Source: a virus. From it: 39,815 nucleotides of DNA. The stretch covers positions 1 to 39,815 of the IMG/VR virus record IMGVR_UViG_3300047166_000010. One strand, given 5' to 3'. The translations under genes and the position numbers were made by a program. Within the stretch, counting starts at the first letter, position 1; each line of letters starts with the position of its first letter. This document shows, piece by piece, positions 1 through 39,815 of this stretch. The notes below the pieces were generated by a model that saw nothing but the letters and a program-made list of their open reading frames with translations, did no database searches and had not been told where the DNA came from.

Positions 1-189
1 TGATACTGACCCGCAATCCATGGGTAAATCGTTTCGACTTGCGTGTACATAAAGCACTGATCCGCCGATAGCGAATCAATCAAGTCATTAAGCACGTTTA
101 AACCGGTCTGCGCGTCATACGCGGATAACGTCTCGCCCGGTGAATATGAATTGATGTTGAGCAGTGCGCCGGTGATGATGTCTAGCGCC
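1..189. repeat. terminal overlap, left copy
   Basis: Direct repeat of the last 189 bases of the window, with six mismatches (positions 128, 129, 155, 156, 162 and 164). It shows that the sequence closes into a circle. It is not a T7-style packaging repeat, which would be identical at both ends. Confidence 0.95.
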
Positions 190-200
190 GTGGTCGCCAT
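1..200 (-). CDS. gp4-like head-completion protein, N-terminal part (gene continues at the right end)
   Basis: This is the first 66 codons of the gene whose remainder lies at the right edge. The frame opens with ATG (MATTALDIITGALLNINSYS) and runs off the left edge; the right-hand copy of the terminal repeat continues it without a break. The ATG overlaps the TAA stop of the preceding gene by one base (TAATG), so translation is probably coupled. Gene order directly before a gp10-like DNA-stabilisation protein, and the overall look of the protein, match the P22 gp4 position at the portal-tail interface. The gp4 assignment is inference from order and length, since residue similarity to P22 gp4 itself is not obvious by eye. 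Confidence 0.75.
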   Translation of the reverse strand, partial: MATTALDIITGALLNINSYSPGETLSAYDAQTGLNVLNDLIDSLSADQCFMYTQVETIYPWIAGQY

Positions 201-706
201 TAGCTTTGCGTGATCGTGATCGTAATCTGCAAAGTGACTGCGGTCGTTTTCGAGAACGGCCCGATCGGCGCCAGGTGATTAAAGAGCACGCCGCCCGACG
301 CGGTGAGTAGCCCCACCTCTTGAATGTTGATGTTCGCGCTACCCGTGGCGTAGGTCGTGACCGCGGTCACCACCAAGCCTGAGAGCGTCGGCGTTGAATC
401 AAACACTTGATACGCCGGGCTGGTAATCGCCGTATCGCTGACCGTCGCCGCAGTCGCGCTGGTGCCTACCGCCATACCGGCTATGGCAATAGCGCTCGAT
501 AGACCAAACAGGCGATTAAGCAATAACGCCTTGCCCACGGTCGTCACCAAGTTTTCCTTAGTCTCATCCCACACCACGGCGCCGGTGTTGACGTCGGTGG
601 CCACCATGTGCCATTCACAGCGTGCCAGGACGATTTCATCGTGCGGGACGTCCATCACGCCGCGGAACCGTAAGCCATCACTCGGCGTGTTGATTTGATC
701 GTGCAT
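200..706 (-). CDS. structural/tail protein, function unknown
   Basis: 168 residues, between the glycine-rich fibre gene and the gp4-like gene. After a charged N-terminal 50 residues there is an alanine/threonine-rich beta-type segment (LLNRLFGLSS, then AVGTSATAATVSD) and a C-terminal stretch ending FSKTTAVTLQITITITQS. I recall similar 'AVGTSATA...GPFSKT' segments in other phage structural proteins, but I cannot assign a named family. The gene sits in a run of short tail genes with touching ends; its own stop overlaps the next ATG by one base. It is likely a virion component of the neck or tail, and no enzymatic motif is visible. Confidence 0.6.
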   Translation of the reverse strand: MHDQINTPSDGLRFRGVMDVPHDEIVLARCEWHMVATDVNTGAVVWDETKENLVTTVGKALLLNRLFGLSSAIAIAGMAVGTSATAATVSDTAITSPAYQVFDSTPTLSGLVVTAVTTYATGSANINIQEVGLLTASGGVLFNHLAPIGPFSKTTAVTLQITITITQS

Positions 707-716
707 GCTTGCGCCC

Positions 717-1742
717 TTACGCTAATTGAACGGTAATCTTGACGATGCCGGCCGCGCCGGTAGACCCGGCGCCGACTGACCCAATTGTGGCGAAGCCACC
801 ACCACCACCCCCACCACCCGGCGCGTTACCGGCAGTGCCCGCGGTGCCACCACCGACCGCGCCCGCACCGCCCGCACCGCCCGCGCCGCCGTCCGGGGTG
901 CCGGCCGTGCCGGCCGTTGCGGCCGATGCGGCGCCGCCCGCCGACGTGCGCCCGCCGCTACCGCCGCCACCACCACCGGACCCCAGCGCGGTACCCGCCG
1001 CCGCTGCGCCGCCCGCGTTAACGCTGGTGCCTATGGATGCGTTAGCCGAGGCGCCGCCCGCGCCCCGAATCGTGGTCGAGGTGTTAAACCATGAGTCATT
1101 GCCGGTGCCGGCGACCGCAGAGGCGGCGCCGACAGTCACGGTGTAAACGGTGGCGGGCACTACGGTAAGCGTCGACGTCGCGCACGCACCGCCCGCACCC
1201 CCGGCGCCGCCCGCAAGCGCCGTGCCGGCGGCGCCACCTTGCCCGCCGCCGATGCATTCGACGGTGGCCGACGTGACGCCCGCGGGACACGTCCAAGTCG
1301 TCGTCGCGGTGTACTCATAGGTAAAGAGCACGTGATCCGTAGGCGTTACGTTGCTGTCTGCGTACGTCGCTTTTAGGTAGTAAAGCGCGGCGTCGCTCGG
1401 GGTTGCGTTCGTGTCGGCGTAGGACGCGGTAAGCGCATAGGTGGCCGCATCGGTCGGCGTCGCGTTGGTGTCCGCGTACGTTGCGATGAGGTAGAACGTA
1501 CTCAAATCGGTGGGCGTGGCGTTGGCGTCACTGAGACCGATACCCACCTGTAAAGTATCGGTGGGCGTCGCGTTCGGCCCGTCCGCGTACAGCGCGCTTA
1601 AGGTGTAAGCCGGCGCATCCGTGGGCGTCGCGTTGCTGTCGGGTTCCAACAATCGAGCGGTGAACAACACCGCATCATTGATGCCCGATGACCCGCCACC
1701 GATAAAAACGGTCTGCGTGACTTCCTGTATGCCGCCGGTCAC
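717..1742 (-). CDS. glycine-rich tail fibre/adhesin with an N-terminal tandem repeat
   Basis: 341 residues in two clear parts. Residues 35-145 are six copies of an 18-19 residue repeat beginning D-x-N-A-T-P-T-D and ending in an aromatic/alanine strand (YALTASYA type), which suggests a beaded beta fibre. Residues 150-341 begin WTCPAGVTSATVECIGGG and continue as runs of Gly and Ala, ending AAGIVKITVQLA. That pattern is typical of phage glycine-rich fibre-tip domains (polyglycine-II adhesin type). The start overlaps the upstream gene by an ATGA junction. Role inferred: an extended fibre or receptor-contact protein. The repeats invite copy-number change, and the GC-rich Gly codons create long antisense proline frames that are not genes. 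Confidence 0.7.
   Translation of the reverse strand: MTGGIQEVTQTVFIGGGSSGINDAVLFTARLLEPDSNATPTDAPAYTLSALYADGPNATPTDTLQVGIGLSDANATPTDLSTFYLIATYADTNATPTDAATYALTASYADTNATPSDAALYYLKATYADSNVTPTDHVLFTYEYTATTTWTCPAGVTSATVECIGGGQGGAAGTALAGGAGGAGGACATSTLTVVPATVYTVTVGAASAVAGTGNDSWFNTSTTIRGAGGASANASIGTSVNAGGAAAAGTALGSGGGGGGSGGRTSAGGAASAATAGTAGTPDGGAGGAGGAGAVGGGTAGTAGNAPGGGGGGGGFATIGSVGAGSTGAAGIVKITVQLA
1308..1640 (-). repeat. six tandem coding repeats (D-x-NATPTD unit)
   Basis: Six in-frame copies of a unit of about 57 bases inside the fibre gene. Copies 1-5 keep NATP(T/S)D and copy 6 reads NVTPTD. Spacing is 18-19 codons. Copies differ in the strand segment between the motifs, so the array is old enough to have diverged or is selected for variety. 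Confidence 0.85.
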
Positions 1743-2047
1743 GCCGCCTCAATTAGATAATCGAAAGACCCCGACACCCAATTAACGGTAGGCGCCGTGA
1801 CCACACTGCGCGGCGTCCATACCAAGCCAGAATACTGGCGCACGGTGATCGTGGTCCCACCGTTGATGTTAAACGACGCATCGCCACCCACGGGGAAAAC
1901 GCGGATGCTCACGAACAAACCCGTCACCGCTATCGAGCCGCTAGACGCCGTTCCCGAATAATAGTGAAACGTGCCGAACGCTTCGCCAATGAGTGTGACC
2001 ATGGTCGCGGCGGCCGATGCGAACGCATAGCCGATGCTCTTAAGCAT
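1739..2047 (-). CDS. small structural protein, unknown
   Basis: 102 residues; ATGA overlap with the following fibre gene and directly after the upstream gene. The N-terminus is alanine-rich and mildly hydrophobic (YAFASAAATMVTLIGEAFG). The rest reads as beta strands (GTTITVRQYSG, WVSGSFDYLIEAA). It has no recognised family. Its place in the tail-gene run suggests a minor virion protein. Confidence 0.55.
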   Translation of the reverse strand: MLKSIGYAFASAAATMVTLIGEAFGTFHYYSGTASSGSIAVTGLFVSIRVFPVGGDASFNINGGTTITVRQYSGLVWTPRSVVTAPTVNWVSGSFDYLIEAA

Positions 2048-2416
2048 CTACAACCCTTCGCCTCGCGTAAACACGACCCCCGCGCCGCCGGTGGCGGGCG
2101 TGCCGGCGAGAATGACGCTAGCGCCGGTGACTTCATTTCCCACCGTGACCACGACCACCGCGCCAGGCGCCACCGGATAGCCGTTTAATGTGGCGGCAAT
2201 CACCGACCCACTCACGCCAAAATTCACAAACGCCCACACGCTATAGGTGTTGCTAATCTGAATTTGGATGATTTGATTAATCATCACGCCAGAGAACGGC
2301 GCGCTATTCGGTGTTGCGGTTGCGGCGTTCGCTAGAATCACCGTCGACGGTGCGAGCGTCCCGCTAGTCATCTGGTTCGATGACTGATACAGCGGCTGGA
2401 ACGCGCGGGTTTCCAT
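2048..2416 (-). CDS. small structural protein, unknown
   Basis: 122 residues, beta-rich and low in charge (VWAFVNFGVSG, GAVVVVTVGNEVTGASVIL). It is tightly packed: its start overlaps the stop of the upstream gene by one base. It and its two neighbours are similar in size and style (Ala/Val/Thr-rich, small beta domain), as for head decoration or tail-tube accessory subunits. No homolog is recognised and the function is not assigned. Confidence 0.55.
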   Translation of the reverse strand: METRAFQPLYQSSNQMTSGTLAPSTVILANAATATPNSAPFSGVMINQIIQIQISNTYSVWAFVNFGVSGSVIAATLNGYPVAPGAVVVVTVGNEVTGASVILAGTPATGGAGVVFTRGEGL

Positions 2417-2769
2417 TACCCTTCTACGGTGAGCGTAATGTACAAATCGCCCGCGCCTACGGGCGTTGTATCGGTGTACGGCACGTTAACCGTGGTGGCG
2501 AACCACACCGGGCCAGAAAACGTCACCGGTTCGAATTGCATCAGGGAAAGCACGGTGCCGGCAGACGGCGCCAGTAGCATCGTCAAAAATGGTACGGTAG
2601 TCCCCACCACCGGCGCGGCCCCTAGTGCCGGCGCGGTGTAGAGTTTCAAGTACCGCGCCGCGGCGTTGGTGTTGAGTACATAGCCGCCCGCCAGGTTTCC
2701 GTTGTAGGGCGTCGCTTGCGTTAGATTCACGCTTGCGGCCGATAGCAAAAAAAACGGACGCGTGGCCAT
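2416..2769 (-). CDS. small structural protein, unknown
   Basis: 117 residues beginning MATRPFFLLSAASVNLTQ and ending YTDTTPVGAGDLYITLTVEG. It reads as a single beta-sandwich type domain with a central proline/alanine loop. The start codon overlaps the stop of the upstream gene by one base. Late-operon structural context; no named family. Confidence 0.55.
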   Translation of the reverse strand: MATRPFFLLSAASVNLTQATPYNGNLAGGYVLNTNAAARYLKLYTAPALGAAPVVGTTVPFLTMLLAPSAGTVLSLMQFEPVTFSGPVWFATTVNVPYTDTTPVGAGDLYITLTVEG

Positions 2770-3119
2770 TAGAAAATGGTCGTGGGAAGCATTGCGAACC
2801 CACCCTCCACCATGTTTTCAGGTCGCGTGAACTCAATTATAAACGGCTGCGCGGCCGTGCCGTTAATTGCGGACGCCGTGTTATTTGTCCAATAGACTGA
2901 CAGCGTATTGGCCGCCGACACATACATATTGTCCGCCGACACGCCGGACACGTAAGACAATTGGTTATACGAAATCAAATCACCGATTTGCGCCCCTGCA
3001 ATCGTGTAAGTCGAAAGCACCGTTGAGGAGGCGGGCAAGTTCGGCACCGCGAGTGCTGATTGATAGAGAATTTGGGCAAACAGTTCGTTACCGCGTTGAA
3101 CGGTTGAATTACCGGGCAT
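2769..3119 (-). CDS. small structural protein, unknown
   Basis: 116 residues starting MPGNSTVQRGNELFAQILYQS. The frame is open further upstream, but that part reads through a terminator hairpin and is rich in Pro/Arg/Leu shadow residues. The ATG used here has a GGGAG ribosome site about 8 bases upstream. The C-terminal half is beta-rich and ends GGFAMLPTTIF. It is the first gene after the coat-gene terminator, so it is read by leak-through or antitermination. Function unknown. Confidence 0.65.
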   Translation of the reverse strand: MPGNSTVQRGNELFAQILYQSALAVPNLPASSTVLSTYTIAGAQIGDLISYNQLSYVSGVSADNMYVSAANTLSVYWTNNTASAINGTAAQPFIIEFTRPENMVEGGFAMLPTTIF

Positions 3120-3138
3120 GGCTTTAACTCCCAACCCC

Positions 3139-3163
3139 AAAAAAAGGCGGGACAGTGCCCGCC
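3139..3163 (-). terminator. intrinsic terminator after the coat/decoration genes
   Basis: On the - strand GGCGGG, a six-base loop, CCCGCC, then seven T. It lies 12 bases after the stop of the gene next to the coat gene and just before the ribosome site of the next gene. This is a classic Rho-independent shape, likely to give partial termination so that coat-region mRNA exceeds tail mRNA. Confidence 0.85.
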
Positions 3164-3174
3164 AGTAGGGGTGA

Positions 3175-3600
3175 TTAGAAAACGGACGTGGGCAACGTGC
3201 TAAAGGTAGCGGGCACAACGCTATTGCTCGCGTTGTAACGCGCCACCGTGACCAAATAGACGCCGGAATACGGCGTGACTGATCCTGCGGTAGGATTCAC
3301 GAACGTTATATAAAATTTATCCGTTACCGTGGGGTCAACCCGGAATCCTGCGATACCGACGCCGGCTGTCTGGGCTTGCGTATAGGCAATGCCTAAGATG
3401 ACATCACCCGGCAAGATGCCGGTGGCCGCTGTCGCGAAAGTCACACCGTTGGCGCCGAATGACTCCTCGGTGGTGGTGATGGTGGCCGCCGCCGTTGGGG
3501 TCATGGTAATGGCCAACGTCTGCACAAATTTTTCATAGCTGTAAGGGCTTTGCGTGTTGACGGTTTGCGTCAGTGCCGGCCCCGGATTAATGGTAGGCAT
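3175..3600 (-). CDS. putative head decoration/accessory protein
   Basis: 141 residues directly downstream of the coat gene with its own AGGAG ribosome site. The protein is Thr/Ala-rich and beta-type (LAITMTPTAAATITTTEESFG, then a hydrophobic strand region and VTPYSGVYLVTVARYNAS). Position after coat, size, and the strong terminator that follows fit a highly made capsid-associated subunit. This is inference from position; no family is recognised. Confidence 0.6.
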   Translation of the reverse strand: MPTINPGPALTQTVNTQSPYSYEKFVQTLAITMTPTAAATITTTEESFGANGVTFATAATGILPGDVILGIAYTQAQTAGVGIAGFRVDPTVTDKFYITFVNPTAGSVTPYSGVYLVTVARYNASNSVVPATFSTLPTSVF

Positions 3601-3614
3601 GTGATTTACTCCTA

Positions 3615-4970
3615 TTAGCCGGCAATGCGGATGCCAAGGGAACGATAGAGCGACGCCGGCCCATACAGGACGTCTGCGCGCGTCGGTTCCGAGTCATTGT
3701 TGATGGTGTATTGAGTGACGCAGCGAATGGACATACCCACATCCTCATCGTCATACGCACGCACCGCCATCTCAACCCCTTGCGGCAAGGGCAAATCCGC
3801 GAACGCGAGAGCGTAGGCGTACTTGTGAAACACCAAGCCTTGCGGGCTAGTCACGTTGGCATTGGCCACGCCGCCGTTCACGGTAATGGCTGCGGACGCC
3901 GCCGGGGTCGCCGTGACGTTTTGGAACTGTCCCGACGAAATGATGGCATCACCGATGGTGAGCGTCAGTAGTCCGCCCGCGCTTGAGGTGTATACGCCGG
4001 TGGTCGAGTTAAACGTGCCTTGAGTCAGCGTTGCGGCGCCAAAGGTCAAGCCTTGCGTCGCCGCGCCGTTCGCCGGTGCGACAAAGCCGCCCGGTGGCAG
4101 CACCACAAATTGCTTGAGAATCTTTCCATACTGCAAACGATTTTGCGGATTTACAGGGAAAACGCCGGCAATCTGAATAGTGTCACCGACCTTAACGACG
4201 CCGGTGCTCGCGGTCCATCCGCCCGTCGACAAGGTGCCCGACGCCGCCCAGCCGGTAGTCAGTAGCGCCGTGCCGGTTGGCGTCGCCGTCACCGTGGGCG
4301 TGCCGCCCTGTACGCCGGTCTGGAACGTGGGTATATTTTGATCCTCCCACCAATCCAACCCCGCGAACTGTTTCGCGACTAACCCTTTTTCTACGAACTC
4401 GCCTAGCTGCACTTGCGGGTTAAACAAGCCTTTGATGCTGTCCGTGGCCGCCGACATGCTCACGGGGTCAAGTACGCAGTTCTTTTCGCCCTCGGTCGGG
4501 CATGCTTCCGATGCGAGGTACGCGCGAGCGTCCGAAAAAATCTTGTAAGACGCGGGCGACGTGCCGAACGTGCCCAACGTGGTTGCCGTGCTGATAAAGG
4601 CATACTGCGCGGTGTCAGAATCCACACGGTTCGCCACCGACGCAATCTGCGGGCGCAAAATGCGCTTCTTAAACATGTCCATCGATAGCGCTAAGTCTTG
4701 CGTGGTGAATTGCACGTCGACGTGAAACTGATAATTGAGCACCACGGGCGTATAGGTTTCGTTCGAATCCTCCACGTTTAGCGGCGGCCCATAGGTGCCG
4801 ATGTAGCGCGGCGGGCGGCGGATGTTCACGGTATTACCGACTTTCGCGCCGGTCTGCGCGTACTCGTTCGAATACTGCCGCTCTACGCGGTTCGCAATGA
4901 CGAGTTCGTTTTCGAGTACCACCAACGCCTCATTGGTGATATAGCTCATCGTGAGCAAATTATTGGCCAT
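3615..4970 (-). CDS. major capsid (coat) protein, P22 gp5-like
   Basis: 451 residues beginning MANNLLTMSYITNEALVVLEN, followed by a TGAKVGNTVNIRRPPRY segment. That N-terminal pattern (NLLT...EAL..LEN...VG.TV.IR.P) is typical of the P22 coat protein family. Length is close to P22 gp5 (430). The middle (about 225-375) is Gly/Thr/Ala-rich and variable-looking, as in the insertion domain of this fold. It has a strong AGGAG ribosome site 8 bases upstream, scaffold and portal genes upstream, and a terminator downstream. It builds the T=7 HK97-fold shell. The family is established knowledge; the match here is by motif. Confidence 0.9.
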   Translation of the reverse strand: MANNLLTMSYITNEALVVLENELVIANRVERQYSNEYAQTGAKVGNTVNIRRPPRYIGTYGPPLNVEDSNETYTPVVLNYQFHVDVQFTTQDLALSMDMFKKRILRPQIASVANRVDSDTAQYAFISTATTLGTFGTSPASYKIFSDARAYLASEACPTEGEKNCVLDPVSMSAATDSIKGLFNPQVQLGEFVEKGLVAKQFAGLDWWEDQNIPTFQTGVQGGTPTVTATPTGTALLTTGWAASGTLSTGGWTASTGVVKVGDTIQIAGVFPVNPQNRLQYGKILKQFVVLPPGGFVAPANGAATQGLTFGAATLTQGTFNSTTGVYTSSAGGLLTLTIGDAIISSGQFQNVTATPAASAAITVNGGVANANVTSPQGLVFHKYAYALAFADLPLPQGVEMAVRAYDDEDVGMSIRCVTQYTINNDSEPTRADVLYGPASLYRSLGIRIAG

Positions 4971-4989
4971 GACAAAAGACTCCTAAAGG

Positions 4990-6021
4990 TTATTTAGGAC
5001 GCCCCACGTTCGACCGCTGGCGGTTGCGCTCATACGCGCGCAATTCCTTAAAACTCATGTTTGCCGGGTCCACATTGATGTTTGCGGTTGCGGCCGATGA
5101 GAGCGGTTTAATTGGAGCGGGCGCCCCGGTGACGACTTTCGCGGGCGGCGTCGCTGCACTTGCCGTGCTCGCGGTCGCCGGTTTTTCAAAGGTCAATTCA
5201 AGTTTGCCAATCTCGGCAATTGCTTTGAGCGGATTCAATTTGTTGATGCGTTCAACGAAGTCCGGGTTAGTGGCCAGGTAGTAACTGACGTCGCCGATGT
5301 GCTCGGACGCCGTGAGATACTGCAATACCGCGTTATGCGTTTTGACGTCCGCACGCGTGGTGACTTCTACAAAATCCGGGTACTTTTTCGCCGCCTCATC
5401 AATGCGCGACTTTGCTAGCGCTTGTGCCGCGCTTGCCTCTGCGCTGCGTGCCGCTTCCGCTTGCCGTTGCCGGTCCTCATCTACTGCTTGCCTAGCGGAC
5501 CACGCCGCCAATGCCTCGGCATACTCAAATGCCTTAAACTGCCCTTTGTCGTCATAAAACGCTTGCGCGTCCGGTTTCTTTGGAGTCTCTACGGCCGCGG
5601 GCGCCGTCTTGCCTTTCAATTCCTGCAATTCTCTTTCAAGCGCGGCGGCGCGCTCCTCAATCAACCGCCGCTCGTTCCATTGTTCCTTAGCGAAGGATTC
5701 CGCATCCGCCGCGGCCTCGCGCGCTTCTTTCATCTCGCGATGCTTGCGGTTGATGGTGGCATTTTTGCGGGCGATGGCCTCTTTAAGCTTGTCGCTGCGC
5801 GCCGCTTCCTGCTGCGTTTCCTCATCGTCCGCGACATCATCGGCCGGCGCATCGTTGGGGTCCGGTACCGGTGCGCCGGGGTCGACGGGCAACGCCTCGT
5901 TTTTGACTTCGAGCGGCGGCGCCTCGGCTGCCTTGGGTTGCTTCGGGTCCGGTTTGATGGTCTCGGTTTTGCCCGACGTGATGAACTCGCCCAAGCCCGC
6001 CGATGTCACTACCTTACCCAT
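4990..6021 (-). CDS. scaffolding protein
   Basis: 343 residues, between portal and coat as in P22 (gp8 position). The N-terminus is acidic and proline-rich (DPNDAPADDVADDEETQQEAA). It is followed by a long, strongly charged coiled-coil region about 80-150 (LKEAIARKNATINRKHREMK, then ALERELQELKGK) and a basic tail ending YERNRQRSNVGRPK. Low-complexity, charged and helical with a basic C-terminus is what a coat-binding scaffold looks like. It would direct procapsid assembly and leave before or during packaging. The call rests on context and composition. Confidence 0.8.
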   Translation of the reverse strand: MGKVVTSAGLGEFITSGKTETIKPDPKQPKAAEAPPLEVKNEALPVDPGAPVPDPNDAPADDVADDEETQQEAARSDKLKEAIARKNATINRKHREMKEAREAAADAESFAKEQWNERRLIEERAAALERELQELKGKTAPAAVETPKKPDAQAFYDDKGQFKAFEYAEALAAWSARQAVDEDRQRQAEAARSAEASAAQALAKSRIDEAAKKYPDFVEVTTRADVKTHNAVLQYLTASEHIGDVSYYLATNPDFVERINKLNPLKAIAEIGKLELTFEKPATASTASAATPPAKVVTGAPAPIKPLSSAATANINVDPANMSFKELRAYERNRQRSNVGRPK

Positions 6022-6026
6022 AAACG

Positions 6027-8192
6027 TTACTCCGGTTTACTGTCTGCCCGTTCCGCTGCGGCCAATGTTTCGCGCCGCGCAACCGCTTCGTGTTTCGCTT
6101 CCGCGTGTGTGTTGAGTAATTGCGCGCCGGCTTGAATTTCCGCGACGTCGCGCGCCGTGACCGCTTGCGCGTGCGTGGTAAATCGCTTGGTCTGATCCGC
6201 TTCGTGATCTTTGATGATTCCCGAATGAATCTTTTCGCGCTCTACGTGCATCCACCCTTGCTCAATTGCGGTCTTATATTTGAGTTCGAGTTGCGCGTGC
6301 TGCAATTCCTGTTGCATTTGCTGCATTTGGTTTTGCAGGGCGGTCACGACCGCTTGCGCCTCTTTCGGCAAATTCTTGATGGTCTGTTGAATGCCGGCGG
6401 GTGTCGTGGGCGCGAGCCGGTCTGCCAGGTCGGATGCGCCGGCAAAGTCCATATTGCGCACCACCAAATCAGCGCCCACCTTGCTAATGACTTCCGCGAG
6501 CGGGGTATTTAGCAATTCGATCATCGATTCGGCGCCCTCCATGCGCTTCGTCTCATACCCCGGCCCGGTGTCCATCACGACGTCATACCGGCCCACGCTC
6601 ATGTCATTCTTGATTTCCATGATTGCGGGGTTTTGCGCGGACGGTTGCGGCTGATTAAGCGCTTCCATCGAGGGCATGCCATCTTCACCGATGATGCGTT
6701 GCATGCGCTGCGTATCGTAGTAGGCGGGAATGAGGCTTAGGAGAATCCGGCCCGTGTGCGATATGGCGCGGGTTTGATTGTCGTAATACTGGTAATGTCC
6801 AATGTCCGAGAGAGCCTGACGCCGTTGTAACGCCACCCCGGATATCGCCGCCCCCGGAACATCGGCGGACGGATCATGCGGCATGCCGGCCACCGCCATA
6901 AGGTCTTGCTGCGCGCCTTGCGCCGCTTGGACCGCGCCCGCCGGTACCGGAACGGGCTGCATACGTTGTGGCGGCGGCAAAACTTGTTTAGACCCGTCCG
7001 GTTGCTCCACATACGCCGGTTCATACACCAGAGCGCTATACGGTTTTTGGTTCGCATCCTTCCATTCCGGGTGCCCGTCTAACTGTCCCGCGGCCACTAC
7101 CCACGGCGCCTTGGGCGCGAGCGCCAATAGTTCGGTTTCCATCGTGCGCCAGTAGTTATACATGCGCGCCGGGTCCATCAGGTCGGCCACCATGCCCTTA
7201 CGCTTGGCGCGGCCGTTGATGTCGACCACATTGCCCTCGCACCGGATAATGGGTATCCATTTATCGGGTAGCGGGTCCGCGCCCATCGCGCGCCGATCCA
7301 CGATGGCTTGACCGTTCAATTTGTACCACTCCACCGTCTGCCGCTCGCTTGGGCGCGTGATCTTTTTACCCTTGCCGTCTCGCGCGTAGTCGACGCGGGC
7401 GCGCGATAGATCATCGGCCAGGGCGTCTATCTGATCGTCAAACAACGCCATACCATTAGTCATCTTATAGAGCGTCGCTTTCGTCTTGCGGATGCGGTAG
7501 TACTCGGCTAGCCGGATTTCCTCTTTCGATTCCCAATCCGCCCAGTCATCCCCTAGCCCCGCGGTGCGCTGAAATTCCACATTCGCGGCGTTCGGATACT
7601 CGCGCTTGTAATCGGCGCGTTTCATCTTTTCCGAGATGATGCACCACTCGGCGTCCTCGGCGGTTGGCAGCACCGCGGCGGGGTCCATATAGACCGTGAA
7701 CGGATTGCGGATCGCTACAATCTGCAATTCTTGGTCAAAACTATCCGCGTCGACGTAGTCGGACTTGACCCGCCAGTAACCCCAGCCGATGGTTACCGCA
7801 GACTCGCCGCCGGTGTCGTAGGCAATCGATGCGGTTGAGAGGTTTTCAATGTGGCGGATTAAACCGCCGATCACGTTCGCTTTCGCGACGTCGGCGCCGT
7901 CGCCCACCGGATGCACTTTGATTCGCGGGCGTTGCTGGCGCATGTTATTGACCACGCGCTTAACGAACGTATTCGTGTGATTAATCGTGAGCGAAGGGCG
8001 CTTATCAATCTTGCGCTGCGAGTACAGGTCATCCGGCCATTGCTGACCGTCGCGGAAGTTCAACGCCTCAATACCGCGCGCGCGGTTTTCGCTTTCCGCC
8101 TCGCTCGCTATCCGCAACCGCTCGGCGCACTCTTTCACGATTTCCGCATCGGTGACCGCTTGCCGGTCCATCTCGCGCGGAATGTGGGGCAT
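6027..8192 (-). CDS. portal protein, P22 gp1-like
   Basis: 721 residues, nearly the length of P22 gp1 (725). The N-terminus contains NFRDGQQWPDDLYSQRKIDKRPSLTINHTN, the typical opening of P22-type portals. It is followed by the NMRQQRPRIKVHP segment, and in the middle by the crown/wing region with YNYWRTMETE. The C-terminal 130 residues are Gln/Ala/Glu-rich and helical (LQNQMQQMQQELQHAQLELK), corresponding to the long barrel helices. It forms the dodecameric DNA gate at the packaging vertex and works with the terminase upstream. It lies six bases from the scaffold gene. Confidence 0.92.
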   Translation of the reverse strand: MPHIPREMDRQAVTDAEIVKECAERLRIASEAESENRARGIEALNFRDGQQWPDDLYSQRKIDKRPSLTINHTNTFVKRVVNNMRQQRPRIKVHPVGDGADVAKANVIGGLIRHIENLSTASIAYDTGGESAVTIGWGYWRVKSDYVDADSFDQELQIVAIRNPFTVYMDPAAVLPTAEDAEWCIISEKMKRADYKREYPNAANVEFQRTAGLGDDWADWESKEEIRLAEYYRIRKTKATLYKMTNGMALFDDQIDALADDLSRARVDYARDGKGKKITRPSERQTVEWYKLNGQAIVDRRAMGADPLPDKWIPIIRCEGNVVDINGRAKRKGMVADLMDPARMYNYWRTMETELLALAPKAPWVVAAGQLDGHPEWKDANQKPYSALVYEPAYVEQPDGSKQVLPPPQRMQPVPVPAGAVQAAQGAQQDLMAVAGMPHDPSADVPGAAISGVALQRRQALSDIGHYQYYDNQTRAISHTGRILLSLIPAYYDTQRMQRIIGEDGMPSMEALNQPQPSAQNPAIMEIKNDMSVGRYDVVMDTGPGYETKRMEGAESMIELLNTPLAEVISKVGADLVVRNMDFAGASDLADRLAPTTPAGIQQTIKNLPKEAQAVVTALQNQMQQMQQELQHAQLELKYKTAIEQGWMHVEREKIHSGIIKDHEADQTKRFTTHAQAVTARDVAEIQAGAQLLNTHAEAKHEAVARRETLAAAERADSKPE

Positions 8193-8193
8193 A

Positions 8194-8376
8194 TCAATAC
8201 GGTAGTTTTGCCGTCACGGTGACAGATAACGCGTTGAAATGTTTTGCACCGCTTGGCGCTTCGTTGATGGGCGTACCGCCGCCATTCACCAAGTTCGCGC
8301 CGTCCGCGGTGAAATTAATCGTGTCTGCGGTGATGCTGGTTGAATCGGCGGTCCAAATTTGCAAAGGGTAACTCAT
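8194..8376 (-). CDS. small protein between tailspike and portal, unknown
   Basis: 60 residues, Thr/Ala/Asn-rich, MSYPLQIWTADSTSITADTI to VTVTAKLPY. Its start overlaps the end of the tailspike gene (ATGA) and it ends just before the portal gene. Short repeats of the form S/T-x-T-A-D are visible (ADSTSITADTINFTADG). It may be a small virion or spike-associated protein; the function is not assigned. Confidence 0.5.
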   Translation of the reverse strand: MSYPLQIWTADSTSITADTINFTADGANLVNGGGTPINEAPSGAKHFNALSVTVTAKLPY

Positions 8377-9866
8377 TGATTAATGGTTAAACTCACTCGC
8401 GGCGTAGTGGTCGTGGCGCCCGCCGATGCTGTGATCGCTATGCAGATACTTTGTCCGGCACTCACCGCCACGTACCCAGACGCTACCGCGGTGAAACTAG
8501 ACGCCCCTGAAATTGTCGCGACCAGTGCAGTATTTACGCTGTTTACGCGCACCGTTGCTATATAGGTTTGCCCTGCTCCCGGCGCGTTTTGCACTTGTAT
8601 TTGTACCGCGCGAATGTACCCTTGCGCGTTCAAAGGAATCTGCGCGGAACCTTCCGCGGTTGAACCAACCCCTAGCCCTATATACGCCGTGCTTCCCGCA
8701 CTTAAACTGTTATAGGAGCCGCCTAGTGTCAAATCAATACCAGTAGGTCTCGCAACGCTTGCATTATTAGATGCGCTTGCCCCTAGTAAACTCACTGGCA
8801 ACGCGTTCGAAAACGCTCCGCCAAATGTCATTCCGTTAAAGACATTTGCGCCTGATGATCCTGTTTCATTAATGGCGTAAGCGGTCAGACCGTTGCCCAG
8901 AAAAGTCGAATTGAAGAACTTATTTCCTATGGCGTTTGTCAGCAATACGTCTGAAAAGGTGGCTGGCGCATAAGCAAAAATACAGTTATCAAATGTGCAA
9001 CCGACAGAAGATTGCAGCGACGCCGAATCGTTTAGAGACGAATCTATAAACGAATTAGTGAACGTTTGCGCGCTGGTAGTGCCGCCAACATAAAGTGAGT
9101 TTTTTATGCAACCGTAGGGGTGCAGGTTGTTAAAATAATTGTTTCCAGAGGCGCTGTTTATATATAGACCGTACTGGCATCCGTTATTTCCGTTTCCGAC
9201 CAATCCGTCTATCGAACAGTCCGCGCTATTGGCAGTCATGTTGACGAACGCAAAGCCGGTTGATGTCTCGCATTGAATGTTGCGCATAATTATTTCGTGA
9301 TCGTAGGTTGCGCCATTTCCCACCACGTTGATGCCGTTGCCGTTAGTTGGCAAATTGAGCAAAAGCAAATCCGTTAATCTGATGCTGCTCGCATATTGAG
9401 TGTTAATTAGGCTGCCAGCGCCTGTAGCCCCGTTTGCATTAAAGGCTAAATTGTCTATTTGGGTGTAAGGAACCGCGACCGCGCCGCCGCCGGGGTTGCT
9501 CCACGTAATTAAATCAAAAGTGCCGACAGTCGCCGTAATCAAAGCGGAATAACCCGCGCCTGTCAGGCGGGTGTAATAGTGCGTAGAAGGAATAACCAGC
9601 GACGCGCTTACTTTGTACCCAGAAAAATTGCTAGCCGAGGGAAAATAAATAGTTCCACCATTGGCGGGTAAGGAATTTATTGCCGCCTGAATTGCGGCAG
9701 TAGAATCCGCCACGCCAGTCGGGTCGGCGCCGTAATTCAGCACACTTAAAGGCGTAGAATTATTTAGGTACGCAAAATTTGTGTTGCATTTTTGGAATGC
9801 CGTTTGTGCCGGGTCTCCCGTAGTATCGTTCGCATACGTGCCGGTATTGATAATGGCGAGTGCCAT
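8373..9866 (-). CDS. tailspike/receptor-binding protein with pectate-lyase-type beta-helix (spike 1)
   Basis: 497 residues. The short N-terminal anchor reads INTGTYANDTTGDPAQTAFQKCNTNFAYL, a segment common at the start of phage fibres that dock to the virion. From about residue 40 a right-handed beta-helix opens with VLNYGADPTGVADSTAAIQAAINSLP and GGTIYFP, the signature of the pectate-lyase superfamily domain used in tailspikes. The middle is Asn-rich helix rungs and the last 110 residues form a beta trimerisation-like tip. Likely degrades or binds host surface polysaccharide. The DNA is visibly more AT-rich than its neighbours, and the gene sits between terminase and portal, an unusual place for a spike. 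Both suggest modular acquisition. Confidence 0.8.
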   Translation of the reverse strand: MALAIINTGTYANDTTGDPAQTAFQKCNTNFAYLNNSTPLSVLNYGADPTGVADSTAAIQAAINSLPANGGTIYFPSASNFSGYKVSASLVIPSTHYYTRLTGAGYSALITATVGTFDLITWSNPGGGAVAVPYTQIDNLAFNANGATGAGSLINTQYASSIRLTDLLLLNLPTNGNGINVVGNGATYDHEIIMRNIQCETSTGFAFVNMTANSADCSIDGLVGNGNNGCQYGLYINSASGNNYFNNLHPYGCIKNSLYVGGTTSAQTFTNSFIDSSLNDSASLQSSVGCTFDNCIFAYAPATFSDVLLTNAIGNKFFNSTFLGNGLTAYAINETGSSGANVFNGMTFGGAFSNALPVSLLGASASNNASVARPTGIDLTLGGSYNSLSAGSTAYIGLGVGSTAEGSAQIPLNAQGYIRAVQIQVQNAPGAGQTYIATVRVNSVNTALVATISGASSFTAVASGYVAVSAGQSICIAITASAGATTTTPRVSLTINQ

Positions 9867-10016
9867 TTACAGCCGCCCCGCCACGACTAGCAGCACCAAA
9901 ATGAGTAATAGGAACCCGCCGCCGCCATACCCTACCGTCGGTTCATACAACCCAAAGTGACCACCGCTCACGGCGGCCACCATCAGGATGAGGATTAGTA
10001 AGGTTAGTAAGTTCAT
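9867..10016 (-). CDS. small two-helix membrane protein (DUF3309-like)
   Basis: 49 residues: a hydrophobic segment MNLLTLLILILMVAAVSGG, a short polar loop with EPTVGYGGGG, and a second segment FLLLILVLLVVAGRL. This layout (two Leu-rich helices around a Gly/Tyr loop) resembles the small DUF3309 membrane proteins. The start forms an ATGA overlap with the upstream gene and the TAA stop is followed at once by the tailspike ATG. Predicted inner-membrane peptide. A lysis-related role is possible but unproven, since it lies far from the lysis genes. Confidence 0.65.
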   Translation of the reverse strand: MNLLTLLILILMVAAVSGGHFGLYEPTVGYGGGGFLLLILVLLVVAGRL

Positions 10017-10351
10017 TTATTCGCGCTTGGCTTGCTTAGAGTGTAGTGATACGCCTCAAAATTGCGCGCGGGTCTCACGCCGTCCATTCGCTTGCGCTCG
10101 GGTAACTGCACCGTCGCGGTTGGTATATGCATTCTTCCGCCCTCATAAGGCACGCCCCGATTATCAAAGTTGGTAACCTTATCCTTGTTACTCCAACCGT
10201 TGACCACTTTCACGTCAGTGTCGCCCTCAAAACTTCCGTCAACAGCCTTTCCAGAAAAGCGCGCGGTATCGCCCGCTGCAAATTTATTGCCGGGATTATT
10301 TGCGTCCCTCTTGCGTTGCGCAGCGGCGCTTAGTTGGGTACCGGATGCCAC
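10013..10351 (-). CDS. hypothetical protein downstream of terminase
   Basis: 112 residues if it starts at the GTG lying just after the TAG of the terminase 3' part, with GGGGTGG upstream. Alternative starts are ATG at 10375 and TTG at 10393, inside terminase. The sequence is polar and basic (AAAQRKRDANNPGNKFAAGD, VVNGWSNKDKVTNFDNRGVP, ending YHYTLSKPSANK). It has no membrane segment and no recognised family. It ends in an ATGA junction with the small membrane gene. Unknown function; late-gene context. Confidence 0.55.
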   Translation of the reverse strand: MASGTQLSAAAQRKRDANNPGNKFAAGDTARFSGKAVDGSFEGDTDVKVVNGWSNKDKVTNFDNRGVPYEGGRMHIPTATVQLPERKRMDGVRPARNFEAYHYTLSKPSANK

Positions 10352-10352
10352 G

Positions 10353-11129
10353 CTACTGCAACCACCCCAAGCCATCGGCGCGCACGGTGCCAAACTTTTG
10401 TTCGAACTGCGGCGGCTTTATTTTCTTAGACTCCGTGACCGCATACCGGCGCATCATCATGGCGTAGCGGGTAGCGCTCATCAGGTCATCGTTTAGCTTC
10501 ACGATTAACCCTTCCTTACGGTGGTAAATATTGAACTCCTCAAACCAATCGGCCAGGTGCGCAAACACTAATAGGCGACCCGTCTGCATACGGTCCAACA
10601 TTTCCGTAACGCCGGCTTCAAGTCCCGACGTGCCATCGTTGAACGTCGCGCGCACTTTCAAAAGGTTCAACCCTTGCGCGCGGTATTGCGCCGCCAACTG
10701 TTCGCCCGACCCCTTATCATGCTGTAGACCGTCATGCGGCCAGGCAAGAGGCAACCATTGACCCCAATGGCGGATAGACGAAGCAAACATCACGGGCGTC
10801 TGTTCGCGCGCGCGATGCGTCGCCATGACATACAGGATGTCCGTATCCCGGTCCCATGCGCAGCGCACCGCGGCGCTAGGGTGATTCCATCCAAAATCGA
10901 TACCGCCGATCTGTACCCAGTGCTCAGGGATAGCGAAGGCGGTAACGGTGATGTCGTCTTGATTAACCGGAAACACTTTACCGCTCCCTAGCTGCGGAAT
11001 TCCTTTTGTGCGCGCCTCGCGTTCATGCGCGGGGTAACTCGCTATAATCGCGGCGCGTTGCTCAGCGTCAAAATGCCCCGCGTCCTCGATACCGGCTTGG
11101 ATGACTATGCGACCGTTGTGCTTAGCCAT
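10353..11129 (-). CDS. large terminase, C-terminal (nuclease) part, separated by an in-frame stop
   Basis: 258 residues matching the second half of P22 gp2-type large terminase. The first part (IEDAGHFDAEQRAAIIASYP, then REARTKGIPQLGSGKVFPV) is the end of the ATPase region. The RNaseH-fold nuclease starts at GGIDFGWNHPSAAV with Asp78 as first metal ligand, and a late acidic pair lies in VKLNDDLMSATRYAMM. It is in the same frame as the 5' part; only TAA and one GCA codon lie between that stop and this ATG. No good ribosome site precedes the ATG. It cuts concatemeric DNA during headful packaging. Read through, the two parts give about 489 residues against 499 in P22, so nothing is missing except the stop codon. 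Confidence 0.88.
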   Translation of the reverse strand: MAKHNGRIVIQAGIEDAGHFDAEQRAAIIASYPAHEREARTKGIPQLGSGKVFPVNQDDITVTAFAIPEHWVQIGGIDFGWNHPSAAVRCAWDRDTDILYVMATHRAREQTPVMFASSIRHWGQWLPLAWPHDGLQHDKGSGEQLAAQYRAQGLNLLKVRATFNDGTSGLEAGVTEMLDRMQTGRLLVFAHLADWFEEFNIYHRKEGLIVKLNDDLMSATRYAMMMRRYAVTESKKIKPPQFEQKFGTVRADGLGWLQ

Positions 11130-11132
11130 TGC

Positions 11133-11822
11133 TTATGCAGCTTTATCCGGCATCAAAAAGCGCATCATCACTTCGGACATCCCAAGCAAAGGGGTACAGG
11201 TCATCGAGACGATTCCGCCTGTTTCGTTGGTGCGCGTCAGCGCTTCGGTATAGATGTTGATCGGGCTTTCTTCGTCCATCCAGACCACTTCAAGCGCCGC
11301 GCCTTGCCATTTTTCGCGGCCCTTTTCATATGATTTAAATGCGACCGATGAGTAACCGCCGGATGCATGTCGAATCGATGCCATATCAATTGCGCCGGCT
11401 AACCCGCGCGACGCACTGACATCCACAATGCATTCTTTCGGGATGGCCCCCGTACCGTAGAGTTCCTTGCGCTCCGGTGGCCCAAATAATTTGGCTTGCA
11501 CCACGTCCCGCGTTGATTCGCCCGTGACCCCAGCGGCCCACGCGCGCACCGGCTTATCAAATACCTTGCCGGCCCACCATTCGGGATAAATGCCAGTCAA
11601 GTGCATGGCGACTTCGAACGCGCCGGCTTGCGTCTTGCCGCAGCGGTTGCCGGCTAGGAATAGCCGCTCGCGGTACTCTGCGCCCGCGTCGTGAAATTCA
11701 CGTTGTTTCGGGTATGGTGCGTAACTTAGTAATCGATTTTGGCTTTGCCGCTTTTCCATTTCCTTCATCAACGCCGACAGAAAGGCGTGATCTAAGGTGC
11801 TCGATTCCGGCGGCAAGCTCAT
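11133..11822 (-). CDS. large terminase, N-terminal (ATPase) part, ends at an in-frame TAA
   Basis: 229 residues. It contains YAPYPKQREFHDAG, Walker A LAGNRCGKT (56-64), Walker B VVWMDEE (179-185) and the coupling motif TCTPLLG (208-214), all typical of P22-type large terminase. The frame stops at TAA after MPDKAA, within the ATPase region rather than in a domain linker, and continues in the same frame into the nuclease part. It powers DNA translocation through the portal. The ATG start overlaps the small-terminase frame by 125 bases. A later Met (residue 19) would reduce the overlap, but the helical N-terminus resembles that of P22 gp2. See the finding on the stop codon. Confidence 0.9.
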   Translation of the reverse strand: MSLPPESSTLDHAFLSALMKEMEKRQSQNRLLSYAPYPKQREFHDAGAEYRERLFLAGNRCGKTQAGAFEVAMHLTGIYPEWWAGKVFDKPVRAWAAGVTGESTRDVVQAKLFGPPERKELYGTGAIPKECIVDVSASRGLAGAIDMASIRHASGGYSSVAFKSYEKGREKWQGAALEVVWMDEESPINIYTEALTRTNETGGIVSMTCTPLLGMSEVMMRFLMPDKAA

Positions 11823-12171
11823 CGTCAGTCAGTTCCTCAAGCGGCGTCGCCTGTTCGATCTGTTTCGGCATCAAGGATGCGATGACCCGCACGTACCCCA
11901 TGGGGTCAATGGCGCGGGCGCGCTGAATCGCTTCCTTGCCGTGGATGTCGAAGTCATTCGCCAGGGCGGATATAAACGACCCTTGCAAGCGGTTCCGCGC
12001 GTTGCTGCGCGGCGGCGTCTGCCCTTTTTTGAATAGGTACGGCTTTAAGCGGTTTAAACGCGCCGCTTTATCGTTCGACTTTTTTTGATTGATCGCATTG
12101 GCCGCCGCAATTTCCTCAGGTGTAGCCGGCAGTAGTTCAAGCGTCGGCGGCGGCGGCTGCGGTCGTTTCAA
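11698..12171 (-). CDS. putative small terminase subunit
   Basis: 157 residues if it starts at the TTG just after the co-chaperonin gene. An ATG start at 12246 or 12231 would overlap that gene by 55-70 bases and add an Arg-rich shadow-like tail. The body reads FKKGQTPPRSNARNRLQGSF, SALANDFDIHGKEAIQ and MGYVRVIASLMPKQIEQ. That block is typical of proteins encoded directly before P22-type large terminases and used as DNA-recognition subunits. The C-terminus is an acidic helix then a basic tail. Role: recognise the packaging site and load the large subunit. The family call is from block pattern and position. Confidence 0.7.
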   Translation of the reverse strand: MKRPQPPPPTLELLPATPEEIAAANAINQKKSNDKAARLNRLKPYLFKKGQTPPRSNARNRLQGSFISALANDFDIHGKEAIQRARAIDPMGYVRVIASLMPKQIEQATPLEELTDDELAAGIEHLRSRLSVGVDEGNGKAAKPKSITKLRTIPETT

Positions 12172-12176
12172 GGGGG

Positions 12177-12599
12177 TTAGTCTCGATCGTGTAGCGCGGC
12201 CACGTCTTGCTCGCGGCAAATGATGCACCATGCACCATCCGCCCACACTTTGGGGAACAAGTAACCGCCAATCTCAAGGCCGCCCAGTTCCACGATGTCA
12301 CCCACGCGCACCTCGGTCGGGCGAAACACCCGCGAGGGCGTGATGGTGTGATACGGCACCGGGCGCCCATCCTTGCCGGGTTTGGTGCCGCGTTCGTGGA
12401 TATTGGGATAACACCCCGGACCCACCGCAATCACGGTGCCGCGCGTCACTTCGCCGGAATACTCCGCGTCTACCGTGTCGGACCACTTGAGCGGCAAGGG
12501 TTTGACAATGATTTGATCGCGCAACGGGCGAATATCAAGTTCCGGCGCAATGAAGTTTAGGCCGCGGTCGCTTAAGCGGACCCCGGATACGCCGCTCAT
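12177..12599 (-). CDS. GroES-like co-chaperonin
   Basis: 140 residues. The core (about 22-138) has the GroES pattern: IRPLRDQIIVKPLPL at the start, GEVTRGTVIAVGPGCYPN, then VRVGDIVELGGLEIGGYLFP and a final strand CIICREQDVAAL. Host GroES is about 97 residues. The extra length is a central basic loop (ERGTKPGKDGRPVPYHTITP) where the mobile loop and insert would lie. Phage GroES homologs (T4 gp31 type) help GroEL fold coat protein. Position just before terminase and capsid genes fits. Its ATG overlaps the stop of the upstream small gene (ATGA). Confidence 0.8.
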   Translation of the reverse strand: MSGVSGVRLSDRGLNFIAPELDIRPLRDQIIVKPLPLKWSDTVDAEYSGEVTRGTVIAVGPGCYPNIHERGTKPGKDGRPVPYHTITPSRVFRPTEVRVGDIVELGGLEIGGYLFPKVWADGAWCIICREQDVAALHDRD

Positions 12600-12760
12600 G
12601 GTCGTTTCTTCCGGCGCTTTAGATCCGCATAGCGCGCCGTGCGCTTGGGTAGTCCTAAGTCTGCCAGGAACGCAGAGAGCGAACTAACGCCGCCGGGCGT
12701 GGTTGCCGGGTTCGACTTTGAACTTGACGCCGGTACGGTCGCGGTTTTGCTGATCGTCAT
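12596..12760 (-). CDS. small basic protein, unknown
   Basis: 54 residues, MTISKTATVPASSSKSNPAT then GGVSSLSAFLADLGLPKRTARYADLKRRKKRP. It has AAGGG seven bases before the ATG and an ATGA overlap with the co-chaperonin gene. It overlaps the end of the upstream gene in another frame by 77 bases. The C-terminal half is a predicted helix with a strongly basic tail, possibly nucleic-acid binding. No family recognised. Confidence 0.55.
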   Translation of the reverse strand: MTISKTATVPASSSKSNPATTPGGVSSLSAFLADLGLPKRTARYADLKRRKKRP

Positions 12761-12986
12761 TCGGTTGCCCTTTTTCGGCGCGGGTCATGACGCGGGCTAC
12801 CAGTTCGGCGCCCTCGCTTGCGGTCGGCCCGGTGCGCTTCAATTCGCCCGATACCGTGTTGGCGCGATTGTCGCGGCGTATCTCTTTGTCGCCGCCGGTG
12901 ATGTTGCCGGCCATGCCCGCGTTGATGTCTCGGCGGTTGCCGGTGAAGGGCGCCCCGGACCCGATGGTGTCTTTGCCTTTGCTCAT
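12684..12986 (-). CDS. small hydrophilic protein, unknown
   Basis: 100 residues, rich in Gly, Asn, Arg and Asp (GSGAPFTGNRRDINAGMAGN, then RRDNRANTVSGELKRTG and EGAELVARVMTRAEKGQ). The start makes an ATGA overlap with the upstream gene. The last 25 residues share DNA with the next small gene in another frame. Likely disordered; late-gene context just upstream of packaging genes. Unknown function. Confidence 0.5.
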   Translation of the reverse strand: MSKGKDTIGSGAPFTGNRRDINAGMAGNITGGDKEIRRDNRANTVSGELKRTGPTASEGAELVARVMTRAEKGQPNDDQQNRDRTGVKFKVEPGNHARRR

Positions 12987-13258
12987 GGTTTCCTGACCAT
13001 AGAATGATCCGAAACTTCGCTATCGGCTGGCATTGAGTACTGCACTCCCGTTCCACCGGGAGAGCCAACGACAGAAGCAGCCATTTTTGCCGCTTTTTCG
13101 GCCTTATATTTCGCAATAGCCGCATCCGCGCGGGCGCTTTTGTCGCGTTGCTCTTGCGTTAAGCCTAAGACGGGTTCAGCCTTTTTAGGCTTAGGTCCGT
13201 TGCGGCCAAACGGATCACGACCCGCGCCGTAATCATATAGCTGAGGACCGCGGCGCAC
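12983..13258 (-). CDS. small basic protein with C-terminal MPxDSExxDHSxVR motif
   Basis: 91 residues. N-terminal half is basic/proline (GAGRDPFGRNGPKPKKAE), then a charged helix (TQEQRDKSARADAAIAKYKA) and a C-terminal motif MPADSEVSDHSMVRKP. The next gene upstream ends with a related motif MPKDSEICDHSQVRH, so the two share a domain and may be paralogs. Function unknown; possible virion or assembly accessory. Ends in an ATGA junction. Confidence 0.55.
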   Translation of the reverse strand: MRRGPQLYDYGAGRDPFGRNGPKPKKAEPVLGLTQEQRDKSARADAAIAKYKAEKAAKMAASVVGSPGGTGVQYSMPADSEVSDHSMVRKP

Positions 13259-13447
13259 TCACGCGCCCATCTTCGATTCAGAGTGACGCACCTGCGAGTG
13301 ATCGCAGATTTCCGAGTCTTTTGGCATGCGTATTTGCATGCCGGTGTGGCCGCCTACCATCCCTTCCTCTTTTTTCACGCCGCCGCTCGGTACTTTCACC
13401 GTATCGCGGCCTTTTTCGCTCATCCGATTTTCAGGCATGCCGGCCAT
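13259..13447 (-). CDS. small protein with MPxDSExxDHSxVR motif
   Basis: 62 residues: polar Lys/Glu-rich N-terminus (MSEKGRDTVKVPSGGVKKEE) and the motif MPKDSEICDHSQVRHSESKMG that recurs in the adjacent downstream gene. Composition suggests a largely disordered chain with one short conserved element. No named family. It lies in the late transcript just after the GIY-YIG-like gene. Confidence 0.5.
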   Translation of the reverse strand: MAGMPENRMSEKGRDTVKVPSGGVKKEEGMVGGHTGMQIRMPKDSEICDHSQVRHSESKMGA

Positions 13448-13484
13448 AGTTAATCACTCCGGGTAATGGACGATAATAAATAAA

Positions 13485-14027
13485 TTACGGGGATGGGAAT
13501 GACGCTTCGGAATTCGTCACTAACGACATTCTGCTTGCGGATTTAGCATTCTTTCCGCCCGGTTGCAAATTTTTTCGAGCGTAGTACCTGATGCGCTTCG
13601 CAAAGCGTTTCGTAGTCACGTGTTTGTTGCGCCGCTTTATTTCCATCACGGCGTTGATGTCCACAGATTGAAAATTGATCCGGTAATGGAAGGTATTCAT
13701 GGCGTCCATGGTTTCCTTTCGGATTCTCAGGAACGTATTTTTTTCTCTTGCCTCAAACCGATACCATTCGCCGCGCGTGCGCCACAGAACAAAAGCCGCA
13801 TGGAGCGCGGTTTCCATTCGTTGGGTTTCTGCTTTGCATCCAATCCCGGTGTAAATGAAATTCAGCGCGGGCAATCCACACGAGTTGAGCACAGATCGTG
13901 CACGCCTCAAAGGGTTGCCACTCATGCCAATTTTCACATACACCGAATCGTCAGAATCGCCCTTGCAGCATAGAAAATACACGTAAAAAACGCGCATTCT
14001 GCCGGCAATCATCACATGGTCAATCAC
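13485..14027 (-). CDS. GIY-YIG-like protein (T5orf172/Mug113 type)
   Basis: 180 residues. The N-terminal domain reads FYVYFLCCKGDSDDSVYVKIGMSGNPLRRARS with the paired strands and the basic helix of a GIY-YIG fold. Later, the METALHAAFVLWRTRGEWYRFEA block corresponds to the Glu-containing end of T5orf172/Mug113 domains. The C-terminal 70 residues are basic (EIKRRNKHVTTKRFAKRIR) and may bind DNA. Likely a structure- or sequence-directed nuclease, or a mobile-intron-type relic. It starts at GTG overlapping the end of the Q-like gene; internal ATGs at 14012 and 13997 are alternatives. The DNA is more AT-rich than its neighbours. Confidence 0.65.
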   Translation of the reverse strand: MIDHVMIAGRMRVFYVYFLCCKGDSDDSVYVKIGMSGNPLRRARSVLNSCGLPALNFIYTGIGCKAETQRMETALHAAFVLWRTRGEWYRFEAREKNTFLRIRKETMDAMNTFHYRINFQSVDINAVMEIKRRNKHVTTKRFAKRIRYYARKNLQPGGKNAKSASRMSLVTNSEASFPSP

Positions 14028-14358
14028 AGTATACGGGCGCCGCGGCTTGATCCAATTCAGAGTTTACGTGCCATTCGGCGCGTTCTATTTTGTTGCGCAA
14101 CTCGCGACGCGTCATTCCTAACAGCAGTGCTTTGTCGTCAAAGGTGCCCCCAGTTCCGTAGAACTTGATAATCACAATGCGAATATCAGGGGGGGAAACG
14201 CACACAATGTGATCTATCTGTGCGATGTGCGGCGGCATTTCCATAAGACTTTGCGCGCCGCGGCCAAACATGCCCTTAAACATTGATGACATTGTGGGTT
14301 CGCCACCGCACGCCCATCGGCCCCACTCTTTCAACCGTCGCCGGGTTTCGCTTATCAC
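14020..14358 (-). CDS. antitermination protein Q-like late regulator
   Basis: 112 residues. Opens SETRRRLKEWGRWACGG, as in the phage antiterminator Q family where an LxxWGxW motif is N-terminal. The C-terminal half is a sigma-region-4-like helix-turn-helix (RIVIIKFYGTGGTFDDKALL, then GMTRRELRNKIERAEWHVNS). Position at the border between early accessory genes and the packaging/head genes is where Q acts, letting RNA polymerase read through late terminators. A strong hairpin lies 66 bases upstream. Start is GTG with no clear ribosome site. The family call is from the motif pair plus position. Confidence 0.65.
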   Translation of the reverse strand: MISETRRRLKEWGRWACGGEPTMSSMFKGMFGRGAQSLMEMPPHIAQIDHIVCVSPPDIRIVIIKFYGTGGTFDDKALLLGMTRRELRNKIERAEWHVNSELDQAAAPVYCD

Positions 14359-14424
14359 TGTTGACGCTCGCCAGGTGTGTTAGCCGCGCGAGGGAATTTA
14401 GACTAGAAACGCGATCGAAGCAAA

Positions 14425-14451
14425 AGCCGCGATAAAGGAATTATCGCGGCT
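14425..14451 (-). terminator. 11-bp hairpin, probable terminator upstream of the Q-like gene
   Basis: Perfect 11-base inverted repeat (AGCCGCGATAA / TTATCGCGGCT) with a five-base loop. Read on the - strand it is followed by TTTTGCTT; read on the + strand by an AT-rich run. Both flanking genes are on the - strand, so it probably limits early transcription before the Q-like gene. The short T run makes its strength uncertain. Confidence 0.6.
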
Positions 14452-14453
14452 GA

Positions 14454-14504
14454 TTATTTATTATTTTGGTTTTTATTTTTCTGGCGTTTATCTAATACGC
14501 TCAT
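14454..14504 (-). other. 16-codon leader-like open frame
   Basis: ATG in an ATGA overlap with the preceding stop, then MSVLDKRQKNKNQNNK and TAA right at the foot of the hairpin. Very Lys/Asn/Gln-rich. Could be a leader peptide whose translation affects the hairpin, or chance. Not a confident gene. Confidence 0.25.
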
Positions 14505-14824
14505 ACGTCCCCTTTTTCGAATATTTCAATTGCTGTTGCCAATGCCATTAGTAGCTTGCCTTCGGTCGAATCGGGCGCCGGGTCCAATTCCATTAATGCG
14601 TAAATAGCAAAGACCACCGATTCATAAAGCTTTTCAAATTCCGGCGACATCGATTTCCGATTTGCAGAGTTTGCATTCACTTCCGCACTTTCACGGTCGG
14701 CAATCGTAATCCCATGCACGTCCTTAAGATGCGCGAATAACGCTTCCTCAGTCTGCGGCAATTGATCGATGTCCGACCCTTTAAGACCGTGCGCCGCGAT
14801 ACAAATCTTGCACGCGAACGCCAT
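14501..14824 (-). CDS. zinc-finger-like protein, unknown role
   Basis: 107 residues. The N-terminus MAFACKICIAAHGLKG with a later AHLKDVHGITI gives a C-x2-C ... H-x4-H set, a C2H2-type metal site across residues 5-37. The C-terminal half is helical (EFEKLYESVVFAIYALMELD, then LLMALATAIEIFEKG). Its ATG overlaps the stop of the upstream gene by one base. Probably a small nucleic-acid or protein-binding regulator; the metal site is inferred from spacing only. Confidence 0.6.
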   Translation of the reverse strand: MAFACKICIAAHGLKGSDIDQLPQTEEALFAHLKDVHGITIADRESAEVNANSANRKSMSPEFEKLYESVVFAIYALMELDPAPDSTEGKLLMALATAIEIFEKGDV

Positions 14825-15333
14825 CAGACTACCGCCGCCAATTGCGCCGCCAATTTCGTCACCTCGGATTTCACGTACGCAAAATCGCGGTACACCTCAC
14901 CGAAAATTTCATGGATAGAATCCTCGCGTCTGCCCATGATTCTGACTATGTTAGCGTTTAAGCGCGGCGGAAAGTCCCACGCATGCGCGCAGTCAAACCC
15001 CAACCACCACACATTATCGGGTTCGCCTTCTGCGGGCACATGGCAAACTGAAACCATCATGTCGCCATGTGTTTGGCATGGACCCGAAAAGCTTAGGCCG
15101 CAGTGCACAGACAAATACAAGTCGTCATCGGTGAATTTTTTGCCATAGTAGGGATGCAATTCAGGCACGCCCACATAGCCGCACAATGCGCCGGTAACGC
15201 ATACGTTTCGCACGATGAGACACGGTAACCCCGTCGCCGGATCTTGCCACTGTGCCTTATCGGGTTCGCTCACCCACGGACCCGGCCCCCATTCGGCTTT
15301 ATCGATATTGGTTCGGTACTCAATGGTTTCCAT
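14824..15333 (-). CDS. conserved phage protein, unknown
   Basis: 169 residues with the pattern GPWVSEPDKAQWQDPATGLPCL, LCGYVGVPELHPYYGKKF, LSVHCGLSFSGPCQ and WWLGFDCAHAWDFPP. I recognise this pattern as a recurrent hypothetical protein of phages and prophages, with no known role. The C-terminal helix YRDFAYVKSEVTKLAAQLA is also typical of it. It has several Cys/His residues that could hold a metal. Sits in the accessory part of the early - strand operon. Confidence 0.65.
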   Translation of the reverse strand: METIEYRTNIDKAEWGPGPWVSEPDKAQWQDPATGLPCLIVRNVCVTGALCGYVGVPELHPYYGKKFTDDDLYLSVHCGLSFSGPCQTHGDMMVSVCHVPAEGEPDNVWWLGFDCAHAWDFPPRLNANIVRIMGRREDSIHEIFGEVYRDFAYVKSEVTKLAAQLAAVV

Positions 15334-15345
15334 TATCCGCCCTCG

Positions 15346-15549
15346 TTATGGTGGTGTGGCATCCGTGAAAATCTTGCGCAGTTCATCAAGTATGGCTTGC
15401 TCAGTCTCGCCGGCAACAATGATGATCTCCGCCTTCAAACCAAACGGGCGCGCATCAAACACGATAGGCATGTCGCGTTGTAGCCGCTTGATGTTCTCAG
15501 CGCTCAAGCCAATTAAAAGCGACCCGTTAGACAGCACCGCTTTAATCAC
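15346..15549 (-). CDS. small conserved phage protein, unknown
   Basis: 67 residues from a GTG that overlaps the previous stop (GTGA), with GCGGGG upstream. An ATG at 15573 would extend it back into the neighbour. Pattern IKAVLSNGSLLIGLSAENIK, MPIVFDARPFGLKAEIIIVAG, ETEQAILDELRKIF: a compact alpha/beta domain often seen among phage accessory genes. No assigned function. Confidence 0.55.
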   Translation of the reverse strand: MIKAVLSNGSLLIGLSAENIKRLQRDMPIVFDARPFGLKAEIIIVAGETEQAILDELRKIFTDATPP

Positions 15550-15797
15550 GACATACCCCGCAGACGCTCGCACTCAAACCGCCAGGCTAGCCACGCTTCC
15601 ATTTCGGCCATGGCAACCTCTAAACTCATGTAGTAGCGCGGGAAACCATCGGCGCCGTCGAGACCCACGATGCCGTCGACGTTCGCTTGGTAGTGACCCC
15701 GATCGCAGTAAACCGGGCGCTTAACTATCCACACGTGCGCCGATCGCATGTGCAAGTTCCATGCGCCGAACTCATCGAGCACCCAATTACCGGCCAT
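15546..15797 (-). CDS. small conserved phage protein, unknown
   Basis: 83 residues beginning MAGNWVLDEFGAWNLHMR, with a Trp-rich N-terminus, VKRPVYCDRGHYQANVDGI and a terminal helix MAEMEAWLAWRFECERL. An ATG four codons earlier is possible. Overlaps both neighbours by a few bases. This looks like a recurrent phage accessory protein of unknown role. Confidence 0.55.
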   Translation of the reverse strand: MAGNWVLDEFGAWNLHMRSAHVWIVKRPVYCDRGHYQANVDGIVGLDGADGFPRYYMSLEVAMAEMEAWLAWRFECERLRGMS

Positions 15798-16122
15798 GTT
15801 GCGCCTCATAGTAGTCTAGCGCGGCTCGCGCACCGTCCCGCACGGATAACGCGGGGTCATCATGACATGCACTACCGTTCACAAAGCAGCCGCATTTAAA
15901 TTGCTGATGCGCGACCGACCCCACAATACAGCGCATGAAGCACTCGCGGTGCATCGGCGTTTGCGAGGGCGTGTTGTGGAAACTTAGGCTTGGAATCATC
16001 CAACCGTCATCAGTCGCCGCTATCGGTTCCTTGCACCGGCCGCACGGTTCGCCTACGGGCGTTCGTGCTTGCTCGGAGTCAAAATACGCCATGCTCGGAT
16101 ACGCGCGGCCGAAAAACTTCAT
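15787..16122 (-). CDS. Cys/His-rich probable zinc-binding protein
   Basis: 111 residues. Metal-site residues include CGRC (27-30), a central SFHNTPSQTPMHRECFMRC segment and CGCFVNGSACHDD. The arrangement resembles a RING/treble-clef style double site, though this is read by eye. Starts one base into the stop of the upstream gene. Function unknown; early accessory operon. Confidence 0.55.
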   Translation of the reverse strand: MKFFGRAYPSMAYFDSEQARTPVGEPCGRCKEPIAATDDGWMIPSLSFHNTPSQTPMHRECFMRCIVGSVAHQQFKCGCFVNGSACHDDPALSVRDGARAALDYYEAQHGR

Positions 16123-16394
16123 TAGGTGTCATCCCCTTTGGTGCGATCGGTGCGGCGTAGTTCGCGCATCGCAGTTAAGAATTCGTCGCGCAATTGTTGA
16201 TGATGCCGTTCGGTCGCGCGGCGGATGCGATTAGTTTTGTAATCGTCACAAACTGAAATGAGCACGTCCACAAAAGCGGCGGCGACAAATAAGCGCCCAG
16301 TCCAAATACTTGCGCCCATTGTCCAAAATCCAAGCATACAGGCGAACATAAAGAGGTTATTCAATAGAAGCCATGTTCTAGTGCTCGGCTTCAT
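16122..16394 (-). CDS. membrane protein, two predicted helices
   Basis: 90 residues from the ATG in an ATGA junction (another ATG lies three codons earlier). Hydrophobic segments at about 8-25 (WLLLNNLFMFACMLGFWTMG) and 31-47 (GRLFVAAAFVDVLISVC) are followed by a charged cytoplasmic-type tail rich in Arg, Glu and Thr. Accessory operon; possible superinfection-exclusion or host-interaction protein, which is speculation. Confidence 0.55.
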   Translation of the reverse strand: MKPSTRTWLLLNNLFMFACMLGFWTMGASIWTGRLFVAAAFVDVLISVCDDYKTNRIRRATERHHQQLRDEFLTAMRELRRTDRTKGDDT

Positions 16395-16678
16395 AGCCAG
16401 CACTCAACTATGCAAGGGTCATCGGACGGCGCCGCCGCCATGCGCACCAACCCTAAATCACGCATCTGCCGGCGCACGTCGGCAAGTGTGGCACTCTCAA
16501 AGTGACACGTTAGCGGCGCGTTATGTTTGCTTGAGTGCGGACGCGCCACGAACGCGTGCGGTAAGTCTCTAGGGTGATCGTATATAGTCCACACCAACAA
16601 ATCGCCCTGATTGTGCGCGTCACGCTGCACTTTTTGCAGTTGCTCGCGGTCGACTGCGAATGAGTAACGGCGTGTCAT
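16391..16678 (-). CDS. hypothetical protein
   Basis: 95 residues: MTRRYSFAVDREQLQKVQRD, LVWTIYDHPRDLPHAFVARP, SATLADVRRQMRDLGLVRM, ending CIVECWL. A mixed alpha/beta small protein of a sort common in phage accessory regions. It has ATGA overlaps at both ends. No function assigned. Confidence 0.55.
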   Translation of the reverse strand: MTRRYSFAVDREQLQKVQRDAHNQGDLLVWTIYDHPRDLPHAFVARPHSSKHNAPLTCHFESATLADVRRQMRDLGLVRMAAAPSDDPCIVECWL

Positions 16679-16962
16679 GTGCTCACCTTGTACTCAACCA
16701 CAAAAACGGCCACCCGCGGCCGATTCTCCCATTCAACGAAGTAGCCGACGCCCACGTTAGGCACATACAGCGAGCCTAAGACCGTGCCCATGGTGCCCAA
16801 CGTGGTCACGTCGCCACGCTCATGCTTTGCCTTGCGCACTCTTGAGCCGTTCGGGTAGCGTGCTTGTGGCGCTTCGCGGCGCGTGAACGGTCCACGCCAC
16901 CCCGTTTCATGGCCGATGTGAAAATGGTCGGCTATGTCGTCAGTTATTTCGAAATGTATCAT
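16675..16962 (-). CDS. hypothetical protein
   Basis: 95 residues from the ATG that makes an ATGA overlap with the upstream gene (MIHFEITDDIADHFHIGHET). The frame extends further upstream but without support. The C-terminal half has an SH3-like strand pattern (GTMGTVLGSLYVPNVGVGYF, VEWENRPRVAVFVVEYKV), as in small barrel proteins. Unknown role. Confidence 0.55.
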   Translation of the reverse strand: MIHFEITDDIADHFHIGHETGWRGPFTRREAPQARYPNGSRVRKAKHERGDVTTLGTMGTVLGSLYVPNVGVGYFVEWENRPRVAVFVVEYKVST

Positions 16963-17192
16963 TCCAAATCCGTTTGAGTGATGGGCGTAACTGGCGGCTT
17001 GACGCCTAAGCACGCGCATATGTTTTTTTCTTCGTCGTCGTCACCGTCGCCGCTATCATTCCATTCGATCGATTTGAGCGCAGCGGCGACTAATTTTAAG
17101 TGCTCGCGGAACGCGCGCCGCAGTTCGGTCGAATCGGCAAACTCGGCATCGAGCACGCTTGAATACAGGTAATTCATGGTGCCGCCGCTCAT
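16959..17192 (-). CDS. small acidic protein, unknown
   Basis: 77 residues with a helical middle (TELRRAFREHLKLVAAALKS) and an acidic cluster WNDSGDGDDDEEKNICACLG. An alternative ATG lies five codons in. ATGA junctions at both ends show it belongs to the same translational chain as its neighbours. No family. Confidence 0.5.
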   Translation of the reverse strand: MSGGTMNYLYSSVLDAEFADSTELRRAFREHLKLVAAALKSIEWNDSGDGDDDEEKNICACLGVKPPVTPITQTDLE

Positions 17193-17293
17193 TGCGCTTT
17201 TTTGTCGTCATTCGCAACGTAGACGTTAACCGCGGCGCCTAGTCGGTCGGCGCTTTGTAAGAATCCGGCTTCGCCAGCGTGGTTAGCAATCAC
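17189..17293 (-). CDS. 34-residue peptide gene
   Basis: Starts at GTG in a GTGA overlap with the upstream stop, with AAGGGGG four bases before it, and ends in an ATGA overlap with the next gene. Sequence begins VIANHAGEAGFLQSADRLGA and ends NDDKKAQ. A longer version of this frame would run through the neighbouring gene out of frame and is Arg/Gly-rich shadow. Function unknown. Confidence 0.5.
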   Translation of the reverse strand: MIANHAGEAGFLQSADRLGAAVNVYVANDDKKAQ

Positions 17294-17553
17294 CCAACCC
17301 CCTTGCGCCGTGCCTTGTTCATCGGCAGCACGTACCCCGTGACCCGGTTCGCTTGTCCGTGCATCCATGTCATGTACTCCGCGCCGAAAATAACCTTGAC
17401 CTTGCCGATGCGCGCCAGGGCGCCGCACTTCGTTAGCTCCGCTTCATACTTCCTGACTAACTGGCGCCCCCGATCCGGTTTGCATGGGTAGACATCGGCG
17501 GGCCAATCGGCAATCGTCCATGTCGCGGGAACCGCGTTAACGTTCGGTTTCAT
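17290..17553 (-). CDS. conserved phage protein, unknown (possible DNA-binding)
   Basis: 87 residues from ATG (MKPNVNAVPATWTIADWPAD). Pattern TIADWPADVYPCKPDRGRQL, GALARIGKVKVIFGAEYMTWM and a basic tail is recurrent in phage and prophage accessory regions. It looks like a small winged or helix-turn-helix fold. A TTG 15 codons earlier is a weaker start. The 225 bases upstream contain no gene. Confidence 0.6.
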   Translation of the reverse strand: MKPNVNAVPATWTIADWPADVYPCKPDRGRQLVRKYEAELTKCGALARIGKVKVIFGAEYMTWMHGQANRVTGYVLPMNKARRKGVG

Positions 17554-17778
17554 CCTATCACCGTCGCTTAAGGGTACTAAAGTTAAATAGGGAAACAAGA
17601 CGCGGCGGCACGTAGTGTCAGCGTGTGCCTACAGGGATGGTGCGTAGTGCTTACGTGGTCGCTATGAGAGCGAAAATAATTTCGAGCGGCCTAGAAACGG
17701 CGGCGGTGACTGATGAGTATCGCAGGTAATTGAAAATAACGAGCGCAAAGCGCTGTAGGCGTGCGCTGGCGCTTAAAG
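17554..17778. promoter_or_regulatory. intergenic region with GTGTG-CTACGT type motifs
   Basis: No convincing gene. It holds GCGTGTGCCTACAGG (17621-17635) and GTAGTGCTTACGTGG (17644-17658). These resemble elements seen near 18.5 and 27.4 kb. It may carry a promoter or operator for the genes starting at 17553. Confidence 0.35.
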
Positions 17779-18015
17779 TCAGTGTCGGGCGATGAGCGTC
17801 ACGGAAATAACTTCGCCGCGGATCAAATCTCGATAGACCCCATCAACGCGAAGCAACGGCAGGAACCGCCAATAGGTACCCGATGCGGTCTTGAGCGTGG
17901 CGTCCGTGCTGTCGAGTTCCACGATTATTGAATCCTCGTTACCGGAGCACAACACAATCACGCCGTGAGCGGCGCCGACTTCGCCGGCAACGATGACCCT
18001 ATCGCCTTTTTTCAT
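17779..18015 (-). CDS. small SH3-like protein, unknown
   Basis: 78 residues: MKKGDRVIVAGEVGAAHGVI, SIIVELDSTDATLKTASGTY, ending GEVISVTLIARH. The opening resembles KOW/SH3 small barrels that begin with a GDRV turn. It stands alone between two intergenic regions and follows a 14-base palindrome 10 bases before its ATG, so it may have its own control. Function unknown. Confidence 0.55.
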   Translation of the reverse strand: MKKGDRVIVAGEVGAAHGVIVLCSGNEDSIIVELDSTDATLKTASGTYWRFLPLLRVDGVYRDLIRGEVISVTLIARH

Positions 18016-18549
18016 TGAACGGCATTTTAGCCGGCTAAAGCTTGGGGAAAGGGAAAATTTAAACGGCGGGTCGCCACTTCCGGCGGCGGCTAGGGTGCTC
18101 GATTCGCTTTAATTTCCTTGGGTTTTGCTCGAAATAAAGGGCGGGTGGCTCGAATTGGAGTGCTATGCAGCAATGCGGGGGTAAGGATTTTAGCCCGGAT
18201 GGGCCTACAGCCTAAGCCGGCCCCGGCCCCGGAAATTAAGGTCGACCCCCCCCTCGGGATGGTGCCAGGAGCGCGAGGGGGCGGCCTAATTGTGGGTATA
18301 GATCATAAGCCATGATGTCACACGCTGAATAACCCTCGATCAATCAACCACATGCGCGACGTGGATACAACACTGGCTACAATCATACATAATCGAGCGT
18401 CACGTACAGTGGTGAATATGTCGCATGGTTGGTGCGGCGCAGCGGCCTCCAGGATGTGGCGCGCGTGGGCGTGGGCGTGTGTCTACGTACTATTTACCCG
18501 TGCCCACGTATGCCCTTTTGACAAATTTCCCCAAAAAGATAGCGTCCGA
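18016..18549. other. 534-base non-coding region with hairpins and repeated motifs
   Basis: No gene with coding character on either strand. From left to right it contains: a perfect palindrome at 18026-18039; a GCCC/GGGC hairpin near 18193-18204; a run of GGCCCCGGCCCCGG; an 8-bp hairpin CCCCCTCG/CGAGGGGG (18249-18256 with 18274-18281); CTGGCTACAAT at 18373-18383 followed by ATCGAG, also found beside the integrase; GTGGGC direct repeats; and GCGTGTGTCTACGTAC (18475-18490). A TTGACA lies at 18518. Likely regulatory or a structured RNA. Confidence 0.5.
18026..18039. promoter_or_regulatory. perfect 14-bp palindrome, candidate operator
   Basis: TTTAGCCGGCTAAA, 10 bases before the ATG of the SH3-like gene. 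A symmetric site of this size fits binding of a dimeric regulator, but no second copy was noticed. Confidence 0.4.
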
Positions 18550-18792
18550 CTACTTTTTACCGGAAATCAAGGTGTCATCGCGGCTCACCGTGAGTATGCC
18601 GCGCAATGCCCACATGACCGCTTGCGGCACTTCATACGCGCCGGTGCAGTAGCGAATCATCGTGATTCGGTGAATGCCTAAAAGCTTCGCCACTTGCCGC
18701 CGGTTCATATGCGCGAGGTAGAGCAACCGCGTTAGCTTTTCCGCGTCGCTCATCTCCTGATCCGGCAAGCGTCCATAGGTGCGACGTTTCAC
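18550..18792 (-). CDS. helix-turn-helix DNA-binding protein
   Basis: 80 residues. Residues 18-60 read AEKLTRLLYLAHMNRRQVAK, LLGIHRITMIRYCTGAYEVP, a Cro/CI-like helix-turn-helix with the second helix starting RRQVAKLLGI. The basic N-terminus (MKRRTYGRLP) may be an arm. It is the last gene before the 534-base non-coding region that carries repeated motifs, so it could act on those sites. Regulator of unknown target; the HTH call is by pattern. Confidence 0.65.
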   Translation of the reverse strand: MKRRTYGRLPDQEMSDAEKLTRLLYLAHMNRRQVAKLLGIHRITMIRYCTGAYEVPQAVMWALRGILTVSRDDTLISGKK

Positions 18793-19158
18793 TTACGCAC
18801 CCGTCGGAGAGACGATTGATTCAGAGCTATGTACTGCGCATCGCGCGCACACTTGCCCTAATGACGCGTCAACCCATTTATGGACCCCAGGCGCTCCACG
18901 TCGTTTCGTTCCTGCTGCGCAACAGCAATATTCGTATCCCACGTCGTCTTTCCATGATCCCGTGTCGTTACACGTCGGGCATTTACTCGGCGCCACCCGC
19001 ACATCATTCAGCGCTGATGTCCGCTCAGGCGCGAGTGCGTTACGCACGGCATCCAATGCAATAAGCCGCAATGACTCCGATTTCCAACTCTCATGCGGTT
19101 CAAGGTAGGCAAGCGCAGCGCGCAGCGCGGCTCGCGTTGCATCGGTACGCGGCTTCAC
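18793..19158 (-). CDS. hypothetical protein with Cys-rich ribbon
   Basis: 121 residues. The N-terminal helix (DATRAALRAALAYLEPHESW) is followed by CPTCNDTGSWKDDVGYEYCC, a DnaJ-like or zinc-ribbon arrangement of Cys pairs, and a late CARC. Probably metal-binding. Overlaps its neighbours by a few bases or none, in the early - strand operon. No function assigned. Confidence 0.5.
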   Translation of the reverse strand: MKPRTDATRAALRAALAYLEPHESWKSESLRLIALDAVRNALAPERTSALNDVRVAPSKCPTCNDTGSWKDDVGYEYCCCAAGTKRRGAPGVHKWVDASLGQVCARCAVHSSESIVSPTGA

Positions 19159-19439
19159 TTCGCCACCTTGTTCGGCCTGATCGCGCGTTGATGGCCAGCA
19201 GCCAGCCGCTTCATATCCGCCAGCCGCTTGTAATGCGCCGGGTCGCGCGCCTTGCGCTTGCCCGTGGCTTTGCCGCCCTTCGCGCCGATGGTCGCGGCAG
19301 ACTGCGCCGCTAGCGCGTCAATGTGCGCGAGTAGCGCGCACAGATCCGCATAAACTTCGTCATCGGAACAACTCACCGACGCCGCACGCTCGCGGATGGC
19401 CGCAAGCGCTAGCGTATCGAGTAACGAGGGCCGGCTCAT
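19155..19439 (-). CDS. hypothetical basic protein
   Basis: 94 residues: a helical alanine-rich first half (LLDTLALAAIRERAASVSCS, YADLCALLAHIDALAAQSAA) and a basic second half (GAKGGKATGKRKARDPAHYK, RLADMKRLAAGHQR). The tail could bind nucleic acid. ATGA-type junctions tie it to its neighbours. No family recognised. Confidence 0.5.
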   Translation of the reverse strand: MSRPSLLDTLALAAIRERAASVSCSDDEVYADLCALLAHIDALAAQSAATIGAKGGKATGKRKARDPAHYKRLADMKRLAAGHQRAIRPNKVAK

Positions 19440-19690
19440 ACGCCCGCCTTTGCGAGCGCAGCGCGTGCCGCGTCCAATATCGGCGAGGTGGTACCATTTT
19501 CGTAATGCTCAAACATGGCGCGCAGCGCTTCCGCCAATTCTGGCGCGGCGGCAATCAAACGCGCATCCGCTGCACTCGGCGCGCAGAATTTATGCGCATA
19601 TTCACCATCAGGTTCTAATCCCGATGCGACGATAGCGCCCTTTGCGATCCATTGTCCGCCAGTGTATTTCGTAACTTGATTCTTGCTCAT
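19436..19690 (-). CDS. conserved small phage protein, unknown
   Basis: 84 residues with the common phage pattern ADARLIAAAPELAEALRAMF followed by a short polar linker and DAARAALAKAG. Proteins with this 'ARLIAAAPELLEAL' helix are frequent in phage accessory operons and remain uncharacterised. The N-terminal half is a small strand-rich segment. It has ATGA coupling to the next gene. Confidence 0.6.
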   Translation of the reverse strand: MSKNQVTKYTGGQWIAKGAIVASGLEPDGEYAHKFCAPSAADARLIAAAPELAEALRAMFEHYENGTTSPILDAARAALAKAGV

Positions 19691-19780
19691 AAATTCGGCT
19701 CAGTTTGCTAGTGATTCAACCCGGAGCCATCATATCGCAAGCGCTTGAGATAAACTACTACTACGTCACAGTTTCGGATT

Positions 19781-19942
19781 TTATGGATTTTTGCGGGCTA
19801 TAGGCCGATCTCCAAGGCCGCCTGCTGGTTCAGGCGGCATGTCTGGCCTCGAAAAGTTACCCAGTTTTTTGTCCGCATCCAACCTCAGGCCATTGATTTC
19901 AAAAGAATTAAGCGCCTCGACAACTCCAATACAATTTCGCAT
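19781..19942 (-). CDS. possible 53-residue protein
   Basis: ATG frame reading MRNCIGVVEALNSFEINGLR, LDADKKLGNFSRPDMPPEPA, ending DRPIARKNP. No clear ribosome site. The DNA also contains an 8-bp hairpin GCCGCCTG/CAGGCGGC (19817-19838), so the region may act as structured RNA instead. It fills most of the space between two better genes. Low confidence. Confidence 0.35.
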   Translation of the reverse strand: MRNCIGVVEALNSFEINGLRLDADKKLGNFSRPDMPPEPAGGLGDRPIARKNP

Positions 19943-19947
19943 CACGT

Positions 19948-20154
19948 TTAAACGCTCGGTCCCTCAATCGGCGCCCAGTGCGTAGGCGCCGCGCGCAACG
20001 GCGACGCCCATAGCCCATCACCCCACTGTGTCACATGCCAGAATCCAGCGGCCGGCACGGTGGAGCGCTTACCCCGGCGCGTGACGTAGTGCGGCCAGAG
20101 CATCACGTAGCGCCCATCCTTGGGCACCGTCTCGATTGTCTGCCAGGTGCACAT
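19948..20154 (-). CDS. small conserved phage protein (DUF551-like)
   Basis: 68 residues starting MCTWQTIETVPKDGRYVMLW, then GFWHVTQWGDGLWASPL and THWAPIEGPSV. The W-x-x-I-E-x-x-P-K-D-G opening and the late H-W-x-P segment match the small DUF551-type proteins widespread in phages. The start used lies four bases after the upstream stop. The longer frame overlaps the nuclease gene and is shadow. Function unknown. Confidence 0.65.
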   Translation of the reverse strand: MCTWQTIETVPKDGRYVMLWPHYVTRRGKRSTVPAAGFWHVTQWGDGLWASPLRAAPTHWAPIEGPSV

Positions 20155-20158
20155 GATG

Positions 20159-20479
20159 TCATGGCGCGCACAGAAGGCCGAAAGCCGCATGAATTTCGAT
20201 CGCGTCATAGCCCACCAACACACGCGAGCCGCGCCACGCGTCGCGAAAACGCCGCTGACCGTCAGTGAGCAAGGCAAGCGCCGGGTCACTCACCCGGCCC
20301 ACATGGCTTTCACGACTGCGCGTTTTCGCCTCGACCAACGCAGTGACCCCCCGGCGGCCGATGACCAAATCCGGGAAGTCGTTTCCCACGGTGGACGTAT
20401 CCGCAACGCTGTACCCCATCTGCCTAAGTTCGGTGACAATCGCGGCGTGCGTTTTGTCTCTGCGATGAGTTCGGCGCAT
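20159..20479 (-). CDS. VRR-NUC-like nuclease
   Basis: 106 residues from an ATG with AGGAGG 12 bases upstream. Reads HAAIVTELRQMGYSVADTST, GNDFPDLVIGRRGVTALVEA-K, then LTDGQRRFRDAWRGSRVLVG. This is a PD-(D/E)xK core: Asp in the FPDLVI strand and the E-A-K pair, then a QxxF helix as in VRR-NUC and Holliday-resolvase-like phage enzymes. Likely processes recombination or replication intermediates together with the Erf/exonuclease pathway. The frame upstream of the ATG is less plausible. Confidence 0.7.
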   Translation of the reverse strand: MRRTHRRDKTHAAIVTELRQMGYSVADTSTVGNDFPDLVIGRRGVTALVEAKTRSRESHVGRVSDPALALLTDGQRRFRDAWRGSRVLVGYDAIEIHAAFGLLCAP

Positions 20480-20532
20480 GAAAATTACCAACCTCCTATA
20501 AAGCTCACCACGCGGCGATAGCCACCGACCCG

Positions 20533-20775
20533 CTACCCTAATATGTTTTTCGTCCGATCGCCGTTTGTTGGGTGAGACGTGATTTGAAATAAGCAATGAT
20601 TTTGAATCATCCACACGCCGCGCGGGCTTGGCGACATGCCTACGCGCACCATTTCACTCGGACTGCGGCAGCGACGCTCGGCGCCCTCCCACACCCGGTG
20701 GCGGTTGAACGCACGGGTCGCTGAGAACTCCAGGCCACAGCCGCCGCAACGACATCGGGTTTTTCGTTTTTTCAC
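20533..20775 (-). CDS. zinc-finger phage protein
   Basis: 80 residues. CRCGGCGLEFSATRAFNRHR with a later RRC gives a Cys-Cys-His-Cys finger; PSEMVRVGMSPSPRGVWM follows, a recurrent pattern in phage C2H2-like proteins near replication genes. The C-terminal 25 residues are variable. Starts in an overlap with the upstream gene. Probable DNA-binding accessory; no tested function known to me. Confidence 0.65.
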   Translation of the reverse strand: MKKRKTRCRCGGCGLEFSATRAFNRHRVWEGAERRCRSPSEMVRVGMSPSPRGVWMIQNHCLFQITSHPTNGDRTKNILG

Positions 20776-20987
20776 GGCGCTTCCTTCAATTCAAACTCGC
20801 CATAGCGCATCGCTTCGCCCACGCTAAACCCGTGTTGTGCAGCGATTTGCGGGTTTTTTCGCAAGCGTTTTAAGTCTTGCGGCGTCACACGAATGACCGA
20901 AACATCGGGTTTATTCAGCCTAAACCACGCCGCCAGGCGTTCGACGTCAGCGCTGAGATTGCGAATTGCGGCCAAGTTACCCGTCAT
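20772..20987 (-). CDS. hypothetical protein in replication region
   Basis: 71 residues from ATG (MTGNLAAIRNLSADVERLAA), overlapping the end of the initiator gene by 11 bases. Middle: WFRLNKPDVSVIRVTPQDLK, RLRKNPQIAAQHGFSVGEAM. An alpha/beta small domain with a basic loop. It directly follows the replication initiator, so a helper role is possible. No family named. Confidence 0.5.
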   Translation of the reverse strand: MTGNLAAIRNLSADVERLAAWFRLNKPDVSVIRVTPQDLKRLRKNPQIAAQHGFSVGEAMRYGEFELKEAP

Positions 20988-21840
20988 GGCGCGCGGCTCC
21001 GTTCGAGCCATGCCGGCGCATTTCCTCAAGCATCAGCGCAGTGCGGTAGCTTTCGGTGGTCTCGGCTGGCAGCGCGCCGCGAAACGGCGGGTTCATGGCT
21101 TGCCGCCGTGCGTTTAATTCCGCCCACACCGGCGCCAAGTCGACGGGCGCTGCGGCGGGTTTGGCGTGGCCATTGGTCGCCGCCTTCGGCTCAAACAACC
21201 CTTGCCAACCGTTCGCGATGGATTGCTTAACGGCGTCAAGCTGGCGCGGTCCAAGCTTCGCCATGCTTTCGGCCGCCTCGCGCATCGACACGGGCTTGAG
21301 CGGTTTGTGCATCGCTGAGCGATACGCCACCCACCGATTCCACGCCTCACGGTCTAATCCCGCAACGGATTCGACGTCAAAAACAACCCCGTCCCCTTGT
21401 CTTTTTCTTATATAGGTCTTGGTCTTGGTCTGGTCACGGTTTACGTTACGGTCGACCGTGACATCACCGTGACAGTTTGCGCGGTACTTAGATTGCCGTT
21501 TAGCATCACTCGCGCGCCGCTTTGCATCAACGCCGTTATGGGCAAGGAAATCAGGCAAATGCACCTTATCCGTGTCGAGGATTTGAAGCCAATTCGATGG
21601 GATCAAGTCACAGAAATTTGCAACGCCGATGACTTGGTTTATCTCATCGACGGAACATTCCAGGATGTCATCATCACGGATGTGGGTATCTGCAAACGCC
21701 CAGAGCGTGGCAAGCGCACCAATCATCATCAGACGCGCGTCGTTAAGGCGCGTGACATCACCGTGACAGAAGCGTGACGCCATTCGAAGCACGCGCGGAT
21801 CAGTCAAAAGATCCTTTTCTAATTTGATCCAGCCCCCCAT
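20977..21840 (-). CDS. phage replication initiator, O-like
   Basis: 287 residues from ATG (MGGWIKLEKDLLTDPRVLRM). The N-terminal domain (WIKLEKDLL..P.V, then LMMIGALATLWAFADTHI and an EINQVIGV turn) has the winged-helix look of replication protein O and related phage initiators. The C-terminal 110 residues are a helical domain (LDREAWNRWVAYRSAMHKPL, MREAAESMAKLGPRQLDAVK) seen with such proteins. A Lys/Arg/Asp linker joins them. No helicase or loader gene was found, so host DnaB is probably recruited. The longer upstream frame overlaps another gene. Confidence 0.65.
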   Translation of the reverse strand: MGGWIKLEKDLLTDPRVLRMASRFCHGDVTRLNDARLMMIGALATLWAFADTHIRDDDILECSVDEINQVIGVANFCDLIPSNWLQILDTDKVHLPDFLAHNGVDAKRRASDAKRQSKYRANCHGDVTVDRNVNRDQTKTKTYIRKRQGDGVVFDVESVAGLDREAWNRWVAYRSAMHKPLKPVSMREAAESMAKLGPRQLDAVKQSIANGWQGLFEPKAATNGHAKPAAAPVDLAPVWAELNARRQAMNPPFRGALPAETTESYRTALMLEEMRRHGSNGAARHDG

Positions 21841-21851
21841 GACGGCGGGCG

Positions 21852-22049
21852 CTACTGCGCCACCTCGCGCACGATGAGATATTGGTGAGAGTGCACCCAC
21901 ATGTCGGCACTCGCGCCGGCTGAGAGTGAGTAGGGCGGCCCGGCGCGATTGTCCGGTTCACCGGCGCCAACGTTCATGGTGGTGATACTGATAACCGCAC
22001 TGTCGCGCGAGTCGTCATTTTTAATAATCACTTTAATGGTCATGTGCAT
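21852..22049 (-). CDS. small conserved phage protein, unknown
   Basis: 65 residues (possibly starting at the second Met). Pattern TIKVIIKNDDSRDSAVISIT, GGPPYSLSAG-like turn, ADMWVHSHQYLIVREVAQ: a single beta-sandwich domain recurrent in phage early operons. Its 5' end overlaps the methyltransferase 3' end by 17 bases. No function known. Confidence 0.6.
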   Translation of the reverse strand: MHMTIKVIIKNDDSRDSAVISITTMNVGAGEPDNRAGPPYSLSAGASADMWVHSHQYLIVREVAQ

Positions 22050-22725
22050 GCCTCATGATTGCGTGGCCGATGAGCGTGACGACTTGCGGGACAACGGCAT
22101 TTCCCAGTGCTCTAAGACGGTCCACCCGATGGGGTAGCCCATCAGCCATTCCACCCATAACGGGCTCAGGTGGCCACTCAGTTGACGCAACCGGCGCCCG
22201 CCCTTCCAACAATTCGCATCCGGGGTGTAATACATTGGCTTCGTAAGCGATGATAAACACGCGGTCTCTGACGTGGCGGGCACCCACGGCGCTAGCCGGT
22301 ATGCAGTGCCATTCCGCGTCATACCCGATCGCGGCCAGGTCTCCGAGAACTCGGCTAATTCCCCGGTTAAGCAAACTTGGGACGTTCTCCACGATGACGT
22401 AGTGCGGTCGTAGTTCGCCAATGAGCCGCGCAAACTCCGACCATAGCCCACTGCGCGCCCCTGTAATGCCAGCACCGGCGCCAATGGCGCTAATGTCTTG
22501 ACAAGGGAATCCGCCGGTAATGCACTCGACGCCGATGCCGGCAAGTCTAAGACTAGCTGCGTTGAGTTCGCGGATGTCTGGATAGCAGGGGACGTGCGGC
22601 CAATGCTTAGCGAGCACGGCGCGACAGTAGGGGTCGAATTCGCAGAAGGCGACAGGGATAAATCCGGCGGGTTCAAGTCCGAGAGCGAAGCCGCCAATTC
22701 CAGAGAATAGGTCAAGGGTGCGCAC
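22033..22725 (-). CDS. DNA cytosine-5 methyltransferase (orphan)
   Basis: 230 residues from GTG. Motif I LFSGIGGF (6-13), motif IV GGFPCQDIS with catalytic Cys75, motif VI ENVPS (113-117), motif VIII GARHVRDRVFI and motif X RALGNAVVPQ (205-214) are all present and in order. It transfers a methyl group from S-adenosylmethionine to cytosine C5. Only about 30 residues lie between motif VIII and the C-terminal block, so the target-recognition region is very short compared with bacterial enzymes of more than 300 residues. No restriction enzyme is adjacent, so it is an orphan, likely for anti-restriction or regulation. Directly follows Cro in the early operon. A second long frame overlaps it almost completely. 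Confidence 0.92.
   Translation of the reverse strand: MRTLDLFSGIGGFALGLEPAGFIPVAFCEFDPYCRAVLAKHWPHVPCYPDIRELNAASLRLAGIGVECITGGFPCQDISAIGAGAGITGARSGLWSEFARLIGELRPHYVIVENVPSLLNRGISRVLGDLAAIGYDAEWHCIPASAVGARHVRDRVFIIAYEANVLHPGCELLEGRAPVASTEWPPEPVMGGMADGLPHRVDRLRALGNAVVPQVVTLIGHAIMRHAHDH
22053..22715 (-). CDS. second open frame nested in the methyltransferase gene
   Basis: 220 codons on the same strand in another frame, from TTG (internal GTG and TTG starts also exist). The first 90 residues are Ser/Ala/Leu-rich. From about 95 it reads SLANYDRTTSSWRTSQVCLT, GELAEFSETWPRSGMTRNGT and later LSPLWVEWLMGYPIGWTVLE. I recall phage proteins with the same 'SSWKTSQ...FSETWPRSGM..NG...WVEWLMGFPxGWT' pattern encoded with cytosine methyltransferases. 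So this may be a genuine nested gene, or such database entries may themselves be shadows. Function unknown. The DNA of motif X doubles as its EMPLSRK segment. Confidence 0.4.
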   Translation of the reverse strand: MTYSLELAASLSDLNPPDLSLSPSANSTPTVAPCSLSIGRTSPAIQTSANSTQLVLDLPASASSALPADSLVKTLAPLAPVLALQGRAVGYGRSLRGSLANYDRTTSSWRTSQVCLTGELAEFSETWPRSGMTRNGTAYRLAPWVPATSETACLSSLTKPMYYTPDANCWKGGRRLRQLSGHLSPLWVEWLMGYPIGWTVLEHWEMPLSRKSSRSSATQS

Positions 22726-22727
22726 CT

Positions 22728-22955
22728 CTAGTTAGTCGCTTGCATGGCTTTGGCCTTCGGGTACTTGGGCGGGATTGAGTGCACGTAGTCGGCGGGGTTC
22801 ACGCGAAGCTTGCCGCGCGAGAGAATTTCTAATTGATACGCGCGGCCCATCGGCACACGCTCACCCCACTGGCACACGGCGCTTATCGTAATTCCTAATG
22901 CATCGGCAGTGCCTTTGCATGACCCGTAATGCTGAATTACTTGCGCGCTTTTCAC
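22728..22955 (-). CDS. cro: Cro-like repressor (P22 Cro/DicC type)
   Basis: About 75 residues from the GTG whose position aligns with the P22 Cro start. The sequence VIQHYGSCKGTADALGITIS, AVCQWGERVPMGRAYQLEIL, SRGKLRV matches the DicC/P22-Cro helix-turn-helix, including the typical V-x-Q-W-x-E/R-x-V-P after the recognition helix. The frame stays open upstream with ATG at 23018 and TTG at 23039, so a longer form is possible. It leads the - strand early operon and would bind the divergent control region just upstream. No CI partner gene was found. Confidence 0.8.
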   Translation of the reverse strand: MKSAQVIQHYGSCKGTADALGITISAVCQWGERVPMGRAYQLEILSRGKLRVNPADYVHSIPPKYPKAKAMQATN

Positions 22956-23039
22956 ATAGCTAATTGTATGCCACACGTGCGCGGAAGTAGCTAGGTTTAC
23001 CGATGCCGGAGCGCTCATCACGCCGCGAGCGATTATCAA

Positions 23040-23170
23040 AAATGCCTACGGATTTTCTATCGCAGTGAAGCGTAAAAATAATATGGGTTTAGTGGGAAAT
23101 ACTATTCATATTTTTTTTCTCATAGCGTAGCTTCCTACGCTCGCGCTCATCACCAACCGGACGGTGCTCT
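23040..23170. promoter_or_regulatory. divergent early control region
   Basis: About 130 bases between Cro (-) and the recombination operon (+). AT-rich core 23070-23120 contains TATTAT- and TACTAT-like -10 candidates on opposite strands, arms ATATG...CATAT and TAGT...ACTA, then a hairpin AGCGTAG-cttc-CTACGCT (23125-23142). It probably holds both early promoters and the Cro operators. Exact -35/-10 pairs are not clear. Confidence 0.5.
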
Positions 23171-23359
23171 ATGACGCTCACGCTCAAGGTACAAACCTAC
23201 GCCGCCTGTGTTGCCGCGTTGGAACAATGGCAATTCACCACGGCGCCGCACGGAATACTAGGCAAAAAAATCGAAGGCGCGCTCCGCGATCTAAAAGACG
23301 CAGCACGCACGGCGGTTGACTTAGATATGACGCAGAGTGAACCGCCGGTGATCGTATGA
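23171..23359 (+). CDS. first gene of the recombination operon, unknown
   Basis: 62 residues: LTLKVQTYAACVAALEQWQF, GILGKKIEGALRDLKDAART, ending DMTQSEPPVIV. A small helical protein, ending in an ATGA overlap with Erf. Position corresponds to the first gene of a lambdoid PL operon, where an N-type antiterminator would be, but it lacks an Arg-rich N-terminus and I cannot call it N. Function unknown. Confidence 0.55.
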   Translation: MTLTLKVQTYAACVAALEQWQFTTAPHGILGKKIEGALRDLKDAARTAVDLDMTQSEPPVIV

Positions 23360-24093
23360 ACCACGTAACTACCACGTACGCATCCGATACCACTACGCTG
23401 ATGCGCATCATTGAACGCGCCGCCGAGTCGCCAGAGTTCGACCTAGACCGGCTCGAAAAACTACTGTCGCTCAAGGAACGATGGGATAAAAACGAAGGGG
23501 TAAAGGCATTCGCCGCCGCTAAAGTCGAGTTTAAGAAACACGCCCCGGACATCATCAAAAATAAGTTTGTGGCCTATAAAGACATCAGATACGCCCACGC
23601 GACCCACGACGAAGTGACCGACAAGTTATCGGAAGCGTTGGCGGCGTTCGGGTTCTCGCATGCGTGGTCGATGACCCAAAGTGAGAACTCCATCACAGTT
23701 CGTTGCACGCTTACCCATGTGGGCGGACACAGTGAATGGGCGGAACTCACCTCGATGCACGATGGTTCGGGCGGGAAAAATTCCATTCAAGCCATCGCCT
23801 CGGCCAATAGTTATCTACAGCGCTACACGCTCCTCGCGGTCGCTGGCGCGTCCACTAGAGACATGCCTAACGATGACGGGCGCGATGCGGATAAAAGCAC
23901 CATGCACACGGGTGACCCCGTGCCGGTCGATGCGTGGCAATCACTCAAGGATGCGTGGGCTATCGACGTCGACGCGCTACAGGCGGCGTGGTTCGCGCTA
24001 TCGAATGACACGCGCAAGCTCATCACCACGCACCGCAAGGCCGAATGGGACAAGATGAAAGCCACCGTGCCGCTATCCAAGGCGCCGGCATGA
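23356..24093 (+). CDS. erf: Erf-family single-strand annealing protein
   Basis: 245 residues. The core 35-175 has the Erf pattern: FAAAKVEFKKHAPDIIKNK, YAHATHDEVTDKLSEALAAF, GFSHAWSMTQ, then CTLTHVGGHSEWAELT and NSIQAIASANSYLQRYTLLA. The last Q-A-x-x-S-A-x-S-Y-x-x-R-Y block is the family hallmark. C-terminal 70 residues are a variable helical tail. It anneals complementary single strands in phage recombination and concatemer formation. It partners with the exonuclease and SSB-tailed protein downstream; ATGA overlaps couple it on both sides. Confidence 0.9.
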   Translation: MNHVTTTYASDTTTLMRIIERAAESPEFDLDRLEKLLSLKERWDKNEGVKAFAAAKVEFKKHAPDIIKNKFVAYKDIRYAHATHDEVTDKLSEALAAFGFSHAWSMTQSENSITVRCTLTHVGGHSEWAELTSMHDGSGGKNSIQAIASANSYLQRYTLLAVAGASTRDMPNDDGRDADKSTMHTGDPVPVDAWQSLKDAWAIDVDALQAAWFALSNDTRKLITTHRKAEWDKMKATVPLSKAPA

Positions 24094-24197
24094 TTTTACT
24101 GTGCTGCCGCGAGTGCTTCATGTTCTACCGCGCCGCGACCCGTGCGCATGGTCGGCGGTGTCTGTGCGGCGGCGAATTGGTTGAGGTGACTGAATGA
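24090..24197 (+). CDS. 35-residue zinc-ribbon peptide
   Basis: MILLCCRECFMFYRAATRAH then GRRCLCGGELVEVTE. The C-x2-C ... C-x-C-G-G pattern is a minimal zinc ribbon. ATG lies in an ATGA overlap with the Erf stop, and the stop in an ATGA overlap with the next gene. So it is coupled in the operon despite its size. Confidence 0.55.
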   Translation: MILLCCRECFMFYRAATRAHGRRCLCGGELVEVTE

Positions 24198-24424
24198 AAG
24201 TCGTTAAAGGCACCGACTATGCGCGGCTAGCGGCGGATAAGGCGGATCTCATGCGCCTATATGAAAAGGCGTGGCAACGCATCATGCAATGCGAGGCGGC
24301 GCTTAAGCGCATCCAAGCGGTGCAATTGCATGAAGGTTTCGCGGCTGAGCATGCGTTGATCTACTGCCAGGTGACGGCCGATGAGTGTCTGAATAATCGA
24401 GTACCGGGGGTGTGTGATGAGTAA
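24194..24424 (+). CDS. small helical protein, unknown
   Basis: 76 residues, mostly alpha-helical: YARLAADKADLMRLYEKAWQ, RIMQCEAALKRIQAVQLHEG, FAAEHALIYCQVTADECL. Between the zinc-ribbon peptide and the exonuclease, with overlapping ends. Possibly an accessory of the recombination complex, judged by place only. Confidence 0.55.
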   Translation: MKVVKGTDYARLAADKADLMRLYEKAWQRIMQCEAALKRIQAVQLHEGFAAEHALIYCQVTADECLNNRVPGVCDE

Positions 24425-25058
24425 CTTTATCGAGATAGACGCGCCGCAACGCTCTGAAGCGTGGCACGTCGCCCGCGCCGGCCGGCTCACCGGGTCACGC
24501 GCGCATGCCATCCTTGCCAAAGGCAAGGGCAACGCCGAATCATTGCAGCGGCGTGATTACCGGCTGCAATTGGTGGCCGAACGCATCGCCGGCACCGCGC
24601 AAGAGAATTTATTCATTACCGCGGAAATGCAGCGCGGTATCGATTTGGAACCCAAGGCATTCGACGCCTACGAAGCACACACCGGCGCGATGGTCTTTAA
24701 GTCGGGGTTCCTGCAACACACGCAACACATGGCGGGGTGCTCATTAGACGGGCACATCAATAAGTTCTCAGGCATTGTCGAGATTAAGTGCCCAAAGATG
24801 GCAACGCACCTTACCTATTTGAACTCGCCGGAACTTTTCGCCGCCGAATACTCGGCGCAAGTGCGCCATAACTTATGGATCACCGGCGCCCCCTTTTGTG
24901 ACTTGGTTTCATTTGATGACCGCTTGCCGCCGAAGCTGCAATTCTTTCGCGTGCGTGTCGAAGCGTATGACGCCGACATCAAAGGGTATGAGGCGGCGGC
25001 GCTCAAGTTCCTTGAGGAAGTGCAGACCCAATACGACCAAATCATGGCGGCAGCATGA
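24417..25058 (+). CDS. YqaJ-type viral exonuclease
   Basis: 213 residues from ATG with GGGGG upstream. The opening EAWHVARAGRLTGSRAHAIL is the YqaJ signature (R..WH..R.G.lT.S....i). AEMQRGIDLEPKAFDAYEAH supplies the E-x-x-A helix, CSLDGHI the metal Asp, and GIVEIKCPKMATHL the E-x-K catalytic pair. This is the lambda-Exo fold: a 5'-3' double-strand exonuclease making single strands for Erf to anneal. Adjacent to Erf and an SSB-tailed protein as a synaptase-exonuclease module. Confidence 0.88.
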   Translation: MSNFIEIDAPQRSEAWHVARAGRLTGSRAHAILAKGKGNAESLQRRDYRLQLVAERIAGTAQENLFITAEMQRGIDLEPKAFDAYEAHTGAMVFKSGFLQHTQHMAGCSLDGHINKFSGIVEIKCPKMATHLTYLNSPELFAAEYSAQVRHNLWITGAPFCDLVSFDDRLPPKLQFFRVRVEAYDADIKGYEAAALKFLEEVQTQYDQIMAAA

Positions 25059-25306
25059 ACAAGCCATTCAACAATGAACTGCGCGGCGTGCTCTTTCACA
25101 ACGCCAAAGGGAACAACCCGAACCGGCCCGACTATAAGGGTAAATGCCAGGTCGACGGTGTGACCTATGTCATCTCGGGTTGGAAGCGTGAGGCGCGCGA
25201 ATCCAAAGAGGTTTTTCTATCGCTGCAATTCGAACGCCAGGCACCGGCGCCGCTCACCAAGCCGGCGACCGATGCGGCGCCATTCAATGATGAGATACCA
25301 TTTTAG
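25055..25306 (+). CDS. small SSB-like protein with DEIPF tail
   Basis: 83 residues. N-terminal strand pattern RGVLFHNAKGNNPNRPDYKG, KCQVDGVTYVISGWKRE, VFLSLQFERQ suits a small OB-like barrel, as in short phage substitutes for single-strand-binding protein. The C-terminus PFNDEIPF closely resembles the acidic tip of bacterial SSB (DDDIPF), which recruits repair and replication proteins. Coupled by ATGA to the exonuclease gene. Likely coats or hands over single strands in the Erf pathway; the fold is inference. Confidence 0.65.
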   Translation: MNKPFNNELRGVLFHNAKGNNPNRPDYKGKCQVDGVTYVISGWKREARESKEVFLSLQFERQAPAPLTKPATDAAPFNDEIPF

Positions 25307-25315
25307 GGGTGTGTG

Positions 25316-25534
25316 ATGCCTATCAAGTATGTACCCGTGCTTAACCATTGTGCCATCTGTTCGCGCCAACTATCGCCTAACGCCACGCACATACTGTGCG
25401 AACCGTGCCGTAGGGAGTGCGGCGGCTATGGCCGTGAACAGGCGGAACAATGGTTTGCTCATTGGCCAACCATTCCCGGTGCGTGGCAACACGGAAGCGA
25501 ACCGGCAGACGATCACGGTTCAATCTACGGATGA
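25316..25534 (+). CDS. zinc-ribbon protein, unknown
   Basis: 72 residues starting MPIKYVPVLNHCAICSRQLS. Two Cys pairs (CAIC and CEPC) separated by 15 residues form a likely zinc ribbon; the tail is Trp/Pro/Asp-rich and polar. ATG follows GGGGTGTGTG, like the exonuclease start. Unknown partner; same operon as the recombination genes. Confidence 0.6.
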   Translation: MPIKYVPVLNHCAICSRQLSPNATHILCEPCRRECGGYGREQAEQWFAHWPTIPGAWQHGSEPADDHGSIYG

Positions 25535-25562
25535 TCCCAAAGTCAGGATCTATTGAGGGCAC

Positions 25563-25892
25563 ATGATGAACGCGAAAGTAGAACAGGACGGCGGCGACGT
25601 CGGCGTATCGTGGATTGATTTGAAGGATGCGGCGCCGTTGTTCGGGATGTCATTCGAGAGCATTAAAAACGCGGTGCATTTAAATCGCTTTCCGTGCCCA
25701 ACGTATAAGATCGGCCGGCGGCGCGTGGTGTCGCGCAAGGTGCTCGCGGCGTACTTTGAGAAACAGGACGCGGAAGGGTTGAACGCTCTACAGAATCCCA
25801 AGCCACCGGCGCCACGCGTCAAGCGCGATCCGACGCCGCCGGTCAAGGGGCGCCCTCGCGGACGCCCCCGGCTTGCTACGCGGTCGGCGTAA
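25563..25892 (+). CDS. excisionase-like DNA-binding protein
   Basis: 109 residues. WIDLKDAAPLFGMSFESIKN, AVHLNRFPCPTYKIGRRRVV, SRKVLAAYFEKQ is a MerR/Xis-type winged helix as in phage excisionases and pyocin-activator-type proteins. The C-terminus contains KGRPRGRPRLA, an AT-hook-like motif for minor-groove binding. Last gene of the + strand operon and next to the convergent integrase, so a role in directing excision at attP is likely. Overlaps the opposing small gene tail-to-tail by 17 bases. Confidence 0.65.
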   Translation: MMNAKVEQDGGDVGVSWIDLKDAAPLFGMSFESIKNAVHLNRFPCPTYKIGRRRVVSRKVLAAYFEKQDAEGLNALQNPKPPAPRVKRDPTPPVKGRPRGRPRLATRSA

Positions 25893-26052
25893 AGGTTTTG
25901 AACTCAATCAACGCGCGGCGTGCGATCTCGCGCACCTCGCGCGGGTACTTGCCATCATCCAATAGGCGCAAGTGCGCCTCAAGGTAAGCCACCCGCTGAC
26001 ACAGTTCGCCGTTCTCGCGGTTCAAGTCGGCGAAGTCCGCGACGAGGTTCAT
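25876..26052 (-). CDS. small coiled protein downstream of integrase
   Basis: 58 residues from ATG in an ATGA overlap with the integrase stop: MNLVADFADLNRENGELCQR, VAYLEAHLRLLDDGKYPREV, REIARRALIEFKTF. Short leucine-zipper-like helix, probably dimeric. Co-transcribed with integrase and convergent with the excisionase-like gene. Function unknown. Confidence 0.5.
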   Translation of the reverse strand: MNLVADFADLNRENGELCQRVAYLEAHLRLLDDGKYPREVREIARRALIEFKTFTPTA

Positions 26053-27053
26053 GCGGCCACCCGGTGCCGATCCGGCCCTAAGTGCAGCGATTCGGGTTTG
26101 TCGGTGACGTACCCCTTGAGCGTTTTCCATTCCTTGTGACCCGATACCATGGCGACGTCTTGAATCGAATAGCCGGCCGCAAACATGTTGGTGATGCCCA
26201 CATGGCGCAAGTCGTGAAATACAAAGTCCTCAATACCGGCCCGCTTGCACATGGTTTTAAACGTCATGCCTAAATACTGAGAGTCATACGGAAATATTCG
26301 GGCATCGGTGCGCGGCTGACGCTTGATAATATCAACGGCGCCGAACAGTAGCGGGATACGTTGATGATTTGTCGCCTTGCGCTTGGGGTCTTTACGCTGG
26401 CGTATCCATTGCATTTTCGCTTGTTCATCAAAGTCCGCCCACGTGATGCGGCAGATTTCCGCCACGCGCATACACGTCGCAATCGCAAAATCGATAAGAT
26501 CACGCATTGGCATTGATGTATCAATTTCAACCGCGATCAATCGCTCATACTCACCCGGCGAGAAAACGCGGTCGCGCGCTTCGCCTCGGTCGAGTAGTCC
26601 CGCCTTTTCCGCTTCTTTGCGCCCCTTGCGATACGCATCGAAATCGACGGTAACGCCCCATAGGTTCGATGCGGTGCGCATCGCGCTTGTCATCGCGGCC
26701 ACATACCGACATGCGGAAACCGGCGACACTTCAAAATCGCTGATCGTATCGAGCCACCATTGCGGCGTCATACTTGAAAAGTCTGTGTCGGCAAATTTAG
26801 CGGATAGCCTGAGAAACGGTTGACGGTTGCTGTCTGTCTTACGTTTCGCCACGATTTTATCCACATACTTTTGCAATACCTGTCCTAGCGTCATGCCGCC
26901 CGCAAACACCTTGCGATGCTTCAGCGCGGTCTCGGTCTCTGCCATCCATTCGGCCGCGGCGCGTTTCGTGGGGAAAGATTTGGAAATTGGCGCGGCGCCT
27001 TTTCGCCGGATAATCGCGCGGGTCATGCTACCCCGCGTTACTAATGTGCCCAT
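26049..27053 (-). CDS. int: tyrosine-family integrase
   Basis: 334 residues from the ATG with AGGAG 8 bases upstream. N-terminal arm-binding region with strands TRAIIRRKGAAPISKSFPTK, core-binding helices at 55-150, and catalytic domain 160-334. Catalytic residues by pattern: Arg196 (ATCMRVAEI), a Lys in the RQRKDPKRK turn, His280 and Arg283 (HDLRH), His306 (SGHKEW) and Tyr315 (LKGYVT). It integrates and excises the phage by site-specific recombination. The AT-rich region with repeats immediately upstream is the likely attP. This and the excisionase-like gene make the phage temperate by content. Confidence 0.92.
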   Translation of the reverse strand: MGTLVTRGSMTRAIIRRKGAAPISKSFPTKRAAAEWMAETETALKHRKVFAGGMTLGQVLQKYVDKIVAKRKTDSNRQPFLRLSAKFADTDFSSMTPQWWLDTISDFEVSPVSACRYVAAMTSAMRTASNLWGVTVDFDAYRKGRKEAEKAGLLDRGEARDRVFSPGEYERLIAVEIDTSMPMRDLIDFAIATCMRVAEICRITWADFDEQAKMQWIRQRKDPKRKATNHQRIPLLFGAVDIIKRQPRTDARIFPYDSQYLGMTFKTMCKRAGIEDFVFHDLRHVGITNMFAAGYSIQDVAMVSGHKEWKTLKGYVTDKPESLHLGPDRHRVAA

Positions 27054-27090
27054 GTTTAAGACTCCTAAAGTGATATGCCTATGAAAGTCG

Positions 27091-27112
27091 CTGGCTACAA
27101 TCTGGCTACAAT
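27091..27112 (+). repeat. tandem CTGGCTACAAT repeat (two copies)
   Basis: Two perfect, abutting 11-base copies 38 bases upstream of the integrase start. A third copy is at 18373-18383. Candidate arm-type integrase sites or regulator sites. Confidence 0.6.
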
Positions 27113-27117
27113 TCAAT

Positions 27118-27142
27118 TATCGAGTTTCAATAATTCTCGATA
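27118..27142. repeat. inverted repeat TATCGAG/CTCGATA
   Basis: Perfect 7-base arms separated by 11 AT-rich bases, six bases after the tandem repeats. Shape suits a recombinase core or dimer operator. Which one cannot be told without the host junction. Confidence 0.4.
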
Positions 27143-27492
27143 AATATAGGGGTTTTAAAACTAACATCAAAAATGTTGAAAAATCAGGAAACCCTATAAA
27201 ACAAGCATATCACATTGACTAGCATCATCCATGTAGATTTTAACGAAAAATAAATTATTAATAATCAATCACTTACGGACGGCTGGTACACTTTGAGTAC
27301 AATCACTCAATAATTCCCTAAAATTCTCTATATTCCGGCTTCAATAAAAATAATTGATAACCCGCCCCTGTAGGTGTGCGCCTACGTGTGTCCTACGTAG
27401 CTTTTGTGGCTAAGCCATTGTTAGCACAATCTTTATCTTCTTCCTTTGCCTTTAGTACACTTAATCGTCTTTAAACACACAAGGAATGGTAA

Positions 27493-27777
27493 ATGGCTAT
27501 CTGCATACTCTGCGAGGAAAACGAACTTAGCCCGCGATCAAAGCTGACGACATGCTCAAACTGTCGCGCCTCTATGGGTCTATGGGTCAAGCGCCCGCAA
27601 GTCGAAATTCTCAATAGGCGCCGCAAGCTTCATATCTACGATTTACGAATGGAGAACGTGATTGTCAGCGGTGAAAAAGTGCGCCGCGAGGTGCCCATCG
27701 TGAAACCCTTCTTATCCGCTCGGGACATCAAGCGAAACGCAAAGGAAGTAAAGCGCAACGGATCGGCTAGCCGATGA
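27493..27777 (+). CDS. zinc-ribbon protein upstream of the tandem-HTH gene
   Basis: 94 residues with AAGGAA before the ATG. CILCEENELSPRSKLTTCSN-C gives C-x2-C ... C-x2-C, a zinc ribbon at residues 4-23. The rest is basic (RRRKLHIYDLRMENV, SARDIKRNAKEVKRNG). Ends in an ATGA overlap with the next gene, so they form a two-gene operon divergent from integrase. Probably DNA or RNA binding; role unknown. Confidence 0.6.
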   Translation: MAICILCEENELSPRSKLTTCSNCRASMGLWVKRPQVEILNRRRKLHIYDLRMENVIVSGEKVRREVPIVKPFLSARDIKRNAKEVKRNGSASR

Positions 27778-28442
27778 GAGAAACGGAAACACCCACCCAA
27801 GAGGCGCCCGCGCAATCCTCGCTCGCGCTCATCCCCACCGACACAAAAAGAACGGACATGAAAAAACAAAGAACGAAATACACGGAAAGCTTTAAAGCGG
27901 CAATCGTCGCACGAATCAACAAAGGCGAGACGGCGCATTCAGTAGCCAGAGAATTGAAATTAACTCGAAGCATGCTAAGACGATGGGTTAGACAGGCAAA
28001 GCCGGGGTTTGTCGTGGCGACTGAGCGGGGGAAAGCGAAGGACGCAAAGCGTGTAAGCACGAAGCTAGGGTCGAGGCAAGCAAGATATACGGATGAGTTC
28101 AAGAGACGTGCGGTTGCCAGGCTAGCGAATGAAATGCGGTTGGCGGTCGCGAAGGATTTGAAGGTATCGCCGCAAACCTTAACTCTTTGGAAGGGTGAAC
28201 TAGCTACCGGACCACATAGCAACGCAGTCATAAACACGCGCCCGTATGTGCGCAAAATCGATAAAATTTATGGGGATGAACCGACCGACGATGACGCGCC
28301 GGTAGAGGGACACGCGCAGCTTAAGCGCAATATTCAATCCTGCATCGTGGCGCTTCGGGGTATCAAATCACAAATCAACGTAGCGGACCCGGTGCACTTG
28401 GTCGCGATGGTGGTCTTAGCCACGCTTGAGGGCAAGATGTAG
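27774..28442 (+). CDS. protein with two transposase-type helix-turn-helix domains
   Basis: 222 residues. HTH 1 (33-74): RTKYTESFKAAIVARINKGE, TAHSVARELKLTRSMLRRWV. HTH 2 (102-143): ARYTDEFKRRAVARLANEMR, VAKDLKVSPQTLTLWKGE. Both match the IS3/IS911 OrfA-type HTH (Y..EFK..AV...., then a two-helix turn and xxLxxW). No catalytic domain, inverted repeats or OrfB follow, so it is not an insertion sequence. A helical C-terminus (HAQLKRNIQSCIVALRGIKS) may be for oligomerisation. A second ATG at 27858 could start a shorter form lacking the acidic N-terminus. Location beside int, opposite in strand, makes it a candidate lysogeny regulator. Confidence 0.6.
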   Translation: MRETETPTQEAPAQSSLALIPTDTKRTDMKKQRTKYTESFKAAIVARINKGETAHSVARELKLTRSMLRRWVRQAKPGFVVATERGKAKDAKRVSTKLGSRQARYTDEFKRRAVARLANEMRLAVAKDLKVSPQTLTLWKGELATGPHSNAVINTRPYVRKIDKIYGDEPTDDDAPVEGHAQLKRNIQSCIVALRGIKSQINVADPVHLVAMVVLATLEGKM

Positions 28443-28652
28443 ATCCGCGCGCAGAATGTCTAACTCTTGAATGAGCCACGACGTGCGCGCGCGCATGTCG
28501 CGGTACAACCCTAAGAGTTCATCCGCGGCGCTAGAGAACTGCGACCTAGCGCCCTCGATCCGTTGCAAGATAAATTCCGTTTGCTCTACCGCAAGGCGTA
28601 ACGCTTCAATGCGTGCCATAGCAGCGGCGATAACGGCGGGGTCCGGGTTCAT
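28416..28652 (-). CDS. small coiled-coil protein after the spanins
   Basis: 78 residues, almost wholly helical with heptad pattern (MARIEALRLAVEQTEFILQR, ADELLGLYRDMRARTSWLIQ, ELDILRADLHLALKRG). Starts in an overlap with the Rz stop, and ends tail-to-tail with the tandem-HTH gene with a 27-base overlap. Last gene of the lysis transcript. Unknown role. Confidence 0.5.
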   Translation of the reverse strand: MNPDPAVIAAAMARIEALRLAVEQTEFILQRIEGARSQFSSAADELLGLYRDMRARTSWLIQELDILRADLHLALKRG

Positions 28653-29128
28653 TTGGATTCAAGTGCGATTAAGGCACGGCAGCGGGCGGCGTCGCTTTCA
28701 ACGGCCCGCCCGAGAGCGTCAAAAAGTTGGTTAAATCGAGCCAGGCTTGCGGCGCTTGCGGCGGCGTCAGTAGTTCCGATGGGATCGGCGGCGGTTTTGG
28801 GCACGGTAGGACAGCGGGCGCCGGTGAGGGCGGCATACTTGAGCACCCGGTCACCCATGCCAACGGTAGGAGGCAAGCTAGCGCGTTCCTTGTCGTATTC
28901 ATCGATGACCCCTTGCCGCCGTGCCAGTTCGGTGGCCGCCGCCGACGCTTGCGCATGCATGGCGGCGACTACTTTAGCCATTTGCGCCGCACTGTCGGCC
29001 GCCGCTTTCGCTTTGTAAGCCTCTAGTGCTGCGCGCGGACCCAACGCGCCCCAATGATAGCCAGCAAGGAATATCGCAATGATTAGAGCGGCAACGCCGC
29101 CGACTTTCCACGCTGCGATGGCAAACAT
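28649..29128 (-). CDS. Rz-like inner-membrane spanin
   Basis: 159 residues. N-terminal membrane helix (VGGVAALIIAIFLAGYHWGA, about 9-28) followed by a long Ala-rich periplasmic coiled coil (LEAYKAKAAADSAAQMAKVV) and a compact tail with two Cys. A nested lipoprotein frame (Rz1) within it confirms the identity. With Rz1 it spans the periplasm and disrupts the outer membrane in the last step of lysis. Directly follows the holin-region genes. Confidence 0.8.
   Translation of the reverse strand: MFAIAAWKVGGVAALIIAIFLAGYHWGALGPRAALEAYKAKAAADSAAQMAKVVAAMHAQASAAATELARRQGVIDEYDKERASLPPTVGMGDRVLKYAALTGARCPTVPKTAADPIGTTDAAASAASLARFNQLFDALGRAVESDAARCRALIALESK
28669..28902 (-). CDS. Rz1-like outer-membrane lipoprotein spanin, nested in Rz
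   Basis: 77 residues from ATG: MNTTRNALACLLPLAWVTGC, SSMPPSPAPAVLPCPKPPPI. The signal peptide ends in a lipobox-like WVTGC with Cys20 as the lipidated residue, then a proline-rich segment, both hallmarks of Rz1. It lies wholly inside the Rz gene in another frame, as in lambda. A longer frame upstream adds an Arg-rich stretch before the signal and is less likely. Confidence 0.8.
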   Translation of the reverse strand: MNTTRNALACLLPLAWVTGCSSMPPSPAPAVLPCPKPPPIPSELLTPPQAPQAWLDLTNFLTLSGGPLKATPPAAVP

Positions 29129-29129
29129 A

Positions 29130-29471
29130 TCACTTCCCCAGCGCTTTTAAAATCAGGTGCCCGACCCCAACCAATCCCGCGCCCCCCACGGCGCGAAGTG
29201 CCCACCGGCCCCAGTCGACCGCTTTTTTATTGCTTTCGGCTTTGAATAATTGAAGGGCGCCGGTTTTGGTGAACCGCTCGCGCTCCGCGTTCTCTAAGGC
29301 TTGCACCCGCTGCGCCAGGTGCTCGATTGTCGTTTCGAGTTCCTTTAACCCCGTATCAAGGATTTCCGTGACTAGCTCGTCGTGACCCGCTTCGACCAAC
29401 GCGGTGCGAATCTTTTGCGTAATGGTCGGCTGCCAGGTGGGCGTATTGCTGGAAAACGTGCGCCGCCGCAC
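29130..29471 (-). CDS. coiled-coil protein with C-terminal membrane helix, lysis cassette
   Basis: 113 residues from GTG placed directly after the upstream stop. Helical body with heptads (LKELETTIEHLAQRVQALEN), then a C-terminal hydrophobic helix WALRAVGGAGLVGVGHLILK. Tail-anchored membrane proteins of this shape occur in lysis cassettes as antiholin or holin partners, but no family is certain. It lies between the putative holin and Rz. Confidence 0.5.
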   Translation of the reverse strand: MRRRTFSSNTPTWQPTITQKIRTALVEAGHDELVTEILDTGLKELETTIEHLAQRVQALENAERERFTKTGALQLFKAESNKKAVDWGRWALRAVGGAGLVGVGHLILKALGK

Positions 29472-29633
29472 TTACGCCTCGGGTCGGTGGCTGTCGTTAT
29501 AGTGGCCTATGGCGGCGACCAAGGCGCCCAAAATGGTCATCTGCCAGTGTTGACCCTCGGCTACCGCCATTTGCACCGCGCCCACCGTCGCGCCGGCATA
29601 GCCTAAAGTTTTGGTGCGATTCGCCCAGAGCAT
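29472..29633 (-). CDS. putative holin
   Basis: 53 residues from ATG in a TAATG overlap with the endolysin-like stop: MLWANRTKTLGYAGATVGAV, QMAVAEGQHWQMTILGALVA, AIGHYNDSHRPEA. Two short hydrophobic segments around an Asp/Glu-free turn with a charged tail, typical small holin layout. The open frame upstream lies in the endolysin gene. Would form the membrane lesion that releases or activates the endolysin. Call rests on size, topology and place. Confidence 0.55.
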   Translation of the reverse strand: MLWANRTKTLGYAGATVGAVQMAVAEGQHWQMTILGALVAAIGHYNDSHRPEA

Positions 29634-30043
29634 TACGCCGAATGCTCTAAGTCGATTCCCAATTGCAAAATAGAATCCGGCCATGGGCAACCCCCTTCAT
29701 GCACTGCGATGGCTTTGAGCAACGGCAATAGATGAGCGTCTAGCATCAGTGTGTCATCGATGCCCACGCCCACACGGTGCGCGACATCCGCCACATAGGC
29801 GCCGGTGTCATTCTCAATCGGCGGCGCCCAACGGTTGATGAGTTCATGCACGGTAACGGCGCCCTCGCGGAAGTCGCCCTTTAAGATGCGCGCCATACAG
29901 CGGAATCCCCATTGCGGCGCCACGAAGGTTATAAAGCGCGGGTCATCCTGAATAGCGCTCATCCCTTGCCAGACAATCGAGGTGCGGTCAACGTTGCCAG
30001 GGTTATTGAGCCGCACGTTACGCGGTACGGGCGTATCACTCAT
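29633..30043 (-). CDS. putative endolysin
   Basis: 136 residues: RNVRLNNPGNVDRTSIVWQG, DPRFITFVAPQWGFRCMARI, TVHELINRWAPPIENDTGAY. The NNPGN...W.G......F..F..P..G.RA...IL....r.G..T...I..rWAP..eN.T..Y pattern is well known in phage lysis and virion peptidoglycan-hydrolase-type proteins. Place between a small membrane protein and a holin-like gene fits an endolysin. It lacks a signal peptide, so needs the holin. Catalytic residues are not certain by eye. ATGA overlap with the upstream membrane gene. Confidence 0.65.
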   Translation of the reverse strand: MSDTPVPRNVRLNNPGNVDRTSIVWQGMSAIQDDPRFITFVAPQWGFRCMARILKGDFREGAVTVHELINRWAPPIENDTGAYVADVAHRVGVGIDDTLMLDAHLLPLLKAIAVHEGGCPWPDSILQLGIDLEHSA

Positions 30044-30198
30044 AAACGCACGTAATGCCCCACGACAAACCCAACTACCAACGCCGCCGCGGCTATTAGA
30101 TACACCTCATACCGTGACCATAGGCTTACCGCGCGCGCTTCGAGTTCGGCCGCTTTGTGCTCTAGGTCGGTCCATTTGGGGGGTTCGCTGTCAGTCAT
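30040..30198 (-). CDS. small membrane protein, lysis cassette
   Basis: 52 residues: MTDSEPPKWTDLEHKAAELE, then ARAVSLWSRYEVYLIAAAAL, VVGFVVGHYVRL. A charged cytoplasmic helix followed by one C-terminal membrane helix (33-48). ATGA overlap with the endolysin-like gene. Could be a second holin or antiholin. No database family recalled. Confidence 0.6.
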   Translation of the reverse strand: MTDSEPPKWTDLEHKAAELEARAVSLWSRYEVYLIAAAALVVGFVVGHYVRL

Positions 30199-30210
30199 AC
30201 ACTGTGCCTC

Positions 30211-31977
30211 TTAAATAGTGCCGTAATAGACCATGGTGGGCGCCACTGAATAGGTGACTGTGATCGCATCGCCTTGCGGCAAGATGAATTGACCGGCCGT
30301 TGCACTGCCGATGCTGTAACTATTTACGGTGATACTTGAGACCGTGCCACCGTAAACATGAATAGCGATAGGGCCGCCAGTCTGATTAAAGTAAGAGAAT
30401 GGCGACGCGCCCACGGTGATGCTATTCGCCGGCAACGGGTTATAACCCAAATTAGAATGGACGGTTTTAACCGAACCGCTGCCACCGTCCGAGATGCCCC
30501 CATTCACATTACCGCGCACATCGTTAGCCACTACTTTGTAATTGGTTGACGCACCCGTGTTTATCAAGATGCCATAGCCTTGCGTGGTTAAGTAGCCATC
30601 CTCGGCGCCGATGCGATTATTAACTAGGGAAAAACTACCGACGCCGGCCGAAATGGCTACCCCGTGATATGTGCCCGACGTTTGCTGACTGTTGCCGGTG
30701 ATGTCGCAATTCTCAAAGCTGGTATTGATGAGCGAAGCCAACCCGCTTGATAGCACGATTCCATGCTGTTGATTATTTTGCACACGTAGCCCATTGAACC
30801 GGCAACCGCTTACGGTGCCCGTCCCACCAAAATAAACGCCGAAGGCGGTATTGCTGGCGGTCCAACATGCCGTGAAGTCGCACCCGTAGACGGTGCCGCT
30901 ACCCGTGGGGGAAATGACGATACCCGATGCCGAATTAGTGTCGCACGCCACATTGACCGCAAAAAGCCAGTCAACCGACTGGCCGTTAGTCGGGTCTATA
31001 ATGATGCCGCTACCTTGTGAGATGATATCGAGGTTCGATAGCCACACGCCGCCGGATGATTGCAGGTTAAACCCGGCGACCCCTTGGGTATAGCCCACCG
31101 ATGACATCACGCCATTATCAAAATATTGGTCATTACCGCCGACAATTAGCACGCCATACGCGCCCGTTCGGTTGATGTTCCAGCGGGTATAGAACTGCAC
31201 CACGCCACCATTCACATAGATTCCGATGTTAGCTTGAGAGATGAGAAAATCATCCGCGTAAAAGTATTCAATGTTATTGACCGTCATGGCGGTTGCGGAT
31301 GTCGCGTTGGCGCAATTAATTGAAATGCCTTGTAAGCCTTGATACGTGGTACCGGATGCGCCGAAAGAGATGACGGAACCCGTCACCGCCGCAGTCGGAA
31401 CGATGGTGGTTAATCCGGCGCCGGCCCCTTGCAGGTACACTCCCGCGTAATCGCCGGTGGCCAAAGTGTAAGAGGTTTTGTAAGTGCCCGCCGGGAGCAC
31501 CACCACGCCGCCCGACTGACGCGCAACAGTGATAGCAGCATTGATCGCTGCGGTGTCGTCAATATTGCCGTTCCCCGCGGCGCCATACCTAAACACGTTA
31601 AGCGGCGGATAGATGTAATTTGACGGCGTAGTGCCTGTATTGGTCTCGGCCGACGACATCGGATAAATCAGCGCTCCCACCGTGGCCGCAGTCAGCGTAA
31701 CGCCGCCGCTCACGTTATCAACCGACCATTGCTGATTGCCGGCCGAATCGGTGAGCACCAATTTATACGCTTGACCGGTCACCAACCACACCGACGCTTG
31801 ACCCGCGGCATTCAATACAATGGGGTTTGTGTTGGGCGTGCCTTGCGTCGAATCGATGTAAGTCGCTTGCGGCGCCGACGAGCCGGCCGCATACGTATAG
31901 AGCAAGCCGCCTACTAAAAACTGACCTTGATTATTAAAAGCTGTAAAGAGCGGTTGCGGTGCAAGTAGAACTGTCAT
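30211..31977 (-). CDS. tailspike with pectate-lyase-type beta-helix (spike 2)
   Basis: 588 residues. Residues 1-95 are a virion-anchor domain (PQPLFTAFNNQGQFLVGGLL, YTYAAGSSAPQATYIDSTQG, then WSVDNVSGG) seen in many podovirus tail proteins. At about 127 the beta-helix starts: LNVFRYGAAGNGNIDDTAAI, GGVVVLPAGTYKTS. The body is long Gly/Asn/Thr rungs, and the last 70 residues (SITVGASPFSYFNQ ... AITVTYSVAPTMVYYG) repeat a domain also found in the 114-residue protein at 36749. Likely binds and cleaves surface polysaccharide. Located between ejection proteins and lysis genes, with a terminator just upstream. Confidence 0.85.
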   Translation of the reverse strand: MTVLLAPQPLFTAFNNQGQFLVGGLLYTYAAGSSAPQATYIDSTQGTPNTNPIVLNAAGQASVWLVTGQAYKLVLTDSAGNQQWSVDNVSGGVTLTAATVGALIYPMSSAETNTGTTPSNYIYPPLNVFRYGAAGNGNIDDTAAINAAITVARQSGGVVVLPAGTYKTSYTLATGDYAGVYLQGAGAGLTTIVPTAAVTGSVISFGASGTTYQGLQGISINCANATSATAMTVNNIEYFYADDFLISQANIGIYVNGGVVQFYTRWNINRTGAYGVLIVGGNDQYFDNGVMSSVGYTQGVAGFNLQSSGGVWLSNLDIISQGSGIIIDPTNGQSVDWLFAVNVACDTNSASGIVISPTGSGTVYGCDFTACWTASNTAFGVYFGGTGTVSGCRFNGLRVQNNQQHGIVLSSGLASLINTSFENCDITGNSQQTSGTYHGVAISAGVGSFSLVNNRIGAEDGYLTTQGYGILINTGASTNYKVVANDVRGNVNGGISDGGSGSVKTVHSNLGYNPLPANSITVGASPFSYFNQTGGPIAIHVYGGTVSSITVNSYSIGSATAGQFILPQGDAITVTYSVAPTMVYYGTI

Positions 31978-32015
31978 GCGATGCCCTGTACCCGTTGAAA
32001 GTGTTAAGGGTTAAG

Positions 32016-32037
32016 CAAAACGGGCGTTTAATGCCCG
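32016..32037 (-). terminator. intrinsic terminator between ejection-protein genes and spike 2
   Basis: On the - strand CGGGC, a seven-base loop, GCCCG, then TTTTGC. Follows the ejection-protein genes and precedes spike 2. Short stem and T run, so partial termination is likely. Confidence 0.55.
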
Positions 32038-32111
32038 ACTTAGGTAAAATCGTGCGATTGATGCGGCGCTAAGGGCGCACGCTCGAAACTCCTAAAATCT
32101 CGGAGCGTGTT

Positions 32112-32243
32112 ATGGCTTGGGTTTTCGCACTCGGTATTATTGCGTTAGCGGTGTATAACACTGGCTTTCGAAAAGTCTTGCTATGGGGTAGTCCGTTGTG
32201 GTTCGTGGTTTACATCCTATTTTTCTACGTGCCCGCGCCCTGA
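32112..32243 (+). CDS. lone forward-strand small membrane protein
   Basis: 43 residues: MAWVFALGIIALAVYNTGFR, KVLLWGSPLWFVVYILFFYV, PAP. Two membrane helices with a short basic loop. GGAG lies six bases before the ATG. It is the only + strand gene in the late region and ends one base before the converging stop of the gp16-position gene. Moron-like placement (own strand, between two - strand genes) suggests a gene expressed apart from the late operon, perhaps in the lysogen. No clear promoter was found. Confidence 0.55.
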   Translation: MAWVFALGIIALAVYNTGFRKVLLWGSPLWFVVYILFFYVPAP

Positions 32244-32244
32244 T

Positions 32245-34215
32245 TCACTTCGGCACATGATCGATGCCGGCGCCAGGCTTGAGCGAATCGCTAACCCATT
32301 TATCGTTACGCCAGTTTTCAAACTCTTCCCGCACACCGGTACCTAGCTTCAGTTTGCTTGTTGCGGCATTGGCTGAGTGTTCCGCTAAAGCGGCGGCGCC
32401 AGACGCAACACGCTTCGCCACCTGCGATACGACGCTTGTCCCGGAATTATTGAAGCTGTATCCGGTCGGTTGACGTTGCGTGATGCGGGCGACGTCGCCT
32501 AATCTAAATGCCTTATCCGCTGAGTCGGGGTCCATCAGATATTTGATGCGCGGTTGCAATTCATTAAACCGCGTGTTGTAACCGGCCTGAGAAAAATTCC
32601 CATCATTTCGATATGGGTCGATGCCCGCCGCTTTTTTTAGTTCATTAACGACCGATCCGGCAATCGCGCCCTTCGCGTCGGGATTGTCGGCAAGGTTAGC
32701 TTGAGCGTTGGACAAGTCCGCTTTATTCCCTTTGAGAAAGTACCTTTCCATGTACCCTTTTGCTTCCGGCGATAAGCGACGCGAGTCTGGCGTACTCGGC
32801 ACCCCATCGTTAACGGCGGCGTCCATGGCGGGGTCTGCGCGAAGCATGGCGTACTTATTGGCGGTCGCGGCTCGCGCTTCCCTATTCATGGCCGCGAGTT
32901 TGGGGTCTAAGTTAGGGAACTGGTAATTCTCTACCGCATCTCGCGCCGCACTCACCGCAAGACCCGCATTACCATCGCCCGCTCGCTCGGCTTTGCGCTG
33001 CGCCGCCGCTAGATTCGTTTTCAAGTTATCCCACCGTTCGATCGTGAACGGTTCGCCGTCATCAATGTCTTTAATGTCGCCGGCCACTTCGCTGGGTAGA
33101 TACCGGGTTTTACCCGCCTTTTTCAGAGCGGCGCCCACTTGCGCGGTAAAGTCGCCCGTTTCTAGCGGTAGAGCGCCGCCGGCCGCGGCTTGGAATTTTT
33201 CCCATTTTGCTTTAGCGTCTGCGGCAATCGGTGCATATTTATCCTTGTAAGCATCGATGACGGTCTGCGCGTTGGCTTCGTGGTCAACTGCGGCAGCGGG
33301 CGCGACATCCTCTTTAATGCCGTTCAACCCGTCTATGAGTTTTTGATTCGTCTGTGCCATGCGTTCCGCGAAGGCAGGGTTTTTGTTGCGCGTGTTGAAC
33401 TCGCTAGAGAGTTGCGCCCCGTCCCCGGTGGCTTGCCCAGCGGTTAGATTTATACCGAACTCATCCGCCTTTAGGTGATTTTGTACCGCTTCCAAGTTAA
33501 GCGGCTTGGTTCCATTCCCGGACATGCCTTGAATGGCAGCGCGCAGCGGTTGGCTTGCGCGTGACACATCCGGCGCGGCGGCAGCGGCGCCCATATTCGT
33601 TCCACTCTGCGCGACTGATCGATTAAGCGCCGCTTGCGTGGCATCAACGCCGGTTGCACTTGCGGGCGCCCCGGTGGCCGTGCGCGCGCCGAATGCCTCA
33701 CCCAGCATGCGCGAGCCTTTCACCACCGGCGCCGCTACGGGCGCAATGTTCGCAACGTCCCCCGCAACCCCCGCGGCTTGATGCACAATATCGTGCGTGG
33801 TAGGACTGGCGGTTTCTAGTGCCCTATCACCGCTTCGTGCCAGGTCGACACCCTGCTTAACGCCCGGTAGTTGCGCGATGTCGCCTAATAGTTGCCGCCC
33901 GCCCTCACCTATGGGAACTTGCGTTGCTCGGACTATTGAAGGGTCGGGCGCGTCAGTGTCGCCGCCCGTAACACGTCGATACAAATCGACCGCGGCATGT
34001 GCGGCGCCGTGGGGGATGTTGGCTACCCCCGCGCCAAGTATTTCAGACGGTCCTAATAGGTTTTCTTCCGCCCATCCAACCCGCTTAGGCTTTGACGCAT
34101 CCGGCTTCGCCGCGGCTATGACATCATCATCATATTTTCGCGCGGGCGTGGCGTCGCTCGTTCCGCCCGTTGCCGCGACGACATCATCATCATATTGACG
34201 CGCGTTACTTGGCAT
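32245..34215 (-). CDS. ejection (internal virion) protein, gp16 position
   Basis: 656 residues, the third and largest of three proteins in the P22 gp7-gp20-gp16 position. The N-terminus carries a duplicated element (ARQYDDDVVAAT and ARKYDDDVIAAA, 20 residues apart). Residues 50-200 include a Gly/Ala-rich amphipathic stretch (GEGGRQLLGDIAQLPGVKQG, VAPVVKGSRMLGEAFG). The remainder is long Ala/Lys/Asp helices. Such proteins leave the capsid with DNA and help it cross the envelope. Call rests on order, size and composition. ATG overlaps the upstream stop by a few bases. Confidence 0.7.
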   Translation of the reverse strand: MPSNARQYDDDVVAATGGTSDATPARKYDDDVIAAAKPDASKPKRVGWAEENLLGPSEILGAGVANIPHGAAHAAVDLYRRVTGGDTDAPDPSIVRATQVPIGEGGRQLLGDIAQLPGVKQGVDLARSGDRALETASPTTHDIVHQAAGVAGDVANIAPVAAPVVKGSRMLGEAFGARTATGAPASATGVDATQAALNRSVAQSGTNMGAAAAAPDVSRASQPLRAAIQGMSGNGTKPLNLEAVQNHLKADEFGINLTAGQATGDGAQLSSEFNTRNKNPAFAERMAQTNQKLIDGLNGIKEDVAPAAAVDHEANAQTVIDAYKDKYAPIAADAKAKWEKFQAAAGGALPLETGDFTAQVGAALKKAGKTRYLPSEVAGDIKDIDDGEPFTIERWDNLKTNLAAAQRKAERAGDGNAGLAVSAARDAVENYQFPNLDPKLAAMNREARAATANKYAMLRADPAMDAAVNDGVPSTPDSRRLSPEAKGYMERYFLKGNKADLSNAQANLADNPDAKGAIAGSVVNELKKAAGIDPYRNDGNFSQAGYNTRFNELQPRIKYLMDPDSADKAFRLGDVARITQRQPTGYSFNNSGTSVVSQVAKRVASGAAALAEHSANAATSKLKLGTGVREEFENWRNDKWVSDSLKPGAGIDHVPK

Positions 34216-35551
34216 TTCCCACCGTGTGATAGGAGGCGCGTTCGCGCTCTATGGCGTCCTGCATGGCGTCGCGGTCGCCTTTATAAGTACGCGTCAAGAA
34301 TTGGCGCCGCTCATTACTGCCAGGGGGTAACGCGTGAAGTTCAGCGGTCAAAGGATCGCGCCCGCCGCTTAAATGGTCATCGGCCAATTGAAACCCCGCT
34401 AGACCATACTTTGACTGATACGAATTTAAATTGTCTCGCCGTTCCTGAAACAGCCGATAAGTGCCGCGCATGGTATCCATGCGCGAGTGCACCACTTCAT
34501 TAGGTGACGTCTCATCGGGAAATTGTTCTAGCTGAGTAGCCAAACGCGCATCACTGCCCGCGTGAGCAGTAGCAGCATCTTTGAGCGTTCCCAATACCTT
34601 TTTAAGCTCGAATCGCGCAACCACGGACGGGTCATCGCTGCCCGCTTCCTTGCGCATATTGTCGGTGAATGCAGAGAATGTTCCGCTTTGAATCATATCG
34701 ACAAGCCGATCCGCTTGCTTAGTGAGTGCGATTTGACCCGGCGCGCTTTGAGCCGCGTCACTGACTTGCGCCGCCCGCTTAGTATCAATGTCTACCGCAC
34801 CCGTTGCCGCACCCGTTGCCGCCGCTACCTTGGTCGAGGATGGATTTAAACTGCTATCGCTTCCGGTTGCGTAGGTCGGCGCGCGTATCTGACCGGTATT
34901 TTTGTCCCGCACGACGGTCTGACCGGCCGCATTCGGCGCCATTTCAATCGGCGACTGACCGGACATGGTGCCCGCCATGGTGCTGACCACTTGCTGCAAT
35001 TGTTGCGGGCTCGCGGTCTGCGGCAAATGTGCCACCGTCGATAACACCATGCGTCTGAATTGCGGGTCCGGGTTTTGGTCTATTAGCTGATCGCTCGCGT
35101 TAATGATGTCTGTCATGCTCAAATCTGGCTTTCCCGCAAGCGCTTTCATCGTGCCGGCAATAGAGGTGCGCTGTGTATCGGTAAGATTCTGCGCCGTGGT
35201 CCGATTAGTTAGCGATTCGCCCGCGGCCGATAGCGCTTGCGTGCGTATTTGCTGCCCGTACACCGGCGCGCGCCGCGCGACTTCATCGCTAAACGCTTTG
35301 TCGTCGAATCCGCCATCGGGCGTGCGGAACCGATCGGCATTTTTAACCAAATCCGCCACGCCAGATAGTTCGGTATTCTTCTGTTGCGCTTGCGAGGCGT
35401 CGGCTTGCGCGGTCTGTTGTAACGCTTGCCCGGTCTGTAGGTCTTGCGCTTGCTTTTGCAGCGCTAGCTTTTTGCTTTGCAATCCCAACACGTCATTAAG
35501 CGTACCCATCACATCCGGCGATTTCACGTCGAGAGCGGGATAGTCAGCCAT
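34205..35551 (-). CDS. ejection protein, gp20 position
   Basis: 448 residues beginning MADYPALDVKSPDVMGTLND, then LQSKKLALQKQAQDLQTGQA, a Gln/Ala-rich helical N-terminus typical of P22 gp20-like DNA-transfer proteins. The middle is helical with Gln/Ser/Thr clusters, and a late Ala/Thr linker precedes a charged C-terminal domain (DETSPNEVVHSRMDTMRGTY). Packed with its two partner genes by short overlaps. Expected inside the capsid and ejected early in infection. Confidence 0.7.
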   Translation of the reverse strand: MADYPALDVKSPDVMGTLNDVLGLQSKKLALQKQAQDLQTGQALQQTAQADASQAQQKNTELSGVADLVKNADRFRTPDGGFDDKAFSDEVARRAPVYGQQIRTQALSAAGESLTNRTTAQNLTDTQRTSIAGTMKALAGKPDLSMTDIINASDQLIDQNPDPQFRRMVLSTVAHLPQTASPQQLQQVVSTMAGTMSGQSPIEMAPNAAGQTVVRDKNTGQIRAPTYATGSDSSLNPSSTKVAAATGAATGAVDIDTKRAAQVSDAAQSAPGQIALTKQADRLVDMIQSGTFSAFTDNMRKEAGSDDPSVVARFELKKVLGTLKDAATAHAGSDARLATQLEQFPDETSPNEVVHSRMDTMRGTYRLFQERRDNLNSYQSKYGLAGFQLADDHLSGGRDPLTAELHALPPGSNERRQFLTRTYKGDRDAMQDAIERERASYHTVGNAK

Positions 35552-36276
35552 TACCAGTTACCGGCAACGCCAAAGTCCGTACCGCCCATATTGGTATTAG
35601 GGTTAATAGCGGGAGTTCCGCCCCCACCGTACTGTGCCCATATGGCGGCGTTGGTGGCGCCGCCAGTCAACGCATTCGACGCACCCACGGCACCACTCGC
35701 CGCCGCGGTGCCAGCGCCTACCGTGGTCCCTGCTATGCCGCTCGCGTAGTTACTGCCGCCGGTGGCTTGGTTGCTCGCGGCCGATTCGCCGGTCTGCGCG
35801 ATGCTGTTTAAACGGTTAAACGTGTTGGTCTGTTGCGTCTGATATTGCTGGAACGCGTTGTTAAACGAGGTGTTGGCGTAATTCTGATTGAAGCTAATCA
35901 AATCCTTAAGCGCGGCGCCAGACTCGGCGCCTTGAGCGCTCGAATCTTGATTTAATACCCCTTGTTGCCCTTGCTGCATTTGGAACTGATACGCCGGGGA
36001 CAATGATTTAAACGTATCCGCGGTGAAGGGCGCGTTTAATGAACCATAGGACCCGCCTTGGCCCGTGTTCGCGCCGATGCCTAATAGGTTATTGAGCGCC
36101 CCTTGCGCTTGGTTGCCGGCAGCCACATAGGGCGCTTCGCGGCCGACTTGCGCGTTATACATGCTCGCTTGTTGCGCGGTCGCGTTGTTCTCTGCATTAG
36201 CTTGTGTGGTTGCGCCAAAAATGGATGACCCGGCGCCCACGACCGCGGCGCCGGCAATCGCACCGGCTATACACAT
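35551..36276 (-). CDS. ejection protein, gp7 position
   Basis: 241 residues. Opens MCIAGAIAGAAVVGAGSSIF, a Gly/Ala membrane-active type segment, followed by a Gln/Asn/Ala-rich helix (ANAENNATAQQASMYNAQVG) and YVAAGNQAQGALNNLLGIGA. A second Gly/Ala-rich region lies at 165-215. This pattern is common in the smallest of the three podovirus ejection proteins. Its stop overlaps the next start by one base. Confidence 0.75.
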   Translation of the reverse strand: MCIAGAIAGAAVVGAGSSIFGATTQANAENNATAQQASMYNAQVGREAPYVAAGNQAQGALNNLLGIGANTGQGGSYGSLNAPFTADTFKSLSPAYQFQMQQGQQGVLNQDSSAQGAESGAALKDLISFNQNYANTSFNNAFQQYQTQQTNTFNRLNSIAQTGESAASNQATGGSNYASGIAGTTVGAGTAAASGAVGASNALTGGATNAAIWAQYGGGGTPAINPNTNMGGTDFGVAGNW

Positions 36277-36752
36277 AGGTTTTTTTCCATCACGACGTCA
36301 TCGGCCACGAAGCCACGCGCGAGTAGTAATTGATGACCATAGCTGCCAGGCGTCACCGGCCATCCAATCATATTGACGTTGCGGTTTTTAAGTTCGGCAA
36401 CAAACATATCGACCATGACGCCGGCATAGGAGCGGAACTGCGGCTCTACATAGAACGTGTCCGCAATGGCGCCCAACATGCTTTGATGGTGCAGCGCTCG
36501 ATACGTCCACCCTAAGATATAGCCTTGCGCCGTTTCGTTCGCCCGCATGACCATGATGACTAAAGCACCCACGTCTGATAATTTCCAAAACTCCGCAAGG
36601 TTTGGGTCAATCACTAGATCGCGTTCCCCTGCACAGTTCTCGCCCTTTGCAAGCGTGCTTTCGGCCCAACACTTGCGGCCTAGTGGCACAATTTCCGCAA
36701 TGAGTGAATCCGTTAAGGGTTCGGGTGCAATGGTGACACTCGCGGAACTCAT
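36267..36752 (-). CDS. GNAT-type acetyltransferase-like protein
   Basis: 161 residues. GALVIMVMRANETAQGYILG, then DTFYVEPQFRSYAGVMVDMF, VAELKNRNVNMIGWPVTP and LLLARGFVADDVVMEKNL follow the GNAT order: strand 4, motif A helix after the Y-V-x-P-x-x-R turn, and a C-terminal R-G-F strand. The usual Q-x-x-G-x-G/A acetyl-CoA loop is degenerate (QFRSYAGV). Such genes often lie beside ejection-protein genes in podoviruses, with unknown substrate. It makes an ATGA overlap upstream and a 10-base overlap downstream. Confidence 0.7.
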   Translation of the reverse strand: MSSASVTIAPEPLTDSLIAEIVPLGRKCWAESTLAKGENCAGERDLVIDPNLAEFWKLSDVGALVIMVMRANETAQGYILGWTYRALHHQSMLGAIADTFYVEPQFRSYAGVMVDMFVAELKNRNVNMIGWPVTPGSYGHQLLLARGFVADDVVMEKNLCV

Positions 36753-37093
36753 AGGGGCACGAATACCACGGTGGGCTTGACGGTATACGTCACGCTCACT
36801 GCGTCATTTTGCGCCACGGGTATGCAGCCTTGAGTCTGTCCGGTAGTCCACGCGGTACCCGTTAGGCGAGAAAAAGTAATCTTTGATACCGTGCCACCCG
36901 ACACCACGATAAAGCCTTTCATCGGCGCAGTGAAGCTGTATGGCGATGCGCCCACGGTTAGCACCGTCTCTGATGTCGGCGGCGTCCCTAATTCATTCTG
37001 CGTAAAGTAGCGATACCACGCGGAATGTGTAGTTTCGCCGGTAATTAGCTTTTGATTGAATTGCGGTACCTTGCGGTATTGAATCGTGCCCAT
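36749..37093 (-). CDS. small tail/neck protein sharing a C-terminal domain with spike 2
   Basis: 114 residues. N-terminal 35 residues (MGTIQYRKVPQFNQKLITGE, SAWYRYFTQNELGTPP) look like a docking segment. The C-terminal 70 (LTVGASPYSFTAPMKGFIVV, GGTVSKITFSR, NDAVSVTYTVKPTVVF) aligns with the last 70 residues of the tailspike at 30211. Between the gp10-like and GNAT genes. Probably a virion protein whose beta domain is an exchangeable tip or adaptor. Confidence 0.6.
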   Translation of the reverse strand: MGTIQYRKVPQFNQKLITGETTHSAWYRYFTQNELGTPPTSETVLTVGASPYSFTAPMKGFIVVSGGTVSKITFSRLTGTAWTTGQTQGCIPVAQNDAVSVTYTVKPTVVFVPL

Positions 37094-37094
37094 G

Positions 37095-38849
37095 TCAAGA
37101 CGCTTCCGCGTAGAGTGTCGCGCCGATGATGTCGCGCGGTACGGGGTCGGTGATGACCAATTCCCATACTCGATTGCGCGATTGTCCTAGCTGGCGCCAG
37201 ATAGCACGGTTGCGGGTCGCGCCCGCCTTCCCGATCGTCGCCCAGTGCTCGTTAGACCACGTAAAGCCGCCATCGTCCGACCATCTAAGCATCACTTGCG
37301 GGTTTGATCCTTGACCCGTCTGCAATCCCACGCCAGGCGTGAATTCGATTTGAAATTGGCTAAAAAACAAGCGCTCACGCGTAGTGGGTTGCCAGGTCGG
37401 CGGCGTGCGGCGCAATGCACGTAACGGGTTGCCCGCGTCTGAGGTATAAGCGCGGCTCATTTGATACATGACAGCATTCTGATAATCGCCAACGATTCGC
37501 ACGTCGCCAAAATCCATGAAGCAATTAGAGCGGTGCCGATGATAGACGCCGGCCACGGGGTCATACGACAGGCGCTTATGCCATTGGCCCGCGGTGAAAT
37601 CAAAGCACCATGTGACATCCGCCGTTGGAAACGTGAGCATATAGAACAAATGCCCATCATCCTCATAGCCGTACCCAATCGCGTCAGACACGACAGGATA
37701 CGATGCAATGGCATGCTCTACCGCATGCGTGCTAATGCGCTGCCAGGTGTATTGATTCGTGCATACCACGACGTTTTGCCCTTGCTCGTTTCGGCCCAGC
37801 CACGCGAGCACCGCACCGCACCGAGTAATAGAATTTTTAGCCGCGCATCCTATCTGCGGACCCACACCCGGCACGCGTTGAAACGCAAAATTAGTGCCGC
37901 CCGCGTTAAACCACACTTCCGATGTTCGCTCACCCACTAGCCATAGTTCGCGGTCCTGTTCGAACAACGTCACGAGGTTATCTGTGCTCGAATCCTTGAG
38001 CGAGAAAAAAGCGCCGGGAAAGAGTAACTGATAGGGCGTCGGCCCCGTGGTGTAGAACGTACGCGTACTCGGTTCATTGAATATTAGCCACCCTTCAATG
38101 AAGGCGATTCGGTCGGCTCCCAAAAATCCCGCGTCGGTAATCTGTGCAAAGATTGGCACGGTAATTGTAATCAGTACACTGCTACCGGTGGCCACCGCCA
38201 CCGCGGTTGACGTGATGGTCAACCCAATGGTGTCAACACTAGCGATGTTGCCAGAAATATAAGCGCTCGTTGACGATATAGCCGCGCCCACTATCAAGCC
38301 ATTCGGCAGACTACCCGGCAACGTAATTACTGCACTGCCCGCCGTGGTGGCGCCCGTTAGAGTGAATGAGTAGCTATTGGTTGCTACGCCGTTGCTGTTG
38401 AGCAAGTAGTAATAGCCATAGGTACCGTCTACGATGACCGCATACCCGCCTAAGCCATTTTGCAACACGCCATTATCACGAATGCATACCGGGCCGGTGT
38501 ACGTTTGCAATAGTCCCACCGTCACCGCGGTATACACTGCAATGGTGGTCTGCGTTGCGGGTACCGCAATCGTGATGAGGTAGAGAATATTTGAAACCAC
38601 CGCAAGCGCTTGGACCCCGCCAGGCAGCACCCAAAAGCCACGCACCGGCGCACTAAATTGATTACCCTTATAGGTGAATGTGAGCACCGTATTAAGCCCC
38701 GGACACGCGAGCAACGCGTTAGGCATTTTGGGTTGCGTGTCGTCCGGCGCCTTTTCGAGATAGAAGTTAATCGTATCTTGCGCACTTTGTAGCACCATCG
38801 GTGCTTGGTAGGACGGCCCCACAAAGCCGGGGTCTGCGCCTTTGTACAC
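37095..38849 (-). CDS. packaged-DNA stabilisation protein, P22 gp10-like
   Basis: 584 residues from the GTG that overlaps the upstream stop by one base. A GTG nine codons earlier at 38876 is the alternative. Opening YKGADPGFVGPSYQAPMVLQ, SAQDTINFYLEKAP, then LLACPGLNTVL is characteristic of the gp10-like tail hub family. Later blocks FLGADRIAFIEGWLIFNEPS and EQDRELWLVGERTSEVWFNA are also typical. A Gly/Thr/Ala-rich region (about 145-225) may be an inserted domain. Forms the tail hub that plugs the portal after packaging and carries the spikes. Confidence 0.85.
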   Translation of the reverse strand: MYKGADPGFVGPSYQAPMVLQSAQDTINFYLEKAPDDTQPKMPNALLACPGLNTVLTFTYKGNQFSAPVRGFWVLPGGVQALAVVSNILYLITIAVPATQTTIAVYTAVTVGLLQTYTGPVCIRDNGVLQNGLGGYAVIVDGTYGYYYLLNSNGVATNSYSFTLTGATTAGSAVITLPGSLPNGLIVGAAISSTSAYISGNIASVDTIGLTITSTAVAVATGSSVLITITVPIFAQITDAGFLGADRIAFIEGWLIFNEPSTRTFYTTGPTPYQLLFPGAFFSLKDSSTDNLVTLFEQDRELWLVGERTSEVWFNAGGTNFAFQRVPGVGPQIGCAAKNSITRCGAVLAWLGRNEQGQNVVVCTNQYTWQRISTHAVEHAIASYPVVSDAIGYGYEDDGHLFYMLTFPTADVTWCFDFTAGQWHKRLSYDPVAGVYHRHRSNCFMDFGDVRIVGDYQNAVMYQMSRAYTSDAGNPLRALRRTPPTWQPTTRERLFFSQFQIEFTPGVGLQTGQGSNPQVMLRWSDDGGFTWSNEHWATIGKAGATRNRAIWRQLGQSRNRVWELVITDPVPRDIIGATLYAEAS

Positions 38850-39815
38850 TAGCGGAAACCCCCGTGAGTGATCCACCCAGCGTCATTGGTCTGACTTCGG
38901 CTGATGGACGAATCGAACTTAAGCGTTACTACCGGCGAATCATTGACCGCTTTGATTAGGTCTTTCGCTTCTTTGGCTTGGGTAATCAGTTGCGGGCTAG
39001 GGGTCTTGCCGTAGTTGGGCGCGAGTTCCAGCGCTAGGAGTTTTTTAAGCGCTCGGCTGTATCCTTGCGGCAGAGTGTACGCGGTCGTCGTCAGCGGCCA
39101 CTCCGCTATAATTAGATCCGTGAAAAGATGCGCGGTGTAGTTCGCGGACGGCGCCGGGTAGACGTAGAGCGTTCCGTAAGGGAATGTGGGTTGATAGGCG
39201 GCAACGTAAGGCCATGGTCCCTGAACATTCTTGAGTAGCTCTTCCTTGTAGCGGTCAAAACTAATCATCTCGAATGAGTAATCGAGGTTTGACTGACCGG
39301 ACGTGGCTGAGCGGGTGAACCCATCGCGGAACCGCAAGGGTCGCGCGATGGGGATATTACCCGGCACGGTGTATGTAATCGTATCCGGGTTAATTGAGGG
39401 CGTTGCCAGGGCGTTCGCACTCATGGTGACGGTGGTCGTACCGATCGCTAGTACCGTAGTCGGCGCCGGGACTAACGAGGTACCCGTTGGTATCTGTGCG
39501 CCTAAGTCCGTGAGCGTCGCCCCCACGGCAAGGGCTGCGGGTATTGAGGTGATCCCGGTAATCGTGGCACTTCCGCCGGTGACGGTGCCCACAAAGGTAC
39601 CGCCTATCGGGTTACCCACGCTGTATTGATACTGACCCGCAATCCATGGGTAAATCGTTTCGACTTGCGTGTACATAAAGCACTGATCCGCCGATAGCGA
39701 ATCAATCAAGTCATTAAGCACGTTTAAACCGGTCTGCGCGTCATACGCGGATAGGGTCTCGCCCGGTGAATATGAATTGAGATTGAGTAATGCGCCGGTG
39801 ATGATGTCTAGCGCC
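38849..39815 (-). CDS. gp4-like head-completion protein, main part (runs off the right edge)
   Basis: The frame enters from the right edge and is continuous with the N-terminal part at the left edge through the terminal repeat, giving about 324 residues in the circle. A GTG at 39721 is only an internal codon. Contains TGLNVLNDLIDSLSADQCFM, YPWIAGQYQYSVG, then a Thr/Gly-rich inserted region (TVTGGSATITGITS), FDRYKEELLKNVQGPWPYVA and TLYVYPAP. The main block is a helical adaptor that would bind the portal. Right copy differs from left by one conservative residue (Leu for Ile). Confidence 0.8.
   Translation of the reverse strand, partial: ALDIITGALLNLNSYSPGETLSAYDAQTGLNVLNDLIDSLSADQCFMYTQVETIYPWIAGQYQYSVGNPIGGTFVGTVTGGSATITGITSIPAALAVGATLTDLGAQIPTGTSLVPAPTTVLAIGTTTVTMSANALATPSINPDTITYTVPGNIPIARPLRFRDGFTRSATSGQSNLDYSFEMISFDRYKEELLKNVQGPWPYVAAYQPTFPYGTLYVYPAPSANYTAHLFTDLIIAEWPLTTTAYTLPQGYSRALKKLLALELAPNYGKTPSPQLITQAKEAKDLIKAVNDSPVVTLKFDSSISRSQTNDAGWITHGGFR
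39627..39815. repeat. terminal overlap, right copy
   Basis: Matches bases 1-189 with six mismatches, all within positions 39754-39790. Five codons differ, four of them silently. Confidence 0.95.

Follow-up and report, generated by a model that had tools for sequence, protein, structure and literature searches.

A P22-type large terminase gene divided into two open reading frames inside its ATPase domain

The large terminase gene (TerL) of the virus analysed here is divided by an in-frame TAA into two open reading frames (ORFs), and it is very probably a P22-type large terminase in two pieces that are carried on one mRNA, translated separately and assembled as two proteins. The window, i.e. 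the whole stretch of DNA that was analysed, is a 39.8-kb linear virus record. Its genes include portal, capsid, integrase, Erf-like protein and replication initiation, indicating that it derives from a phage that is probably temperate; within the window no tRNA gene of any kind was found. The features needed below are the following.

11133..11822, minus strand: TerL-N, ATPase core of the large terminase (229 aa; Terminase_6N, 7.7e-18; phrog_31467, 4e-53)
11133..11135, minus strand: the in-frame TAA that ends TerL-N, placed in the loop that links the motif C helix to the first predicted lid strand
11130..11132, minus strand: 3-nt spacer GCA from stop to restart, as read in the sequence
10353..11129, minus strand: TerL-C, predicted lid sub-domain plus RNase H-like nuclease (258 aa, beginning MAKHNGRIVIQ; Terminase_6C, 1.6e-21)
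11698..12246, minus strand: upstream overlapping ORF in the position of the terminase small subunit, putative (no PHROG match)
6027..8192, minus strand: portal protein, downstream in the same packaging module (phrog_156, 6e-116)

Elsewhere in the window, two ORFs that adjoin a DNA ejection protein (35551-36276) gave no PHROG match and are candidates for ejection proteins (32245-34215, 656 aa; 34205-35551, 448 aa).

The interrupted gene and the position of its break

On the minus strand the junction reads GCT GCA TAA (11135-11133) GCA ATG (11129-11127) GCT AAG, such that the TerL-C ORF resumes in the frame of TerL-N 3 nt past the stop. TerL-N carries Walker A (GNRCGKT), Walker B (VVWMDEE) and motif C (TCTP) and ends in PDKAA followed by TAA. 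Each piece alone scored above the curated Pfam cut-off for its own domain, with the domains in the order 6N then 6C, and neither piece matched NCBIfam. Read through for analysis only, the joined frame has a length of 489 codons, with matches to Terminase_6N (1e-24) and Terminase_6C (5e-21); all columns that are invariant across 61 TerLs are kept, covering Walker A, Walker B, motif C and the acidic residues of the nuclease. The preliminary description had placed the TAA at these coordinates with the same frame running on, and had put the joined protein at about 489 residues with all motifs present; this proved correct on the minus strand, the strand itself having been left unstated. Nowhere else in the window are two open stretches in the same frame (each of at least 120 codons) parted by a single stop.

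The window TerL resembles P22 gp2, sharing about 44% identity over 87% of the protein and 44% over the nuclease domain (structure 4dkw; VIA Z 30.5), but P22 encodes its large terminase as one gene. The window departs from the single-polypeptide habit of P22-type TerLs, since by the standard code it holds two ORFs. A single polypeptide is, however, not strictly defining for this type; many members of the family are split.

Window residues 29-278 align to the ATPase domain of P74-26 and residues 277-466 to the nuclease domain of P22, and therefore the break lies within the ATPase domain. The Terminase_6N profile is interrupted at the same place, with positions 1-152 in the N piece and positions 163-211 matching the C piece weakly, below the cut-off. 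In the predicted structure the loop bearing the stop comes after the motif C helix and leads into the strand with which the C-terminal part of the ATPase domain begins, and residues 233-235 form the sole internal segment with pLDDT below 50. With the core/lid border drawn according to the modelled secondary structure and general knowledge of TerL (the Foldseek and VIA tables hold no lid residue map), the site appears to coincide with the border between these two sub-domains. The earlier statement that the stop lies within the ATPase region and not on a border between domains is thus right for the Pfam domain, but it passes over the sub-domain border at which the break appears to lie. We classify a gene as split in the core/lid loop when two ORFs break after motif C and the C piece has its own start, and the window gene has this arrangement.

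The loop itself is unusually long, exceeding that of L161, the closest intact relative, by 4 codons and that of most of 80 aligned relatives by about 8 codons, a feature absent from the preliminary description. A single point mutation as the cause of the split does not account for the longer loop. A tandem TAAGCA duplication in the loop was also considered and dropped, its spacing being 11 nt and out of phase with the 12-nt difference in length. Alignment with related terminases, proposed earlier as a way to identify the sense codon replaced by the stop, did not single out one codon: the loop with the stop varies in length, and most relatives lack a homologous residue there.

Breaks in the same loop among relatives

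Relatives with two separate conserved ORFs, listed in the preliminary description as a refuting observation, were encountered many times, including within the window's own clade. The signature QAGIEDAGHF of the window C piece occurs in four other contigs only (L161, L007, L446 and L444), and together with the window these form one clade (support 100/100). TerL is intact in L161 and L007. In L446 it is split, with an N-half ending in PEQDH followed by TGA, a TTGA overlap and a C-half that starts at the overlapping TTG; this C-half start, MSAHKDRIVIQAGIEDAGHF (MSAHKDRIVIQ), equals in length the corresponding start of the window, MAKHNGRIVIQAGIEDAGHF (MAKHNGRIVIQ), and the two starts align. In L444 the gene is split by a 167-aa endonuclease ORF of HNH type (phrog_3322, 2e-34) whose ends each share a few bases with the adjoining half. 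Within the clade the sister of the window is intact L161 (99/97), and L446 groups with L444, so that either more than one split occurred or a single split was followed by rejoining in L161. The latter contig is the closest relative of the window (76% identity for TerL, 79% for portal and 90% for capsid). Its TerL (IMGVR 3300046662_000020, 6333-7784) has an odd loop, DVVVTG (GTG GTG GTT ACG GGG), and could be a re-fused gene, given the split genes of its near relatives L446 and L444.

Beyond the clade, in L155 and L224/L225 the break falls at the same site as in the window, and the two TerL halves occupy different frames and overlap by ATGA. A pattern consisting of ATGA seven codons ahead of the motif MTI[DE]D[AV]EHY was run on viral contigs and matched 82 stretches; the N-half lay upstream and ended within a few residues of a common point in 77 of the 80 loci examined, the remaining contigs ending too near to tell. 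When the motif was taken without the ATGA requirement, 15 of 80 were ATGA-split among the matches listed, from which we estimate that roughly one fifth of the TerLs of this motif class, in the matches listed, are split in this loop. Junctions in split relatives are mostly overlaps and include ATGA, GTGA, TTGA and TGATG, as well as gaps, some of them short and others of about 150-2400 nt. Some gapped loci hold an HNH gene between the halves (in L274 the gap matches HNH_3, E 4e-10). No Rfam intron was matched in 11 gapped split loci, and the 3-nt gap of the window leaves no room for one; an intron between the halves was rejected on these grounds.

A single shared ancestor for all splits is not supported: on a tree of 171 TerLs that lacked L446 and L444, the distribution of split genes takes no fewer than seven changes of state, and well-supported branches force four of these. 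The exact junction of the window (same frame, TAA-GCA-ATG) was seen in no relative, and the junction 21-mer was absent from the other contigs. No split example came from the nearest of the named isolate phages, Rhizobium RHph_N3_2 and RHEph18, each of which encodes TerL in a single gene; an entry in the match list annotated as a terminase beside a hypothetical protein proved to be merely an overlapping upstream gene.

Scanning GTDB genomes with the split pattern gave 20 more matches, 18 of them in Mesorhizobium. In these Mesorhizobium-rich loci (L325-L344) the halves are often 200-2400 nt apart, with repeat-rich or unrelated DNA between them, and the genome holding L330 gave no match to Terminase_6C; some of these copies may therefore be decayed or domesticated. 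In four other loci (L250:3303-4952, L285:3304-4938, L295:3303-4952 and L302:8292-6553) the C-half ORF is 544-579 aa rather than about 250 aa, continuing in frame into downstream sequence.

Translation of the pieces and competing explanations

TerL-N has a good Shine-Dalgarno sequence (-6.2 kcal). The ribosome site of TerL-C is weak at -3.3 kcal, a value equalled or bettered by 37% of background ATGs and close to the median of the listed ORFs (-3.5), in agreement with the earlier remark that the second ATG lacks a good site; such a weak site fits termination and reinitiation across three bases. Anti-Shine-Dalgarno pairing is enriched at the C-half starts of split relatives (medians of -5.0 and -5.7 kcal versus -3.1 kcal for background ATGs). 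In comparison with L161, dN/dS was 0.12 for the N piece and 0.09 for the C piece with dS near saturation; because of that saturation, and because the L161 branch may partly predate the split, these values point only weakly to selection after it.

According to the model, one mRNA would carry TerL-N (the ATPase core) and TerL-C (the lid and nuclease). Ribosomes would terminate TerL-N at the TAA and probably reinitiate at the ATG three bases on, the putative reinitiation site being TAAGCAATG. The two products would then assemble non-covalently into a working packaging motor. A terminase of two polypeptides would account most simply for the window together with L446, L444 and the remaining split lineages.

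Five options had been put forward without preference in the preliminary description, namely a sequencing or consensus error, a nonsense allele, readthrough, host suppression and a two-piece terminase. The last is supported. The shared site of the break, the matching start in L446, the conservation of both pieces and the low dN/dS make the other four less likely than two proteins, and all four now appear unlikely. To the reading that the TAA is an accident, either an error of sequencing or consensus building or a nonsense allele carried by some members of a population, with most such phages having an intact TerL, we attach little probability. It would agree with the intact gene of L161, with the solitary occurrence of such a stop in the window and with the failure to find a near-identical confirming copy among the contigs searched. 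However, the stop sits in precisely the loop that is also broken in two close relatives and in unrelated lineages, and the extra loop codons give both a start and an L446-like N-terminus to the C piece, for which a single base change is insufficient.

Programmed readthrough or host suppression would yield full-length TerL, with the stop setting its amount. We consider this very unlikely: it is not a solution that relatives could share, given that their halves are out of frame, 150-2400 nt apart or separated by an endonuclease gene, and the lack of any tRNA gene in the window speaks against suppression. Because the two window ORFs share a frame, readthrough would give a whole protein here and could operate in this one case, but it would fail in relatives whose halves differ in frame or have a gene between them. 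To our knowledge, a TAA with G as the next base is no recognised leaky context. General recoding was discarded, as it had been in the preliminary description: TAA terminates 19 of the 44 listed ORFs of the window, TGA and TAG also end genes, and there is no phage tRNA. Finally, the window could represent a dead or defective phage whose TerL is a decaying pseudogene, as some gapped prophage copies appear to be (e.g. the genome of L330 without its Terminase_6C match). This is extremely improbable for a gene in which both pieces are full length, hold all catalytic residues and show low dN/dS, in a genome with intact genes for portal, capsid and other structural proteins.

Origin, precedents and consequences of the split

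The break is recurrent and appears to be tolerated: it falls in a variable surface loop, the same loop in which relatives are cut. A likely origin would be the invasion of this loop by a free-standing HNH-type endonuclease gene that was later lost, leaving stop and start close together. For the window's own lineage such invasion and loss is plausible because an endonuclease gene still sits at the split in L444 and L274; at the split site of the window there is none, only the 3-nt gap.

Both two-gene terminases and genes broken by endonucleases are already known. Arthrobacter cluster AY phages have a two-gene large terminase (BillyTP, PMC11920828; BlueShadow, PMC12820723) that, like the window TerL, combines ATPase and nuclease functions. 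The AY genes are consecutive and overlapping, belong to another family (TerL_nuclease, PF20441) and are cut into 359 + 198 aa, by length the ATPase/nuclease border, whereas the window protein is cut into 229 + 258 aa inside the ATPase domain; the window thus shares neither the protein family nor the cut site that would place it with AY. PMC2988022 describes NrdA of the Aeromonas phage Aeh1 (Friedrich 2007), an essential enzyme which an HNH homing endonuclease has split into two ORFs and which is functional as two polypeptides, the T4 topoisomerase, a gene in pieces via a homing endonuclease, and a split DNA polymerase of unclear origin. The HNH-type genes between the TerL pieces of L444 and L274 recall the Aeh1 arrangement; unlike it, the window concerns a different enzyme, retains no endonuclease and encodes pieces of putative function. 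The TerL of ICP1 is split by an intron with splicing shown (PMC10448857), and that of phD2B has been attributed to an intron by inference (PMC4246154). The window coding sequence is similarly in two parts, but no intron was found in the 11 gapped relatives. In the literature searched, which covered few subscription papers, we found no description of a recurrent core/lid break in P22-type TerL and no paper using the phrase 'split terminase'.

More broadly, the core/lid loop may be a fission hot spot that HNH-type genes have entered repeatedly and that has split several times independently, with about one fifth of one motif class working as separate ATPase core and lid-nuclease subunits that have no covalent link between core and lid. 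We give this wider proposal an even chance of being correct. If the enzyme does work in the form of two separate proteins, its ATPase core and lid, usually viewed as one lever, would couple without a covalent link, and such phages would offer natural two-part motors for testing how ATP is converted to movement and how the balance between packaging and cutting is kept. It would also follow that annotation pipelines misread these genes and file the N piece under 'unknown function' (phrog_31467), and marker-gene trees may drop split-TerL phages or mistake them for sequencing errors. In PHROGs, phrog_31467 (261 aa) corresponds to the ATPase core piece, represented by window positions 11133-11822, L276:3643-4374 and L310:505-1299; its short length suggests that split genes have been clustered as a separate family.

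Follow-up and report, generated by a model that had tools for sequence, protein, structure and literature searches.

A phage C5-cytosine methyltransferase gene very probably encodes a second subunit in a nested +1 reading frame

We present evidence that a C5-cytosine DNA methyltransferase gene of viral origin very probably encodes two proteins in overlapping reading frames. In our judgement it is highly likely that these form a split methyltransferase of the M.EcoHK31I type, in which one subunit, referred to here as alpha, is accompanied by a second, beta, nested within the alpha gene. Frame 0 would give alpha, the catalytic half, with cofactor binding, the catalytic cysteine, motifs I-VIII and motif X, while the +1 frame would give beta, a protein of about 130 amino acids whose synthesis would start inside the same mRNA, probably at the GTG at position 22451. 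Alpha has an incomplete small DNA-recognition domain, which beta would complete with an N-terminal module, motif IX and a variable stretch for target recognition, and the two products of the one mRNA would assemble into a single active C5-methyltransferase. We infer the translation of beta, its start codon, its assembly with alpha and the dependence of activity on beta. So far as its role and target sequence can be inferred, the enzyme presumably protects phage DNA against host restriction, which is the usual role proposed for phage methyltransferases.

Results

The window (the whole stretch of 39,815 nucleotides that was analysed, positions 1-39815, from an IMG/VR virus record) contains genes for a P22-type portal, coat, scaffold, Erf, exonuclease, integrase and an O-like replication protein, a content that indicates a P22-like temperate phage or prophage. 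The stop codon of a regulator gene just precedes the start of alpha (Table 1), suggesting that translation of the two may be coupled. An earlier note on this DNA, made from the letters alone, had described a 220-codon frame on the same strand as the enzyme, and the frame is present as described; its product contains the segments SSWRTSQ, FSETWPRSGMTRNG and WVEWLMGYPIGWT singled out there, as well as the peptide TSQVCLTGELAEFSETWPR, and its EMPLSRK segment and motif X of the enzyme are indeed the same DNA.

Table 1. Features of the methyltransferase locus (window coordinates)
Feature	Position	Strand	Description
Alpha, C5-cytosine DNA methyltransferase gene	22033..22725	-	230 codons/aa, GTG start; motifs I-VIII and X, without IX
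Nested open frame	22053..22715	-	+1 relative to the enzyme; 220 codons, TTG first
Likeliest beta CDS	22053..22451	-	GTG 22451 to stop, 132 aa; putative start
Candidate ribosome-binding site AGGGG	22458..22462	-	6 nt before GTG 22451; from sequence and duplex score, weak evidence
Beta N-module TTSSWRTSQ...FSETWPRSGMTRNGTAYRL	22299..22403	-	Overlaps alpha motifs VI-VIII; conserved in +1 across the family; strands predicted
Beta motif IX-like segment LSPLWVEWLMGYPIGWT	22119..22169	-	From alignment and profile match
Alpha motif I FSGIGG	22690..22707	-	From sequence
Alpha motif IV PCQ, catalytic Cys	22498..22506	-	From sequence
Alpha motif VI ENV	22381..22389	-	From sequence
Alpha motif VIII region RDRV	22258..22269	-	From sequence
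Alpha motif X ALGNAVVPQ	22084..22110	-	DNA shared with beta EMPLSRK
Upstream gene, transcriptional regulator, phrog_409	22728..23039	-	

One alternative is that the +1 frame is untranslated, its openness and conservation being dictated by the amino acids and codon usage of alpha. We consider this extremely unlikely, as synonymous shuffles of the gene never yield such runs: the longest +1 run in the enzyme gene is 223 codons, the mean after shuffling is 81 (with the gene's own codons) or 61 (with phage codon usage), and none of 5000 shuffles reached 223 in either scheme. The longest +1 runs in 11 other genes of the window are 33-113 codons.

Comparison with relatives also argues against an untranslated frame. 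For 18 disjoint pairs we classified each substitution according to what it changes in either frame, an OLGenie-like count in our own approximate implementation; our searches turned up no close relative of the window, and these tests of selection, made on more distant relatives, apply to the family rather than to the window's own lineage. The dN/dS of beta (dNN/dNS) is 0.97 (0.82-1.15) up to motif IV, 0.74 around motif VI, 0.43 (0.31-0.57) around motif VIII and 0.32 (0.27-0.38) after it; the value for five neighbouring control genes, in which synonymous change is saturated, is 0.81. Synonymous distance in alpha drops about threefold, from 1.16 to 0.33-0.36, while beta-silent change increases from 0.16 to 0.44, and after motif VIII it exceeds alpha-silent change (dNS 0.44, dSN 0.36). 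Beta in the last third of the gene is thus constrained at least as tightly as alpha in these relatives. Bins of 10 codons place the onset of the alpha-synonymous depression 20 codons past the motif IV cysteine and its end at about 180. Near motifs IX and X, identity in the +1 frame equals that of alpha (0.54 and 0.53), whereas the upstream values are 0.26 and 0.56. Over motifs VI-VIII, much of the resemblance in +1 does coincide with strongly conserved alpha residues, and to that extent accords with an untranslated frame.

The earlier note had supposed that, were both frames in use, relatives would be free of stops in the second frame and synonymous change in the enzyme frame would be depressed. 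Both hold from 20 codons past the cysteine. Across 68 loci selected with the enzyme, the +1 frame contains no stop in the 7480 codons from +20 to +129 past the catalytic cysteine, whereas the +2 frame has about 265 over the same core; +1 stops are present on both sides of it. Since selection sets in about 20 codons past the cysteine, the first 90 or so codons of the 220-codon frame probably lie outside the functional protein. The near-complete overlap of two genes that the note had envisaged therefore stands for the open frame, which spans it, but the overlap that matters covers about 58% of the gene.

We find that the nested frame recurs widely. The note's suggestion of a recurring phage protein type is borne out by a profile match of the product to PHROG 1008 (E=2.4e-21), and tblastn detected relatives in 166 phage records. 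Both frames were open, with the nested one always in +1, in all of the first eight phage relatives examined, whose hosts are as far apart as Synechococcus, Mycobacterium, Salmonella and Paenibacillus. Among 226 loci from phages, IMG/VR and bacterial genomes (many retrieved with beta as the query, and a few being single-chain relatives with a short +1 frame), 224 have beta in +1 relative to this enzyme, and the remaining two are frameshifted. A search with the enzyme frame gave 80 loci, all carrying the nested protein, although such a search is not fully independent of beta because the query DNA encodes both frames. For 72 non-identical loci chosen by alpha, the median share of the enzyme taken up by the longest run is 88% in +1 and 21% in +2, and this share exceeds 70% in 64 loci in +1 and in none in +2. 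Bacterial genomes with the pair span about ten phyla (Pseudomonadota, Bacteroidota, Spirochaetota, Gemmatimonadota, Planctomycetota, Verrucomicrobiota, Nitrospirota, Acidobacteriota, Bacillota and others); some of these loci may be prophages or binning errors.

Alpha carries the hallmarks of a C5-cytosine DNA methyltransferase, with motifs I, IV (PCQ), VI (ENV), VIII and X and a match to PF00145 (E=3.6e-40) that is confined to columns 1-163 of 324. Its profile matches to PF00145 and TIGR00675 end at columns 162-163, known C5-methyltransferase structures match its residues 1-165 only, and it also matches phrog_363 (E=1.6e-73). We found no motif IX in alpha, whose C-terminus carries motif X only. 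In M.HhaI-type enzymes, the variable region and motif IX both belong to the small domain, which reads the DNA (PMC3404938). Near its end beta has LSPLWVEWLMGYPIGWT, with a short tail behind it, and its LxPxWVEWLMGFPxGW pattern aligns with the motif IX pattern RxLxPRECARLMGFP of E. coli Dcm, phages KL3 and RB43, and M.HhaI; taken individually, the direct matches between beta and canonical motif IX are short and weak, and the assignment rests on the family as a whole.

Three features of that family point to motif IX. First, in one group of actinophage loci, largely encoding single-chain enzymes, alpha continues without a change of frame into a beta-like recognition segment and motifs IX and X. 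These open reading frames are matched by the beta profile with E down to 5e-9 (1.1e-8 by hhalign against the single-chain relatives), PF00145 extends to column 311 in two of them, and the predicted structure of one (pTM 0.78) aligns with the full length of M.HhaI (Z 20.3, rmsd 4.0, 258 residues). Second, in Streptomyces phage Samy and Gordonia phage GordTnk2 alpha stops after motif VIII, and the recognition region is encoded in the +1 frame together with motifs IX and X. Third, another lineage has a beta whose ending, RRMLPSEYEILQGFPEGWT or LTPPEKERLQGFPEGWT, is almost the same as LTPLECERLQGFPEGWT of single-ORF enzymes found in the same search. Sequence comparison thus indicates that the C-terminus of beta is homologous to the target-recognition and motif IX region of single-chain C5-methyltransferases. 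One nested pair of the second lineage, in a gammaproteobacterium, has an alpha that covers PF00145 columns 2-169 and a beta with a weak match to columns 173-295 (E=0.079).

These observations bear on a second alternative, that beta is a separate overprinted protein, for example an anti-restriction or regulatory one, and no part of the enzyme. Some findings fit it: window beta has no match in Pfam, NCBIfam or PADLOC, and the N-module persists in phages whose motif IX is already in frame 0. We nevertheless regard it as highly unlikely, because what alpha lacks is exactly motif IX, because the C-terminus of beta is related to that very region of single-chain enzymes, down to the endings of the second lineage, and because beta was never seen without alpha in the 226 loci. 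The earlier note had raised the prospect of homologs outside methyltransferase genes, and these loci include none; that beta has no independent homologs is what one would expect if it is, as is most likely, the enzyme's own missing part rather than an unrelated overprinted gene. Modelled alone with AlphaFold2, beta reached a pLDDT of 61.6, a low confidence, and a structure search returned no chain with a Z of 2 or more; we draw no conclusion from this model. A search of PDB sequences with the beta profile matched designed helical proteins only, which we set aside as chance.

The functional beta is probably shorter than 220 codons and likely runs from GTG 22451 to 22053, a product of 132 amino acids with a putative start. 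This GTG lies 17 codons past the motif IV cysteine and has an SD-like sequence with a dG of -5.7. The TTG at 22715 was rejected as the start: an SD-like GAGGTG is present there, but selection in relatives stops short of it. Relatives with stops further upstream have a GTG at +14 with a very strong Shine-Dalgarno sequence (dG -11.7), and in other lineages beta has an ATG at -27 to -25; since the position differs between lineages, the N-terminus of beta appears to be lineage-dependent and the start proposed for the window is provisional.

The features of the start also allow a third account, in which beta still belongs to the enzyme but arises when ribosomes translating alpha shift into +1, and not by internal initiation. 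It would suit the window, where the start of beta is weak, with a modest ribosome-binding site and no ATG, and genes of this family often switch between frames 0 and +1 along their length. We give it very little credence, however. A product shifted to +1 before motif VI would be without motifs VI and VIII, and frameshifting needs no Shine-Dalgarno sequence such as the strong one before the GTG at +14 in relatives with upstream stops. Internal initiation of a separate beta subunit remains our preferred reading.

Discussion

The architecture we describe has a known counterpart. In M.EcoHK31I the large subunit contains motifs I-VIII and X and the small subunit contains motif IX, and the other known natural split of a C5-methyltransferase is M.AquI (PMC3404938). 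The window pair resembles M.EcoHK31I in that alpha is without motif IX and beta has it, a likeness of described layout. The M.EcoHK31I enzyme was reportedly described by Lee, Kam and Shaw in 1995 as a two-polypeptide C5-methyltransferase recognizing YGGCCR. The gene for its small subunit lies inside the gene for the large one and uses a different frame, as in the window, and the near-complete nesting that had seemed unusual to the earlier note thus has a precedent. There are also differences: the window pair is a phage-borne orphan enzyme, its beta has in addition a variable stretch and a family-conserved N-module, and a predicted recognition domain has been reported in the large subunit of M.EcoHK31I, unlike in the window. 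The small subunit of M.AquI comprises motifs IX and X, whereas the window keeps X in alpha and so does not have that type of split; Samy and GordTnk2 do show an AquI-like layout. Another hidden frame inside a phage DNA methylase gene is the HNH element of ShiLan, a mobile insertion encoding an HNH endonuclease; we set this explanation aside for beta, which is no insertion and has no HNH match.

What is new is the breadth of the nested pair over phages and many bacterial phyla, the architecture itself being known and, apparently, much commoner than recognised. In the literature searched we came across no description of this overlap for phages, which does not prove absence. The record of Paenibacillus phage Shelly, a member of the same family, annotates a 'g55 internal gene' inside the methyltransferase gene with both frames listed, and neither this record nor PHROG 1008 gives a function beyond 'DNA methyltransferase'. 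GenBank phage annotation otherwise chooses one frame or the other, and records disagree about which is the gene: in L002, L004, L005 and L170 the CDS given corresponds in whole or in part to the beta frame and is called a hypothetical protein or methyltransferase domain protein. Because gene callers discard nested frames, one subunit is absent from most annotations here. That subunit would not be recognised as belonging to the enzyme and would be left behind in cloning, and phage methyltransferases described as 'inactive' may simply be without beta.

A broader proposition is that the nested +1 subunit is ancient and near-universal in a large clade of phage C5-methyltransferases found across many bacterial phyla, and that the N-module has a function of its own even where motif IX is back in the alpha frame. 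We put this forward tentatively, as something close to an even prospect but falling a little short of it. If the near-universal reading is true, many annotated single-chain orphan methyltransferases are half an enzyme. That several single-chain actinophage enzymes keep a shortened +1 frame suggests that beta may act beyond supplying motif IX; the retained N-module could either work by itself or be joined by a frame switch to the frame-0 recognition region. Between close actinophage pairs, alpha-synonymous change is lower over motifs VI-VIII than to each side of them (0.08, against 0.26 and 0.36, for L189 and L195, for example), a suggestive signal that comes from close pairs and that four disjoint pairs, pooled, do not settle. 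The family is in any case a natural set of hundreds of dual-coding pairs with a moved frame boundary, useful for studying the origin and constraint of overlapping genes.

Lastly, we note several individual loci. In single-chain actinophage enzymes (L185 and L188-L195) motif IX is in frame 0, and the shortened +1 frame, a SETWPxSGMTxxG module, lies over motifs VI-VIII. A single indel swaps the frames in L058, L064 and L072, joining the N-terminal part of alpha to the C-terminal part of beta or the reverse; these may be sequencing errors or decaying genes, and we left them out as evidence of natural fusions. In an E. coli PCP07014 prophage (L233, 1501-2278) RefSeq marks alpha as a pseudogene with an internal stop, and a stop at almost the same position interrupts beta, so that both frames are broken together. 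The gammaproteobacterial pair with the weak PF00145 match in beta (L249, 3812-6397) is part of a restriction-modification locus, in which a weak EVE-like gene and the nested alpha and beta sit beside a convergent type II restriction enzyme (PADLOC, E=2.8e-98), and which adjoins an integrase-like gene. In L077 and L079 (1292-2662) a 457-codon beta frame lies inside a 503-codon alpha and contains repeated LWxTPxAxD-like blocks, and the variable region seems to grow there by the addition of such blocks in the beta frame.
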